A stretch of DNA of 47,371 nt, taken from IMG/VR virus record IMGVR_UViG_3300025913_000057, positions 1 through 47,371 of that record. One strand, written 5' to 3'. Below, piece by piece: positions 1 to 47,371 of the stretch; the first letter of the stretch is position 1; each line of letters starts with the position of its first letter. The notes under the pieces were generated by a model. The model did not search any database, had not been told where the DNA came from, and saw only the letters and a list, made by a program, of their open reading frames with translations. The DNA comes from a virus. The position numbers and the translations under genes were made by a program.

Positions 1-223
1 GATCAGTCACACGGACGCGGGAGTTGAACGGCAATGAGCGGTGAGCCGCGGTCGGCTCTCGCGTCGGGAACGGCTCACCATTGGCCGTCCGGCGCCCGCT
101 CTCAGTGCCGTAATGCGAGGCTATTCCACACTCCCCCGCCTTTACATGCGTTACATAAATGCACATGCCGAAGCAGATAAGCCCGGCGCCGAAGATGAGG
201 AGGAAGCGGTCAAAGGCGGTCAT
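1..223 (-). CDS. RlpA-like lytic transglycosylase, 3' end cut off
   Basis: The frame starts at ATG 223, directly after the TAA of the upstream gene (TAAATG), and runs off the window after 74 codons. Residues 7-27 form one hydrophobic segment (FLLIFGAGLICFGMCIYV). After it comes the start of a double-psi beta-barrel of RlpA type: ASHYGTESGRRTANGEPF (36-52) and TAAHRSLPFNSRVRVTD (58-74). RlpA proteins cleave denuded peptidoglycan glycans at septa. As the last visible gene of the lysis cassette, this one probably helps degrade the wall. The N-terminus is a membrane anchor rather than the lipobox usual in host RlpA. The C-terminal part of the barrel lies outside the window. Confidence 0.82.
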   Translation of the reverse strand, partial: MTAFDRFLLIFGAGLICFGMCIYVTHVKAGECGIASHYGTESGRRTANGEPFPTREPTAAHRSLPFNSRVRVTD

Positions 224-634
224 TTAGCGGACGTGATCCAGCGAGCCGATCGGCCCTGTACTGCGCATCGAATCCAGCGTGGCGCTGATCGCCGATACCT
301 GGATCGAGGTCGTGGTCGCCACGTCGGTGAGTTTGTCTACCTGCCGGGCAATATGAGCCTGCGTCGCAGCGTTATCGGCCTGCGTGGCCTTGATCACCGC
401 AACATCGCTGGCGACGGTCGCGGCCTTATCTTTGGCCGAGTCCGCGGTGTTCGCTGCATCTGATGCCGCGAGAGAAGCGGCTGCTGCAGCATCGCTAATC
501 TTGTCGAACCGGCCGTCGAGCCATTGGCCGCCGAAGTAGACGGCGGCAGTGAATAGGAATGGCGTCGCCAGCATAGCGGCGCGAGCGGCCACGACGACGA
601 ACGTACTATCGGCGGCATTTCGCATGGTGCTCAT
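224..634 (-). CDS. small membrane-anchored helical protein of the lysis cassette
   Basis: This is a 136-aa protein. ATG 634 is preceded by a strong GGAGG about 5 bases upstream. Residues about 12-34 form one transmembrane segment with a charged N-terminus. The rest is Ala/Asp/Lys/Thr-rich and predicted helical, probably coiled coil (DAAAAASLAASDAANTAD). That shape, one N-terminal anchor plus a periplasmic helix, is the shape of an inner-membrane spanin. It lies between the holin candidate and the RlpA-like gene. No sequence family was recognised, so the spanin role is a guess from position and topology. An accessory holin-like protein is the alternative. Confidence 0.6.
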   Translation of the reverse strand: MSTMRNAADSTFVVVAARAAMLATPFLFTAAVYFGGQWLDGRFDKISDAAAAASLAASDAANTADSAKDKAATVASDVAVIKATQADNAATQAHIARQVDKLTDVATTTSIQVSAISATLDSMRSTGPIGSLDHVR

Positions 635-714
635 TTACGCCTCCGCAACAGGTTGAAGGCAGGCTGGGATCGCCGTCATGTGTGGCCAAGTCCTTTTGGT
701 CGTAGATGGTGGAA

Positions 715-750
715 GGCTCCCCGCTGGCGCGCTAACGCTAGTGGGGAGCC
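715..750 (-). terminator. strong hairpin between holin candidate and next gene
   Basis: GGCTCCCC (715-722) and GGGGAGCC (743-750) form a perfect 8-bp stem, with further inner pairing (GCG/CGC). On the minus strand no T-run follows, so it may be an attenuator, an RNA-processing site or a weak terminator rather than a classic intrinsic terminator. Confidence 0.45.
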
Positions 751-756
751 GCTTGA

Positions 757-1083
757 TCAGTTCGCTTTCGCCGCGAGGCTTGCAGCGGCCGGGGTGACGG
801 GCGCCGTGCTGTCACTGGCCGGCGTGAGCTTGCCGATGATCGTTCCGGCTTGAGCAATCGTGTCGTTCACACTCTTGAGTGTGTCCTGATCGGAGGCCGG
901 AGTAAGCTTCGCCACGAACCACGGGAAGAACACGAGCAGCGCGCCGTCGATACTGGCGTCGCCCTGCGCCCCGAAGCTGACGTGGAAATACTGAAGCGCG
1001 GCAATGGCGAGGAAAGCGAGGATGCCGCCAATGCCGGCACCCCACTCCTTCTGGTTCGGAAGCTGAAAATTCGGGAAGGTCAT
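757..1083 (-). CDS. putative holin
   Basis: This is a 108-aa protein. ATG 1083 has AAGGA about 7 bases upstream, while the frame stays open 10 codons further back without a ribosome site. Two hydrophobic stretches are visible, about 25-45 (GAGIGGILAFLAIAALQYF) and about 58-72 (ALLVFFPWFVAKL), followed by an Ala/Thr/Pro-rich soluble tail. Size, two membrane segments and a place two genes downstream of the GH19 endolysin fit a class II holin that would open the inner membrane for the endolysin. No conserved holin signature was recognised. Confidence 0.5.
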   Translation of the reverse strand: MTFPNFQLPNQKEWGAGIGGILAFLAIAALQYFHVSFGAQGDASIDGALLVFFPWFVAKLTPASDQDTLKSVNDTIAQAGTIIGKLTPASDSTAPVTPAAASLAAKAN

Positions 1084-1093
1084 AGCGTGTTCC

Positions 1094-1339
1094 TTATGGT
1101 GCGAGCGGCGCATTCAGCGCGGCCGTGTTGGCGTCGAGGATGGCGTGCAGGGTGTCCCAATCGGCCTGTTCGGGATTGCCCTTCTCGATGACACTCGCGG
1201 TCAGAGCGACGAGCTTCTGGGCCGTGGCAATCGTTGAAACCCCGGCGGCAATCAAGTTGCCGGCGGCGGTGAGAAAGGCTTGGAGGTCGGTGCCAATAGT
1301 CTGCGCCCCAGCCTCGATGTTCTGGACAATGTCGGTCAT
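1094..1339 (-). CDS. small helical phage protein of lysis cassette
   Basis: This is an 81-aa protein whose ATG overlaps the TGA of the lipoprotein gene upstream (ATGA at 1336-1339), so it is translationally coupled. It is Ala/Thr-rich and probably all-helical (AGAQTIGTDLQAFLTAAG, ALDANTAALNAPLAP), with a mildly hydrophobic middle (NLIAAGVSTIATAQKLVALTA). There are no cysteines and no catalytic motif. Similar short proteins accompany endolysin genes in Rhizobiales phages, but the role is unknown. An antiholin or holin partner is possible from position only. Confidence 0.6.
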   Translation of the reverse strand: MTDIVQNIEAGAQTIGTDLQAFLTAAGNLIAAGVSTIATAQKLVALTASVIEKGNPEQADWDTLHAILDANTAALNAPLAP

Positions 1340-1758
1340 AGTTTCACTCCGAAGGAATCGGCCACGGCGGCGGCTGCATTGACGGCACCTTCAGCAGCAG
1401 CGATTGCAGCAGAGGGCGAAAGGGTCGAATTGTTCTTGATGAAGGTTTCGCCATCGGCGAACTTCTGGCGCACCACGCCATCGGCCTTCGCGGCTTGGTC
1501 ATGCAGCGCTTGGCACCAGCTATGCGCTGATGCGGTTGGGCACTCGGCCTTCTCAAAATTGACTGTGGCCGTCTGGATAATGCCGTAGGTCGCCTCGACG
1601 CTGAACAGCGTTACGCCAGCCTTCGACCATGCCTTCTGTGCAAAACTTACGGCTGTTTCGGCAGTCCCGATGGCGCTAATTGCCGTGCCTAGGCTCGAGC
1701 AACCGGCGAGCGGTAATGTCGCCAGCCCCAGAAGGGCCAGCGTGCGGAAGATTTTCAT
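1336..1758 (-). CDS. lipoprotein of the lysis cassette
   Basis: This is a 140-aa protein. It starts with a lipoprotein signal: a positively charged start (MKIFR), a hydrophobic core and the lipobox LAGC with acceptor Cys20. The mature part is Ala-rich and helical, with two Cys (ECPTASAHSWC) that could form a disulfide in the periplasm. It is coupled to the next gene by ATGA and lies 15 bases after the endolysin gene. An outer-membrane spanin-like role is plausible, but it is longer than typical Rz1-type proteins. It could also be a virion-unrelated exclusion lipoprotein. Confidence 0.65.
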   Translation of the reverse strand: MKIFRTLALLGLATLPLAGCSSLGTAISAIGTAETAVSFAQKAWSKAGVTLFSVEATYGIIQTATVNFEKAECPTASAHSWCQALHDQAAKADGVVRQKFADGETFIKNNSTLSPSAAIAAAEGAVNAAAAVADSFGVKL

Positions 1759-1773
1759 GATGTCTCCTGAGGT

Positions 1774-2379
1774 TTAGGCCGAAGCGGCCTGTAGAGCAGA
1801 CTGGAAAGTCTTGGCGTAGAGGGCGATCGTTCCGGCTTTGTCAGTGCCATTGATGACGCGCCGGGCATCGATGAAATCGACGGCCGTTGGCGTGACGTAG
1901 TTGCCGAGCTTGCGGCCGGTGAACCAGCCTTCTAGGGAACCCTTGATTAGGATCGCTGCTGCAATCGGTGGCTGCAACGCCATGTCAGGATTGGCGAGCA
2001 GTTTGCCGCCAAGGTTCAGTTCGGCGTCAGCGCGGGCGTAGTTCGTGCGGCCAGTGAGCTGAACGAGGCCTCTGCCCCGGAATAGGTAACCGTCGCCCGG
2101 CTGCGTGTTGCCGAGAGCTTTGCCGAGCTGCGTTCCCGCGTCGTATTTATTGAAGTAGGCCCTACTGCCCATCTCATAGATCGGCTGCATTGTCTGCGCC
2201 GTCTCGTGAAACGAGGTCGCTAACTCATAGGCCAGCTTGTTGTTGTCGCCGTCGCCGAGGCTGGACCATTCGTCCAGCAACGCATTGATCCCATCAACCT
2301 GCGACTGCGTGAGCGAGCCGCCAAACGGCGCTTCTCGGATTTGGGCAAAGAAGGTCGCTGCGGCAAAGTTCTGCTGCAT
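1774..2379 (-). CDS. endolysin, glycoside hydrolase family 19
   Basis: This is a 201-aa chitinase-like lysozyme that cleaves the glycan strands of peptidoglycan at the end of infection. Recognisable elements are the N-terminal FFAQIREAPFGGSLTQSQ with VDGINALL, the catalytic region LATSFHETAQTMQPIYE (first catalytic Glu in HET), the substrate loop GDGYLFRGRGLVQLTGR, and C-terminal DFIDARRVING. There is no signal peptide, so release should need a holin. ATG 2379 is chosen because GGAG lies 6 bases upstream. The longer GTG start at 2430 would sit inside the stem of the terminator at 2416-2443. It is the first gene of the lysis operon. Confidence 0.93.
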   Translation of the reverse strand: MQQNFAAATFFAQIREAPFGGSLTQSQVDGINALLDEWSSLGDGDNNKLAYELATSFHETAQTMQPIYEMGSRAYFNKYDAGTQLGKALGNTQPGDGYLFRGRGLVQLTGRTNYARADAELNLGGKLLANPDMALQPPIAAAILIKGSLEGWFTGRKLGNYVTPTAVDFIDARRVINGTDKAGTIALYAKTFQSALQAASA

Positions 2380-2415
2380 GGGAACTCCGGGGGATTGTGT
2401 CGGGAAAGAGGCGGG

Positions 2416-2443
2416 GGTAAAAACCGCCACATGGCGATGTGGC
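2416..2443 (-). terminator. intrinsic terminator after the tail protein gene
   Basis: On the minus strand GCCACAT-CGCC-ATGTGGC forms a perfect 7-bp stem followed by GGTTTTT. It separates the tail protein gene from the lysis genes. Lysis genes must then be read through it or from a local promoter. Confidence 0.75.
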
Positions 2444-2539
2444 TTAAGGCGATTAATTACGGTCTAGCTGGGCGGAGGAATGCCATAATGAGTTTCCTTC
2501 GACTTCACGGTTTTACGCTATTTTAGTAGCCGTTTGCGT

Positions 2540-3976
2540 TCATCGTCCGCGCGTGTCTAGAAACCCTATTGTCGTCATGTTGCCGCCTGAGTTATCCCAG
2601 CTGAGTTGGACCTGAGCAGACTGGTTGGTAAACTGTTCCAATGTGCCTGATGCTGTTGACACGATGGCGCCATTAGTTCCAACGCCAAAAGACACCACAC
2701 TATTGGTGTTTGTTCCATCGAAAACGTGCGCCGTTGACGCAACGCTACTTCCATTTCCGCTGATGTTTATTGAGAATTTTGCATAAACGCGGATGCCGGT
2801 AGGCACGTTTACGCTGAGATTGGACTTCGCCCGGCTGCCTCCTGAATAATCCGCAGTGAGGCTCGCTGCGGTATAAGTGAACCTATCGCCGTCTTGGACG
2901 AATAGCTGAATCGACCCTGCGGTCCTAATAATGGAACCGATGCGTCGGAACAGCGTGTAATTCGCCGGGAGCGTGGGGTTGGTCGCGCTCAACGACGTGA
3001 GCACATCAACCACACGCGTGTCGGTCCTCATAATCAGAAATACGTGGTAGGTATTGTTGCCAATCGTGCCAGTGTCGAGCGAGCCATTGCCACTGCCGAC
3101 GGCCCACGATGCGGACGTATTTTTAGTGACGGCGCTGGTTAGGATAAGATTATCAACGTTAGTACTATTTCGGGCCTGTCCCGCCGCGATATCCAAAACG
3201 CTGGCTGGCGTTACGGCGTCATTCGATAGCGTGCATCCGAAAAGGTAGCCCTGTCCCATCGCCGCGTCCGCGATAGTGATGTTCGCATTCGGGGCCGTGA
3301 GTGTTCGCGTCGTTCCAGTTGCAATAGCCGAGGCATCAAAGGCGATCTGCTTGGTGATGTCGCTGGTGTTCTGGATGCGGAATGAGCCGTCCGCGAAAGA
3401 GTTCGGCGGGATTGGCGCCGGCTCAGATAGGAGGTGGAAAGCGCCTCTGGCTTGGTCGAAAATTAACGTGACGGCGTTACCTGCGACAACCTCTCCGCCC
3501 ACCAGCGGAGTTGGGCCCGCCTGCAAATCTTGCAACACCGGAATACCCGAGCCGCCGCCGGGAGCCACCGTCAAGCCGCTGGTGTTAGTCAGACCAGGCC
3601 CAACGATAAAGCTGATTTGCTGACCGTCCTGCTGCGTGAAGTTGGATGCAGCAATGACCTGCGCGTTGGGTGTGCCGGTAGATGTCCCGCCCCAACCGAG
3701 ACCATTACCAGCCGTGTCGCTCGTTACCTGATCGTAGATCAAGTTCCCCGCGCTATCTCGGACGATAAACCTATAAGTTCCGCTGCCATAAACGATCGCA
3801 CGGCCGGCGGCGTCCAACACGATGGGATTTGTGTTTAGAATCGTGCTCGCGGCATCCTGCCAGGTCTGTTTCGAAGTTGTTGTATTAGGCACGAGCGTCT
3901 GGACGGTGCCTGCGGCAAGCGGGTTGCCGTTGGCATCGAAAAAGACAATCTCAGGTGGCGGCAGAATTGTTCCCAT
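2540..3976 (-). CDS. tail fibre/tail protein with head-binding-like N-terminus
   Basis: This is a 478-aa, beta-rich, Thr/Ser/Asn-rich virion protein. ATG 3976 has CGGAG about 6 bases upstream. The longer open frame upstream translates terminators and GGCA repeats and is not coding. Residues 1-90 (EIVFFDANGNPLAAGTV, NPIVLDAAGRA, GSGTYRFIVRDSAGNLIYD) resemble the domain that fixes tail spikes or fibres to the tail hub of podoviruses. The C-terminal half (about 280-478) is beta-sandwich-like (SFGVGTNGAIVSTASGT). It occupies the place of P22 gene 9, after the ejection genes, but no endorhamnosidase-like helix signature is visible. Receptor binding is inferred. Confidence 0.75.
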   Translation of the reverse strand: MGTILPPPEIVFFDANGNPLAAGTVQTLVPNTTTSKQTWQDAASTILNTNPIVLDAAGRAIVYGSGTYRFIVRDSAGNLIYDQVTSDTAGNGLGWGGTSTGTPNAQVIAASNFTQQDGQQISFIVGPGLTNTSGLTVAPGGGSGIPVLQDLQAGPTPLVGGEVVAGNAVTLIFDQARGAFHLLSEPAPIPPNSFADGSFRIQNTSDITKQIAFDASAIATGTTRTLTAPNANITIADAAMGQGYLFGCTLSNDAVTPASVLDIAAGQARNSTNVDNLILTSAVTKNTSASWAVGSGNGSLDTGTIGNNTYHVFLIMRTDTRVVDVLTSLSATNPTLPANYTLFRRIGSIIRTAGSIQLFVQDGDRFTYTAASLTADYSGGSRAKSNLSVNVPTGIRVYAKFSINISGNGSSVASTAHVFDGTNTNSVVSFGVGTNGAIVSTASGTLEQFTNQSAQVQLSWDNSGGNMTTIGFLDTRGR

Positions 3977-3990
3977 TGCGAACTCCGGGC

Positions 3991-4016
3991 AATAAAAAAC
4001 CCGCCGAAGCGGGTTG
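3991..4016 (-). terminator. intrinsic terminator, distal of a tandem pair
   Basis: On the minus strand AACCCGC-TTCG-GCGGGTT is followed by TTTTATTG: a 7-bp stem with a stable UUCG tetraloop and a U-run. It lies immediately before the start of the tail protein gene and ends the accessory cassette transcript. Confidence 0.88.
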
Positions 4017-4032
4017 GGTTGTCTCTGAAATG

Positions 4033-4060
4033 GAAAAGGGCGACCCCGAAGGATCGCCCC
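4033..4060 (-). terminator. intrinsic terminator, proximal of a tandem pair
   Basis: On the minus strand GGGGCGATCC-TTCG-GGGTCGCCC is followed by TTTT. It is a long GC-rich stem with a UUCG loop, 17 bases before the next terminator. The doubling suggests that the upstream RNA must be fully insulated from the tail gene. Confidence 0.85.
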
Positions 4061-4239
4061 GTGTTGGCCTAGCGCGGCCCCGCCGTGCCAAGCCGCACCG
4101 TGACGGGCCCCGACGTGAAACGCCGTACGTCGCCTTGCCTGCCATGACATTCGTCGAGTGGTCTTATCTTACGTCGACACACCGTGCCTGCCCTGCCGTG
4201 ATCCCTGCCAGCCGAGTAGGGCTACTCGGCTCCGCACTT
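4061..4239 (-). ncRNA. candidate structured RNA with degenerate GGCA-type repeats
   Basis: This is about 180 bases without a gene between the stop of the 169-aa gene and two terminators. On the minus strand it opens with a 9-10 bp hairpin (AGCCGAGTA / TACTCGGCT, 4210-4231). It then holds many short GGCA units: GGCAGGGATCACGGCAGGGC, GGCACGG, GGCAGGCAAGGC, GTGCGGCTTGGCACGGCGG. A forced translation gives an ARHGAAWHGGAAL-like peptide, a sign of a short-period repeat rather than a protein. It belongs to the transcript of the two upstream genes. Whether it is a stable RNA is not known. Confidence 0.4.
4210..4231. repeat. near-perfect palindrome at cassette end
   Basis: AGCCGAGTAG-GG-CTACTCGGCT: ten complementary bases on each side of a 2-base centre, in practice a 9-bp stem with a 4-base loop. 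It is nine bases past the stop of the 169-aa gene. No U-run follows on either strand, so it is more likely an RNA-end or processing structure or a protein site than a terminator. Confidence 0.6.
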
Positions 4240-4749
4240 CTACGATGCTGCTTTAACGTCCAGCAGCGCCCGTTTCTCTAGTTCGCTGGCCAGCCTTTCC
4301 AGCGACGAAAGATCATACCCAACCGCCTTCACTGCATCAGCGTATCGACCGAGCCATGCTCGCAACCCCATTGCGGCCTGTCGGCAGTGCTCATCGACGT
4401 GGCCTTGATCCTTCGGATCGACAAGTACGTAGCCACCACCGTCCTGGCGCCCCCGAATGGGAGAAATCACCATTGGCATAGTGCTCTCGCGGACCCTCAC
4501 CCTGCGCTTGCCGCCGCTGATCTCGGTGACGGTAAACGTCACACGGAGATCGCGAGCGAAGGCGCGAGCCTGCTCAAGTTGATGGGCCTGCGCAGCCTTG
4601 TCAGCATCCCACTCGAACCATTCGTAGGCCGGATGCTTCTTGCCAGTCTTGCGGACCTCGTCAAGGAAGAGGGCGGCGTTATAGTGCCCGTTGTGACGAA
4701 CGGCGAACTCTTTGACAATACGCTGGCGGGTGAGTTTGGAGAGGGACAT
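4240..4749 (-). CDS. conserved phage protein, partner of the RAMP-like gene
   Basis: This is a 169-aa protein. The ATG follows the TAA of the upstream gene directly (TAAATG), so the two are one transcriptional and probably translational unit. It is helical at the N-terminus (SKLTRQRIVKEFAVRHNGHY), then has the motif HPAYEWFEWDADKAAQAHQL, a short beta region (RVTFTVTEISGGKRRVRVRE) and a helical C-terminus ending about ten bases before the hairpin. From memory, proteins with the FEWD..KAA motif sit beside the same 250-aa family in other phages. No enzyme motif is visible and the role is unknown. Confidence 0.7.
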   Translation of the reverse strand: MSLSKLTRQRIVKEFAVRHNGHYNAALFLDEVRKTGKKHPAYEWFEWDADKAAQAHQLEQARAFARDLRVTFTVTEISGGKRRVRVRESTMPMVISPIRGRQDGGGYVLVDPKDQGHVDEHCRQAAMGLRAWLGRYADAVKAVGYDLSSLERLASELEKRALLDVKAAS

Positions 4750-5502
4750 TTATGCCGCCCTCCGCTTCACTTCGCTGTCGTAGAACTCCATCAGGTCGAT
4801 GGTATCTCGATCAGCGTATTCCGGATCAGCGAGAGCAGCTTCCTGCGCAGATCGGCCGTGCTTCTTGACCAGATCATCCCATTCGGCGTCCTTGTCACCT
4901 TCTCCTAGCACCCGGAAGGAACCGAACGCGCCCTTCCCTTTCTCTTGGCGATAGTCTCCGACGCCGATCAGCACGCCGGCGTTGCAAAGAAGCGCCACGA
5001 CTGACGCGACCGACAGTTGCGGTACTATGAATTGCACCTCTATCTCGGCGCCCCACTTCGGCAGAAATGCACGAGTTCGAACGTCAGGTGTGCGGTTGAT
5101 GTCGGCTGATCGCGTCACGTCCATCCGCAACTGTGGTGTGCCGTAAAGCGGCACAAAGTCGCCGGGCATAAAGAGCAGCCGTTGCGCTGACGTCTTGGTG
5201 AGGCCGGGCGTCTCAAGTGCGGCTGTTGCCATCGCCGCCTTCACCGCAACAACGCGAAGCCCGAGAGCAGTCGGACCGCCCGGAAGGATTTCAGCGCTGT
5301 CGCGATATTCCTGAAGGGGGAAGTGTTTGATGCCGGCGCGATCCGCCTTTCCCTTCTTTTGGCCGCCAACGAGAAGCTGCTGCTTCACCTTGTTCGCCAT
5401 CCGGTTCTGGAACAGCGGCGTGGTGCCGATGATGCGAAGCCTCACCGACGCACGGCGAAGCGGCTGTACCGTGATATCGGCTGTTTCTTTCTTGATTGGC
5501 AT
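4750..5502 (-). CDS. RAMP/Cas7-like (?) conserved phage protein
   Basis: This is a 250-aa protein. ATG 5502 has GGAG about 8 bases upstream. Seen directly: a first strand and loop RLRIIGTTPLFQNRMANK (about 21-38), a middle part with LGLRVVAVKAAMATAAL, a segment DVRTRAFLPKWGAEIEVQFI, and a glycine-rich end GVLIGVGDYRQEKGKGAFGSF. A 'GTTPL-Q-R' first strand and a C-terminal Gly-rich loop are reminiscent of RAMP-fold RNA-binding proteins such as Cas7, but I cannot establish homology from sequence alone. It is followed by the 169-aa gene and the GGCA-repeat RNA region. The role is unknown. Binding of the downstream RNA is a hypothesis. Confidence 0.6.
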   Translation of the reverse strand: MPIKKETADITVQPLRRASVRLRIIGTTPLFQNRMANKVKQQLLVGGQKKGKADRAGIKHFPLQEYRDSAEILPGGPTALGLRVVAVKAAMATAALETPGLTKTSAQRLLFMPGDFVPLYGTPQLRMDVTRSADINRTPDVRTRAFLPKWGAEIEVQFIVPQLSVASVVALLCNAGVLIGVGDYRQEKGKGAFGSFRVLGEGDKDAEWDDLVKKHGRSAQEAALADPEYADRDTIDLMEFYDSEVKRRAA

Positions 5503-5665
5503 TCGAAGTCTCCATTTGAGGCCGAGCCTGCCAGGCCCGGAATTGCTCAGGGGTCGCTGTGAAGCGACGCCCGGCCCCAAATGAAGGTCGCGCGTCGCAA
5601 TTCTTCCCCACTGGCAGCGGGGAATTTGAAGTGATCTAAATCAAAATAGAATGGACTTGAGAAAG
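5503..5665 (-). promoter_or_regulatory. 163-bp leader/promoter region of the cassette
   Basis: No gene is visible. On the minus strand an AT-rich stretch (TCTATTTTGATTTAGATC, 5636-5653) lies above a hairpin TTCCCC...GGGGAA (5605-5625). Below it are GC-rich bases and the GGAG site of the RAMP-like gene. This suggests the cassette has its own promoter and a structured leader, but I cannot fix -35/-10 boxes. Confidence 0.3.
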
Positions 5666-5989
5666 TCAGGCGTTGGACGGGACAGATAGACCCGGAAGGT
5701 GCGTCGGTTTCCATTCCCACTGCGCGGCGTGACGGCGCTCGAGAATTTCGGCGAGCTGGCCCATGTCGGCACCTCGGATCGAGGCAATCGCTTCAACTTG
5801 CTGAGTGAAAGTCGCGTGGTCGAACACGTCGAGCAGGATCGTCGCCAGCGCTTTATGCGAAAGGCTTTCCAGATCGACGGTCTGATTGCGCGCTTGCTCT
5901 GCCTTAACGACAGGGACGGCCAGAGCAGCAGTTGAAACGAGAGCGCCTAGAAGCGCAAAACGGCGCGTGGTATTGGCTTTGGCAGCCAT
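5666..5989 (-). CDS. small exported or membrane-anchored protein
   Basis: This is a 107-aa protein. ATG 5989 has a consensus AGGAG 7 bases upstream. Residues 1-30 look like a signal peptide or signal anchor (TTRRFALLGALVSTAALAVPVVKAEQA, with VKA-E as a possible cleavage site). The mature part is short and helical (SHKALATILLDVFDHATFTQQVEAI) and ends in a Trp/Pro-rich tail. It is divergent from the ribbon-helix-helix gene at 6081, sharing a 91-bp promoter region. No family was recognised. Its location in the accessory island suggests a role in the lysogen or in exclusion. Confidence 0.6.
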   Translation of the reverse strand: MAAKANTTRRFALLGALVSTAALAVPVVKAEQARNQTVDLESLSHKALATILLDVFDHATFTQQVEAIASIRGADMGQLAEILERRHAAQWEWKPTHLPGLSVPSNA

Positions 5990-6029
5990 GATCGATCTCC
6001 TAAGGGTCGATTGTCGGTTAGGGCTGGTC

Positions 6030-6108
6030 GAGTGTTCCACCACTCTTCCGGCCCGACATTTATTGTGGTATCACGCTTCCATGAAGCCGTCAACAACTGT
6101 GACACCAC
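6030..6108. promoter_or_regulatory. candidate operators in the divergent RHH promoter region
   Basis: Three dyads are visible: GAGTG-N6-CACTC (6030-6045), GTGGTATCAC (6065-6074) and GTGACACCAC (6099-6108). The last two are inverted copies of each other at 9 of 10 bases and flank the start codon of the RHH gene at 6081. Small paired dyads around its own start are what an Arc/Mnt-type repressor would use for autoregulation. Confidence 0.35.
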
Positions 6109-6284
6109 GAAAACGCGGACCAAAGCCAACTGGCAAGGGGACGCAAATTAGCCTGCGACTTCAGCCGGACCTCCTAGCCAAGGTCGACGCCCTCCGCTCG
6201 AGGAAATCGCCTGCACCGTCCCGACCGGAAGCGATCCGGCAAATCTTGGAGGCAACGTTCCGACTTATGGCTGGTGACGACTAA
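6081..6284 (+). CDS. ribbon-helix-helix DNA-binding protein (Arc/CopG type)
   Basis: This is a 67-aa protein with basic N-terminal residues (TPRKRGPKPTGKGTQ), a beta-strand ISLRLQPDLLAKVDAL and a second helix SRPEAIRQILEATFRLM. That is the ribbon-helix-helix plan of small dimeric repressors. It is one of only two + strand genes inside the - strand late region, so it has its own promoter (5990-6080). There is no clear ribosome site before ATG 6081, and a leaderless message is possible. In P22 the corresponding slot holds immI with Arc and Mnt, which are also RHH proteins. Its target is unknown; autoregulation and control of the divergent 107-aa gene are likely. Confidence 0.75.
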   Translation: MKPSTTVTPRKRGPKPTGKGTQISLRLQPDLLAKVDALRSRKSPAPSRPEAIRQILEATFRLMAGDD

Positions 6285-6658
6285 CAGTTACCTTCCCATC
6301 GGTAGCCGGTGATAGTGAAGTCTTTGTAATCCGGCTTAGCAACAGAAGTTGTGCCGGTGAAGATCACCGCGCATTGCAACTGACGGGGAGGAATGACCAT
6401 CATGGTTTGGCCTACTGGTACGACCGCCCCGGCGCCAGAACCAAGAATAACCCATCTAAACGCGGAACTAATGTTATCCAATCGAACCGATGACGTAGGG
6501 TCTCCGTGCTCAGCCACATAGGCGGCGACCGACTGGCCGACCCACCCATCAAGCGCCCCGCTCATCCTTGTTTGCTGCGCCTGAGATGCGTCCTGGCTAT
6601 CCATCGTGCAACCGCCGAGCGTCACTAACGCCAGAATTGCGATCAGCCATCTAAGCAT
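6281..6658 (-). CDS. lipoprotein, accessory island
   Basis: This is a 125-aa protein. ATG 6658 has GGAGGGGG about 7 bases upstream. The signal sequence MLRWLIAILALVTLGGC has a clear lipobox (LGGC, Cys17), so the mature protein is tethered to a membrane on the periplasmic side. The mature part includes a conserved-looking GWVGQSVAAYVAEHGDPTSS segment, as in small bacterial lipoproteins with a 'GxpxxxVxxxhGxPt' motif, and ends in two cysteines' worth of beta-rich sequence (LQCAVIFTGT, RWEGNC). It ends convergent with the RHH gene, overlapping by 4 bases. Superinfection exclusion is a reasonable but untested guess. Confidence 0.7.
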   Translation of the reverse strand: MLRWLIAILALVTLGGCTMDSQDASQAQQTRMSGALDGWVGQSVAAYVAEHGDPTSSVRLDNISSAFRWVILGSGAGAVVPVGQTMMVIPPRQLQCAVIFTGTTSVAKPDYKDFTITGYRWEGNC

Positions 6659-6727
6659 TGAGAACCCCCTCCACACACGAAGGAAGGACTATTTCACAAC
6701 GACCGTTTATCCGCTATATGGGCAAGC

Positions 6728-6970
6728 ATGCCCGATCCGATCGACCTAGGCCCGCACGAGTACAGCCGCTTCGACAAGCGGTCTGGAAAGATGGTCCGCG
6801 ACTACTCGCCTAAGTTCATGCGAAACATGACGTTTCTGGCGATCGCCATGCTGGTGTGGGCGTTCTGGTATCGCCATGATGTGAGCGTCGACAACCTGTT
6901 CGGCTTTACCGCCATGATCGCGTTTTTTGGCGGGATCACCGCTGCGAACTGGCTCAAAAACCTCTACTGA
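6728..6970 (+). CDS. two-segment membrane protein, moron-like
   Basis: This is an 80-aa protein on the strand opposite to the late operon. The start ATG 6728 is followed by a charged 30-residue cytoplasmic part (HEYSRFDKRSGKMVRDYSPK). Two membrane helices follow, about 34-48 (MTFLAIAMLVWAFWY) and about 57-75 (LFGFTAMIAFFGGITAANW). The upstream gap (6659-6727) holds a TATATG box and is shared with the divergent lipoprotein. It ends convergent with the ejection protein gene, overlapping 7 bases. The place corresponds to P22 sieA and similar exclusion genes. Function not established. Confidence 0.6.
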   Translation: MPDPIDLGPHEYSRFDKRSGKMVRDYSPKFMRNMTFLAIAMLVWAFWYRHDVSVDNLFGFTAMIAFFGGITAANWLKNLY

Positions 6971-9354
6971 GGCGGCCCAAGCAGCGCATTCTGTACCGGA
7001 GGCGTGACGGCCGGGACCGCTGCGCGAGTAAACATGTTCATCGTCGGGTCGAACGACTGCGGACGGATGAGGCTGTTGGCCAGCCACCGACTGCGCATTG
7101 CCGCACCTGCAGCCGTCGAGGCACCGAGCGTGCCGGCGAGCGCCGGAATAGCGATGTGAGGGGCCGTCACGATACCCGCCAGGCCGCCGCCCGTGAGAAG
7201 GTTGTTGATTACCCCGCGTTCCGATGTTTGAGAGCTGCCGGGGGCCTTGAGGAATCGCTGGCCAATCCGGGCCAGGTCGCCCATGTCTCCTGCCCCGTCG
7301 TAAGCCATATTGGGGAAGTTCTTGACGACGGCCTGCATGAGTGTGGGCGGGCTCAATACACCATCGGGAGATTTCGCAACGTTGTCCTCAATGGAACGCA
7401 TCACCTTCCACTGGTAGCGCGCCTGCTGAAGCTGCGGCAGGACATCGGGCGGTGCCGCACGCTGCATTGCACCAAAGAGCGCGTCCTTCAGGCCCGAAGC
7501 GGCATTTCCGAGATCCCCACCGTTGGCGATCGCCTTGCTCAGCACCGAGTTCTTGTCCGTGAGCGAAAGGAACTGCTGGCCTGTGATCGCATTACCGCTG
7601 CCGAAGGTCTTCAGGATGTTGTCGACCTGGTTGTTGAACGGCTTCATCTTGTCGGCGCCGAGCGAGCCTTCGGCGTCCTGCATCGCCTGCAGCACATCGT
7701 TCTGGAACTGAGTGTCCGCTGGGATGCTGGGAACGCTTGTCGCGACGCTATCGAAGACTTTGCCGATGCGGTCGCGAGTAGCCGACATGATATCGGGCGT
7801 CAGCGCCGTCGCATCGGTGCCCATCTCGTTCGCCACGGCATGCGTGAACGCCGCGCTCTGAGCCGCATTCGACGTCGTGCCGCCGCTAAACGGCATCTTA
7901 TCGACGACGGACTTTGCGACTTTCACCATAGGGTTGCCGCTCACGTCCGCCGCGCCAAGCGGGATACCAAATTGATTGATCGCCTTATCCGCAAGAGTAG
8001 CTGCCTCTGGGGCTATGCCGCCCTGCATGAGACGGTTCGCGAGAGTGCCCACAACACTGGCACCAGCGCCGACTCCGGCCCCTGCCCCGGCACCGATGAG
8101 CGCATTCTGGCCGGCATCTTGAAGCGAGCCGCCGTTCGCCAGCGTCGCTCCTCCGCCGATCGCCGCTCCGGTTCCTGCGCCAATTGCCGTCTTGGTGGCA
8201 AAGCCGCCTGCAGCGCCGAGTGCCGAGGCAACCGGAGCTGCAGCCGCCCCAATTCCGCCGGCGATCAGCGCGTTGTGCATAGCCTCGTCGGGAGTGCCGC
8301 CGCGCGCCAACGTGTCGCCGCCCTCAAGGGAAGCCGCCGACAACCCGCCAAACGCTGTTCGCGCTGCCAAATTACCTGCAGTGCCGAGTCCGTAATCGGC
8401 CGCGGTCCCCATCAACGCGTTGCCGCCTGGCAATTGGCTGATAGCGAGATAAGGCGCGAGCGTCCCGAATACTCGACCTTCGCCAGTAGCCACGGGCTGG
8501 GCGGCCATCGCGGCACGATCCTCAGCGTCGAGCTGCATCTGCTGCTGGGGCGTATTTAGCGAATTACGCAGATTTTTGAGCATCGGCCCAAAAAGCTGCA
8601 TGTTGTCTACGGCACCGGATGCAAAAGCCCTCGCCTGCGGGGAGAGAGGGTCCTGCAAGCCGGAGATATCAACGCCCGGAGGTGGCGGACTTACCTGCGG
8701 CAGGGGATTGCCAGCTTTCGCTTGCTGTACTGCCCATTGAGCATATTCCGCAGAACCTGGCCTCGCGCCTGCAGGCGGTCCGGCATCTGGCCCGAATATC
8801 GCGTCGAGAGATTGCCCGGTTTGGGCGTCTACTGGCTGCGAAGCCGAAGTCGTACCAGGCGCGCTCGGCGCGGCACCAAAAATATCGTCCAAAGCCTTCG
8901 ACGTGTCAGGCTGCGCCGGCGGGACAGGCGATTTTGCCATGCTGTTTCCTTGTCCGCCGTTCGCGAAAGCCATCGAATATTGCAGGCGATTGCCGCCCTC
9001 GTTAGCGCCGTAGCGAAGATATTGCTTCAGCGCCGCGTTAGCCGATGACACGTCAGGCGCCGTGAGGAAGTCCTTGACGTTTCCCGCTTCCGGCCCGTTC
9101 ATCTCGGTTGCGATGAAGTCGAGTTGGGCGTTCGGATCAGCCGCACTGCGTCCCGTTGATTGGGCGTAATTGTTGAGCGCTGTTCGGCGCGGGCCTAGCC
9201 ACTGCATCAGGCCATAGGCGCCCGATGTCGGATTTACCGCGTTCGGATTGAATGACGATTCCTGCTGAGCATTCCCGGTGAGCGCCGCCGCTTGGACAGG
9301 ATTAAACCCTCGCGCCACCAAGCCCGAGTAAATATCCAGTCCATTGCCTGCCAT
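6964..9354 (-). CDS. large DNA ejection protein with N-terminal lysozyme domain (gp16 position)
   Basis: This is a 796-aa protein. Residues about 1-115 are a phage tail lysozyme domain: GLVARGFNPVQAAALTGN, then AQQESSFNPNAVNPTSGAYG with the likely catalytic Glu in QQES, then GLMQWLGPRRTAL. The rest is long, Pro/Ala-linked, with a Gly/Ala-rich membrane-active stretch (about 355-440: LIAGGIGAAAAPVASALG, GAGTGAAIGGGATLANG) and a helical C-terminus. This suits a protein carried in the capsid and ejected first, to open peptidoglycan and form a channel. ATG 9354 is used, 4 bases after the previous stop; an in-frame TTG at 9375 would overlap that gene. It occupies the P22 gene 16 position. Confidence 0.85.
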   Translation of the reverse strand: MAGNGLDIYSGLVARGFNPVQAAALTGNAQQESSFNPNAVNPTSGAYGLMQWLGPRRTALNNYAQSTGRSAADPNAQLDFIATEMNGPEAGNVKDFLTAPDVSSANAALKQYLRYGANEGGNRLQYSMAFANGGQGNSMAKSPVPPAQPDTSKALDDIFGAAPSAPGTTSASQPVDAQTGQSLDAIFGPDAGPPAGARPGSAEYAQWAVQQAKAGNPLPQVSPPPPGVDISGLQDPLSPQARAFASGAVDNMQLFGPMLKNLRNSLNTPQQQMQLDAEDRAAMAAQPVATGEGRVFGTLAPYLAISQLPGGNALMGTAADYGLGTAGNLAARTAFGGLSAASLEGGDTLARGGTPDEAMHNALIAGGIGAAAAPVASALGAAGGFATKTAIGAGTGAAIGGGATLANGGSLQDAGQNALIGAGAGAGVGAGASVVGTLANRLMQGGIAPEAATLADKAINQFGIPLGAADVSGNPMVKVAKSVVDKMPFSGGTTSNAAQSAAFTHAVANEMGTDATALTPDIMSATRDRIGKVFDSVATSVPSIPADTQFQNDVLQAMQDAEGSLGADKMKPFNNQVDNILKTFGSGNAITGQQFLSLTDKNSVLSKAIANGGDLGNAASGLKDALFGAMQRAAPPDVLPQLQQARYQWKVMRSIEDNVAKSPDGVLSPPTLMQAVVKNFPNMAYDGAGDMGDLARIGQRFLKAPGSSQTSERGVINNLLTGGGLAGIVTAPHIAIPALAGTLGASTAAGAAMRSRWLANSLIRPQSFDPTMNMFTRAAVPAVTPPVQNALLGPPQ

Positions 9355-9358
9355 CGGA

Positions 9359-10630
9359 CTATTGAGCCTGCCCAAAGATGCCGGCCTGCTGGGCAGTGTT
9401 GTACGAATTGATGAACTTCTGAGCTTCGGCGGGATTGGCCTTTAGTTCAGTCTTGAGGGCCGCTTTCGCATTCGGGTCCATCAAGTCGAAGCCATAGGCT
9501 CGAGGGTCTTGGCCAGCGCCCCACTGCGAGGCAAACGTCGAATACTGCTCAGGAGCAACCCCCTGAGACTGAGCAATGGCCACCTTGGCGTGCTGCATCC
9601 GGGAAAGCGCCATCATGGTCTTGATGACATCAGTCGCTGCGGCCTTGTCGGTGGTCATGTTCGGATTGGCAGAATAGGCCGCTACGAGCTGCGCGTCCGA
9701 GTTCGGCGCCGCCCCGGATGAGCGGGTAAGCTGCGTGAGGTATTTGTCGAGTTCGGATGCGTTCTTTGCCTGGTCCGAACCGATGGGAATGCCGAAGGTG
9801 TTGAGCACCTTGGCAACCTGAGTAGGCACTTCAGCACCCGCACCGAACAGCGGGGTTTTGGGCAACAGCGAAATGACCTTCTGGATCGGCACAATGTTGG
9901 ACGTGTAGTTGGCGTCCGAGGTGAGGTCTTCCTGCTGCTGCTGCGCGGACGCCGTGAACTGCGCCTGCTGCTGAGGAGTCGGGCCAGCAATACCACCCGC
10001 CGCGCCAGCGTTGGACTTTTGCGGTGCCAGCGGGACGGGTGCGCTGGGCTTCGCGGGGGTGCCGGAACCAGGCGCCTGCTGCGCAAGGGCGTTGGGGGAT
10101 GACGCTGGCGGTTGCGCCATAAGCGGATTTACGCCATTGGCTCCGGCAAAATTCGCCTGTGTCGTCGTCACGGTCGCCCCGGTCGGTCCGGTGTACTGAA
10201 CAGGAGAACCGCCAGCTGCCGGCGTGTAGCCCGTCGCTAGTGCGAACTGCTGGGCAGCGTCGCTCGCCCTCGCGATGTACTGCTGGGCCAGCCCGCGTAG
10301 CTTGACGGGATCATTGCCTGCCGCCTGAACGTTGGCCGCCTCGGCCTGATAGGTCTGCGGCGAAATAATACCTTCCTGCAACGCACGCTGACCGAACGAA
10401 AGGAAGTCCTCCGGCGACAGATCGGGCTTGGATAGAAGGGCTCCGAAGCCGTTGGTCAGATAGCCTACCTGCTGTTTGATCAAATCCTGATGCGTCTGCT
10501 GGTTGGCCGTCTGCAAGAGCTGGTTCTGCTGCCCTTCATTGGCGAGCCCGAGATATTGCCCGGCACTTTGTGTCAGGGCGTTCGGGTTCGCCTGAGGATA
10601 AATGCCAACGTCGGCGTCAAAGCCTGCCAT
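9359..10630 (-). CDS. DNA ejection/transfer protein (gp20 position)
   Basis: This is a 423-aa, Gln/Ala/Pro-rich, largely helical protein (QGQQNQLLQTANQQTHQDL near residues 35-50; a Pro/Ala linker about 170-230). There is no signal peptide. It is read from ATG 10630, three bases after the previous stop, while TTG 10636 overlaps that stop. It is the second of three adjacent ejection genes, in the place of P22 gene 20, whose product leaves the capsid with the DNA and helps cross the periplasm. The assignment rests on composition and gene order. Confidence 0.75.
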   Translation of the reverse strand: MAGFDADVGIYPQANPNALTQSAGQYLGLANEGQQNQLLQTANQQTHQDLIKQQVGYLTNGFGALLSKPDLSPEDFLSFGQRALQEGIISPQTYQAEAANVQAAGNDPVKLRGLAQQYIARASDAAQQFALATGYTPAAGGSPVQYTGPTGATVTTTQANFAGANGVNPLMAQPPASSPNALAQQAPGSGTPAKPSAPVPLAPQKSNAGAAGGIAGPTPQQQAQFTASAQQQQEDLTSDANYTSNIVPIQKVISLLPKTPLFGAGAEVPTQVAKVLNTFGIPIGSDQAKNASELDKYLTQLTRSSGAAPNSDAQLVAAYSANPNMTTDKAAATDVIKTMMALSRMQHAKVAIAQSQGVAPEQYSTFASQWGAGQDPRAYGFDLMDPNAKAALKTELKANPAEAQKFINSYNTAQQAGIFGQAQ

Positions 10631-10632
10631 GG

Positions 10633-11325
10633 TCAATACGGTCCCGCGCCGAAGTTATAGTTCTGGTTGCCGCTGCCGTAGAGGCCTTGGGAGGTAAGTG
10701 CATTGGCAAGTTGGTAGCCGCTATAATTGCCGACAGCGTTCGTCAGCGCATTCCCCGCACCCGTGAGGCCGCCAGCAATGGCATTCCCTGCCCCTACGGT
10801 CGCCTGCCCTGCATTACCGGCGAGTTGCGTACCGATCTGACCGGTTTGAGCGCCAGCATTCTCACCGAGCCCCGCCACGCCCATAAGCTGGTTGTAGGTG
10901 TTCTGGCGGCTGGCGAGCGCGTTGTTGAACTGGTTCTGATAGGTGGAGTCGGCGAGCCCTGTCGCGTACCCCGCGGCCCCCTTGAGCGCGGCGCCGGACG
11001 ATGCGAGGCCCCGAGCCGCGGCGCTGTTCTGGACCGACTTGAGGCCCTGCGTCAGGTTGAACTGGTAGCCCGGCGTCTGCCGGAGGGTCGCTTCATCCAT
11101 CGTAATCGGCGACGTGAGCTGCGGCAATTGAGCGGTCAGCATGTTGGTCGCCGACGTGCCGGCTTGAGTGAACGGCTGAAGGTCGCTTCTGGTCTGGTCG
11201 TACTGCTGCTTTTGCATTTGAGCAGCCTGCGTCGCGGCGCTCGCCTGCGCGTTAGAGCCGAGAATACTTGCCCCAGCACTGAGGAGCCCGGAGGCTCCAA
11301 TAGCTATTGGAATTGCCGCCGGCAT
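10633..11325 (-). CDS. DNA ejection/transfer protein (gp7 position)
   Basis: This is a 230-aa protein. The N-terminus is a hydrophobic Gly/Ala stretch (PIAIGASGLLSAGASILGS) followed by a Gln-rich helix (AAQMQKQQYDQTRSDLQPF). The middle and end are Gly/Ala/Asn-rich (ARGLASSGAALKGAAGYATG, AGNAIAGGLTGAGNALTNAV). This pattern, including the 'YxxTRxDLxPFxxAG' motif, is common in podovirus internal proteins encoded just before the long ejection proteins. It is the counterpart of P22 gp7. It overlaps the upstream gene by 22 bases, which suggests translational coupling. Confidence 0.78.
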   Translation of the reverse strand: MPAAIPIAIGASGLLSAGASILGSNAQASAATQAAQMQKQQYDQTRSDLQPFTQAGTSATNMLTAQLPQLTSPITMDEATLRQTPGYQFNLTQGLKSVQNSAAARGLASSGAALKGAAGYATGLADSTYQNQFNNALASRQNTYNQLMGVAGLGENAGAQTGQIGTQLAGNAGQATVGAGNAIAGGLTGAGNALTNAVGNYSGYQLANALTSQGLYGSGNQNYNFGAGPY

Positions 11326-12005
11326 AGGATCACCTCAAGAGCATTCTCGCGCAGCGCGATCAGCGCCTCGCCAATGTCGAAAACGAGCGGGTTGGTGGCC
11401 GCCAATGTCATGGGAAGGCTGTTGGTCAGCCGGGCGAAACGGTCGTAGAAACGGAGGCCTTTTTCGATCTGCCCGAAGGCAGCCATTTCGATTGCGAGGC
11501 CGAGAGCCGCGGCCCGCGTTTCGTCCGGGATATTCAGGGTTTCTAAGGCTTCACGTGAAACTTGCGCTTCGCTCGCCCACGTGATGAGCGGCTTGCTGTA
11601 GAAGGCTGCGCCACCATGCAAAAACAGCGGCAGCATCGAGGCAATGCGTACCAAAGCGGTCGCCGCCAAATTGCCGGTCGGAACTTTCGTGACGACCTCG
11701 ACGCAATCGGTGCGGCAGAACATGAAGCGCTGCGCGTCGATCGCCGCTTGGACGACCTTTCGTCCCCGCGAGGCCGGTAGAAACTGGCTATGGACCTCGT
11801 AAATGCCGGGCGAGAGGTGCTGACAGAAAAAGCCGCCCTCGTCCCCCGCCATTAGCAGGACGTTGCGTTGATCCGAAACGAGTTGCGTGAAATCGAGTGG
11901 CCCGAAATCCGGCAACCCAACATGGGGGCGAACAGACGGATCATTGAGGACGCGATTGATCCTCTCTGCCCCGTACTCGCGGGTGACAGAGAGGGCCGGG
12001 AACAA
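11304..12005 (-). CDS. GNAT-fold-like virion assembly protein (gp14 position)
   Basis: This is a 233-aa protein, apparently started at TTG 12005, since no ATG or GTG fits further upstream. Visible motifs are ERINRVLNDPSVRPHVG, the central EVHSQFLPASRGRKVVQAA and a following FCRTDCVEVVTKVPTGNLAA. These match the plan of acetyltransferase-like (GNAT) phage proteins, where RGxxxxxAA is the acetyl-CoA loop region. In P22 the same slot (between 26 and 7) is gene 14, needed for infectious virions. It may modify a virion protein or be a structural derivative that has lost catalysis. Confidence 0.6.
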   Translation of the reverse strand: MFPALSVTREYGAERINRVLNDPSVRPHVGLPDFGPLDFTQLVSDQRNVLLMAGDEGGFFCQHLSPGIYEVHSQFLPASRGRKVVQAAIDAQRFMFCRTDCVEVVTKVPTGNLAATALVRIASMLPLFLHGGAAFYSKPLITWASEAQVSREALETLNIPDETRAAALGLAIEMAAFGQIEKGLRFYDRFARLTNSLPMTLAATNPLVFDIGEALIALRENALEVILCRRQFQ

Positions 12006-12013
12006 GGAAGTCG

Positions 12014-12343
12014 TCAGCCAGGTATGAAACTAAGGGTCGGTGCGACCGAGTACGTGATCGTTGCCACGTCGTTATTGACCATTGGAACGAGATTGCCGAT
12101 CGGCACCGTCTCACCGCCGCGCGTAAGCGTTATCGCAGAGACCGTGCCGCCGCTGACTGAGAGTGAGCCAGCGCCAGAAGCCAAATAGCTGAAGGGTGAA
12201 CCGGTAGGTGTGACGGTGAATGGAGCGGCCGGTTGGCTCGCGAGCTGCTGTAGCCACACGATCCAAGGCGTCGTGAAGTAGTAGTTGCCGTTCTGCAGCG
12301 CCACGGCTGGCGTTGCAGCGGTTGGGAAGGTCTGGTTGGCCAT
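12014..12343 (-). CDS. small virion protein in the gp26 position
   Basis: This is a 109-aa protein whose ATG lies directly after the stop of the gp10-like gene. The N-terminus MANQTFPTAATPAVALQNGN and following YYFTTPWIVWLQQL is typical of a short family found beside head-completion genes in Rhizobiales podoviruses. The rest is beta-rich and Thr/Ser/Gly-rich (SGAGSLSVSGGTVSAITLTR). P22 has the tail needle gp26 here, but this protein is less than half as long and shows no coiled coil, so it may be a plug tip, a neck decoration or unrelated. Confidence 0.65.
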   Translation of the reverse strand: MANQTFPTAATPAVALQNGNYYFTTPWIVWLQQLASQPAAPFTVTPTGSPFSYLASGAGSLSVSGGTVSAITLTRGGETVPIGNLVPMVNNDVATITYSVAPTLSFIPG

Positions 12344-14059
12344 TTAGGTTTGAGCTACGCGGAAGTTGACCCAGGCCGCTGCGAGCGCAATGTCAGCATT
12401 CGCCGACCACGACAGTTCGAACACTCGATCGCGCGCCATGCCGAGCCTTTGCCATTGCGGAGAGGTCAGATACTGCCCCGATGCGCCGAGCGATTGCTCC
12501 ACCGCGTTGCTGTAGGTCTGGCCAGCATCGTCGCTGAAGCGCAGAGCGGCAAGTGGAGGATCGTCGGTCTCAGTATTATCGATCTGGCCGACCATCATCT
12601 TGGCCTGAAATTGCGCGTACATACAGCGCCGGCCGCCATTGGCCATGTGCGGGAAGCTAACGATGCGAGGAATTGCCGTTCCATCGTCGGTGAAGAACGT
12701 AGAGTCGAGCGCATAGAGCTTGCCGTTCTGGTAGTCCCCGACGAGGTTCATGCCGTAGGCGAAGGCGAAGCAGTTCGCCCGCCAGCGATGCAGAACGCCG
12801 TTCCCGTCGATAGACGCCCTGCGATGCCACTGGCCCGTCGAGAGGTCATAGACCCACGTCACGTCCGCGGAGGGGAATACCAGCACAAAGAAGCTGTGGC
12901 CCTCGACCTGATGGCAGAAGCCGATCGCATCGGAAATCGTGGTGTAGGTCTGGATTTCCTGTTCAATCGCATTGGTCGAAATGCGCTGGATCGAGGTATC
13001 CTGTCCCCGCACCACGATACCGTGTCCCTGCCTGTCCTGAGAGAGCCAGAACAGCGCTACGTCCTGCTGAGAGAGCGAATAAGGAGCTGCGCTACCGTGG
13101 TCGATGACAGCGCCAGGAATGCGCTGAAAGTAGAAGTCAGCCGCCCCGCTCGGCGCCCAAATCTCCGAGGTCAACTGCCCGATGAGCCAGAGCACGCCAT
13201 GAATGGCTGCGACTTCGACAATCGGATCGGCCGAACTGGACTTGGTGGCGATATCCAGCGGGTCAAAGGCTGTCGCTACCTGATCAACCGCGAGCGCGAA
13301 GCCTGAACCTGTACCGCCCAAATTGGTGTTCGAGGCCGAGAGTGTGTCGTTCTGCGCGTAGCCGGTGCCGGGATTGACGATGGTCGCGACGGTGACCGCT
13401 GTTCCCGCCACGGTGATATTCGCAGTAGCGCCCGACCCAGTTCCGCCCGTTAGAGGCACGTTGGTATAGGAGCCATTGACGTAGGTCGTTCCGCCTGCGG
13501 CAATCGAGGATGCAAGAACACGCCCCGTCACGCCCGTCAGCATGGCGAACGTCACGTTCTCGAGGCTGATGTAGAACTGGTTGGTGCCCGGATTGTTGAA
13601 GATGAAAAACCCGTCCTGCTGCGCAGCGGACAGAGCACCGAGAAAACTCGGGTCGGTAATGATCCCGAAATTGTTGGTCGCCATGTCGATGGCGTAGCCA
13701 GTGGTCGAGCCATCAACGAGGACGATAGCGAGCCCATTGTCGGTGACATTGAGCGGGGTCGTGGCATCGGCGACCGTGCCGAGCATCGTCCATGTGAACG
13801 TGTTCGACACTGCGTAAACAGTCGGGCCGACGATCACATAGAGATTGCCGTTAGTGGCTCGATAGCTCGTCCGAACGGCTTCGATATTGGGGCTGACCCC
13901 GACGGAGAGAAGCCCTGGCGTCTGGTAGTAGGTGACGGGTGTTAGCGGTTGGCCGTCTTCCGGATTTTTTTCCGGGTAGACGTTAACCGCGAGGTTGCGC
14001 GCAGAGGCCTGGGTGCTACGTCCTTCGTAGTTACCTCCGAGCAGCGGAACCAGCGGCAT
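12344..14059 (-). CDS. packaged DNA stabilization protein, P22 gp10 family
   Basis: This is a 571-aa protein that plugs the portal after packaging and forms the tail hub. The N-terminus is diagnostic (LLGGNYEGRSTQASARNLAV, NVYPEK, PVTYYQTPGLLSVG). It is followed by repeated beta-propeller-like blades (GNLYVIVGPTVYAVSN, FWLSQDRQGHGIVV, HSFFVLVFPSADVTWVYD, GKLYALD). Length is about 100 residues above P22 gp10; the extra part is a Gly/Thr-rich insert at about 190-255. It lies directly between gp4 and the gp26 slot, as in P22. Confidence 0.92.
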   Translation of the reverse strand: MPLVPLLGGNYEGRSTQASARNLAVNVYPEKNPEDGQPLTPVTYYQTPGLLSVGVSPNIEAVRTSYRATNGNLYVIVGPTVYAVSNTFTWTMLGTVADATTPLNVTDNGLAIVLVDGSTTGYAIDMATNNFGIITDPSFLGALSAAQQDGFFIFNNPGTNQFYISLENVTFAMLTGVTGRVLASSIAAGGTTYVNGSYTNVPLTGGTGSGATANITVAGTAVTVATIVNPGTGYAQNDTLSASNTNLGGTGSGFALAVDQVATAFDPLDIATKSSSADPIVEVAAIHGVLWLIGQLTSEIWAPSGAADFYFQRIPGAVIDHGSAAPYSLSQQDVALFWLSQDRQGHGIVVRGQDTSIQRISTNAIEQEIQTYTTISDAIGFCHQVEGHSFFVLVFPSADVTWVYDLSTGQWHRRASIDGNGVLHRWRANCFAFAYGMNLVGDYQNGKLYALDSTFFTDDGTAIPRIVSFPHMANGGRRCMYAQFQAKMMVGQIDNTETDDPPLAALRFSDDAGQTYSNAVEQSLGASGQYLTSPQWQRLGMARDRVFELSWSANADIALAAAWVNFRVAQT

Positions 14060-14062
14060 AAC

Positions 14063-14782
14063 TCAGTACTGCTGATCGCTGTAAATATTGTAATTCGAGC
14101 CGCGAATGAGATCACCCGGCATCGACATTTCGGGGATCTGAGAATTCGCATTTTTGATCGTGTTCAGCGCCAGCTTGGCGAGCTGAATGATCTGCGGCTC
14201 GGCGGGTAGCTGGTAGAGCGGTCGAAGGCGAACCGCGAGGTTGTAGTGCAAGGCCTCTTCGTACTCGGGCGGCAGGTTCACAACATCGTTCAGGCCTGAA
14301 AAGGTCTGCAGCGTGTCCTTGAGTGTCAGGTGGATTTCGTACTGGTTGTTCGGAACCGGCCAGATGAAGACCTCGCCGAGAGGGAAGCCGCTGTCGTAAA
14401 AATAGACCTGCGGGAACGACGCGAGCGACTTGAGCGCGATCTGGTTGTATTCCTCGCGGCTCCAGATCGGCACGAGAGGGTAATCGACGTTGTTGGCAGG
14501 CGGCTGGTTGATCAGTTGGCGAAAGAATGCCGCCTGAATTCGATCAGGGCGAGCGACGTTGAAGTCTCCACCCGGCCCGACGGTATAACTCAGATTGCCC
14601 GTGCCGAGGCACGTCACATCGATGAGATGGTAGACAATCCAACGGCGCCGGTTCCATTGCGCCATCATGGCATTGAGAAGCGTCAGCGCGTCGTTCACGT
14701 CTTCGGCGCCGGGTGTTTGGCCAACGCCGATTACCCCAGCCTCCTTGAGGCTCAGGTTTATGATATCGAGCGCCGTTGTCAT
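14063..14782 (-). CDS. head completion/tail accessory factor, P22 gp4 family
   Basis: This is a 239-aa protein. The first about 50 residues carry the family signature (DIINLSLKEAGVIGVGQTP, DALTLLNAMMAQWNRRRWIV). Later come YPLVPIWSREEYNQIALKSL, EVFIWPVPNNQYEIHLTLK and LPPEYEEALHYNLAVRL. It binds beneath the portal ring and closes the filled head before gp10 joins. Four bases separate it from the gp10 gene. The length is somewhat longer than P22 gp4 (166 aa), as usual in alphaproteobacterial relatives. Confidence 0.92.
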   Translation of the reverse strand: MTTALDIINLSLKEAGVIGVGQTPGAEDVNDALTLLNAMMAQWNRRRWIVYHLIDVTCLGTGNLSYTVGPGGDFNVARPDRIQAAFFRQLINQPPANNVDYPLVPIWSREEYNQIALKSLASFPQVYFYDSGFPLGEVFIWPVPNNQYEIHLTLKDTLQTFSGLNDVVNLPPEYEEALHYNLAVRLRPLYQLPAEPQIIQLAKLALNTIKNANSQIPEMSMPGDLIRGSNYNIYSDQQY

Positions 14783-14785
14783 GGC

Positions 14786-15118
14786 TTAGGCCGCAGCCGC
14801 GATCTCGTCGGCGAGCCGCTTATCGGACCAGCGGCCGTCAACCTTGATTCCGACGGCCTCAGCTTTGATAATCAGTGCGGCGCGATCAGCGGATGGCGCC
14901 GGTTCCGTCACGACGGTCGCTACAACCGGATCAATCGGAGGCGTCGGCGGCACTGGCTCAGCGACAGGCGTAGGCTCAGGCGTCCAAAGCTTAATCTGCG
15001 CCGCTTCCTCGTCGGCATTCTTCACAATAACGGGCTGCTTTGACTTGCCGTCAGGGTGATAGAGGGCCTTCGGGAATTCCTGAAACACATAGGTGTAGGA
15101 CGGCTGCGGATTCAGCAT
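14786..15118 (-). CDS. small head-region protein with C-terminal HeH/LEM-like motif
   Basis: This is a 110-aa protein. ATG 15118 has GTGGAG about 7 bases upstream; the longer open frame reads into the coat terminator hairpin. N-terminal QPSYTYVFQEFPKALYHPDG is a recognised opening of small podovirus head proteins. A Pro/Val-rich linker (TPEPTPVAEPVPPTPPIDP) follows, then a helix-extended-loop-helix type end (AALIIKAEAVGIKVDGRWSD and KRLADEIA). HeH motifs bind nucleic acid or partner proteins in other systems. It lies between coat and gp4 and is probably a minor head or neck protein. Confidence 0.6.
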   Translation of the reverse strand: MLNPQPSYTYVFQEFPKALYHPDGKSKQPVIVKNADEEAAQIKLWTPEPTPVAEPVPPTPPIDPVVATVVTEPAPSADRAALIIKAEAVGIKVDGRWSDKRLADEIAAAA

Positions 15119-15146
15119 TGAACGCTCCACAAGTTGAGGAAAGTAA

Positions 15147-15172
15147 GGGCCGAAGGCTTTCGCCTCCGGCCC
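15147..15172 (-). terminator. attenuator-like hairpin after the coat gene
   Basis: On the minus strand GGGCCGGAGGC-GAAA-GCCTTCGGCCC is an 11-bp stem with one G-U pair and a GNRA loop. It is followed by TTACTTTCC, a weak U-run. It lies 9 bases past the coat stop. It probably lowers transcription from the abundantly needed coat gene into the low-copy tail genes, or protects the coat message 3' end. Confidence 0.65.
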
Positions 15173-15180
15173 GGTTGAGA

Positions 15181-16410
15181 TCAGGTAATGGTGGTCGTAT
15201 CCGCGACGATCACGCCCCACTGGCCGCGCAACCACTGGTAGCCGTAGATCACGTCAAGACGTGTCGCGAGCTGATCAGTGCCAAGCACGTAGTCAGTGAT
15301 CATGCGGATAGAAATGCCGTCATATTCGCGACGGGCCGCTTCATGCACGCCGCGGGGGAGAACCAGGTCGGCAGTCGCCAGAGTGACGGCCTCCGGCGCG
15401 TAGGCAAGGTTCTTGCGGTAGACGCTGTTGGCGGGAGTAACAAGACGAACCGCCGCGCTGTTGGCCGGCGAGGAGTCGACCGACTGGTACTGCACGAACA
15501 CACCGGCGGACGGAGGGGCCACGATCGCCGGAAAGATCGGAATCGAGGTCGCGCCCGAGGGGACGTTCGCAGTCACGACGAACTGGCGAAGGTTGCCGGT
15601 GGTCAGCTTGAACACCCAGTTAACGGCATTCACGTTGTCGATGGTGATGATGTCACCAGCGTTGAGCGTACCGGTGATCGCACCAACCGTCAGGGTCGAG
15701 CCCTGCTGGCTGCCGCCGCTGATCGTGCCTGCAGTGAAAGACCCGGTAGTGTGATTGATGACCGTCTGGTCCATGAAGAAGTCGAACCCGAGGGCGTTCT
15801 TCATCTGGCCAGTGCGGTACTGCTCGCCGATCTGCGGGGTCGGGTTGAACAGGCCGGTGAGCGAACTCACAAGTGCCGCTTCCGTCCACTGGTTCTGCAC
15901 CAGTTTGCGGCCGGGCATCATCGGGGCAGAGTTGTCGTTGAGCGACGCGCCGGCCTTGAGGATGGTGTACTGGTTCGGATTGATGATGTTGCCGCTGGAG
16001 TCGGTGTTCATCACGAGGTTGGAAACGTTGGTCTCGACGCCCGACATGACATCGGCGGCGATATTGCCGGCGAGGTCATTCATCATCGGAAGCAGAACGC
16101 GTTCCGAGTAGTCGTCCAACTTCAGGGCGCGCTCGGCAGAGCTGAAAGCCACGTCAACGCCCTTCTGGGTACGAAGCGCGAGAGACGTGAACTTTTCGGA
16201 CGTGTCCTGGATGGACAGCGCCGTGCCGGTACGGACGGTAAAGTCGTTCGGCAGGCGGATACGCAGAGTGTCGCCGATCTTGGCGCCGTCGATGGCGAAC
16301 TGATCGTCGTACTGCGTGTTGATATTGCGGATGAACATATTGCTGTTCTTGAAGAGCGAGACAGCGGCTCGCGTGATCATGTCGATCGTGAGGATCGTAT
16401 TGCCGGCCAC
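15181..16410 (-). CDS. major capsid (coat) protein, P22 gp5 family
   Basis: This is a 409-aa protein that forms the T=7 shell. Recognisable N-terminal region: NTILTIDMITRAAVSLFKNS, NMFIRNINTQYDDQFA, KIGDTLRIRLPNDFTVRTG, LALRTQKGVDVAFSSAERAL. A central insertion-like domain contains GTISGGSQQGSTLTVGAITG. The C-terminus ends YDGISIRMITDYVLGTDQLA, then YGYQWLRGQWG, as in coat proteins of this family. The start ATG has a perfect AGGAGG 6 bases upstream, fitting very high expression, and lies below a structured leader. Scaffold precedes and gp4 follows, as in P22. Confidence 0.94.
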   Translation of the reverse strand: MAGNTILTIDMITRAAVSLFKNSNMFIRNINTQYDDQFAIDGAKIGDTLRIRLPNDFTVRTGTALSIQDTSEKFTSLALRTQKGVDVAFSSAERALKLDDYSERVLLPMMNDLAGNIAADVMSGVETNVSNLVMNTDSSGNIINPNQYTILKAGASLNDNSAPMMPGRKLVQNQWTEAALVSSLTGLFNPTPQIGEQYRTGQMKNALGFDFFMDQTVINHTTGSFTAGTISGGSQQGSTLTVGAITGTLNAGDIITIDNVNAVNWVFKLTTGNLRQFVVTANVPSGATSIPIFPAIVAPPSAGVFVQYQSVDSSPANSAAVRLVTPANSVYRKNLAYAPEAVTLATADLVLPRGVHEAARREYDGISIRMITDYVLGTDQLATRLDVIYGYQWLRGQWGVIVADTTTIT

Positions 16411-16423
16411 ATTGGCCTCCTTG

Positions 16424-16482
16424 GGTCACGGGGATGGGGGTGCTGCCTTCCGCAGCGGGGTTGGTTTCCGGTGCCCGTGACC
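16424..16482 (-). promoter_or_regulatory. structured 5' leader of the coat gene
   Basis: GGTCACGGG (16424-16432) pairs with CCCGTGACC (16474-16482), enclosing a smaller GCTGC/GCAGC hairpin (16442-16446 with 16452-16456). On the minus-strand RNA the closing stem ends a few bases before AGGAGG of the coat gene. It may control coat translation relative to scaffold or act as an RNase-resistant 5' end. Confidence 0.5.
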
Positions 16483-16570
16483 GAAGATTTGCGAGCGTGA
16501 CCCGGCAGACTGGCCGGTACAGAGAACCCCGCTTAACCGGCGGGTGCGGTCAGTCTAAAGTTGTGGTGGC

Positions 16571-17428
16571 CTAGCGCCCCTTGGCTGCGACTTGGCGCAG
16601 ATACGTGTCGGCCCACTTGTCCATCGGTAGGCTTTCGTCATCGAGGCGAACCCCGACGGGAGCAGCGCCGCCGACAGGCTTGAGGGGCGCGGGAGCCTTG
16701 GAAATTGGTTTGGGCGCGGCAGCAGCGGGCTTTGCTAGCTTTTCGCTGAGTTTGGCGATCTCGATAGCCATCTTGACCGGCGGCAACGAGAGAATGCGTT
16801 CAGCCTGCTCAGGGTCTTTCGCAAGGCTGTAGAAAATGTCGTGGCCATTCGGAATGTCGGGGTCGGTGATGGCCTCGAAGAAATCGGGGCGAGCGTTCAT
16901 CTGATCGCCGAAATCCGTCACCATCTGCTGCCGTACGGCATCAAAGTCCTCGTACTGAGCCAATCCGGCCTGAAGCACTCGACCCGTGGCTTCGCGGAAG
17001 GCCTTGGCGCTTTCCTCTTGCTGCAGTTCTGCCCGCGCCTGGCGCTTGGCCTCTTCCATTGAGATCGGCTGCGCGTCGGGTTTTGCCGGAGTGTCGGCCG
17101 GCTTCTCATACGCCGCTAACCGGCGCTCCGCCTCGGCGAGCTTTTCTTCGGCCACACGTCGCTTGTTGACCTCTTCGATCCGGCGGCGCTCTTTCCAGTC
17201 GAGAGGCGGCTTGGCCTTTTCGTCTGGCTTTTTATCGGGATCGTCGGCACTGGCATCTGCCGGGGTGTCAGTGCCATCGGGTTCCGGTGGCTGCCCGTCG
17301 TCTGCCGGCTTCTCCGGCTCAGGCGGATCGGCCTCGAGGTTTTGGATAGGGAAGTCTTTGGCGATCGTTTCGGCAGCACCAAGCGGCTGCTCACCCTCTT
17401 CGGGTGTCAGTTCCTTTTCGGTATTCAT
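16571..17428 (-). CDS. scaffolding protein
   Basis: This is a 285-aa acidic, highly charged, helical protein. It has a disordered Glu/Asp/Pro-rich N-terminus (EPEKPADDGQPPEPDGTDTP), a long coiled coil (about 80-120, WKERRRIEEVNKRRVAEEKL) and a central helical part with YEDFDAVRQQMVTDFGDQMN. The positively mixed C-terminus is ESLPMDKWADTYLRQVAAKG, where P22-type scaffolds contact coat. It directs coat assembly into a procapsid and exits before packaging. The place between portal-side genes and coat is the P22 gene 8 position. Annotated as scaffold with good confidence from composition, the KWA end and position. Confidence 0.85.
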   Translation of the reverse strand: MNTEKELTPEEGEQPLGAAETIAKDFPIQNLEADPPEPEKPADDGQPPEPDGTDTPADASADDPDKKPDEKAKPPLDWKERRRIEEVNKRRVAEEKLAEAERRLAAYEKPADTPAKPDAQPISMEEAKRQARAELQQEESAKAFREATGRVLQAGLAQYEDFDAVRQQMVTDFGDQMNARPDFFEAITDPDIPNGHDIFYSLAKDPEQAERILSLPPVKMAIEIAKLSEKLAKPAAAAPKPISKAPAPLKPVGGAAPVGVRLDDESLPMDKWADTYLRQVAAKGR

Positions 17429-17494
17429 GATGTTCCTTGAACCTGGCTTACGCGCCAGTGCGAGAACCCGGTGTTAGGCGCCGGTACCGAATAG

Positions 17495-17862
17495 TCAGGC
17501 TACGAACACGTCAAAACGGCGGTAAACGTCGCCATTGCTCATCAGATAGAATTCTAGGCCACGAACAGAAACGCCGCCGTAAGTCACCGTTTCGCCGTAG
17601 GTGCCACGAGGAGGTTCAGAGGCGCGGCAAAGCCGACGTTCCGCTGCCTTGGCAACAAGCTCCTCAGCCAGAGGCCTTAGACGAAGGCTCGAAAATTCAT
17701 CCAGCGTCTTAACGATCTCATCTTTTTTTCGGTGAAACCGACGGTGCACGTGTCGGTGTGAGGTCCGTCCGAGAGACGACCGTCTTCACCACCAGTGGCG
17801 TTCACCAGCAGCAGCGCCATCTCTCGCGTAAGCAATCGGATGGTGAGCGGAGCCTTGGCCAC
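17495..17862 (-). CDS. small head-region protein split over two frames at a slippery site
   Basis: Frame 1 runs from GTG 17862 (AGGT about 6 bases upstream) for 61 codons to the stop at 17677-17679. Frame 2 (-1 relative) is open to the stop at 17495-17497. The two overlap at GAA-AAA-AAG, so a -1 slip at A AAA AAG would give ...TEKKDEIVKTLDEF... and one protein of about 122 aa ending NGDVYRRFDVFVA. Frame 2 has no good start of its own. Only the joined product looks continuous: a globular beta-end (GGVSVRGLEFYLMSNGDVY) follows the helical middle. It may be programmed recoding, a true frameshift mutation or a homopolymer error. Position next to scaffold suggests a minor head or decoration protein. 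Confidence 0.6.
17722..17736 (-). other. A AAA AAG slippery heptamer (possible -1 frameshift site)
   Basis: The minus strand reads ACC GAA AAA AAG ATG in frame 1. The heptamer A-AAA-AAG is the same as the Escherichia coli dnaX slippery site. Unshifted ribosomes stop 16 codons later; shifted ones enter a long open frame. I see no obvious strong stem-loop within 10 bases downstream, so stimulation is uncertain. Confidence 0.5.
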
Positions 17863-18075
17863 TCACTTACCTTTCTTTTTGCCGAGAACTTTGTTGGCGC
17901 GGGCATCGATCTTCGCCTCTGTCGATTTCGACATGCGGCCGGCGTTGACGGCCTGCGTCGCGCGGGCTTTGGCGTTGGCGGCGTGTTTCTTGTCCTCGAC
18001 GGGATAACTCTTGTCGGGCCCAGCGAAGGCCTTGGCGGGCAGTTTCTTGCGATCAGCAGCAGTGAGTTTAGTCAT
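17863..18075 (-). CDS. small basic phage protein
   Basis: This is a 70-aa, Lys/Ala-rich protein (MTKLTAADRKKLPAKAFAGP, DKSYPVED, KKKGK end). The AFAGPDKSYPVEDKKHAANA core is a widely seen signature of a small conserved phage protein family found near head genes. It may bind nucleic acid or act in capsid assembly, but no function is known to me. Its stop TGA is followed at once by the GTG of the split gene, and its start overlaps the upstream gene by 8 bases, placing it firmly in the head operon. Confidence 0.8.
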   Translation of the reverse strand: MTKLTAADRKKLPAKAFAGPDKSYPVEDKKHAANAKARATQAVNAGRMSKSTEAKIDARANKVLGKKKGK

Positions 18076-18298
18076 CGGCGGTTACCTCAACAGGAATGCG
18101 CCAACCCGTGGCGCGCGGTCTTTTGGGTGGCATGGGCGCGAGATAACTGGCCACAAGGCTATCAGGCCACCCATCGCCATTAGATGTGTCGAGATAGGCA
18201 ACCATTCCGTTGGAACTCGCCTGTATGATCAAGGGTGGAGAATAGTCCGCAACGAACGCCCTAAACTCATCCTGAGAAACGAGACGAAGGTCTCGCAT
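18068..18298 (-). CDS. hypothetical protein, head operon
   Basis: This is a 76-aa protein starting ATG 18298, directly after the TGA of the upstream gene. It is mixed alpha/beta, with DEFRAFVADYSPPLIIQASS, GMVAYLDTSNGDGWPDSLVA and a Pro/Arg-rich end. There is no transmembrane segment and no cysteine. No family was recognised. The tight packing between portal and scaffold genes suggests a role in head assembly or packaging. Confidence 0.7.
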   Translation of the reverse strand: MRDLRLVSQDEFRAFVADYSPPLIIQASSNGMVAYLDTSNGDGWPDSLVASYLAPMPPKRPRATGWRIPVEVTADD

Positions 18299-18550
18299 TC
18301 AACAAATCTTCTTCATCTGAGCGGCCTGCTCATCAGCGTGACGCTTCACGTCAGCCATGAGCTTGGCGTCTTTCTTCAGCTGCTCGGCACGGGTGAGAAC
18401 GCGCATGGCATCCTCGACTTCCCATTTGCGCTCCGGGTGCATCACGACCGGCTTTTTGATGCTGCCGGTGCCCGTGGTCTTCACCACGGGATTGTAGGCT
18501 GGACCACCAGCCTTTCGGACGGCGGTCTTATTGATAGGCGACTTGTTCAG
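18299..18550 (-). CDS. hypothetical protein, probable CTG start
   Basis: This is about 83 aa and basic (NKSPINKTAVRKAGGPAYNP, later TRAEQLKKDAKLMADVKRHA). No ATG, GTG or TTG fits the end of the upstream gene. The only start that does is CTG 18550, which overlaps the upstream stop as CTGA in the same way other genes here use ATGA, with GGAGG 5 bases before it. An internal GTG or ATG would lose the N-terminal conserved-looking part. The C-terminal helix ends in MKKIC. Function unknown; a small head-operon protein. Confidence 0.6.
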   Translation of the reverse strand: MNKSPINKTAVRKAGGPAYNPVVKTTGTGSIKKPVVMHPERKWEVEDAMRVLTRAEQLKKDAKLMADVKRHADEQAAQMKKIC

Positions 18551-18852
18551 TTGAGCCTCCTGCGGCTGGGGAATGGCGTGGTTTCGGTGGCGCGCGATTT
18601 GAAATCGAAGATGGCTTCTGCGATCTTCGCCTTGTCCTTCTCGTCCAGTCCCGGCATGCCGAGCAGCATTGAAAGCTTCTCGACGGCCTCGGGAACGAAG
18701 TTGCTCCAATATCGTCGCACGTATGCTTTCTGTGAAATGCCCACAGTGCGGAAGCGATCTGAACGGCCTCCGTCATAGAAGACGCCCGCGAATTCCTCGG
18801 CGGTATTGCGGATAAGAGTCGGCACTTCGCCGGCCCTGATGTTGAGCATCAT
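18547..18852 (-). CDS. hypothetical protein next to portal
   Basis: This is a 101-aa protein starting ATG-ATG at 18852, 31 bases after the portal stop. Contents: VPTLIRNTAEEFAGVFYDGG, RSDRFRTVGISQKAYVRRYW and a helical end with LLGMPGLDEKDKAKIAEAIF. The YVRRYWSNFVP segment recalls a small family found next to portal genes in related podoviruses. No catalytic or metal site is visible. Probably a minor component of head assembly. Confidence 0.7.
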   Translation of the reverse strand: MMLNIRAGEVPTLIRNTAEEFAGVFYDGGRSDRFRTVGISQKAYVRRYWSNFVPEAVEKLSMLLGMPGLDEKDKAKIAEAIFDFKSRATETTPFPSRRRLN

Positions 18853-18883
18853 GGCTGCGGTATCTCCGTCGATAAGCGTGAGG

Positions 18884-21037
18884 TTAGGCCGCGATCTGCT
18901 GCGGCGCGGGTTGAGCCTGAGCGGGAACGGGCGCAGGAGCGGCGGGAGCGCTCATGTCGCCGGGCGGCTTGGTGGACAACATGCTCATGATGGTCTGCAT
19001 GATGAGGGGTTGGACCTGTTCTTGGGTCACATACGGCCCGGCGTTCCCCTCAGCCGTCAGTCGCTTGGTATCAGCGTTGAAGGCGTCGATGTTTTTCTGA
19101 TCGATGCGAATGGCGTAATCCATCTGCTTGCTGTCGAGCTTCTGCTGCAATTGCGCCACTGCATCATGGGCCTGCTGCAACTGCTGCGTGAGATGCTGGA
19201 CCTCTTGGCTCGGCCCATCGCCCTTGATGTTATCAGGGATGGTCTTTGCCCAACGCTCGGCCAACTGATCAGCCATCGGGAAATCAGCCGCCTTCCACAT
19301 CAGGTCGCCACCGATCTGCATGAATTCCTTGTTCTGCGCTGCGATCTGCGTCATCGCATTGAACGCTTCCTGACGCCTGGTGGCATACGCCGGACCAACA
19401 TCGCTCTCGACCTCATAACGCCCCACATTGGGATTGAAGATCGCATTCGCGTTTTCGGTTTCTTGCTGCTGCTCCTGTTCTAGTTGCTGGAAGGCGCCGG
19501 GGGCACTCGGATCGAGTTGCACCTGGCTCTTGGTGCCATCCTTTGCCATGATGCGGATTACACGCGGCGTGTCGTAAATTTTCGGGATGAGGTCGATCAG
19601 GATTTTACCCGTGAACCGGATCGCGATCGCCAGATTGTCGATGAAGTGATAGGTCGCGTTGTCGCCCTGGCGCTGGCGCTCATTGATCGCCTTGCCCGAC
19701 GTAGCGTTCTCGTTCTGCCCGAACTGCGACTGATACTGGCCCGAGGCCATCATCATCTCGTTCTGGGTCATCTGCATACCCTGAACGTAGGCGGTTGCCA
19801 TCACTGCCGGCTGAATTCGCTGCGGCGCCGGAATGGTCTTTGCTCCATCCTCGGTATAGGCATTGTAGGGCAGAACCGGCAGCTCATCAAGGTTCGAGCG
19901 AGACCAGAATTCCTCTTGCCCCTCGATCGCCTCGACTGGTGCCATGTACGGCGTTTTGGTCTGCAGCGCGACTTGAGCCGTAGCTTCGGAGGTCCAGTAG
20001 TTGTACATCCGCTGCGCGTCTTTCATCGCGCGGGTGTGGCCCTTACGGTCTAGCTTGCCTTCGATGATTGTTTCTTCGCCAATCACTCGGACGATCGGGA
20101 CGTACTTGCCCGGCCACTCGCGGCGATCGATGATTTTTGATCCGGCGATTTTGTACCACATCACCTGATCGGAGAGGATTTCCCGGCGACGGATTTGCTC
20201 GGGATTATCCTTCTCGACGAGATCGACGAGCTGCCTGAACTCGTCGGTTGCAGCGCTGCGCTTGCTCTGCATCGCGATGCCGCCAGTCTGCGGGTCAACA
20301 ATCGCGATCAGCTCGTCGGCTTTTTGCGTTCTCGCGTAATATTCCGCGACGCGGACGTGATGATCATCAATCCAGTCGTCGCCGGGCGAGCCGAGGACGG
20401 ACATGCCGCCATCGTCGGTAAACTTCGGATTTTCCTTGTTGAATTCGTCTCGCGGCTTGTCCTCGAACGCGAAACCGTAGCGAGCATCAGACCCATCGAT
20501 CTCGGAAATGTCGGGGTCGAGGAACAGTTGAAGCGGGTTTTTCTCGCGCTTGATGAAGATTTCCTGATCGAAGCTATCGTTGCTCACATAGTCGGTGACG
20601 ACGCGCCAGTAGCCGATGCCGCCCTGTACCTGAAAGCTCGTTGCTGTGTCGTATGCCGCCTCGGCGTTTGACTGGTACTCGATGTGACGGACAACGCCCT
20701 CGTAGGTCTGCGCCGCATCGTAGGTCGCGCCATCCCCCACAGGGCGAATATTGACGCCAGGCTTGTTCTGCTTCGCATCGTTGATGATCTGAAGGTTATG
20801 CTGGCGCGTTTTGTTGATGGTCAGGCAGGGCTTGCGACGATCTTGCCGATAGGTGCGAAGCTGATCGTCCCACTGCCAATTGTTATCAGGGTCAGCGTTG
20901 GCGAATTTCAGGTCTTCGATGAAGCCTTTACGCGCGTCGCCTTCCCATTCTTCGCAATAGGCAAAGCGCTGCTTCGCCTCGGCAATGATCCTTGCGTCGC
21001 CGGTCAACCCAGCGAGGCTGTCGTCATCATCGACCAT
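18884..21037 (-). CDS. portal protein, P22 gp1 family
   Basis: This is a 717-aa protein forming the dodecameric ring through which DNA is packaged and ejected. Visible landmarks are the early FAYCEEWEGDARKGFIEDLK, DNNWQWDDQLRTYRQDRRKP, CLTINKTRQHNLQIINDAKQ and GYWRVVTDYVSNDSFDQEIF. Later come LFLDPDISEIDGSDARYGF, MYNYWTSEATAQVALQTKTP and a Gln-rich helical C-terminus (HLTQQLQQAHDAVAQLQQKL) that would form the internal barrel. Length is close to P22 gp1 (725). It starts 3 bases after the large terminase stop. Confidence 0.95.
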   Translation of the reverse strand: MVDDDDSLAGLTGDARIIAEAKQRFAYCEEWEGDARKGFIEDLKFANADPDNNWQWDDQLRTYRQDRRKPCLTINKTRQHNLQIINDAKQNKPGVNIRPVGDGATYDAAQTYEGVVRHIEYQSNAEAAYDTATSFQVQGGIGYWRVVTDYVSNDSFDQEIFIKREKNPLQLFLDPDISEIDGSDARYGFAFEDKPRDEFNKENPKFTDDGGMSVLGSPGDDWIDDHHVRVAEYYARTQKADELIAIVDPQTGGIAMQSKRSAATDEFRQLVDLVEKDNPEQIRRREILSDQVMWYKIAGSKIIDRREWPGKYVPIVRVIGEETIIEGKLDRKGHTRAMKDAQRMYNYWTSEATAQVALQTKTPYMAPVEAIEGQEEFWSRSNLDELPVLPYNAYTEDGAKTIPAPQRIQPAVMATAYVQGMQMTQNEMMMASGQYQSQFGQNENATSGKAINERQRQGDNATYHFIDNLAIAIRFTGKILIDLIPKIYDTPRVIRIMAKDGTKSQVQLDPSAPGAFQQLEQEQQQETENANAIFNPNVGRYEVESDVGPAYATRRQEAFNAMTQIAAQNKEFMQIGGDLMWKAADFPMADQLAERWAKTIPDNIKGDGPSQEVQHLTQQLQQAHDAVAQLQQKLDSKQMDYAIRIDQKNIDAFNADTKRLTAEGNAGPYVTQEQVQPLIMQTIMSMLSTKPPGDMSAPAAPAPVPAQAQPAPQQIAA

Positions 21038-21040
21038 CGA

Positions 21041-22360
21041 CTAACCCATCCACGATTGGCGAGTGCGAGTGACAGGCTCGGGCATAAGCAACGGTGCCTT
21101 GACCTTCGGCGCCGAGAGCACGGTCGGGAACAAATCCGAAATCGCCCACACGGCAGCATCGGCCCGGTCCGGCGAACGATCGCCAGTGTACCCAGCCGAC
21201 GAGAACGCCAGCAGTTGATCCTCAAGCCGCGGGAAGCGGCCGTAGTGGCGAACTTTGCCTTGCGCGTAGAGGGTGGCGATGGGTTCGGCCCGGACATGCT
21301 TGCCACGTGACGCCTTGACCTCACGGAACGGAATGTGCGCACCCTTGGCCCGGATCACTTCCTTGACCATCGCACCGCCATAGTTCGTCTCGGCGACGAT
21401 GGTGTCAGCACCCCAGCGCTCATAAGCGGAGACGGCGATGCCAGCCCATTCGGATGGACCATGGCGCCCGCTTAGGTCTTCCAGCACATAGGCGTTCCCG
21501 TCTACGCCAACGCCGGCCGCAACGATCCCAACCTCATCAGAGCGCTTGTCCTCATCGCCCGACGAGCCGGAAGGGTCGATCGCAATAACAATGCGCTTCA
21601 GTTCCGGGAGGACATCTGCGCGATGCTGGTCGAGCGTTTCGATAGTCCAGAGTGCGCCATCGACCTCATCGACGTATTCGCCTTCGAAGAACCGCTTGCG
21701 CTGCTTGGTGGGGAGATTGCGCAGGCTGTCTAGAAATTCATCGGAGAGATTTTCGGCATTCTCTTCCGGGCTGATGAACGAGCGCTTATAGTTGTCGGGG
21801 TCACTAAGCGCGGTGCCAGAAATCGGATCGACGTGCTTGCCGAACTCGAGATTGGTCCAGTGGTTTGCGCCGCCTGGATTGAGATCGTAATAGGCCCGCT
21901 GTTTCAGGCCTTCGACCTGCTGCGCAAGGCGTGTACGAGCGACTACAACCGAGGCGTAGGGGATCTGTGAGCACTCGTTAAGGTAGAGGCTAACGTATTC
22001 CTGTCCCAAAATCTTCTCGACGCGCTCTTTGTCGTCCAGGCCGCCGATCCAGATTTGCGACTTGTTTGGCAGTTCGAAGAAGCCATCCTGCCGATGCTCC
22101 GAAAGCTTCACTTCCGGGAAGCATACCGACATGACCTTGGGCAGCGTATCGAGGGCGATAGATGAGCGAGCGGCGTTACCCCTGAAGCGTAGGATGGCGT
22201 GGCGCGAGCCTTCAGCCCTGAGCCCACGCACGACTACAGCGCGAGTGAGCAGGAACGTCTTGCCCGATCGCGCGCCACCGGCCAGCAACGTATGACGTTG
22301 CGGGCCAGTCAGAAGCGCCGTCGCCCTGACTTGGCCAGCGTTAGGCTTATAGCTCTGCAT
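21041..22360 (-). CDS. terL: terminase large subunit
   Basis: This is a 439-aa packaging motor. The ATPase domain has Walker A GGARSGKT (28-35), Walker B VSLYLNE with catalytic Glu129, and an ATPase coupling region around YYDLNPGGANHWTN. The C-terminal RNase H-like nuclease has its first metal Asp in VIAIDPSGSS (about 262), a second acidic site in DTIVAETNYGG and a third in DRADAAVWA. It belongs to the Terminase_6-like group. ATG 22360 overlaps the terS 3' end by 14 bases, so the subunits are coupled. Headful packaging is likely in a P22-like phage. Confidence 0.95.
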   Translation of the reverse strand: MQSYKPNAGQVRATALLTGPQRHTLLAGGARSGKTFLLTRAVVVRGLRAEGSRHAILRFRGNAARSSIALDTLPKVMSVCFPEVKLSEHRQDGFFELPNKSQIWIGGLDDKERVEKILGQEYVSLYLNECSQIPYASVVVARTRLAQQVEGLKQRAYYDLNPGGANHWTNLEFGKHVDPISGTALSDPDNYKRSFISPEENAENLSDEFLDSLRNLPTKQRKRFFEGEYVDEVDGALWTIETLDQHRADVLPELKRIVIAIDPSGSSGDEDKRSDEVGIVAAGVGVDGNAYVLEDLSGRHGPSEWAGIAVSAYERWGADTIVAETNYGGAMVKEVIRAKGAHIPFREVKASRGKHVRAEPIATLYAQGKVRHYGRFPRLEDQLLAFSSAGYTGDRSPDRADAAVWAISDLFPTVLSAPKVKAPLLMPEPVTRTRQSWMG

Positions 22361-22715
22361 CAGTTGCTGAGATCACGACCTGAAAGCCGCCGGTGTGCTC
22401 AACGTCGTGCTTGTCGCGCCAGTCTTCTGGACCTGCGTTCTTGAGCGCAAAAATCGTTGAGGTGACGACGGGTCCCTGCTCTGCTTTGAGCAGTCGGCGC
22501 TCTAGAAAAAGCTGCCTTTTTGCCTGTGCAAGCTTTACAGTGTCCGCAAATGCGGGATGGCGTTCAGCCCATTCGTAGACGCGCTGGCGATGTACGTTGA
22601 GGTCGGCCGCCGCTGCCGCGAGCGAGAGGCCACCTTCCATTCGCTCAAGGATTTGCTCCCCTAACTCTGGCGTGAAGTCCGTAGGACGGCCAACTGACTG
22701 ACGTTCATCTGCCAT
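22347..22715 (-). CDS. terS: terminase small subunit
   Basis: This is a 122-aa protein from ATG 22715 (TGATG overlap with the 26-aa gene upstream). The N-terminal helix-turn-helix is GRPTDFTPELGEQILERM, then GGLSLAAAAADLNVHRQRVY with EWAERHPAF. The region that follows is helical oligomerisation sequence (AQAKRQLFLERRLLKAEQGP) and the end may contact TerL. It recognises the packaging start site. Good match to phage terminase small subunits of the terminase_5-like or Mu-gp27-like HTH type. The open frame extends 73 codons upstream but these overlap two other genes and lack a ribosome site. Confidence 0.9.
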   Translation of the reverse strand: MADERQSVGRPTDFTPELGEQILERMEGGLSLAAAAADLNVHRQRVYEWAERHPAFADTVKLAQAKRQLFLERRLLKAEQGPVVTSTIFALKNAGPEDWRDKHDVEHTGGFQVVISATDAEL

Positions 22716-22795
22716 CAGTCGATCCTTGCGAGGTAGATTGTGAGCGCTGCGAAAGCGATGAGAACGAGAGCGCCGAGGATAACGGTGAACGTCAT
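22715..22795 (-). CDS. 26-aa single-pass membrane peptide coupled to terS
   Basis: The peptide is MTFTVILGALVLIAFAAL followed by TIYLARID. Its ATG overlaps the stop of the 62-aa gene (ATGA) and its TGA overlaps the terS ATG (TGATG), so it is locked between two coupled genes. A single hydrophobic helix fills almost the whole sequence. The double coupling argues that it is translated; the function is unknown. Confidence 0.6.
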   Translation of the reverse strand: MTFTVILGALVLIAFAALTIYLARID

Positions 22796-22980
22796 GCGTT
22801 GGCCGCGTCGCTTCTGAACCAGCACCGCTCTTTACGGTCATAATGCCAAGTGCCTTTGGGAACACCGCGCTGGAGGCGCTTGCGCAGACCTTTAGCCTGC
22901 AGCCAGCCCTGCCTCCCGTCTGCATAGGTCGCAAGGACCGCGTCGAAGGCGATCGAATATTCGCACTTGCGATCGCTCAC
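22792..22980 (-). CDS. hypothetical small protein upstream of terS
   Basis: This is a 62-aa protein, coupled on both sides by ATGA overlaps. It is basic and aromatic (SIAFDAVLATYADGRQGWLQ; GTWHYDRKERCWFRSDAANA). It could fold as a small domain with a nucleic acid-binding surface, but no family was recognised. Because it sits in a chain of coupled genes it is almost certainly expressed with packaging genes. Confidence 0.7.
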   Translation of the reverse strand: MSDRKCEYSIAFDAVLATYADGRQGWLQAKGLRKRLQRGVPKGTWHYDRKERCWFRSDAANA

Positions 22981-23255
22981 GACGGACTCACCACTTTGAT
23001 GTTGACCGCCTGCACGAAGGTACGACCGCCTGCCGTCATGATGGTATTGGTGACGGTGTAGGTGTTGTTGGGCGTGCCGTTTTTCAGCCAGATCGTGGCT
23101 GTCTGCGGCCCTGTGGTGGCGTGATCCTCAACAAGGCTCGCATCGGAAATCGTCCACGACGATGAGGTAACGGTGTCAGTCACAAGCTCAGCGGACCAGT
23201 TGATCTGATAGTCCAGCAGTTCGTTGGGGCTCTTCGATGGCCAATTCAATGCCAT
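22977..23255 (-). CDS. small tail/head-associated beta protein
   Basis: This is a 92-aa protein from ATG 23255 with GAGG 6 bases upstream. The opening MALNWPSKSPNELLDYQINW, then SAELVTDTV and TGPQTATIWLKNGTPNNTYT are hallmarks of a common small phage protein (immunoglobulin-like beta sandwich) encoded near tail or fibre genes. It is the third of three genes after the tailspike and probably a virion accessory. Confidence 0.75.
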   Translation of the reverse strand: MALNWPSKSPNELLDYQINWSAELVTDTVTSSSWTISDASLVEDHATTGPQTATIWLKNGTPNNTYTVTNTIMTAGGRTFVQAVNIKVVSPS

Positions 23256-23262
23256 AGAGACC

Positions 23263-23847
23263 TCATTCGATAGACTGCTTGCGAGATTGGCCGGTACCCT
23301 TTGGCACCATGACAACTCGGGTAACGAAGAATGGACTTGCAGTTCGATCAGTCGCGGCGACGTCGCCAACTCTGGACTCGAACGGCGGCTCGATTTCCCT
23401 GCTGAAGAATGGGACGTAGACGATGCGCTCTGCAGGGGTGCGGTATCGGCCGGCAATAATGGATACGACCGTCTGCACAAATGCAGTGATCGTGACGAAA
23501 AAGGCCTTGGCGTTGGTGATGGTCACCAGCGTCGAGACGGAGGCAACTATTACCTTGGCGAGGCTGTGCGCTGCGGTGACGGTAGTCTGAACCGCCGCTG
23601 CAATGCTCTTGCCTGCCGCCTTGGTTACCGAAACCGCCGTAGAGCACGACAGCGAGACTAGATGCGCAACGCCACTTCTAACGGAAGTGGTCGCGGATGT
23701 CGGCGCAGTGATGAACTTCCCAACCTGCCTTCTGGCGATAGTGACGGTTGTCGCGCAGAGAGCGGTGATGGATTGAGATACGATATTGCTCGATGATCCG
23801 GATATTGCGCTGATCGGCGCTGAGGATATCGGGCCGAAGCTCGGCAC
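23263..23847 (-). CDS. hypothetical virion protein, fibre-like
   Basis: This is a 194-aa, Val/Thr/Ala/Ser-rich protein. The opening MPSFGPISSAPISAISGSS is a frequent start of small phage virion proteins. The middle is a low-complexity series of Val/Thr strands (AAAVQTTVTAAHSLAKVIVA). The C-terminus is more regular (GRYRTPAERIVYVPFFSREI). It lies 3 bases after the tailspike stop. It is probably a structural partner of the spike or adsorption apparatus; no enzyme motif. Confidence 0.65.
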   Translation of the reverse strand: MPSFGPISSAPISAISGSSSNIVSQSITALCATTVTIARRQVGKFITAPTSATTSVRSGVAHLVSLSCSTAVSVTKAAGKSIAAAVQTTVTAAHSLAKVIVASVSTLVTITNAKAFFVTITAFVQTVVSIIAGRYRTPAERIVYVPFFSREIEPPFESRVGDVAATDRTASPFFVTRVVMVPKGTGQSRKQSIE

Positions 23848-23850
23848 TGA

Positions 23851-25941
23851 TTAGCTCCAATTGCCGACGCTTGTGACGGTGTTTGAGCCAACCGGCCAGC
23901 AGCGGAAAAAGCTACCCGTCCTGACGACTGGAGCCGCTCCGGGGGCGGCAGAGTATTTGAACTGTGGCGTGAATGAGCCGGCTGTAGTGACGACCATCGT
24001 ACCGCGCAGTTTAATCGTCCGCTGTGTAGCAGCAGCGACCGCTGCGGTGATGGTTTGAGAGGCCGCAGTCGTAGATCGTGTCATTAACGGGGCTGAAGAG
24101 GTAGAGGACGTCGTCCCGTTCGTCGCAAGCGCGTCGTAGGTAATGCTGCCAGCCCACGTGCCTGAAAAGTCCACCGAAAGAGAGTTGGAAGTGGCTCCGG
24201 TCGTGTCAATTTCGTAAGACGCCTCGAACTCGTAAGTGGTCGATCCTTGTACGGCGAGAGTACCCTGGCCCGTCGGGAAGACATTCTGCGCCGTGTTGAC
24301 GTTGGTCGGGGTGGTATTGTCGGCCGAAAGGATAGTCACCTGTTCAGCGTCAATGACCTGGCGCGATGAGGCTACTGCCGTGCCATAAAACGCCTTCCCG
24401 TCATAGTCCATGACACCGGCAGTTGGCGAACCGGTAAGACCGGTAGCGAACTGAATCGGCGGGGTGCGCTGTAGGGGGGCCTCCGTAGTCAGAGAGCCCG
24501 ACGTGCCAGACCCAAGGTAATAGTAGAAAAGCTCGGCCCCGTTTGTGATGGAGGGGGTGACCGCGCCATCGACGCCAGAGACCGTCATCATATTCTGACG
24601 GCTGAAAGCCCCGTCGGAAACAATTGTCGGCGTCCCGCTCGTGACGCCTGGCTGCACCAAGTTGAAGACTACAGCGAAAACGCCCTTTCCCGAAACCGCA
24701 TTGCCGTCGAGATAGAAGTTGGCGCCCGTTCCGGTGTTATTACGAGACGTGGCAATGTTGTTGAACGTGCAATCGTCCATCGCCGAGATGTAGCAACCGA
24801 GGCCGTTCAGATATTCGATATGAATGTTTTCGAACACGCAGAAGGTGGTGTTCTGGCCGCCGCCAGAGGTCGCAGCAGTATTGTTGTAAATGCCGTTGGT
24901 CGCACCCGGCACCTGGATTTCGATATTCCTGAAACTGCACCTGTAGACGCAGTTCACCGGAGCGAAACTCGCCGTTCCAGAAGTCAGAAAAAGTGCGATT
25001 GCTCCCGAATTGTCGTGCAGGTTCAGGATTTTGATGTTCTCGAACTGCGCGCTATCGATGGTCTGGACTTGGAGTCCAACGTTGGCCAGCGAATTACCGT
25101 CTAGCTGGACGTTCAGCAGACCGCCGCCGTGCATATCGACGCCGCCAGTAAGACTACCGGCCTGCACCATCCTGCCGCCGGATGAGCCGGTCCATTTTAG
25201 GACAGCGCCGAGCTGCGAGCTGCTATTGAACACGCCTCCGCTTCGTCCGAGCCCCATCAGCACTTTGCTGTCGGATGTCAGGTTGATCGTAGAGGAGATC
25301 GCGTAGACCTTGTTCGCAAGGAGCGCGACGATGCCAACGCTTATCGCCGCATTGATCGCTGTGGCATCGTTGGTTGAGCCGTCTCCGACAGCCCCAAACC
25401 ACTCTACCGCGACGGCGCCCACGTAGACGCGTACCCACGCCCCGCTGGCACCTGTCGTATCGCTAGAGGGGGGAACGTAAATGCCCTGCTGCGTATCACC
25501 CGTGACCTGCGTAGAAAGGTTACCGCTGTTCCACTGGAACTGCCCTTGGCGGCCGGCCTCCAGCAGGTAGACCGAGGTCATCTGCGAAGTCGATAGACCT
25601 GCCATGGCCGTTCGCGTCGCAACAGGCCAAGTGAAATTGACGAGCGCCGCTGCAGGATCAACCAGCGAGACCGTCCGCGTGCCTGCCGTCCAGTTCACCG
25701 CAGCATTGGCATTGGAGCTCGAAAGGATCGCCGTGCGCGCCAGCGTCGTGCCGCTAAGCGTATACGTCCCTAGCCCGACCTCCCAATTAACATTGTCGGT
25801 CGCCATGTAATAGGCGGTGTTGCCATTCCCGACGACAGACCATGCCTGAAAGCCTGTCGTTGCCCCGCCAAGCGTGTATGTGCCCGTGCCGGTCGTCGTG
25901 CTGGATTCTTGCACGCGGTCGGCAAAAATGGGACCGGCCAT
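23851..25941 (-). CDS. tailspike/tail fibre with pectate-lyase-type beta-helix
   Basis: This is a 696-aa protein. Residues 1-100 are a virion-attachment type domain (RVQESSTTTGTGTYTLGGAT, later SLVDPAAALVNF). At about 175-205 EWFGAVGDGSTNDATAINAA is the classic start of the pectate-lyase superfamily parallel beta-helix, followed by coils with many GG.F.N.I.. repeats (ENIKILNLHDNSG, FRNIEIQVPGATNG, FENIHIEYLN). The C-terminal 150 residues are a beta-sandwich (VQGSTTYEFEASYEIDTTGA). Such spikes bind and cut host surface polysaccharides. Placed before the packaging genes, unlike P22 where the spike gene is last. Confidence 0.85.
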   Translation of the reverse strand: MAGPIFADRVQESSTTTGTGTYTLGGATTGFQAWSVVGNGNTAYYMATDNVNWEVGLGTYTLSGTTLARTAILSSSNANAAVNWTAGTRTVSLVDPAAALVNFTWPVATRTAMAGLSTSQMTSVYLLEAGRQGQFQWNSGNLSTQVTGDTQQGIYVPPSSDTTGASGAWVRVYVGAVAVEWFGAVGDGSTNDATAINAAISVGIVALLANKVYAISSTINLTSDSKVLMGLGRSGGVFNSSSQLGAVLKWTGSSGGRMVQAGSLTGGVDMHGGGLLNVQLDGNSLANVGLQVQTIDSAQFENIKILNLHDNSGAIALFLTSGTASFAPVNCVYRCSFRNIEIQVPGATNGIYNNTAATSGGGQNTTFCVFENIHIEYLNGLGCYISAMDDCTFNNIATSRNNTGTGANFYLDGNAVSGKGVFAVVFNLVQPGVTSGTPTIVSDGAFSRQNMMTVSGVDGAVTPSITNGAELFYYYLGSGTSGSLTTEAPLQRTPPIQFATGLTGSPTAGVMDYDGKAFYGTAVASSRQVIDAEQVTILSADNTTPTNVNTAQNVFPTGQGTLAVQGSTTYEFEASYEIDTTGATSNSLSVDFSGTWAGSITYDALATNGTTSSTSSAPLMTRSTTAASQTITAAVAAATQRTIKLRGTMVVTTAGSFTPQFKYSAAPGAAPVVRTGSFFRCWPVGSNTVTSVGNWS

Positions 25942-25945
25942 GGTC

Positions 25946-26323
25946 TTACGAGAAGACCTGCTTCACGGTAAAGGCGATAGAGTCGCTCGTGTTTAGGTTG
26001 ATGACGCTGAAATCGCCGTAGATATCCATCAGGCCGCCCGTAGGAGGCGATCCTGTACCGGCAGCGTCGAATGCCCCAACCTCTGTGATCGCCCGGCTAC
26101 CAGCCGCTGCAATCGTCGCGACGAGCTGCAACGTGTCATTGGTCACGGTGGTCGTGACCTGAGTATTGGCCGTGGCCGAACGCGCTTCCGTCGTGCCGGT
26201 CGTGGTGACTGTGGTCGCCGTCTTAGCTGCGCCGGAACCAGTGCCCCACTGCAGCCAGAACGAGGCAGCAGCGAGCAAGCTCGTGATCCGCGCTAGGCCA
26301 GAGTTCTGGGTTTGCTGACTCAT
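25946..26323 (-). CDS. small virion protein linked to tailspike
   Basis: This is a 125-aa, Thr/Ala-rich protein (ARITSLLAAASFWLQWGTGS, TRALV-like strands, GGLMDIYGDFSVINLNTSDS, FTVKQVFS end). ATG 26323 overlaps the HNH gene stop (ATGA). Family members lie in front of fibre genes in other phages; it is likely an adapter or structural protein of the tail tip. No catalytic motif. Confidence 0.65.
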   Translation of the reverse strand: MSQQTQNSGLARITSLLAAASFWLQWGTGSGAAKTATTVTTTGTTEARSATANTQVTTTVTNDTLQLVATIAAAGSRAITEVGAFDAAGTGSPPTGGLMDIYGDFSVINLNTSDSIAFTVKQVFS

Positions 26324-26820
26324 TCAAACCTCGCAAATTCGCCGAAGTGTCGGAGTGCGGCTGCCCGATACAGTTGGTGTGCTTCTTCAGCGGTCTCGCG
26401 GTATCCGAGGTGAACGTGACGCGAATTGACCCCGATACTAGCCCGGAACTTTTTTGCGCCGTGATCCCATCGAACGCCCTTGAAGCCAGTCTTATTTCGG
26501 GAGGATAGCGGCATGTTGCCTTTGTTTTCGCTTGAGCTACCGACCCGCAGATTAGCTAGCCGGTTGTCCGCTTTGTCGCCGTTAATGTGGTCAACTTCGC
26601 CATTTGGCCATTCGCCGTGCAGTAAAAACCACGCTAGGCGATGAACCTGATAGATCCTGTAATCCACCATCGCGATCAGATATCCGTGATTGGATTTTGT
26701 CCCGATGACAGCCCCGGCTTTGGCTCTAGTGCCGGTCGTGGCAGTGCGGATCACTCGCCCTGTTTCGGGTTCGAACCGCAGAATAGCGCGGGCTCTATCG
26801 ATGCCGACTAACTCCGCCAT
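26320..26820 (-). CDS. HNH endonuclease with C-terminal AP2 domain (copy A)
   Basis: This is a 166-aa, free-standing homing-type nuclease. The HNH core (about 55-98) shows QVHRLAWFLLHGEWPNGEVD, then DHINGDKADNRLANLRV. The AP2-like DNA-binding half follows (GFKGVRWDHGAKKFRASIGV, HLGYRETAEEAHQLYRAA, then HFGEFARF). It nicks or cuts DNA and can copy itself into new sites. The 52-aa gene upstream ends 3 bases before it. A second, related gene lies at 37369-37845, ending with the same short coding stretch. Confidence 0.9.
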   Translation of the reverse strand: MAELVGIDRARAILRFEPETGRVIRTATTGTRAKAGAVIGTKSNHGYLIAMVDYRIYQVHRLAWFLLHGEWPNGEVDHINGDKADNRLANLRVGSSSENKGNMPLSSRNKTGFKGVRWDHGAKKFRASIGVNSRHVHLGYRETAEEAHQLYRAAALRHFGEFARFE

Positions 26821-26823
26821 CTG

Positions 26824-26982
26824 CTAGGCTCTCTTGCGGGTAATCTGCCACCAGAGGCGGCGAAGCGGATTGCGATGCCAGTAGTGGATGACGCCCAGAT
26901 CTTCGACTCGACCATCAGCCCGCGTCACCACGGCCGAGATCGTCGTTTCGACACGAGCCTGAACGATTCCGATTTCGGACAT
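26824..26982 (-). CDS. small conserved phage protein
   Basis: This is a 52-aa protein, not long enough for standard ORF calling. ATG 26982 lies just after the terminator at 26996-27027. Sequence features: SEIGIVQARVETTISAVVTR and a Trp-rich, basic end (HYWHRNPLRRLWWQITRKR). This looks like a short family found in Rhizobiales phages near tail genes. Three bases separate it from the HNH gene. Function unknown. Confidence 0.6.
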   Translation of the reverse strand: MSEIGIVQARVETTISAVVTRADGRVEDLGVIHYWHRNPLRRLWWQITRKRA

Positions 26983-26995
26983 GGGCGCCCCTTAA

Positions 26996-27027
26996 AATGC
27001 AAAAGACCTCCCGAAGGAGGCCTCTTG
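26996..27027 (-). terminator. intrinsic terminator
   Basis: On the minus strand AAGAGGCCTCC-TTCG-GGAGGTCTTTT: a stem of at least 8 pairs including wobble, a UUCG loop and a U-run, 25 bases after the stop at 27051. It separates the first virion genes from the tailspike block. Confidence 0.85.
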
Positions 27028-27050
27028 CAGGTCTATGTTTTGATGCCCGA

Positions 27051-27641
27051 TCAGTACGGGAGAACGACCGGACCGAGAGCCGCCGCATAGGTCGTCGGCG
27101 GCGTGATCGATGCACCCGTGCCGAACGTGCCGGTAGCGGAGCCGACGAGCAGCGGATAGGGCGCAGCGGACGGCGCCGGGAAGTTATAAACGGCCGGGTG
27201 AGCCGTGGTGCCGTTGGTCTGGAGGGCCACGAAGTAGGTGCCCGCAGCCAACGTAATCGGAGCCGTAAGAGCGATCTGCTGCCAAGTGCCAGCGGTACCA
27301 GCGGTCACGCCGGAAGTGCTGGAGGTAGCAACGAGAGCGCCAGTGCTGTCATGGATTTCGACAAGCCAGGTATCGGTGCCACCGACCGACCCGATCAGCA
27401 CGTTGATGCCAGTCACGGTGACCGGAGTACCGAAGGTCAGGCTTGAGAAATAACGGGACCCGGCAACGGTCGTCTTGCTCGAGAAGTTGCCGTAGAACAG
27501 GGAAAGCGCGGCGAGGATACTCGGCGCAATTGCACCGCTCTCGGGGTTAATGCCCTGCGTGTTGTTGGTGTCGGCATAGAAGCGCTCCTGCCCCGTGAAA
27601 AACGAGATGAGCGGCATGCCGGGCGTAAGCCATCCAGACAT
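27051..27641 (-). CDS. virion structural protein, beta-rich
   Basis: This is a 196-aa protein. The middle is a beta-sandwich resembling carbohydrate-binding or DUF4082-like modules (LTFGTPVTVTGINVLIGSVG, GTDTWLVEIHDSTGALVATS, TWQQIALTAPITLAAGTYFV). It may bind saccharides as a capsid or tail decoration. The N-terminus MSGWLTPGMPLISFFTGQER and following FYADTNNTQGINPES is a typical opening of this family in Rhizobiales phages. It ends at a terminator, so it closes its transcription unit. Confidence 0.65.
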   Translation of the reverse strand: MSGWLTPGMPLISFFTGQERFYADTNNTQGINPESGAIAPSILAALSLFYGNFSSKTTVAGSRYFSSLTFGTPVTVTGINVLIGSVGGTDTWLVEIHDSTGALVATSSTSGVTAGTAGTWQQIALTAPITLAAGTYFVALQTNGTTAHPAVYNFPAPSAAPYPLLVGSATGTFGTGASITPPTTYAAALGPVVLPY

Positions 27642-27679
27642 GGTTTCAGTCCTTTACGAAAATGAGGGAATGATGGGGG

Positions 27680-28132
27680 TCAGGCAGACAGGTTGCGGTA
27701 CCACTTGCCCGCGACGGAGCAGTAGTAGGTGGCCGTCTTGCCGGCGGCCTGCGCAACGCCCGTGGCCGTCGCGACATCGTTGATGGTGTCAGTGCCGGAG
27801 CCGTACACCTGCATGGAGTTGGAGGCAGCATCGTTGATGACGACCTGCCAAATGCCGGGAGTGGCAGGAATAAGCCTTACCGCGTCTGCCGCTGAGCCAA
27901 CCGTAGAAATACGGTTGATCTGAGCAGTAAGCAGCAGAGCCGTTGACTGGTTGCCGCTCGGGGTGGCCGTGAGGCCATCAGCCGTACTGCCGATCGGCCA
28001 AGTCGCGGTAGTCGCCGGGCCGCCCGTGGAGGTGCCAAAGGCCTTGTTGATACGAGCGAACGCATTAGTGAACTTCTCGCCGGCAAATGTTCGAGGTCCG
28101 GCAAGGAACGTCTCAGTTACGACATTAGCCAT
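27680..28132 (-). CDS. virion protein, putative decoration protein
   Basis: This is a 150-aa protein. N-terminal AGPRTFAGEKFTNAFARINK, later ADAVRLIPATPGIWQVVIND, AASNSMQVYGSGTDTINDVA and TATYYCSVAGKWYRNLS. The last part, beta-strands with a hydrophobic 'GIWQVVINDAASNSMQVYGSG', recurs in many small phage structural proteins of unknown place. It follows a terminator upstream (28210-28237) and precedes the 196-aa gene by 38 bases. Confidence 0.65.
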   Translation of the reverse strand: MANVVTETFLAGPRTFAGEKFTNAFARINKAFGTSTGGPATTATWPIGSTADGLTATPSGNQSTALLLTAQINRISTVGSAADAVRLIPATPGIWQVVINDAASNSMQVYGSGTDTINDVATATGVAQAAGKTATYYCSVAGKWYRNLSA

Positions 28133-28209
28133 AGGCTAATCTCCTTTCTTGGGCGGCCATTCAACAGCGCGTACCTTTTGGGACAGCGGCCAACTTCCCG
28201 TCTGCGCAT

Positions 28210-28237
28210 GAAAAAGACCCGACAAAGCGGGCCTCGG
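28210..28237 (-). terminator. intrinsic terminator
   Basis: On the minus strand GGCCCG-CTTTGT-CGGGTC with one G-U pair, followed by TTTTT (28211-28215). It lies 36 bases after the stop of the 126-aa gene. Confidence 0.75.
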
Positions 28238-28272
28238 TTCATTCCTTCGATTTCGATTGAGGCTTAGGCTGG

Positions 28273-28653
28273 CTACCGCCAGGCGACGGTCACATCAGGG
28301 GCACCCGAGCCAGTAGTGACGAGAGTCAGGCCGGTGGCAAACGCAACGTCGTAGACGTTCGGGCCAACCTTCGTGCTGTCGATCGTGGCTAGCTTTGTGC
28401 CGGAGCCCGCGGTGTTGTCGTAAACCGTTGTGGTCGAGCCCGCGCCACCGGCCGTATTTATATTGATCGAATGCAGCGTACCGGAGCCGGTCTTTACGGT
28501 GGTCGTCGTCGCGGTCGTAATGTTGGTTGAGGAGTAGCCTGGCGTCGCTGCGCTGGAGACGTTTATCGAGCCATCCGAGTTCACCTTCACTGGGACAAGC
28601 GTTCCCGCGTCCCGAACGGCTACGCTCTGGCTAATCGGATTTTGCGAGGCCAT
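28273..28653 (-). CDS. small virion protein, beta-rich
   Basis: This is a 126-aa, Thr/Ser/Gly-rich protein (QNPISQSVAVRDAGTLVPVK, SDGSINVSSAATPGYSSTNI, GSGTLHSININTAGGAGSTT, TVYDNTAGSGTKLATI). The repeating 'TVYDNTAGSGT' pattern is typical of short structural proteins beside tail fibre genes. It sits between two terminators, so it may be transcribed alone. Confidence 0.65.
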   Translation of the reverse strand: MASQNPISQSVAVRDAGTLVPVKVNSDGSINVSSAATPGYSSTNITTATTTTVKTGSGTLHSININTAGGAGSTTTVYDNTAGSGTKLATIDSTKVGPNVYDVAFATGLTLVTTGSGAPDVTVAWR

Positions 28654-28672
28654 CAGCTATCCTTTCGGACAA

Positions 28673-28697
28673 ACAAAAACCCGCCGAAGCGGGTGGG
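28673..28697 (-). terminator. intrinsic terminator
   Basis: On the minus strand ACCCGC-TTCG-GCGGGT is followed by TTTTTGTTTG. It is almost identical in stem and loop to the one at 3991-4016. Confidence 0.87.
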
Positions 28698-28722
28698 GCG
28701 GACTTGGCGATATGGAGCGCGG

Positions 28723-29025
28723 TTAGGTGGCGGCAGCCGTTGCCTCGGCTGGCTCAGGCGGCAATGTAACACCAGCAGCCTGCAGCGAGGAAACGGCCGC
28801 CGTGATGGCGCTCTCATCGGCTGCCAGATCATCGGCCTCGGGCGACGGCTTGGCGAGCTGCACTTCGAGGTCTGCGATTTTCGCAGTCGCCGCCGCAATA
28901 ATTACCGCCAGCTTGTCGGCGCTATTGGCCATGATGGATTCCTTTCGGATGGATAGGAGACGACCGGCAATGAAGCCGATCACTGCCGAGCTAGTGGCAA
29001 TTGCAATGGTGTAGAGGTCGAACAA
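28723..29025 (-). CDS. small helical protein with alternative membrane-anchored start
   Basis: The full frame starts at TTG 29025 (GAGG just upstream) and gives 100 aa with one N-terminal transmembrane helix (YTIAIATSSAVIGFIAGRLL). An internal ATG at 28932 with AAGGA 7 bases upstream gives a soluble 69-aa form beginning MANSADKLAVIIAAATAKIA. Both starts have ribosome sites, so two products from one frame are possible. The remainder is acidic and helical, probably coiled coil. It is followed by a terminator; family not recognised. Confidence 0.6.
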   Translation of the reverse strand: MFDLYTIAIATSSAVIGFIAGRLLSIRKESIMANSADKLAVIIAAATAKIADLEVQLAKPSPEADDLAADESAITAAVSSLQAAGVTLPPEPAEATAAAT

Positions 29026-29036
29026 ATCGCCTCGGG

Positions 29037-29261
29037 CTAAGCCCGGCTCTCGTTCAGAACGATGATCTGTCTGGCAATGTCGCAGGCGCGGCTATCGCGC
29101 TTGGTATCCTCGCCGATTGAGAAGGCGAGCACGCCTACAGCTTCGGCGGAAATCGCATCGCCGGCCGGAATGGTGCGCTCAACGAGGCCTAGCATCCACA
29201 TTGCCAGCCAACGCCGGGAGTTGCGCAGCAAATGGTGGAAAGCGAGACGCGTTAGCGGCAT
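29037..29261 (-). CDS. hypothetical protein
   Basis: This is a 74-aa protein from ATG 29261 with GGAG 6 bases upstream. It starts PLTRLAFHHLLRNSRRWLAM and continues GLVERTIPAGDAISAEAVGV, then a helical end (RACDIARQIIVLNESRA). The Arg-rich start could bind nucleic acid or a membrane. No family was recognised. It is the first gene after the terminator at 29290-29318 and so may open the late transcript. Confidence 0.55.
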   Translation of the reverse strand: MPLTRLAFHHLLRNSRRWLAMWMLGLVERTIPAGDAISAEAVGVLAFSIGEDTKRDSRACDIARQIIVLNESRA

Positions 29262-29289
29262 CACTGCTCCAATTCGCGACGATGTGCTG

Positions 29290-29318
29290 AAAATAGAAAG
29301 GCCGCGCTTGGCGGCCTC
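29290..29318 (-). terminator. intrinsic terminator ending the left early operon
   Basis: On the minus strand AGGCCGC-CAAGC-GCGGCCT is followed by TTCTATTTT, 84-110 bases after the stop of the 211-aa gene. It ends the early operon coming from the immunity region. Late genes then need antitermination or a new promoter in 29262-29289. Confidence 0.82.
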
Positions 29319-29402
29319 TACGGACACACGTCCGATACTGATAACTCTACGGCGTAAACTGATTTGCGAACGGGCGCAATAGGCAACTTGCAGGATGCCT
29401 TT

Positions 29403-30038
29403 CTATGCCGCCGCTTTTCCGTTTTCGCGGTCAAGCCTGTAATGCACAGCCAGCGCGTCGAGCGCGATGCGCAGCCACGGGAGAAGGTGCGGCAAAGGCT
29501 TATCCTCAATCACGGCTAGCGTCAGGGAGGCGAATAGCTGCCCCCGCAACCTGATCTGCGATTGTTTAGCCCAAATGGCCTTGTAGGACGCATCATAAGC
29601 CTCTCGTGCTCGGGCGGCGAATTCTAGGTTCTCGATATCGTTCGGCGCGCCTTTGGTCGCATTGAGGTTCACGGCGCCAGCGGCTTTCGGGCCACCGCAC
29701 ACGGTACTGTAATTCGAGCGCTCTTGGTGGTAAATTTGCGCCGCTTCAACCTGCATGCGGGTCAACTGCCCGGCGAGATAGCAGCGACCAACAAAGCTGC
29801 CAGCGAATTGGTCGAGCAAATGCGGAGCTTCCCTCCGAGCTTTTTCTGAATCTGGCGCTGGAGGGTATGGAAGTTCATATAGGCGGTGCCGAGCCATCAT
29901 GGCAGCGCTCATGGTGTTCCACTGCTCTTCGTCGGCACGGGCGTTCTTCCGAGCCCGGACGAATTCAGCCGTTTCCGACGGACGGCCATTCGGTTGTCGC
30001 TTAATGCCCTGCTTTGCTTTGGGTCCGCGTTTTCCCAA
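29403..30038 (-). CDS. hypothetical protein, last gene of the early operon
   Basis: This is a 211-aa protein from TTG 30038 with AAGGGG about 9 bases upstream. The basic opening (MGKRGPKAKQGIKRQPNGRP) is like the start of terminase small-subunit and some regulator families. The rest is helical (EAAQIYHQERSNYSTVCGGP, ARAREAYDASYKAIWAKQSQ, LRGQLFASLTLAVIEDK). Its place, last before a terminator and the late genes, is where an antiterminator or late regulator is expected in lambdoid phages, but no Q-type motif was recognised. Confidence 0.65.
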   Translation of the reverse strand: MGKRGPKAKQGIKRQPNGRPSETAEFVRARKNARADEEQWNTMSAAMMARHRLYELPYPPAPDSEKARREAPHLLDQFAGSFVGRCYLAGQLTRMQVEAAQIYHQERSNYSTVCGGPKAAGAVNLNATKGAPNDIENLEFAARAREAYDASYKAIWAKQSQIRLRGQLFASLTLAVIEDKPLPHLLPWLRIALDALAVHYRLDRENGKAAA

Positions 30039-30068
30039 GATGTATGCCCCTTAGTGTGATAGTCGGTG

Positions 30069-30362
30069 TTAGGCTGCGTGACGGGATCGCTCGCGCAGCA
30101 CTTCAATGCCGACTTCGATTTCGCGAGCGCGCCCCCGTTGGCCGTTGCAGGTGACGCAGGCCAAGACGTGGCGACGCTGACCGAACATCTTGCCTCGAAG
30201 TGGCGAGAACCGGTCGTCCAAATGTTCGAGCGTCGCTAGGTTCGCGGGCTGACGCTTGGTGTGGCCCTCCGGCATGACCATCTCGCACCCACAGTAATAG
30301 CAGCGACCGTCCTGCTCGATGAATAGCCGATGCTTTTGCCGCTTTATGCGCTCGCGCCCCAT
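30069..30362 (-). CDS. small HNH endonuclease
   Basis: This is a 97-aa protein with the zinc-type HNH plan: DGRCYYCGCEM (first CxxC at about 20-23), LATLEHLDDRFSPLRG (the His-containing middle, EHLD) and HVLACVTCNGQRG (second CxxC and final Asn). It cleaves DNA; in many phages such a protein assists packaging or provides a homing function. It lies 6 bases after the 91-aa gene in the early operon, away from terS, so a role in replication or host DNA breakdown is as likely. Confidence 0.85.
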   Translation of the reverse strand: MGRERIKRQKHRLFIEQDGRCYYCGCEMVMPEGHTKRQPANLATLEHLDDRFSPLRGKMFGQRRHVLACVTCNGQRGRAREIEVGIEVLRERSRHAA

Positions 30363-30368
30363 CTCGCC

Positions 30369-30644
30369 CTATCCCGCTTGTGGTTCATTGGAGGCGAGAG
30401 CAGCATCGATCATGGCCAGATACAGCTTTTCGCCGAGAGAAGGGTCGTAGTATTCAACCCACCCTGATTGCTGCCCGCTGGACACGCGGCCTACCGCAGC
30501 AAGCATGTCCCGCGTCGGCTCGCGCATGGCCTCAATCGCGGCACGCGCCATGACGCGCTCTTTCGGCTCTTTGGCCGCCTCCGGATTCCAACGGGCCTCC
30601 GCTAGCAGTATCGCTGCGCCGACGCGGATCATCATCTCGCTCAT
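30369..30644 (-). CDS. hypothetical protein
   Basis: This is a 91-aa protein from ATG 30644 with CGGAG about 8 bases upstream. It is helical (RVGAAILLAEARWNPEAAKE, ARAAIEAMREPTRDMLAAVG), then QQSGWVEYYDPSLGEKLYLA. The motif 'MREPTxxMLxA...W..yiD' is seen in a conserved phage protein often found beside DUF-type early genes; no biochemical role is known to me. Confidence 0.7.
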   Translation of the reverse strand: MSEMMIRVGAAILLAEARWNPEAAKEPKERVMARAAIEAMREPTRDMLAAVGRVSSGQQSGWVEYYDPSLGEKLYLAMIDAALASNEPQAG

Positions 30645-30684
30645 TCTGTTTCTCCGGGAGGATTGGGAAGCGTCCGCAATGGCG

Positions 30685-30849
30685 CTATTTCGTCGCCCGG
30701 TACAGACCAGAGCGAAGGACAGATCGGGGGCAGACCCAGCCGGGACGGTAGTCTCCCCTCCAGTAGAACATGTTAGGTCGCTTCTCCATTTGATGACCGG
30801 ATGGACAAATGGCTGGATCGCGATCGAAGTTCGGCCTGTCTGTGCTCAT
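30685..30849 (-). CDS. small zinc-binding-like protein
   Basis: This is a 54-aa protein; ATG 30849 has AGGGGA 7 bases upstream. The middle AICPSGHQMEKRPNMFYWRG has a CPxGH motif, followed by GWVCPRSV. Two Cys and one or two His could hold one zinc ion as a small ribbon. Such proteins are common in early regions of phages and can act as protein-binding modules. No other family was recognised. Confidence 0.55.
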   Translation of the reverse strand: MSTDRPNFDRDPAICPSGHQMEKRPNMFYWRGDYRPGWVCPRSVLRSGLYRATK

Positions 30850-30884
30850 CTCGTCCCCTTATGTTTCTGTGGAATGGGGGCCGA

Positions 30885-31751
30885 TTACAGATCAGTTTTG
30901 ACCATGTGCTCGATCCCGAACCCTGGCTCGTCCCAGAAGTCGATGATGAAGCGCCCAACGCCGAGCCGAACCTGTGGATTCGGAACGACCGCCATCAAGA
31001 ACGGGTCCGGATATTGGATTGCCGGCGCAAGCTGATAGTCGCAGACGAAGAAGGCCACATCACCCTTAAAGCCCTTCTCGATTTGGGCCACCTTGCGCAC
31101 AGCATGAAGAGGGATCGTTCGATCGTATGGCCTAGAACTTGCTGCTGTGCGTCGATCCTGAAACTCTTCGGGTCCCGATCGCATGAAACCTTGATTTCGC
31201 ATGCTGTTCCACTGGTCGCGCTGCTCGGCAGCCGAGACAATAGTGGGCCCATCGTAGTAGTCGCTGCCCGGGATAATCGCGCCAGCGTTGCCGCTAAATC
31301 TATCGCTCACACCGCGGGTAGCGCGGGTTCCGAACGATAGGCCTACCCTATCGTCTTTCGCTCGCAATGGGCGCCACTGCCAGCCGGACTGTTCCTTGCT
31401 TTCCTTGGCGGCCTTCGCATCCATATAGGTCACAACATCGGCAAGCTGGAAAACAGTGATTCCCGACGACCGGAGAAAGTTCTTGAATGCCTCAATGCCA
31501 AGATCGGGAGGCATGATGCCTACGTATTCGGCAAGCTCCGCATACTCCTTCATTGCCTCGTCGCGCATCGCGTCAACCGGCGAATCCGGTATTGGAGCGC
31601 CCTTCAGCGGTTTAAGATTCTGGACCGCCTTGGTGGGCGCGGACGTGTTAGTATCTCGCTGCTTCAGGTCCGGTCGATCGTCCATGACGGCGACACTTTC
31701 GCCGCTGCCACCAAGGCCAGTCCATGTGCGTGAATCGAAAACGTTGATCAT
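30885..31751 (-). CDS. hypothetical protein, early operon
   Basis: This is a 288-aa protein from ATG 31751 with AGGAG 8 bases upstream. The first about 70 residues are polar and likely disordered. The second part has a helical segment (RDEAMKEYAELAEYVGIMPP) and ITVFQLADVVTYMDAKAAKE. The C-terminal third is beta-rich and ends GVGRFIIDFWDEPGFGIEHM. No metal or nucleotide site stands out. It follows the loader-like and small membrane genes and could be part of the replication complex or a host takeover factor. Confidence 0.65.
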   Translation of the reverse strand: MINVFDSRTWTGLGGSGESVAVMDDRPDLKQRDTNTSAPTKAVQNLKPLKGAPIPDSPVDAMRDEAMKEYAELAEYVGIMPPDLGIEAFKNFLRSSGITVFQLADVVTYMDAKAAKESKEQSGWQWRPLRAKDDRVGLSFGTRATRGVSDRFSGNAGAIIPGSDYYDGPTIVSAAEQRDQWNSMRNQGFMRSGPEEFQDRRTAASSRPYDRTIPLHAVRKVAQIEKGFKGDVAFFVCDYQLAPAIQYPDPFLMAVVPNPQVRLGVGRFIIDFWDEPGFGIEHMVKTDL

Positions 31752-31769
31752 CTGAGACTCCTGTCTCGG

Positions 31770-31976
31770 CTAGAGTTTGAACCAGAACCAGTTGATGAGC
31801 ACGAACGTGAATTGTAGGCCCGCGAAGAAGGCATGGAACGCCAGCATCGGGTAGTTTCCGAGGTGATATTCCAGGCTGCCTGCGGCGATAGCGAAAGCCA
31901 GTGCCCCGAGGCAAAAGAAGCGGCTGAACCAAACTGAACGCCGGTAGCTGCCGTATGCAGTCTCAAACGGTGTCAT
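31770..31976 (-). CDS. small two-helix membrane protein
   Basis: This is a 68-aa protein from ATG 31976, just downstream of a GGAAGGGAAGGGGAG tract. Two hydrophobic segments: about 17-36 (WFSRFFCLGALAFAIAAGSL) and about 46-66 (LAFHAFFAGLQFTFVLINWF). The short linker and both termini are weakly charged. It is an early inner membrane protein of unknown role; superinfection exclusion or holin-like functions are possible. Confidence 0.6.
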   Translation of the reverse strand: MTPFETAYGSYRRSVWFSRFFCLGALAFAIAAGSLEYHLGNYPMLAFHAFFAGLQFTFVLINWFWFKL

Positions 31977-32016
31977 CTCCCCTTCCCTTCCGTTGCCTTC
32001 TGCTTGTGTATGAGGA

Positions 32017-32424
32017 TCATGCTGCGTCCTCGCCGATCGACCCGAAGACTCGGCCTTTGGCCCCCATCTTTGCCAAATTGGCTCTGACCTCCTCCAAGAC
32101 AGCCTCAACCTTTGCGCGTTGCTCCGGCGTTTTCTCAATCAGCGGTGCCGGCAATTCCGGCGGCCGATTGCGATGCTCCGCATCGAGGCGCCCGTTCATG
32201 CAGACCCGCACTTCCGCACCGAGTTTCGACGCCGTCGGCGGGAAGCTCGGATTGTGGCCAGTAACCTCCCCGCGGATGAACCGCCGAACCGCAGCGGCAA
32301 TATCACGCTCATCGTGCCCATCTAGCGCGATGCTGTAGGCCTCAAGCTGAGCAGCTAAATCACCTGGCTGCTGAGGGAAGGTAGCGAACAGTACCTTCAT
32401 CTGGTGTGATATCGTTTGGTCCAT
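32017..32424 (-). CDS. replication helicase-loader-like partner of the DUF1376 protein
   Basis: This is a 135-aa protein from ATG 32424 (GAGG about 6 bases upstream), overlapping the replication gene by 65 bases. The core AAQLEAYSIALDGHDERDIA, with the following AVRRFIRGEVTGHNPSFPPT and ASKLGAEVR, matches a small family seen directly after replication initiators in many phages ('fi-G...g-fpPt..el'). Its helical C-terminus with EVLEEVRANLAKMGAKGRVF could contact the host helicase. Loader role is inferred from position and size, not shown. Confidence 0.6.
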   Translation of the reverse strand: MDQTISHQMKVLFATFPQQPGDLAAQLEAYSIALDGHDERDIAAAVRRFIRGEVTGHNPSFPPTASKLGAEVRVCMNGRLDAEHRNRPPELPAPLIEKTPEQRAKVEAVLEEVRANLAKMGAKGRVFGSIGEDAA

Positions 32425-33172
32425 TTTGGCCTCGAGATAGTTGGTCCAACACGCCGAAAGCATCCGAGAGATCATTTGTGCGGGGCGACGCTCGCGACGG
32501 GGGCCGGCTTTCTCCCCACCCTGCCTCGATGGACTGCCAGCCCTTCTCAATCATCAGATCGGCGGCGGCATTGGGATCATCAAATTCGGCGAGGCGCTTG
32601 GCGAGGAGCGCTGCTGCGTGAGCAGTGAGCGGCCTGCGCAGTCGCTGACGATGCTCCACCACGGCTTGTGCATGAACGGGGTCGAGCGTCGTCTCAAGTT
32701 CGGATCGCGGCGTCGGCTTTGCCGCGCCTATTTCATCCGAACAAAGTGAGGATGTATTAGTATTAGTATTAGTATAGGTAGTTTTCTTGTCGGTTTCCGG
32801 TCGAGAACCGCTAGCTTCTTGCGAGTCATTATCTTTCAATGATTTAGGTCGTCCGCCACGTTTCCCATTTTTTCGTTTTGCCTCGATATTTTTTTCGACA
32901 ATGCCGCGCACGTTTTGCTGCGTCTTTTGCGTCCAGAGTCCGTCTGACAAGTCCCAGAATGCCATAACGCGAACCTTGATCTTAGCCCACCCACGGGCAT
33001 TCATACGCGCATAGCGAGCCAGTAACTCGTCGTCGTCGGGCAGCGCCGCTCCTGCAGTTCTCCATGCAACCATAAGCAGCAGGATGTAGGCTCCATGCTC
33101 CTCGGTATTGAGGTGGGTGGTGTCCGCCAGGTACTTGTCGGTGTTCATTGGCATTATCGGAATGGAGGTCAC
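32360..33172 (-). CDS. replication protein with DUF1376 domain
   Basis: This is a 270-aa protein. GTG 33172 is preferred: GGAGGG lies 7 bases upstream and the codon overlaps the previous stop as GTGA. Residues about 8-90 are the DUF1376 (YdaU-like) winged-helix domain: MPMNTDKYLADTTHLNTEEH, GAYILLLMVAWRTAGAALPD, DDELLARYARMNARGWAKIK. A basic, Asn/Thr-rich linker follows (KKTTYTNTNTNTS; the DNA holds short tandem repeats). The C-terminal part (AHAAALLAKRLAEFDDPNAA, MIEKGWQSIEAGW) resembles the DnaT/primosome-like helical end. Likely origin binding and helicase recruitment. Confidence 0.8.
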   Translation of the reverse strand: MTSIPIMPMNTDKYLADTTHLNTEEHGAYILLLMVAWRTAGAALPDDDELLARYARMNARGWAKIKVRVMAFWDLSDGLWTQKTQQNVRGIVEKNIEAKRKNGKRGGRPKSLKDNDSQEASGSRPETDKKTTYTNTNTNTSSLCSDEIGAAKPTPRSELETTLDPVHAQAVVEHRQRLRRPLTAHAAALLAKRLAEFDDPNAAADLMIEKGWQSIEAGWGESRPPSRASPRTNDLSDAFGVLDQLSRGQNGPNDITPDEGTVRYLPSAAR

Positions 33173-33798
33173 GGACGAGCCCTCCATTCCTCGATCGCCG
33201 CAATGATCGTATCGGCGGTAGCCGTCGGCTCGCTGTAGATTTGGGCGCCACGAATCCGAAACACTGGCACGCCGACGCAGCGGAAGTAGTCGTCACGCGC
33301 CGCATCGCGGTCTCGGTCCTGATGAAACTCCGCGCCATCGCATTCGACTCCGACGATCGCCTTACCGCGATCCCGCTCGACAATGATGCCGAGGTCCAGC
33401 CGGTAGCGAAGGAAGGCGAGCTGCGGCACAATGACGACATCGCCCAGCGGGAACGGCTCATCGTAGTCTTTGGCGACGTGCGATAGTGGTGCAATGCTAA
33501 GGCTGAATGGCCAGTTTCCGGTCAGCAATGCGGCGAGCATGTCGCTCTCAATTGGACTCTCGCAAGCTACCAAGGCCTTCCGGTATTGAACGTTGGCCAG
33601 CGTTCTAATTTGGTCGTCTTGACCAACCACCCCGATCTGCTCGGCGTGTGTCAAAAGTCGGTGCATTCCATAATCGAGAATCGTTGGTCCGCGGCCAGGA
33701 TGGGCCTTAAGCGGGTCGACACCTCGCGTCTGCGCATCAATGCGATGCACGAGTGCTTCTGCCAGATTACCAAGGCGGACGCCCGCAATCTCGTTCAT
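33169..33798 (-). CDS. PD-(D/E)XK superfamily nuclease
   Basis: This is a 209-aa protein with a DUF559/Vsr-like fold. ACESPIESDMLAAL (about 79-92), then FLRYRLDLGIIV (Asp135), then GVECDGAEFHQ (Glu152 with Asp154). The final element DAARDDYFRCVGVPVFRIRG and the following AQIYSEP are typical of very-short-patch-repair-like endonucleases. It probably cleaves or nicks DNA in recombination or degrades host DNA. It is coupled by ATGA to the Rha-like gene and by GTGA to the replication gene. Confidence 0.8.
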   Translation of the reverse strand: MNEIAGVRLGNLAEALVHRIDAQTRGVDPLKAHPGRGPTILDYGMHRLLTHAEQIGVVGQDDQIRTLANVQYRKALVACESPIESDMLAALLTGNWPFSLSIAPLSHVAKDYDEPFPLGDVVIVPQLAFLRYRLDLGIIVERDRGKAIVGVECDGAEFHQDRDRDAARDDYFRCVGVPVFRIRGAQIYSEPTATADTIIAAIEEWRARP

Positions 33799-34517
33799 GC
33801 GCGCCTCGCTTCACGGCGCGCGACTTGGCGCGCATGCTGGCGAGCGTGGACGTATGGAGCGACCACTTGACGGTTGCCGATCTTCGCTTCAACGTCACCG
33901 ACGAGAGCGACCAATGCGTCGAACTCTGACCGGATCGCCGACAAGTCTTGCATTGGAGCAGATAGCCGCTGCAATTGTTCCGCCAACGCATCGAAGGCCG
34001 CGATGTACTTGACCTTCCATGCTGTTGCCGCCGCGCCCGTAAAGCCCATGACAACCAGAGAGAAGCCATTGCGGCTCATGCGGTAGGCGCGGTGTTTCCT
34101 GCTCTTGGCATCGTGATATTCAATCGGCGCAAAATTGCGCTGATCGAACTCAGGTCCGCATTCCTCGCGAACCCGATCGATGGACCGAAGCATGTCTTTG
34201 TGTGCTTTGCCGAAGGTCTCCGCCAAATCGTAGCTGAAGCAGACGGGCTCGCCGGCCACTAACTGGACCGGAACCGGATGCTCCGGCATAGGGTCTTCGC
34301 GATCACCGATAAATCCGGCCGATGCCAGTTCGCGTCGAATCTGAGAGCGCTCGTTGAGCGGGGCTCGCCAGTCACTCGGCGTGGCAGCTACAATATGCAG
34401 CCTGCCGAAATTCTTGCCCCGGCGGATATGGACGTGCCTTCCACCAGGTTCAATCCGATGCGGAACACCAGCTTGCCGAAGCTCATCGATGACAGCATCT
34501 AGGCACGGATTGCTCAT
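33795..34517 (-). CDS. Rha family regulator with N-terminal HicA-like module
   Basis: This is a 240-aa protein. Residues 1-60 resemble a small HicA/dsRBD-like module (AVIDELRQAGVPHRIEPGGR, HVHIRRGKNFGRLHIVAATP, SDWRAPLN). Residues about 85-190 are a Rha domain (FSYDLAETFGKAHKDMLRSI, EFDQRNFAPIEYHDAKSRKH, YRMSRNGFSLVVMGFTGAAA, WKVKYIAAFDAL). Rha proteins were named as regulators that limit phage growth in hosts without IHF. The fusion may combine RNA or DNA binding with regulation. ATGA-coupled to the DnaA-like gene. Confidence 0.82.
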   Translation of the reverse strand: MSNPCLDAVIDELRQAGVPHRIEPGGRHVHIRRGKNFGRLHIVAATPSDWRAPLNERSQIRRELASAGFIGDREDPMPEHPVPVQLVAGEPVCFSYDLAETFGKAHKDMLRSIDRVREECGPEFDQRNFAPIEYHDAKSRKHRAYRMSRNGFSLVVMGFTGAAATAWKVKYIAAFDALAEQLQRLSAPMQDLSAIRSEFDALVALVGDVEAKIGNRQVVAPYVHARQHARQVARREARRA

Positions 34518-35014
34518 GCTAGACCTGCCTTCCTGCGCTCAAGGTGCCTGCGGATGCCGTAGATTACGGTTGTGTGGTCCTTGCCTCCGAGACGCTTCCC
34601 AATCGCCGGCAAGCTCATCGTCGTGTTCTGACGCAGCTCGTACATGACCTCTTGGCGGGCAATGACGAGGTTTGCTGTCCGGCGAGCGCTGCAAATGTCT
34701 ATGACGCTGAACCCGTGCTTAGCGGCGACAGCGTGGGTGATTTTGCGCCAGTTCTTGCTTCGAACTGGTTTGTCCGAGTCAGCCAAACGCTCGAACCCCG
34801 GCGAAGCCAGCCAAAGGTAGTCGCGCTGCCTAGGTCGCTTCTCGGCGGTGATTTGCTTGGGGGCGCCACGCGGTCTAATTTCCATCTCTGGATGCGCTCG
34901 CCGCAATGCGCTAGCAAATGCCGCCGTCTGCGCGCGCATCTCGACACGACGCGCCGCATCGGTGAACGAAATCCAGGTATCCTTAGTCTCGGCGAACGGA
35001 TCGGCGTAACTCAT
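34514..35014 (-). CDS. DnaA domain IV-like DNA-binding protein
   Basis: This is a 166-aa protein. The C-terminal half is the DnaA DNA-binding domain: CSARRTANLVIARQEVMYEL (helical start with conserved Arg), RQNTTMSLPAIGKRLGGKDH and TTVIYGIRRH (the DnaA signature, GGKDHTTV-H). There is no AAA+ domain. The N-terminal half (about 1-100) is unknown and basic. A free-standing domain IV could bind DnaA boxes in the phage or host origin, competing with or recruiting host DnaA. It lies directly after the GcrA-like gene, coupled by ATGA. Confidence 0.88.
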   Translation of the reverse strand: MSYADPFAETKDTWISFTDAARRVEMRAQTAAFASALRRAHPEMEIRPRGAPKQITAEKRPRQRDYLWLASPGFERLADSDKPVRSKNWRKITHAVAAKHGFSVIDICSARRTANLVIARQEVMYELRQNTTMSLPAIGKRLGGKDHTTVIYGIRRHLERRKAGLA

Positions 35015-35475
35015 GCCAGCACCGCCTTGCGCGACTTCAGTACGGGCAATCCCGTGTAGACGACGGCGTAGTGCTCAGCGCAATATGACTTACCGGGGAC
35101 AGAGGGCTGGCCGCAGAATCCGAATCCATGAAGTTTCGGATCTCCGAACGGGTATTTGCAGGTGTGTTCAGTCAGCTCCAGCAGCGACAGAAGCCCGATC
35201 GACGGAACAGGCGGAATTGGGAGATCAGCCGGCGGACCGACGGGCACACGCCGCTTCACGACGCGGCTCACTGCAGGCTTCTTGCGATCTGCAGCTACCA
35301 GCCGCTTGCGCTCAAGGTTATGAGCCAGGCGCGGTAGGTTCAGCCGATGAACTTTGCTGATGACGGCATTGCGTGATGAGCCGCCGAGTTCCTTCGCGAT
35401 CTCAGAAGCGCTAAAACCTTCGCGCCAGCGAACCTTCAAAAGCTCGATACGTTCGTCTGTCCATGCGAGGGTCAT
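35011..35475 (-). CDS. gcrA: GcrA-type cell cycle regulator, phage-borne
   Basis: This is a 154-aa protein. N-terminal TDERIELLKVRWREGFSASE, IAKELGGSSRNAVISKVHRL is the GcrA DNA-binding helix-turn-helix. The C-terminal part is LSLLELTEHTCKYPFGDPKL, with HGFGFCGQPSVPGKSYCAEH, the sigma-interacting, Cys/His-rich end typical of the family. In Caulobacter GcrA binds sigma70 RNA polymerase and methylated GANTC promoters to drive S-phase genes. A phage copy could redirect this switch to phage promoters. Coupled by ATGA to DUF1064 and the DnaA-like gene. Confidence 0.92.
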   Translation of the reverse strand: MTLAWTDERIELLKVRWREGFSASEIAKELGGSSRNAVISKVHRLNLPRLAHNLERKRLVAADRKKPAVSRVVKRRVPVGPPADLPIPPVPSIGLLSLLELTEHTCKYPFGDPKLHGFGFCGQPSVPGKSYCAEHYAVVYTGLPVLKSRKAVLA

Positions 35476-35870
35476 TTGGCCCTCACGATGACGACTTCAC
35501 GGCCCATCTGGGCGCGGAACAATTTGGATTTCAGGACGAAGGCAGGAGTCGCAACGCCCTTCACGTCCTCGGTGACTGGCATTCCGGCCTTGGTCACGTA
35601 GTCGAAGTCCGACACGTAGACGCAGATCGGATGCCCCCAAGCCGAGAGGTGATGACGGACCTGCAAGCGAAGGTTCGATATCTCCCCTGCCCGCTCCTGC
35701 AGTTTGAGGGCCGCATAACGGTTTCCTTCGGCTGTGCTGGCAAACCTGTGGCCGTCGATGACGACCGGCTTGGCGCCGTACTTGGACGTAGCCGGCGAGG
35801 CAGGCAGCGCTCGATATTCAGCGCTCGTGATCGATCTATCGCGCTTGGTGGGGAGGGATTGGCGGATCAT
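35472..35870 (-). CDS. DUF1064 nuclease-like protein
   Basis: This is a 132-aa protein. The family pattern is visible: [49 protein letters not shown], then [20 protein letters not shown] and [14 protein letters not shown]. The DF.Y...EDVKG...F.LK arrangement is the PD-(D/E)XK nuclease core of DUF1064, thought to act as a phage Holliday-junction or structure-specific nuclease. Its start overlaps the stop of the methyltransferase remnant (ATGA). Confidence 0.87.
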
Positions 35871-36187
35871 GCGGCACCGTCCAGCATGGAAAGCTGTTCG
35901 ATCGGCTTGGGCTCGATGAACATGTCCGGCTCGCGCAGCGCAGCTTCGATGCGACGGCAGGCAATGTCGAGCATCGAGATCGTCCCAGGGCTAGGCCTAA
36001 CTTTATCCCATCCAGACCCAGGGTAATCCACCCATCCGTTTTTTTGGCTATTCCGATTTCGCGCCGCGTTGATGCCATAGGGAGGGTCAGTAACAACTGC
36101 GTCGAAGCGGCCGAGCGTCGGCAATATCTCCAGGCAATCGCCAAGATATAGCGTCACGCCTTCTGCTAAATGCTCAACGCGTCCCAT
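35867..36187 (-). CDS. shortened DNA methyltransferase
   Basis: This is a 106-aa protein. The N-terminal [20 protein letters not shown] leads to DPPYGI (34-39), the catalytic motif IV of amino-methyltransferases. [14 protein letters not shown] follows, then the end [20 protein letters not shown]. In full-length phage enzymes these two parts are separated by roughly 100 residues with the target-recognition region and the FxGxG AdoMet-binding motif. All of that is absent, yet the frame is intact and coupled to its neighbours. It may be an inactive remnant or a decoy that binds another protein. GTG 36190 is an alternative start. Confidence 0.75.
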
Positions 36188-36231
36188 CACCGCCCCCTCG
36201 CCTGCATAAGCTTAGCGGTTTTGGCGATCAT
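36187..36231 (-). CDS. possible 14-aa micro-ORF
   Basis: [14 protein letters not shown], begun by an ATG overlapping the stop of the 61-aa gene (ATGA) and ended by a TGA overlapping the ATG of the methyltransferase (TGATG). It could be a translated linker that passes ribosomes between genes or a deletion scar of a longer gene. No function assigned. Confidence 0.3.
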
Positions 36232-36413
36232 GGCCGCACCTGCCGAATGAGCGTTCCGGCTTGACGCGAGTGCGCCCGTTGCTCGGCAACGATGCGACGC
36301 AGTTCCGCGGTCGTTTCATCCTTCGTGCGGAGTGCCTTCGCCTGTTCGCGCGAGGAAGCGCGGGTGCTGAACACCCGGCGCTCTTTGCCGAAAATGCGCT
36401 GTAGAAGCCCCAT
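36228..36413 (-). CDS. hypothetical small basic protein
   Basis: This is a 61-aa protein (LLQRIFGKERRVFSTRASSR; TTAELRRIVAEQRAHSRQAG). Arg-rich and helical, about 25% charged. ATG 36413 follows the AGATC/GGGGC stretch of a short intergenic region. It could bind nucleic acid. No family was recognised. Confidence 0.55.
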   Translation of the reverse strand: MGLLQRIFGKERRVFSTRASSREQAKALRTKDETTAELRRIVAEQRAHSRQAGTLIRQVRP

Positions 36414-36447
36414 GATCTGCCCCTAGTCGTCGGAGGGTTGAGAGGTT

Positions 36448-36912
36448 TTACTCGGCGCCGTCGCCATCGGATTGCCGACCGGCCGAAGCCACGGCGCTAT
36501 CCAGAACGCCGGCCGCAGCAAGGCCGCGCTCCACCCGATCAATGTGAGGGCCATAGAGGTCCGGGTCTGTCGCCCGAAGGTAGCCCAAGGTCCGGTTGAG
36601 GTAGGCGACGTGTTTGGCCGCCACCCGCTCGTCTTCGATGCGCTTGATTTCCGCCAGGTATTCACGCGCTAAATCCTTCTCCCAGCCGTCAATGCGACGG
36701 GCTTTGCCAATCAGAAATTCGAGGGCGCGGTTCCAACCGATGCGGCCCATTTCGTGAACCGCTTCGATGCGGTCCTTTTTCGCGCGCGACGCCGCCGTTC
36801 TGTCGGCGATCTCGACGCAAATGCGCTGCATTTCCGCAACGTCAGCGGCGGACGAATACATGGTGGAACGCTCCTGCAACTTTCGGGAGAACTCCCGACG
36901 AATAAGGGACAT
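36448..36912 (-). CDS. hypothetical helical protein
   Basis: This is a 154-aa protein. ATG 36912 is chosen: AAAGG lies 8 bases upstream. The frame stays open a further 149 codons upstream but those bases have no protein-like composition. The protein is highly charged and helical (EMQRICVEIADRTAASRAKK; WEKDLAREYLAEIKRIEDER; YLRATDPDLYGPHIDRVERG). No signature motif. It may be a structural or scaffold protein of the replication machinery. Confidence 0.6.
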   Translation of the reverse strand: MSLIRREFSRKLQERSTMYSSAADVAEMQRICVEIADRTAASRAKKDRIEAVHEMGRIGWNRALEFLIGKARRIDGWEKDLAREYLAEIKRIEDERVAAKHVAYLNRTLGYLRATDPDLYGPHIDRVERGLAAAGVLDSAVASAGRQSDGDGAE

Positions 36913-37368
36913 TTCCTTGACCTTTCTCAGCATGTTGACGCTCGTGAGCAGCAACACGGATGAAAGGCTCGGACTGATGGTTTTCAGGCGTCTCGATTTG
37001 ATCTTGCAGGATGTGGTCGAGAACGCGCGAATTGAGCGGGCAGCAGCCGAAAATGGCGCGCCCGAGGGAGAGAGTGGCGACCGACCCGCAAGGGAGGAAA
37101 CGGATCGATCGCCGATGCGCAACGGAGTTGGAGGACCACCGGCGCAAACTGAAAAGGGACGCACGCGATCCGGAGACGGATGGACGGTGCGAGTGCCGAA
37201 AAGGACGTCGGCCAGAACCGGCGCCAAGTTTGTCGGAGCGACGTTGGCAAACGCCGCTTTCATGCCCGCAGGCATGGATAGGCGCGCAGTACCCCCGAGC
37301 CCCACGGGAGCATTCCCCCATGCGACTGCGCGTCTTTCTATGCCGGCGGATAGTGACAACGAGCGGGG
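36913..37368. other. 456-bp gap without a convincing gene
   Basis: Between the HNH-AP2 gene and the 154-aa gene. Open frames run through it on both strands, but none has a ribosome site and a protein-like composition together. The longest minus-strand one, 36842-37372, becomes more plausible near its end (RVLDHILQDQIETPENHQSE) and overlaps the start of the next gene. The stretch may be the remains of a gene disrupted by the HNH insertion, an untranslated spacer or an origin. No DnaA-box cluster was found by eye. Confidence 0.4.
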
Positions 37369-37845
37369 TCACGCAACCCTCGCAAATTCGCCGTGAAACC
37401 GGATAGCCGCCTCGGCGTAGGCTTCGTGAGCAGAGTTAGGGTCATCATAGACCCCGAGTTCATGCCGCTGGTTATCAACCGTGATGGCGGCGCGGAACTT
37501 TTTTCCATGGGCAACCACGCCGCGAGGCAGATCTCTGGAAATTGGCCGTTGATTGTGAGTGTTGTGACTCCGGTTGGCGGCTCTGAGGTTCGACCATCTG
37601 TTGTTAAGCCTGTCGAGGTCTGCATGATCGATTTCGAAGGCCGGCCAAAGACCCGTCTGGAGCCGCCAAGCGATCTTGTGCCCTTTGAGTTTCTTCCCGC
37701 CAAACTGCACAACCAGATAGCCAGTGTCGCTCGTTCTCCCGCAAGGGGAACCCGCGGCCATACGACCGAGGCTTACCTTCCAGGTAAGACCTCCAGTCAG
37801 AGGATCGTAAGCGATGAACTCGTGGATATTGTCGTGTGCGCTCAT
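37369..37845 (-). CDS. HNH endonuclease with C-terminal AP2 domain (copy B)
   Basis: This is a 158-aa protein from ATG 37845, overlapping the stop of the 40-aa gene (ATGA). The core has GHKIAWRLQTGLWPAFEIDH, then ADLDRLNNRWSNLRAANRSH and a final asparagine (NTHNQRP). The AP2 part is RGVVAHGKKFRAAITVDNQR, with DDPNSAHEAYAEAAIRFHGE and FARVA. It is related to copy A at 26320-26820 and ends with the same GGCGAATTTGCGAGG coding bases. A mobile, homing-type nuclease. Confidence 0.88.
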   Translation of the reverse strand: MSAHDNIHEFIAYDPLTGGLTWKVSLGRMAAGSPCGRTSDTGYLVVQFGGKKLKGHKIAWRLQTGLWPAFEIDHADLDRLNNRWSNLRAANRSHNTHNQRPISRDLPRGVVAHGKKFRAAITVDNQRHELGVYDDPNSAHEAYAEAAIRFHGEFARVA

Positions 37846-37964
37846 CTGTCCAACGCCTGATTGAGCAAGGCCATCGAAATCATGTTGGCCGTGAAATAGG
37901 CGACGCCGACAATGAAGACGCCAGCAAACGCAGCAGCAATGAGGTAGCCGAGAGCGCGGGTCAT
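37842..37964 (-). CDS. 40-aa single-pass membrane peptide
   Basis: Sequence MTRALGYLIAAAFAGVFIVG, VAYFTANMISMALLNQALDR. One membrane helix covers about residues 6-30. Both ends are ATGA-coupled, to the GIY-YIG-like gene upstream and to the HNH gene downstream, which strongly supports translation. Function unknown. Confidence 0.6.
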   Translation of the reverse strand: MTRALGYLIAAAFAGVFIVGVAYFTANMISMALLNQALDR

Positions 37965-38257
37965 GCGGCTTTCTCGCGAGAGGCTTTAACTCGCGCCTCA
38001 ATGGCAGCGAGGACTGTCGGCGTCGGGTAGAACCACTCGCTGCGAATGCGAAAGGCACCAAGCTCGATATGGAGGGCCTTCTCGGTCAGCATGTCGCCGG
38101 GCCATTGGGCGATGATGTGCATCTTCCAAGGGCTGAGCCGCTGAAGTTCAGAAAGCCGCCCCTCAGCCCGCGCGCCCGAATAGCCGATCTTGATCGGTCC
38201 ATCCGTTCCCACCTGAATGGCATAGTTGATGCCGTAGTAGGGCGCTGGAAAGATCAT
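37961..38257 (-). CDS. GIY-YIG-like (T5orf172/MUG113 type) protein
   Basis: This is a 98-aa protein. YYGINYAIQVGTDGPIKIGY with S and GRLSELQRLSPWKMHIIAQW gives the shortened GIY-YIG plan (Y..I..G...IKIGyS.....R...LQ). Then ALHIELGAFRIRSEWFYPTP supplies the conserved E-W-F-P end. Such domains are predicted nucleases. It is the second gene of the left operon, coupled by ATGA to the Cro-like gene. Confidence 0.8.
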   Translation of the reverse strand: MIFPAPYYGINYAIQVGTDGPIKIGYSGARAEGRLSELQRLSPWKMHIIAQWPGDMLTEKALHIELGAFRIRSEWFYPTPTVLAAIEARVKASREKAA

Positions 38258-38469
38258 GCCGCGACACCCAGAAGCTTCTTAGCGAGATCGGGACGCAATT
38301 CGCTCGCCGGGATGCCCGTAAGCCCCGCAATTCCGGAGAGCTTATCAATGCCGATAGGCCGGTCGCCGGATTCCCAGCGCCACCAAGTCGCGCGTCCGAC
38401 ACGCGCCCGCGCCGCCGCCGCCGGAATGCTGAGGTCTTGCGCTTCGCGCCATTTCTTGAGTGCGTTCAT
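38254..38469 (-). CDS. HTH regulator, Cro-like, first leftward gene
   Basis: This is a 71-aa protein: MNALKKWREAQDLSIPAAAA, RARVGRATWWRWESGDRPIG, then IDKLSGIAGLTGIPASELRP. The helix-turn-helix (about 14-35) is of the YdaS/Cro type with the W-W-E-G recognition region. It is the first gene of the left operon; the promoter -10 box lies only 8 bases before its ATG, so the message would be nearly leaderless. It probably turns down the repressor, as Cro does. ATGA-coupled downstream. Confidence 0.85.
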   Translation of the reverse strand: MNALKKWREAQDLSIPAAAARARVGRATWWRWESGDRPIGIDKLSGIAGLTGIPASELRPDLAKKLLGVAA

Positions 38470-38506
38470 GGTCGCTAAAGTTGCATTGCCGGAAACCTTC
38501 TGTCAA
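38470..38506 (-). promoter_or_regulatory. leftward early promoter with operator
   Basis: On the minus strand -35 TTGACA (38506-38501), a 17-bp spacer and CAACTT (38483-38478) as -10. The operator GTTTC-CGGCAAT-GCAAC sits inside the spacer (38477-38496, reading minus), starting 4 bases after the -35. Its geometry is the same as in the rightward promoter. A repressor bound here blocks RNA polymerase. Confidence 0.7.
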
Positions 38507-38513
38507 GGCCGAT

Positions 38514-38568
38514 GTTTCCGGCACTGATGACGACGCTGTTTCCGCCATGGCTTACGATGTTTCCATGG
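38514..38568 (+). promoter_or_regulatory. partial operator copies before and over the repressor start
   Basis: GTTTCCGGCACTG (38514), GTTTCCGCCATGG (38538) and GTTTCCATGG (38559) repeat the left half of the operator at 24 and 21 bases. The last two cover the ATG codons of the repressor gene. They may be lower-affinity sites for autoregulation. Confidence 0.55.
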
Positions 38569-38972
38569 TAACGCGCATCGGCCCACGAAACCCGAACAAG
38601 GCCCGGCTATTCCTTAAGGAGTGGCGGGAAGCCAAGAGTTTGACGCAGGATCAGCTCGCCGAGCGCATCGGTACGACCAAGGGGACTGTGTCCCGCATGG
38701 AGGGCGGCACTCGCGATCCGAATGTCGGTTACCTGGCGGCGTTCGCCGAAGCTATCGGGGAAGAAGAGGTATCGGTCCTATTCAGATCGCCCGGCGCCCC
38801 AACCCGTGACGAGCTATTGCGCGGCTATAGCAACGAAGAATTAACTGCAGCGGTACAGTTAATCGAGCATAGCCGCTCCCGCGCCTTGCGCCCCGGCGCC
38901 GAGCCGATAGGCTCCTTCGATGATGACCGGGGGGAATCATCACCAAGACGCCGAGGGACTGGCAGCCGCTAG
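38565..38972 (+). CDS. HTH repressor (XRE family), CI-like
   Basis: This is 135 aa from ATG 38565; ATG 38547 is an equally possible start. The helix-turn-helix region is LFLKEWREAKSLTQDQLAER, IGTTKGTVSRMEGGTRDPNV, GYLAAFAEAIGEEEVSVLF. The rest (DELLRGYSNEELTAAVQLIE) is short and there is no S24 peptidase domain, so RecA-stimulated self-cleavage is not expected and induction must work differently. There is no clear ribosome site, so the message may be leaderless. It is divergent from the Cro-like gene and between the two operator sets, as expected for the lysogeny repressor. Confidence 0.8.
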   Translation: MVTRIGPRNPNKARLFLKEWREAKSLTQDQLAERIGTTKGTVSRMEGGTRDPNVGYLAAFAEAIGEEEVSVLFRSPGAPTRDELLRGYSNEELTAAVQLIEHSRSRALRPGAEPIGSFDDDRGESSPRRRGTGSR

Positions 38973-38981
38973 ACGGTTGCC

Positions 38982-39209
38982 GTGACCCACCGGTCCGGCG
39001 CAGTTGCCCTCACTCCCGAAGATAAAGCCGATTTTGAAGGCGCACGGCTTGTAACGGCCGTCGAAATCCGCGTCGATCCGGACACGCTGGACCGGCTTTT
39101 TGTCGTACATTGTGCACGTAAGTCACCGGTCAAGCTCCGCGTGAATCCGGTCGATCTGGCAATCATCCTCAAAGCGCTGGCCCAAGCCTCGAAGCGTTCA
39201 ATGAACTGA
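38982..39209 (+). CDS. hypothetical protein co-transcribed with the repressor
   Basis: This is a 75-aa protein from GTG 38982, nine bases after the repressor stop. DADFEGARLVTAVEIRVDPD-like beta segments (ADFEGARLVTAVEIRVDPDT, LDRLFVVHCARKSPVKLRVN) and a helical end (AIILKALAQASKRSMN). No family recognised. Its place next to the repressor suggests a role in maintaining or releasing lysogeny. Confidence 0.55.
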   Translation: MTHRSGAVALTPEDKADFEGARLVTAVEIRVDPDTLDRLFVVHCARKSPVKLRVNPVDLAIILKALAQASKRSMN

Positions 39210-39248
39210 ACGGCTGGAACGGCCGTCAGCACGTTGTCGCCCATGTTT

Positions 39249-39302
39249 GTTTCCGTCACTGCAACTTTCCGCTTGACTATAAGTTTCCGGCAGTGCAACT
39301 TC
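39249..39302 (+). promoter_or_regulatory. rightward early promoter with two operators
   Basis: Operator 1 is GTTTC-CGTCACT-GCAAC (39249-39265) upstream of the -35. The -35 is TTGACT (39273-39278), spacer 17, -10 CAACTT (39296-39301). Operator 2 is GTTTC-CGGCAGT-GCAAC (39283-39299), again starting 4 bases after the -35. Transcription would begin near 39308 and drive the right operon from 39336. Confidence 0.7.
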
Positions 39303-39335
39303 AGTCTCAGCAAATCGAACTGGGGCCGAAACGAG

Positions 39336-39518
39336 ATGAGAGACATTGCGAAGAACGCGTCTGGTGATCTTTTCGAGATTTGGCGCCGCGACGACGTTTG
39401 GTACGCGGAGCAGATCACCGGTTGCCAGAAAAACTGGCTCGGATTGGCCGCGCTCCTCCATGCGACTAGCCGCTTCGCCCTCCTGCGCGACCTGCGCGCT
39501 CACTGGTCGAACGAGTGA
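39336..39518 (+). CDS. small hypothetical protein, first rightward gene
   Basis: This is a 60-aa protein: MRDIAKNASGDLFEIWRRDD, VWYAEQITGCQKNWLGLAAL, LHATSRFALLRDLRAHWSNE. ATG 39336 is about 28 bases after the predicted start of transcription; the ribosome site is weak (GGGG 10 bases up). No family recognised. As the first gene of the rightward early operon it could be an early regulator. Confidence 0.55.
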   Translation: MRDIAKNASGDLFEIWRRDDVWYAEQITGCQKNWLGLAALLHATSRFALLRDLRAHWSNE

Positions 39519-39528
39519 GCGTCTGATC

Positions 39529-39858
39529 ATGATCATCCACTTCGCCACAGATGATCGGTATGACGTAACGCCGGAACAGGAAGAGGCGGTGTTCCGCAAC
39601 GAGCAAGAGGCGGCTGTCGAAGCCCTCTTTGCTTGGTTCGATGAGGCTGACGAACACGGAATCGATGCGGTTCAGGTGCGCCGGGCGCAGATCGTCGCCG
39701 AACTCGAAGAATACGACGATCCGTCGCTGATGGGCCGCCTCGCCTGCCTCGATGGCAAGGACGGTGACCGCTCCAATCCATTCGACCGCTTCGATGATCT
39801 CGATAGCTGGGATGAGTTTCGTCGCGGCTACGAAGCTGAACAGGCCGCTCAGGCATAG
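39529..39858 (+). CDS. acidic hypothetical protein
   Basis: This is a 109-aa, strongly acidic protein (EQEEAVFRNEQEAAVEALFA, WFDEADEHGIDAVQVRRAQI, DRFDDLDSWDEFRRGYEAEQ). Such Asp/Glu-rich small early proteins are often DNA mimics that inhibit host nucleases, but no fold is recognised here. ATG 39529 is 10 bases after the previous stop, with no strong ribosome site. Confidence 0.6.
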   Translation: MIIHFATDDRYDVTPEQEEAVFRNEQEAAVEALFAWFDEADEHGIDAVQVRRAQIVAELEEYDDPSLMGRLACLDGKDGDRSNPFDRFDDLDSWDEFRRGYEAEQAAQA

Positions 39859-39877
39859 CCGGGAAAGAGGAACGAAA

Positions 39878-39925
39878 ATGACGCTGCCAAAACGAACGGC
39901 TGACACAATGTCGATGGGAGAATGA
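39878..39925 (+). CDS. possible 15-aa leader peptide
   Basis: MTLPKRTADTMSMGE. A good ribosome site (AAAGAGG) lies 7 bases upstream of ATG 39878, and its TGA overlaps the ATG of the exonuclease (ATGA). It would couple exonuclease translation to a strong site, since the exonuclease start has none of its own beyond GGGAGA. Confidence 0.35.
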   Translation: MTLPKRTADTMSMGE

Positions 39926-40335
39926 ACATCTACGTCGACTGCGAATTTAACGGGTGGATGGGCGAACTCATCTCGTTTGCCATGGTCGCGGACGACGGCA
40001 TGGAATTTTACGCCGTACTTCCGGAACCGCGGGTTTGGGACAAGTGGTGCTTTGAGAACGTCTTCCCGGTCTTGAACAAGGAACCGGTGGCGTCCGTTGG
40101 TGATTTTCGCGTGGCATTCATCGAGTTTCTGCGCGGCTATCGTGACCCGACGATCATAGCCGACTGGCCCGCAGACATCATGCATTTCTCGCAGGTTTTG
40201 CTGGGGAAATCGCACGAGGAAAGCGTCTCGATCCCCTGCTCTCTCAAGCTTGTGAACTGCGACTACACCTCGGCGACTCCGCACAACGCCTTGGCTGATG
40301 CGAGGGCAATTCGAGCGGCCCTCGGAGCCGCCTAA
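39922..40335 (+). CDS. DEDD-type 3'-5' exonuclease
   Basis: This is a 137-aa protein. The three sites are visible: Exo I YVDCEFNGW (Asp5, Glu7), Exo II ADWPADIMHF, Exo III PHNALADARAIRAA (His and Asp). The family resembles the compact 3'-5' exoribonuclease/RNase AS and DUF5051-type phage exonucleases. It could trim RNA or single-stranded DNA ends in recombination and lies upstream of the ERF gene. Start fixed by ATGA coupling to the 15-aa leader. Confidence 0.85.
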   Translation: MNIYVDCEFNGWMGELISFAMVADDGMEFYAVLPEPRVWDKWCFENVFPVLNKEPVASVGDFRVAFIEFLRGYRDPTIIADWPADIMHFSQVLLGKSHEESVSIPCSLKLVNCDYTSATPHNALADARAIRAALGAA

Positions 40336-40373
40336 GCCCTCCCGATAAGCCGGGCAACCATGGGGATACACGA

Positions 40374-40592
40374 ATGAGCCGATCAGCAAGACAACTCGAT
40401 ACAGCGCGCCTTAACGCCGGATCGCTCTATACCCTCCTGACGGAGGAAAATGTCCTTCGCGACAAGTCGCAGGATTGGGTTGTCGCTGCCGGTGATGCTG
40501 CGATCAACACCCTTCTTCGGCAGCTCGCTCGCTCCCTCGGCTATCGCATCGAGAAGATCGAAGCGCCGGCAGAACGCGAAGAGGCTGCGTGA
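40374..40592 (+). CDS. hypothetical protein
   Basis: This is a 72-aa protein (SRSARQLDTARLNAGSLYTL; RDKSQDWVVAAGDAAINTLL; SLGYRIEKIEAPAEREE). GGGGA about 8 bases upstream of ATG. Mixed helix and strand. The stop overlaps the next ATG (TGATG). No family recognised. Confidence 0.6.
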   Translation: MSRSARQLDTARLNAGSLYTLLTEENVLRDKSQDWVVAAGDAAINTLLRQLARSLGYRIEKIEAPAEREEAA

Positions 40593-40765
40593 TGCCGTTC
40601 CTGAGTTGGAAATTGATGGGTTTCGCGCTTTGGGCGGTCTCCCTCTTTTACTCCATTTGGCCAGAGCCGAGCTACCCGGAAACGCCATCGGTGATGTTCT
40701 GCTGCGCCCTGTTTTGTTTTGCCGTCGATGCAATCGTCGCTGCGATCCGAGGAGCACGTAGATGA
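40592..40765 (+). CDS. 57-aa two-helix membrane protein
   Basis: MPFLSWKLMGFALWAVSLFY, SIWPEPSYPETPSVMFCCAL, FCFAVDAIVAAIRGARR. Two hydrophobic helices (about 5-23 and about 34-52) around a Pro-rich turn. TGATG and ATGA coupling on both sides supports translation. Role unknown. Confidence 0.55.
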   Translation: MPFLSWKLMGFALWAVSLFYSIWPEPSYPETPSVMFCCALFCFAVDAIVAAIRGARR

Positions 40766-40845
40766 CCCCCGTCTTCACCCTTCTCGCTCTCGTAGCTGCT
40801 TCTGTCTCTGTCGTTCCGTGGTTCTTTGGAGGGTTGGGGATATGA
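40762..40845 (+). CDS. 27-aa membrane peptide
   Basis: MTPVFTLLALVAASVSVVPW, FFGGLGI. Almost wholly hydrophobic; ATGA-coupled on both sides. A tiny single-pass or interfacial peptide of unknown role, similar in size to the one before terS. Confidence 0.5.
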   Translation: MTPVFTLLALVAASVSVVPWFFGGLGI

Positions 40846-41081
40846 GCGTCAAGATGCCCGACGATCTCGATTTTGCTGACGTATGGGAAGCCTTTACGCG
40901 CCTGCGAACTGCTTCCTCGGTACTTTATCAAAGCGCTTGTGAATGCGCAAAACGCCACCACGGCGCTGATCATGCTGATGTTCTGCCCGGCTGGCTTCGT
41001 GATTGTCGAGACGACATTAACGCTGCGAACGACCTAATCTATCCGCTTTTCCCCCACAAGAATGTGGAGGGCTCAAAATGA
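40842..41081 (+). CDS. hypothetical protein
   Basis: This is a 79-aa protein (SVKMPDDLDFADVWEAFTRL; RTASSVLYQSACECAKRHHG; VLPGWLRDCRDDINAANDLI). Helical, with three Cys and several His that might bind a metal. ATGA-coupled on both sides. No family recognised. Confidence 0.6.
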   Translation: MSVKMPDDLDFADVWEAFTRLRTASSVLYQSACECAKRHHGADHADVLPGWLRDCRDDINAANDLIYPLFPHKNVEGSK

Positions 41082-41278
41082 CCATCGATACTATCGAATC
41101 CCCTCCCTCCGCAATGAAAGCAGTATTCACGCCGCAGAGCGTGGAGATCGTCATTGATCGGCCGAAGCTGACGCTGGATGCCCTCGAAGGCGGCGATCTC
41201 CTCACCCTCTTTCACTCATCACCCGAAGGCCACGACCTAGCGCTTCGCATGGCCGAAGATTGGAGCAAATCGCCATGA
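41078..41278 (+). CDS. hypothetical protein
   Basis: This is a 66-aa protein: MTIDTIESPPSAMKAVFTPQ, SVEIVIDRPKLTLDALEGGD, LLTLFHSSPEGHDLALRMAE. Beta strand followed by helices. Coupled by ATGA to the next gene. No known family; perhaps a partner of the helical protein that follows. Confidence 0.6.
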   Translation: MTIDTIESPPSAMKAVFTPQSVEIVIDRPKLTLDALEGGDLLTLFHSSPEGHDLALRMAEDWSKSP

Positions 41279-41979
41279 ACGCGCAGTCGCCAAAGGCCGC
41301 TTTCGACGGCAAGAACATGACGCCGTTCGATGAGGCGAAGCTTACCATTGATGACCTGTTTGCCGAAGCCGAAAATTGGCTGAACGGCGACGGCATTGCG
41401 AGCGCCGCTGAGGCCGATGCCGTCGATAAGCTACTGGACCTATCCCGATCAGCGCGCAAAGCGGCTGACGAGGCGCGCAAGGTCGAGAACGAGCCCTTCG
41501 ATACCGGCAAAGCCGAAGTCCAGGCTCGCTACAATCCTATTCTCAAGCGCGCCGACATGATCGCCGACGCCTGCAAGAAAGTTTTGCAGCCGTGGCGCGA
41601 CAAAGTCGCGACCGAGAAAGCGGCAGTCGCCGACGCCGCAAGGCGAGAGGCTGAGCAAATTCGGCGTGAAGCAGATGAAGCCATGCGTGCCAGTAGCGGC
41701 AACCTCACGGTCCGCGCTGATGCCGAACATCTACTCAACAGCGCCAAGATAGCAGAGAAGGACGCTAGACGCGCTGAGAAATCGGCCGTGACCGGCAATG
41801 GTTTGCGCTCGACATATCGTGCCGAACTCACCGACCTGAACGTGGCCATCAAGCACTACTGGACGACGCAGAGACCTCAATTCGAGGCGCTCGTTTGCGG
41901 CATCGCCGATGGTCAGGTGCGTGCCGGCGTTCGTGAAATCCCCGGCTTCAACGTTGTCGAAGAAAGGAAGGCTATCTGA
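41275..41979 (+). CDS. coiled-coil protein in the recombination block
   Basis: This is a 234-aa protein from ATG 41275 (ATGA overlap; the in-frame ATG 41260 lies inside the previous gene). A long Ala/Arg/Glu-rich coiled coil spans about 50-180 (KAADEARKVENEPFDTGKAE, VADAARREAEQIRREADEAM). The end is globular (YRAELTDLNVAIKHYWTTQR, IPGFNVVEERKAI). This layout is seen in a common phage protein encoded directly before ERF or RecT annealing proteins. It ends in TGATG with the ERF gene and is a likely accessory to annealing or to the exonuclease. Confidence 0.7.
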   Translation: MNAQSPKAAFDGKNMTPFDEAKLTIDDLFAEAENWLNGDGIASAAEADAVDKLLDLSRSARKAADEARKVENEPFDTGKAEVQARYNPILKRADMIADACKKVLQPWRDKVATEKAAVADAARREAEQIRREADEAMRASSGNLTVRADAEHLLNSAKIAEKDARRAEKSAVTGNGLRSTYRAELTDLNVAIKHYWTTQRPQFEALVCGIADGQVRAGVREIPGFNVVEERKAI

Positions 41980-42737
41980 TGGTCGCAGCAGCAGCCGCAC
42001 CAAAGGTCTATGCCGCCATCGCCGCCGTCATGGCCGATCTTGGTAAAGAAGGCATCAGCAAGGACCGCCAGAACACCGAGCAGAAATACAAGTTCCGCGG
42101 CATCGATGATGTCTACAACGCCCTTTCGCCGATCTTATCTCGCCACAACCTCTGCATGCTTCCGCGCATCTTGTCGCGCGAAGTTGTCGAGCGCAAATCC
42201 CGCTCCGGCGGCGCGTTGTTCAATGTCACCGTCGAGGCCGAGTTCGACCTGATTTGCTCGGAAGACGCATCGAAGCATACCGTGCGAACCTTTGGCGAGG
42301 CGATGGATAGCGCCGACAAGGCGACGAACAAGGCTATGTCGGCCGCCTACAAATATGCGGCTATGCAGGCCTTCGCGATCCCGACCGAGGGCGACAACGA
42401 CGCAGACCAAACCAGCCACGAGGTTGAGCCGCAGGAAGCGGCGCCCAAGGCTTCGAAAGCGGACTCTCGCGAGGTCTATGGTCGGCTGTCGAGGGCCAAT
42501 AGGGCGCTTGCAGACCTTCCGGCATTTAACGCCTTTTGGGCCAAGGAAAGCGTGCAGGCTGCGGCCAAATCGCTGCCAGCGGATTGGGCCAAATCCCTCA
42601 AGGCCGAGAAAACCGACAAGTTCGCCGAACTTGACGAGCGTGATGCACTTTCCAATCCCCCAGATGATGCATTTCCCGGCGACATCGACCCTCGCGAAAG
42701 TCTTGATCGCCAATTCGGGGAAGTGGGCGCGCAATGA
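41979..42737 (+). CDS. erf: ERF-family single-strand annealing protein
   Basis: This is a 252-aa protein. The ERF domain (about 8-140) shows VYAAIAAVMADLGKEGISKD, then NTEQKYKFRGIDDVYNALSP, LFNVTVEAEFDLICSED, and SADKATNKAMSAAYKYAAMQ. The C-terminal part is acidic and polar, ending ESLDRQFGEVGAQ, possibly contacting SSB. It anneals complementary strands and mediates phage recombination and circularisation, like P22 Erf. TGATG and ATGA overlaps link it to the genes around it. A 3'-5' exonuclease lies 2 kb upstream. Confidence 0.92.
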   Translation: MVAAAAAPKVYAAIAAVMADLGKEGISKDRQNTEQKYKFRGIDDVYNALSPILSRHNLCMLPRILSREVVERKSRSGGALFNVTVEAEFDLICSEDASKHTVRTFGEAMDSADKATNKAMSAAYKYAAMQAFAIPTEGDNDADQTSHEVEPQEAAPKASKADSREVYGRLSRANRALADLPAFNAFWAKESVQAAAKSLPADWAKSLKAEKTDKFAELDERDALSNPPDDAFPGDIDPRESLDRQFGEVGAQ

Positions 42738-42913
42738 GTCCCTTCTCCGCAATCCCGCGCCGCGCCAATGAGGCCAAGAGCTTCGAAGACCTGAGCCGGG
42801 TCGCTCACGAGGTCGAGACGAACAAGCGCCTCACCAAAGCCGAGCGCATTGTTGTGGAGAAGGCGATGGAGAACCGGCGCGGATATCTGGCACGCCTGTC
42901 GGTGACGCCATGA
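42734..42913 (+). CDS. small helical protein after erf
   Basis: This is a 59-aa protein: MSPFSAIPRRANEAKSFEDL, SRVAHEVETNKRLTKAERIV, VEKAMENRRGYLARLSVTP. Basic and helical. ATGA overlaps at both ends. It is too short for standard prediction but its coupling is clear. Unknown; perhaps an accessory of ERF. Confidence 0.6.
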   Translation: MSPFSAIPRRANEAKSFEDLSRVAHEVETNKRLTKAERIVVEKAMENRRGYLARLSVTP

Positions 42914-43362
42914 CGACCGTGTGGGTCGAAACCGAGTACGACCGGAAGATGCTCATTCGCCGCATCGAAAAGGCCGAACTGCCTCTCAGCATCGACATGC
43001 AGAAGGAACGCCACCGCACGACCCGGCAGAACCGGCTTCAGCGCCAGTGGATGAACGATATCGCCGCGCAGACGCAAGGCCATGACGCCGAATACTGGCG
43101 CGGCTACTGCAAGCTGCAGTTCGGCGTCGCCATCCGCAAAGCCGATAGCGAGGAATTTTCCGAGCTCTACGACCGCGTAATTCGCCCGCTGCCGTATGAG
43201 GCCAAGCTGGCACTGATGTGTGTGCCGATCGATCTGCCGGTCACTCGCGACATGAACAGCCGGCAGATGACCGCGTATCTCGACAAGGTGCAACAGCATT
43301 TCGCCGAGCAGGGCATCGTTCTGACTGACCCCGAAGCGATGAAGTACGGGGTCGCGGCATGA
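42910..43362 (+). CDS. NinB/YbcN-like recombination protein
   Basis: This is a 150-aa protein. RTTRQNRLQRQWMNDIAAQT (the R..QNR..W core of NinB), then YWRGYCKLQFGVAIRKADSE, VPIDLPVTRDMNSRQMTAYL, then EQGIVLTDPEA, which matches YbcN/NinB-type proteins that bind single-stranded DNA and help Red or ERF recombination. Located directly after erf. The name is from motif and position; it should be read as family-level only. Confidence 0.72.
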   Translation: MTTVWVETEYDRKMLIRRIEKAELPLSIDMQKERHRTTRQNRLQRQWMNDIAAQTQGHDAEYWRGYCKLQFGVAIRKADSEEFSELYDRVIRPLPYEAKLALMCVPIDLPVTRDMNSRQMTAYLDKVQQHFAEQGIVLTDPEAMKYGVAA

Positions 43363-43592
43363 AAAAGCTCACCTCCGACGAGCAGCATGCCCTCATCGTC
43401 CTCAGCAAATACTCAAGCTATTGCCCTGGATTGGGAACGGACAGCGATACGATAACGGTAAGGAAGGCTCTCGATAGCCTCGTGCGGAAAGGCCGTGCTT
43501 CGATCATCGGCGTTTTTGACGAGGGTCCAGTTTACCGGATTGACGCATCTGCCATTCGCGAAGCGCGAGAGCTTGCGGAGGCAGCGCTGTGA
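43359..43592 (+). CDS. winged-helix-like small protein
   Basis: This is a 77-aa protein: MKKLTSDEQHALIVLSKYSS, SDTITVRKALDSLVRKGRAS, IIGVFDEGPVYRIDASAIRE. A helix-turn-helix followed by a beta-hairpin 'wing' (SIIGVFDEGPVYRI) is suggested. It may regulate transcription. ATGA-coupled before and GTGA-coupled after. Confidence 0.55.
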   Translation: MKKLTSDEQHALIVLSKYSSYCPGLGTDSDTITVRKALDSLVRKGRASIIGVFDEGPVYRIDASAIREARELAEAAL

Positions 43593-43885
43593 AAATGCAA
43601 GTCAACACCACAGTCGAAATCGACCCGTGGGAAGCGCTAACCGATATCTCGACCGAAGAGCTTGCCGAAGTTCTGGCAAGCCGCCGAGCGGCAGCGAAGA
43701 CGGCCGAACCGCCGTCGCGGTCGCCGGTCGATATCGTCGTTGACGACATTGACCGAGAGGTAATGGAGGAGGCGCTGTGGCACTGGCGCTGCGGGCGTAG
43801 CGCGGACGCCGTCTATCACCTCGAAAAGGCCCTGGGGCGTCCGTGGAACGGCCTCGCCGACCTCGTAATGCGGGTGGCAGCATGA
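43589..43885 (+). CDS. hypothetical protein
   Basis: This is 98 aa from GTG 43589 (GTGA overlap; ATG 43595 is an alternative). VNTTVEIDPWEALTDISTEE; LAEVLASRRAAAKTAEPPSR; MEEALWHWRCGRSADAVYHL, EKALGRPWNGL. The W-W/H-E-A layout is helical. Ends in ATGA with the DUF1364 gene. No family recognised. Confidence 0.6.
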   Translation: MKMQVNTTVEIDPWEALTDISTEELAEVLASRRAAAKTAEPPSRSPVDIVVDDIDREVMEEALWHWRCGRSADAVYHLEKALGRPWNGLADLVMRVAA

Positions 43886-44367
43886 ATGTGCTCGCCAACT
43901 TCCGCGAAGAGCCCATCCGCAGCGAGAAATATCGCAGTGGAGCGAACGGCTCGCCATGCACATTTATGGCTCCTGGCATCTGCAATTGCGACCCTCGGAC
44001 AACCCAATTTGCGCACCTGAACGGCGCGGCTTTCGGCAAGGGGTGGGCAAACAAAGCGCACGACCTTGCTGGTCTAGACGCCTGTTCCGCCTGCCACGCC
44101 TACATCGACGTTGGCCACGGCACTAAGCCGCAGATGAGCGATGCGGAGTTCTGGTGGCACCTTCTGCGAGGCGTCGTGCTGACGACGATCAACCGGGCGC
44201 GGCGCCAGATCATCATCGTCCCGCTCGACCCTGAGCGCCTATCCAGCCAGCGCGCAGTCAAGCCGCGGAAGCCCGTCGAGCAGCGCCGGAAGATTCCGAA
44301 CGGCCGGCCGCTCAGATCGCGGAACGATCTTCGCAAATCACGCCAGTTCGAAGAGGAAACACGGTGA
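43882..44367 (+). CDS. DUF1364 nuclease-like protein
   Basis: This is a 161-aa protein from ATG 43882 (ATGA overlap; the frame stays open upstream). EPIRSEKYRSGANGSPCTFM, APGICNCDPRTTQFAHLNGA, AFGKGWANKAHDLAGLDACS, ACHAYIDVG. The Cys pair, the AH motif and the CSACHAYID end are the signature of DUF1364, a zinc-containing HNH-related fold in lambdoid phages (near Ref/NinX-type genes). A basic C-terminus (RKPVEQRRKIPNGRPLRSRN) could bind DNA. Confidence 0.85.
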   Translation: MNVLANFREEPIRSEKYRSGANGSPCTFMAPGICNCDPRTTQFAHLNGAAFGKGWANKAHDLAGLDACSACHAYIDVGHGTKPQMSDAEFWWHLLRGVVLTTINRARRQIIIVPLDPERLSSQRAVKPRKPVEQRRKIPNGRPLRSRNDLRKSRQFEEETR

Positions 44368-44798
44368 CCGAAACCCGGCTATTCGAAGAGCAAGACTGCA
44401 TTAGGTGCGGTGTGCAGTTTGGCGTTCCGATTGGATACACAGCCCGGCGCCGCGAGGACAAGCAGACCTTCTACTGCCCGAACGGTCACAGCATGGCCTA
44501 TTCCGAGAGCGAGGCGGATCGCCTTCGGACGGAACGCGACAGACTGGCGCAACGGATTGCTCAACGTGACGACGAGATCAAAGACAAGCAGGCCGAGATC
44601 GAACGCCAGCGCGCTCTAAACGAAGCTGCGTGGCGGCGCGTCTCTGCCGCCAAGGGCCAGATCACCAAACTCAAGAATCGCGCGGCCAAGGGCGTCTGCC
44701 CATGCTGCAACCGGCACTTCACCAACCTCGAACGACACATGCATTCGCAACATCCAGGATTCGTCGCCGAACCCGATGCGAGTGAGCATGTCAACTGA
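44364..44798 (+). CDS. zinc-binding coiled-coil protein
   Basis: This is a 144-aa protein from GTG 44364 (GTGA overlap). The first zinc-binding site is CIRCGVQFGVP, with CPNGHSMAY. A coiled coil of about 40 residues follows (LRTERDRLAQRIAQRDDEIK; QAEIERQRALNEAAWRRVSA). A C2H2-like end (GVCPCCNRHFTNLERHMHSQ) follows. This recurring phage layout probably binds DNA or a partner through the C-terminal finger. Confidence 0.75.
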   Translation: MTETRLFEEQDCIRCGVQFGVPIGYTARRREDKQTFYCPNGHSMAYSESEADRLRTERDRLAQRIAQRDDEIKDKQAEIERQRALNEAAWRRVSAAKGQITKLKNRAAKGVCPCCNRHFTNLERHMHSQHPGFVAEPDASEHVN

Positions 44799-44811
44799 GC
44801 GGAGCATCCCC

Positions 44812-45948
44812 ATGACCCCCATCCCCGATGAAGCGGTTGAGGCTTTGAAGCCGTGCCCGCTATGCGACGGCGCAATGCATCTAGGAGCCGACTATGACGG
44901 CGACCCGATGTGGTCGCATCCGTCAGATGCAGGCGGCTGCCCACTCGGCGTCGTCCATATCTACGCGTGGGACACCAAAGCAATTGAGCTTTGGAACCGT
45001 CGCGCCCCCCATCTGGTCCCTGATAAGGGTGAAGTGGGCGCAGAGCCGGTTGGTTATATGCGGGCGTCTGACGTTAAACCCGACCTTCCGATAACTGGAT
45101 TTGGGGCCGCATACGAGAAACATCGTGATTGGACCGTCCCTCTCTACCTCAAACCATTACCGCCTGAGCGGGGGGGCGAGGACCGGGTGGCGGAACTGGA
45201 GAGGGAGCTTGCCGAAGCTCTGCACTGGAAGGGCGTTTGGAAGGCGAACGCCACCGAGGTAATCGGCCAGCGTGACGCCGCCGAAGCCGAACTCCATCGC
45301 CTCAAATCGGCCGACCATTCTACCGGCAATATGGTGGTGAAGGAACTCGTAGACGAACTGCGTGACGGCTTGAACGTCACTGACGAGGAGCTTTTGCGGA
45401 TTAGAAACAGCGCGGAGAAGGACGGCGACGTGAAAATCTGGGCGCGGATGCTACAGAAAATTGTCGACCACGTTAGGCGGTTGCGCGCGGCGCGCGTGCA
45501 GGACGGTTGGCCGAGCGTCGAAGAAACTGCCCGCGCCATGGCAGCGGATAGTCGCGCTTGGCGAGAGGCTGGATACGCGCCAGATATGGCCTCCGCCCTT
45601 GTTCCCGGCAATAGGGGTGAGACCGCCCTCGCCTCCCCACCCTTATCCCAGCCAAGGGCGGAGGTGATCGACAATGCTATCGCCGCGGCGGCTCGTAACG
45701 ATGCGCTTGAGGCGGCAGCGTTAACCTGTCGAGACGTGGGAGCGATAGAAGCCGAGCGACTAATCAGGTCGATGCTGCGAACCGTTGCGCCTCCCGCCTC
45801 AGCTTACGACAGCGGGGCCAGCGGCGCGATCCGAATTTGTCCGGAGCGAGACGGCCCGTGCCTATTTGGCATGTCGTGCCCATATACGATCGACCGCTAT
45901 AGCTGCAGTCCAGATCGGTTCGCCCCCACCCAGAAGGGAGGGGAATAA
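44812..45948 (+). CDS. Lar-like restriction alleviation protein, long form
   Basis: This is 378 aa; ATG 44812 has CGGAG 8 bases upstream. The first about 70 residues match Lar-type zinc proteins: LKPCPLCDG (15-20), HPSDAGGCPLG and the final WDTKAIELWNRRAP. Lar relieves restriction by type I enzymes. The remaining 300 residues are unusual for Lar: a coiled coil (ERELAEALHWKGVWKANATE), helical segments and a Cys-rich end (CPERDGPCLFGMSCPYTIDR). Either a fusion or an extended relative. Confidence 0.75.
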   Translation: MTPIPDEAVEALKPCPLCDGAMHLGADYDGDPMWSHPSDAGGCPLGVVHIYAWDTKAIELWNRRAPHLVPDKGEVGAEPVGYMRASDVKPDLPITGFGAAYEKHRDWTVPLYLKPLPPERGGEDRVAELERELAEALHWKGVWKANATEVIGQRDAAEAELHRLKSADHSTGNMVVKELVDELRDGLNVTDEELLRIRNSAEKDGDVKIWARMLQKIVDHVRRLRAARVQDGWPSVEETARAMAADSRAWREAGYAPDMASALVPGNRGETALASPPLSQPRAEVIDNAIAAAARNDALEAAALTCRDVGAIEAERLIRSMLRTVAPPASAYDSGASGAIRICPERDGPCLFGMSCPYTIDRYSCSPDRFAPTQKGGE

Positions 45949-46173
45949 ATGGGCAGCAAGCTAAAGCCATTCAACGAAAAGGCCATCTGCCCGAAGTGCG
46001 GCGGTGACAAAATCCAGACATATCACCAGGGACCGATCGAAGACGATCCTTGCTGGTACGACCGTAAAAATAAGCCGGTGGGAAAATGGCCGAAGCACGA
46101 ATACCTGCACCGTACCTGTGATCGCTGTAAGTACGCATGGCCCGAGGCAATTGTTTCGGAGCCCTCCACATGA
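45949..46173 (+). CDS. zinc-ribbon protein
   Basis: This is a 74-aa protein with two CxxC sites: AICPKCGGDKIQTYHQG and CDRCKYAW. The ATG follows the previous TAA directly, with GGGAGGGG about 5 bases upstream. A typical small phage zinc ribbon, ATGA-coupled to the next gene. Function unknown. Confidence 0.75.
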   Translation: MGSKLKPFNEKAICPKCGGDKIQTYHQGPIEDDPCWYDRKNKPVGKWPKHEYLHRTCDRCKYAWPEAIVSEPST

Positions 46174-46631
46174 TCCCCACCGAACGCGAAATCAGGGCCA
46201 TGGCTTTCGAGATTTGTCTCCATCGCGGAGAGCATCCGAACCAGACCGACAATGGCGGCGTCGAGGAGTGGGAGAAATACAAGCCTCTCGCTGTAGCTGT
46301 CCTCGATCAAGCCGAGCGTCTACTCGCCCTCCGCGCCGCACCAGCAGGGAATGAACTGGTGGAGCGGCTGCAAAACATCGACGACTTCACATGGTTCGAA
46401 ATGGAGGCAAACTCCAATTATATCCGCGATACCGTGCGCGACGCCATTTCGGCCCTCTCCACCATACGTCTCCAAGCTCTGGAAGAAGCGGCGAAGGTGG
46501 CGCGGGAAGCCGCCGAGGACGGCGCCAGAGCGTTCAAGGGGCTCACGGCTCTGAACGCGGCCGCCTACATGGAAGGCCGCATGCGCTCCCTCCCGTCGCT
46601 CATCCGAGCCCTAGCGCAGGAGAAGGTGTGA
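46170..46631 (+). CDS. hypothetical protein
   Basis: This is a 153-aa protein: IPTEREIRAMAFEICLHRGE; WEKYKPLAVAVLDQAERLLA; ISALSTIRLQALEEAAKVAR; YMEGRMRSLPSLIRALAQEK. Helical with an amphipathic C-terminus. The 'LqaLeEAAkvar' stretch is shared by many early phage proteins. TGATG coupling to the next gene. Role unknown. Confidence 0.65.
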   Translation: MIPTEREIRAMAFEICLHRGEHPNQTDNGGVEEWEKYKPLAVAVLDQAERLLALRAAPAGNELVERLQNIDDFTWFEMEANSNYIRDTVRDAISALSTIRLQALEEAAKVAREAAEDGARAFKGLTALNAAAYMEGRMRSLPSLIRALAQEKV

Positions 46632-46846
46632 TGAACGAAATCTACCATCGCTTTCCGCTTAAAAGCCGAGTCGTTATGACGGAAGAAGGACAGAAGCAGT
46701 TTCGTGTCTATGCCAATCGATCAGGCGTCGTCGTCGGCTATTCCAGAGACAATGTTTTAGTTCGGGTGCTCTGGAATGGCAACAAAGACGCATCCAATTG
46801 GTCTCAGAACTTCCTTGTTGCTGCGCAGGAGAAGCCCAATGCCTGA
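46631..46846 (+). CDS. small hypothetical beta protein
   Basis: This is a 71-aa protein: MNEIYHRFPLKSRVVMTEEG; VYANRSGVVVGYSRDNVLVR; VLWNGNKDASNWSQNFL. It resembles short SH3-like beta-barrels (GVVVGY...VRVLWNG...) known from phage and plasmid proteins. Overlaps the next gene by 8 bases. Confidence 0.65.
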   Translation: MNEIYHRFPLKSRVVMTEEGQKQFRVYANRSGVVVGYSRDNVLVRVLWNGNKDASNWSQNFLVAAQEKPNA

Positions 46847-47192
46847 CATCAAAGACCTGATCGAGCGCACCAAGCCATCGTGGGCGAACGATGTTGCGAT
46901 TTCTCACGTCCAGCAAGAATTGCGCGCCGACGGTGGCAGTACTGGCGCCGATATCATCGGCCAGTACATCGTAGATAGCAATTCGGTTCGTCGCGAAGCC
47001 GCCTCCGCCCTATCTCGCCTAGAGCAAGAAAACGCCGAACTGCGGGAGGCGCTGACTCGGATTGAGCATGCGCTTTACGACGAGAGCAACCCGATGGAGA
47101 GGATGTCCGATCGTATCGAGAAGATCGACGCGATACTGGTCAAGCGCGTTGCCCGCGCTCTCACCAAGGAGTCCATTGATGCAAAGGGGTGA
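46839..47192 (+). CDS. hypothetical helical protein
   Basis: This is a 117-aa protein (PDIKDLIERTKPSWANDVAI; ADIIGQYIVDSNSVRREAAS; ALSRLEQENAELREALTRIE). Mostly helical with a coiled coil near the centre. It overlaps both neighbours. The 'RLEQENAELREALxxIE' segment is a widespread phage coiled coil. No function known. Confidence 0.6.
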   Translation: MPDIKDLIERTKPSWANDVAISHVQQELRADGGSTGADIIGQYIVDSNSVRREAASALSRLEQENAELREALTRIEHALYDESNPMERMSDRIEKIDAILVKRVARALTKESIDAKG

Positions 47193-47371
47193 AATCGAAG
47201 CTCTGCTGGAGAGGGTGAAAGCGGCGACGGGGCCGGACGCGATGCTTGAGCGTGCGATCTATCAGCTAGCGTTTTATCCCGAGACGATCGGAGATGCGGG
47301 GCAAACAGCGGCGCTCACCGTCAACATGGAATATAAGGCGCCTCCCCAATACACCGCATCGATCGACGCCA
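47179..47371 (+). CDS. hypothetical protein, 3' end cut off
   Basis: The frame starts at ATG 47179 with AAGGAG 7 bases upstream and runs to the window end (64 codons seen): MQRGEIEALLERVKAATGPD, AMLERAIYQLAFYPETIGDA. It overlaps the previous gene by 14 bases. Too little is visible to assign a family; it continues the right early operon beyond the window. Confidence 0.6.
   Translation, partial: MQRGEIEALLERVKAATGPDAMLERAIYQLAFYPETIGDAGQTAALTVNMEYKAPPQYTASIDA

Follow-up and report, generated by a model that had tools for sequence, protein, structure and literature searches.

A further VIPR cassette with readable guide RNAs in a Hyphomicrobiales phage genome

VIPR systems and the two cassette proteins

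Viral Interference Programmable Repeat (VIPR) systems were described only in 2026 (preprint of April to June 2026; PMC13142463) and are a proposed ancestor of CRISPR. The preprint presents them as systems used between phages, against rivals, and consisting of a RAMP protein (i.e., Vipr), an accessory gene, and vrRNAs of 9 to 16 YNNGG units (PMC13142463). It further states that the variable dinucleotides (NN) of the vrRNAs read DNA and skip one target base at each step, that a thumb domain of Vipr spaces the guide, and that each vrRNA has an invariable structured 3' tail; the proposed function is RNA-guided DNA recognition (PMC13142463).

The stretch of viral DNA that we analyzed (47,371 nucleotides; IMG/VR record IMGVR_UViG_3300025913_000057; hereafter, the window) carries a vipr gene, an accessory gene, and a guide array (Table 1). 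On the basis of family membership, the predicted fold, gene order, the periodicity of the array, a covarying hairpin, and the matches of related guides, we consider it highly probable that these elements constitute a VIPR system, i.e., a phage-encoded, CRISPR-like, RNA-guided system. The cassette is thus a further member of VIPR, and its guide RNAs are readable in its sequence. The sequence-only reading had interpreted the locus as a protein, a partner, and an RNA, which agrees with the RAMP fold and Vipr match, the partner gene, and the period-5 array with its hairpin; what escaped this nearly correct interpretation was that the array is a period-5 guide RNA. It also knew of no described function for the two protein families, and our own literature search on the repeats or on Cas7-like phage proteins, made prior to the PDB match described below, returned nothing useful. 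VIPR has since been described, and the function proposed in the preprint does involve RNA (PMC13142463).

Table 1. Positions of the cassette elements in the window
Feature	Positions	Strand	Evidence
vipr gene, 250-aa RAMP-fold Vipr, Gly-rich loop GVGDYRQEKGKGAFGSF	4750..5502	-	Profile, hhalign, AF2/Foldseek, phrog_4652
Predicted target of the Microvirga zambiensis prophage (L159) guide, 3' end of window vipr	4750..4773	-	16/16 specified bases
vap-like accessory gene, 169 aa, N-terminal helices and two-strand hairpin	4240..4749	-	Gene order, phrog_15946, AF2
9-bp hairpin AGCCGAGTA-GCCC-TACTCGGCT ahead of the repeat tract	4210..4231	-	Covariation in related loci
Conserved leader GGCAGGGATCACGGCAGGGCA, between hairpin and first tract	4189..4209	-	Consensus of related loci
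vrRNA tract 1, nine pentamers, NN = AC GT GA AA AA CA GA AT AT	4144..4188	-	Parse, periodicity
4-nt slip GGCA, tract 1/tract 2 boundary	4140..4143	-	5n+4 spacing in relatives, parse
vrRNA tract 2, fifteen pentamers, NN = AA GA AC GT AC GG CC AC GC TT AC GG CG TA CA	4065..4139	-	Parse, periodicity
UUCG terminator-like hairpin 1	4037..4060	-	U-rich 3' flank
UUCG terminator-like hairpin 2, then T-run	3998..4015	-	U-rich 3' flank

The 250-aa open reading frame is present as previously noted, with its GTTPLFQNR motif and Gly-rich segment. Its family profile matched the solved structure 36PP_D ("SUSP1 Vipr protein"; E = 1e-15) with the Gly-rich loop (G-loop) aligned, and hhalign of the family with agp039 of SUSP1, an Escherichia phage with a type II VIPR, gave 98.4% (E = 6.7e-15). 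An AF2 model of the protein alone had a pLDDT of 88 (residues about 37 to 70, inspected with regard to a thumb domain, are helical, with a lower pLDDT), and its Foldseek comparison with the PDB returned 48 matches with E <= 0.001, all 48 to CRISPR RAMP-type chains (Csm, Cmr, type VII, Cas7-11, and III-D; mostly Csm [type III-A] and type VII). The Cas7-like resemblance, which had been called weak, was strengthened by structure comparison, with Csm3/Cas7 subunits as matches, and the model comparison and the profile match to SUSP1 Vipr both show a RAMP rather than an unrelated fold. The protein is a single-domain RAMP that is homologous to SUSP1 Vipr and has the G-loop. Its family corresponds to PHROG 4652 (phrog_4652), which is carried as unknown function.

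The vipr stop and the start of the partner gene directly abut (TAAATG), in line with the coupling of the two frames read earlier from the sequence, and the partner directly follows vipr in the window and in most loci; in nearly all of the homologous loci it comes after vipr. The cassette thus has an accessory (vap) gene adjacent to vipr. All 89 members of the partner family fall in PHROG 15946 (phrog_15946), also carried as unknown function. The AF2 model of the 169-aa partner (pLDDT 94.7) had no confident match in the PDB or among the viral folds of BFVD; the protein may bind DNA. We compared the partner family with SUSP1 agp038, the gene adjacent to vipr in SUSP1 that we took as vap1, and hhalign gave a probability of 0.2%. 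Because the partner is unrelated to this gene, the window cassette is not of the characterized type II, and we rejected that assignment.

The comparison with SUSP1 (NC_028808.2) otherwise shows both shared and distinct features. As in SUSP1 (PMC13142463), a Vipr RAMP gene is directly followed by a partner; both systems are phage-borne, with YNNGG-type pentamer tracts on the gene strand and hairpins before the tracts (read by eye in SUSP1). In contrast, the window repeats are GGC-rich rather than GGT-rich, their tracts are parted by 4-nt GGCA slips (5n+4 spacing), and the pseudoknot 3' tail of the SUSP1 vrRNA was not found in the window, where the covarying hairpin and a leader precede the tract. 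Class 1 CRISPR RAMPs (Csm3, Cas7, and Cas7-11) share the predicted fold; however, the window has no cas operon or CRISPR array, encodes a single small RAMP, and shows a period of 5 where theirs is 6. We rejected a class 1 CRISPR-Cas assignment, given that the repeats are only degenerate pentamers, that an Rfam search of the window found no family match, and that Pfam searches with the 250-aa protein and the 169-aa partner returned chance matches only and no Cas family.

Guide array and related loci

The array consists of degenerate GGYNN repeats that extend with a period of 5 over about 145 nt and have two terminators at their end. Its period-5 G signal (summed over lags 5, 10, 15, and 20) is 0.88, a value reached by none of 2,000 dinucleotide shuffles and by 1 of 3,778 stretches of 149 nt that were sampled from both strands across the whole window. 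Near the genes it thus offers vrRNA tracts within the 9 to 16 GGY/NN repeats of VIPR (i.e., 9 and 15 units, with GGY relaxed). The GGCA-type short repeats previously placed at 4061-4239 are real as repeats, but their unit is the degenerate GGYNN pentamer, and GGCA is just a 4-nt slip. Slips at 5n+4 nt spacing (e.g., 39, 44, 49, 54, and 59) recur in many related arrays, and each guide most likely starts at a slip.

The near-perfect hairpin of 9 to 10 bp that had been noted was found as a 9-bp stem, and the two UUCG terminators were found as terminator-like hairpins. Across 10 copies of the stem from related loci, 77 of 78 scored pairs are kept and both sides have changed at several positions (e.g., GC/AT at pair 2, CG/TA/AT at pair 3, and CG/GC at pair 4); since the arms were aligned by hand, this count leans towards structure. 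In the window, the hairpin comes after the partner gene with no tract in between, which identifies it as an element placed ahead of a tract rather than as a tract's tail. The leader that follows has the consensus GGCRRGGATCACGGC...GCAGGC in the window and in L005, L008 (two copies), L010, L011, L017, L034, and L159, and is diverged in L157. RNA conserved at homologous loci, on which the sequence-only reading depended, is present as a period-5 array at nearly every locus and as hairpin pairing kept by the compensatory changes.

When viral contigs were searched with the 250-aa protein, 33 loci were obtained, nearly all with the second protein after it and with the GGYNN array either after the second gene or between the two genes. 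Close relatives occur in Bradyrhizobium uaiense, B. pachyrhizi, Microvirga zambiensis, Methylobacterium pseudosasicola, and an uncultured Rhizobiales. We also scanned viral contigs with the bare DNA pattern GGCNNGGCNNGGCAGGCNNGGCNNGGC, an unbiased search in which no protein was used, and found at least 120 stretches; a control pattern of the same base composition with its letters permuted found 3. Among the matches listed, protein profiles placed one or both proteins at 102 stretches and both at 84, with none on the opposite strand, and many of the remaining stretches are arrays at a contig end. Since the pattern mostly occurs with the proteins, on the same strand, and far exceeds its permuted control, the array and the genes form one cassette.

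The long arrays of two relatives (L015 and L016) may hold overlapping guides, like the staggered or overlapping arrays of the preprint (PMC13142463, fig. S18). Together with its relatives in Bradyrhizobium, Microvirga, and Methylobacterium genomes, the window phage widens VIPR by a partner unlike that of SUSP1 and by a distinct array layout, whose slips and hairpin are worth following.

The two families also occur in cultured Mycobacterium and Gordonia phages, in which arrays are annotated over as hypothetical genes. In Gordonia phage UmaThurman, the array (6625-6950) lies at the hypothetical gp40 (6643-6966), whose coding sequence is probably spurious. The array of Mycobacterium phage BobaPhett (4583-4830) overlaps the annotated gp51 and lies upstream of gp52, a Vipr homolog, and gp53 belongs to the partner family; that of Gordonia phage Ecliptus (5613-5873) occupies the unannotated gap that separates gp19 (the Vipr homolog) from gp20 (the partner). 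Cyanophage Cy-LDV1 encodes at 2477-3103 a Vipr homolog that is annotated as hypothetical and is 65% identical to the L057 copy. Directly downstream of the window cassette, a 478-aa gene (2540-3976) reads as tail-fibre-like by eye and has no Pfam match; the neighbor at the same place in L004 and L012 also reads as tail-fibre-like.

Guide code, targets, and alternative readings

The functional mechanism of the window cassette is carried over from other VIPR members; that the window phage expresses the array, and that its complex binds RNA and DNA and represses genes, are expectations from the preprint (PMC13142463). By this analogy, the 250-aa Vipr, a single-domain relative of Cas7/Csm3, would coat the pentamer-repeat transcript, with the GGY triplets held by Vipr subunits. 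The two variable bases of each unit would pair with double-stranded DNA, one target base being skipped per unit, and the ribonucleoprotein, assisted by the accessory protein, would keep genes of rival phages or prophages from being transcribed.

Exact matches of eight units (16 bases) outside the arrays, pooled over the loci, involved 12 distinct guide windows at a 1-nt skip, compared with 6 at a 0-nt skip, 3 at a 2-nt skip, and 2 to 6 in ten shuffles at the 1-nt skip. Half of the matching guide windows (6 of 12) start at a slip (Fisher p = 0.03), and the best 1-nt-skip matches are in codon phase. Given such small counts and loci that are related and not independent, these pooled matches support the 1-nt skip rule without proving it.

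Two of the related guides match vipr itself. A guide of L137 reads the vipr codons for EDMVRVGM in nine other loci, and the vipr of L137 encodes EDMVRIGL. The guide of the Microvirga zambiensis prophage (L159) has its match at the 3' end of the vipr genes of the window and two relatives; on the window gene, it reads GAx GTx AAx CGx AGx GCx GCx TAx (E V K R R A A stop), in codon phase and with the wobble base skipped. In its own vipr, L159 has the arginine codons AGA CGC where the guide needs CGx AGx, i.e., 2 mismatches in 16. We tentatively suggest, as a possibility that falls short of an even chance, that the cassette represents a VIPR variant in which guides delimited by GGCA slips lie behind a covarying hairpin and serve wars among Hyphomicrobiales prophages, with guides that hit the vipr of rivals and an owner's vipr that differs. 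In one case, swapped synonymous arginine codons are all that sets the owner's gene apart; if the suggestion is true, even a code that skips one base would separate self from rival. This codon-level difference is worth following, and natural guide-target pairs, including guides aimed at other VIPR systems, are now offered for testing.

For the guides of the window itself, viral contigs contained no exact match to tract 1 over nine units or to tract 2 over ten. Five host genomes of close relatives gave no target when up to two mismatches were allowed, nor did 298 genomes of one family for tract 2 at up to one mismatch. Shortened to its first eight units, tract 2 matched 8 viral stretches with no pattern. 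The first eight units of tract 1 had matches at 43 viral stretches, spread over many unrelated genes; 120 Bradyrhizobium and 79 Methylobacterium genomes had none. The tract 1 matches include a 146-aa gene in three loci and, in seven loci (L194 3352-4362 and six others), the start of a major capsid gene (TVEKNQEI, in codon phase) whose family has homologs in Rhizobium and Bradyrhizobium phages. The capsid gene start is a candidate target of tract 1 but only a lead, because the many unrelated genes matched make too many chance families.

This lack of full-length targets in the viral contigs and the family and host genomes searched would also be expected of a VIPR remnant, in which the genes are kept but the array has drifted and directs nothing specific. 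The GGY triplet is strict in just 2 of 9 units in tract 1 (much relaxed) and 10 of 15 in tract 2, so the window array may be relaxed or decaying, and its lag-5 G autocorrelation is 0.21 versus 0.39 to 0.61 in seven relatives. We nevertheless consider a remnant unlikely: the period of 5 is far above that of shuffles, the hairpin, leader, slip, terminators, and both reading frames are intact, and the arrays of L005, L011, and L034 look similarly relaxed by eye.

TRAP wraps repeated triplets spaced by two bases. The triplet-plus-two spacing of the array and its place beside the gene of its own protein resemble TRAP sites, and the array could in principle be an autoregulatory RNA-binding site with no guiding role. 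We rejected this reading as very improbable on the grounds of the RAMP fold and Vipr homology, the variable dinucleotides that match genes of other phages in codon phase, and one locus that holds repeated arrays with many different NN strings. A role of the array at the DNA level, where the partner protein would use it as an iteron-like site for partition or recombination, is scarcely credible and was likewise rejected: the arrays are long, repeated, and adjoin the genes, but those of the pattern scan (among the matches listed) are all on the gene strand without inversions, and the window array is bounded by RNA features, i.e., the covarying hairpin and the terminators.

Other genes in the window

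The window also carries a phage-borne homolog of the GcrA cell-cycle regulator (35011-35475; PF07750, E = 6e-39) and a protein with a DnaA C-terminal DNA-binding domain (34514-35014; PF08299, E = 3e-20). Two HNH_3 endonuclease genes (26320-26820 and 37369-38061) are likely of the homing type, the first with a weak AP2 domain.
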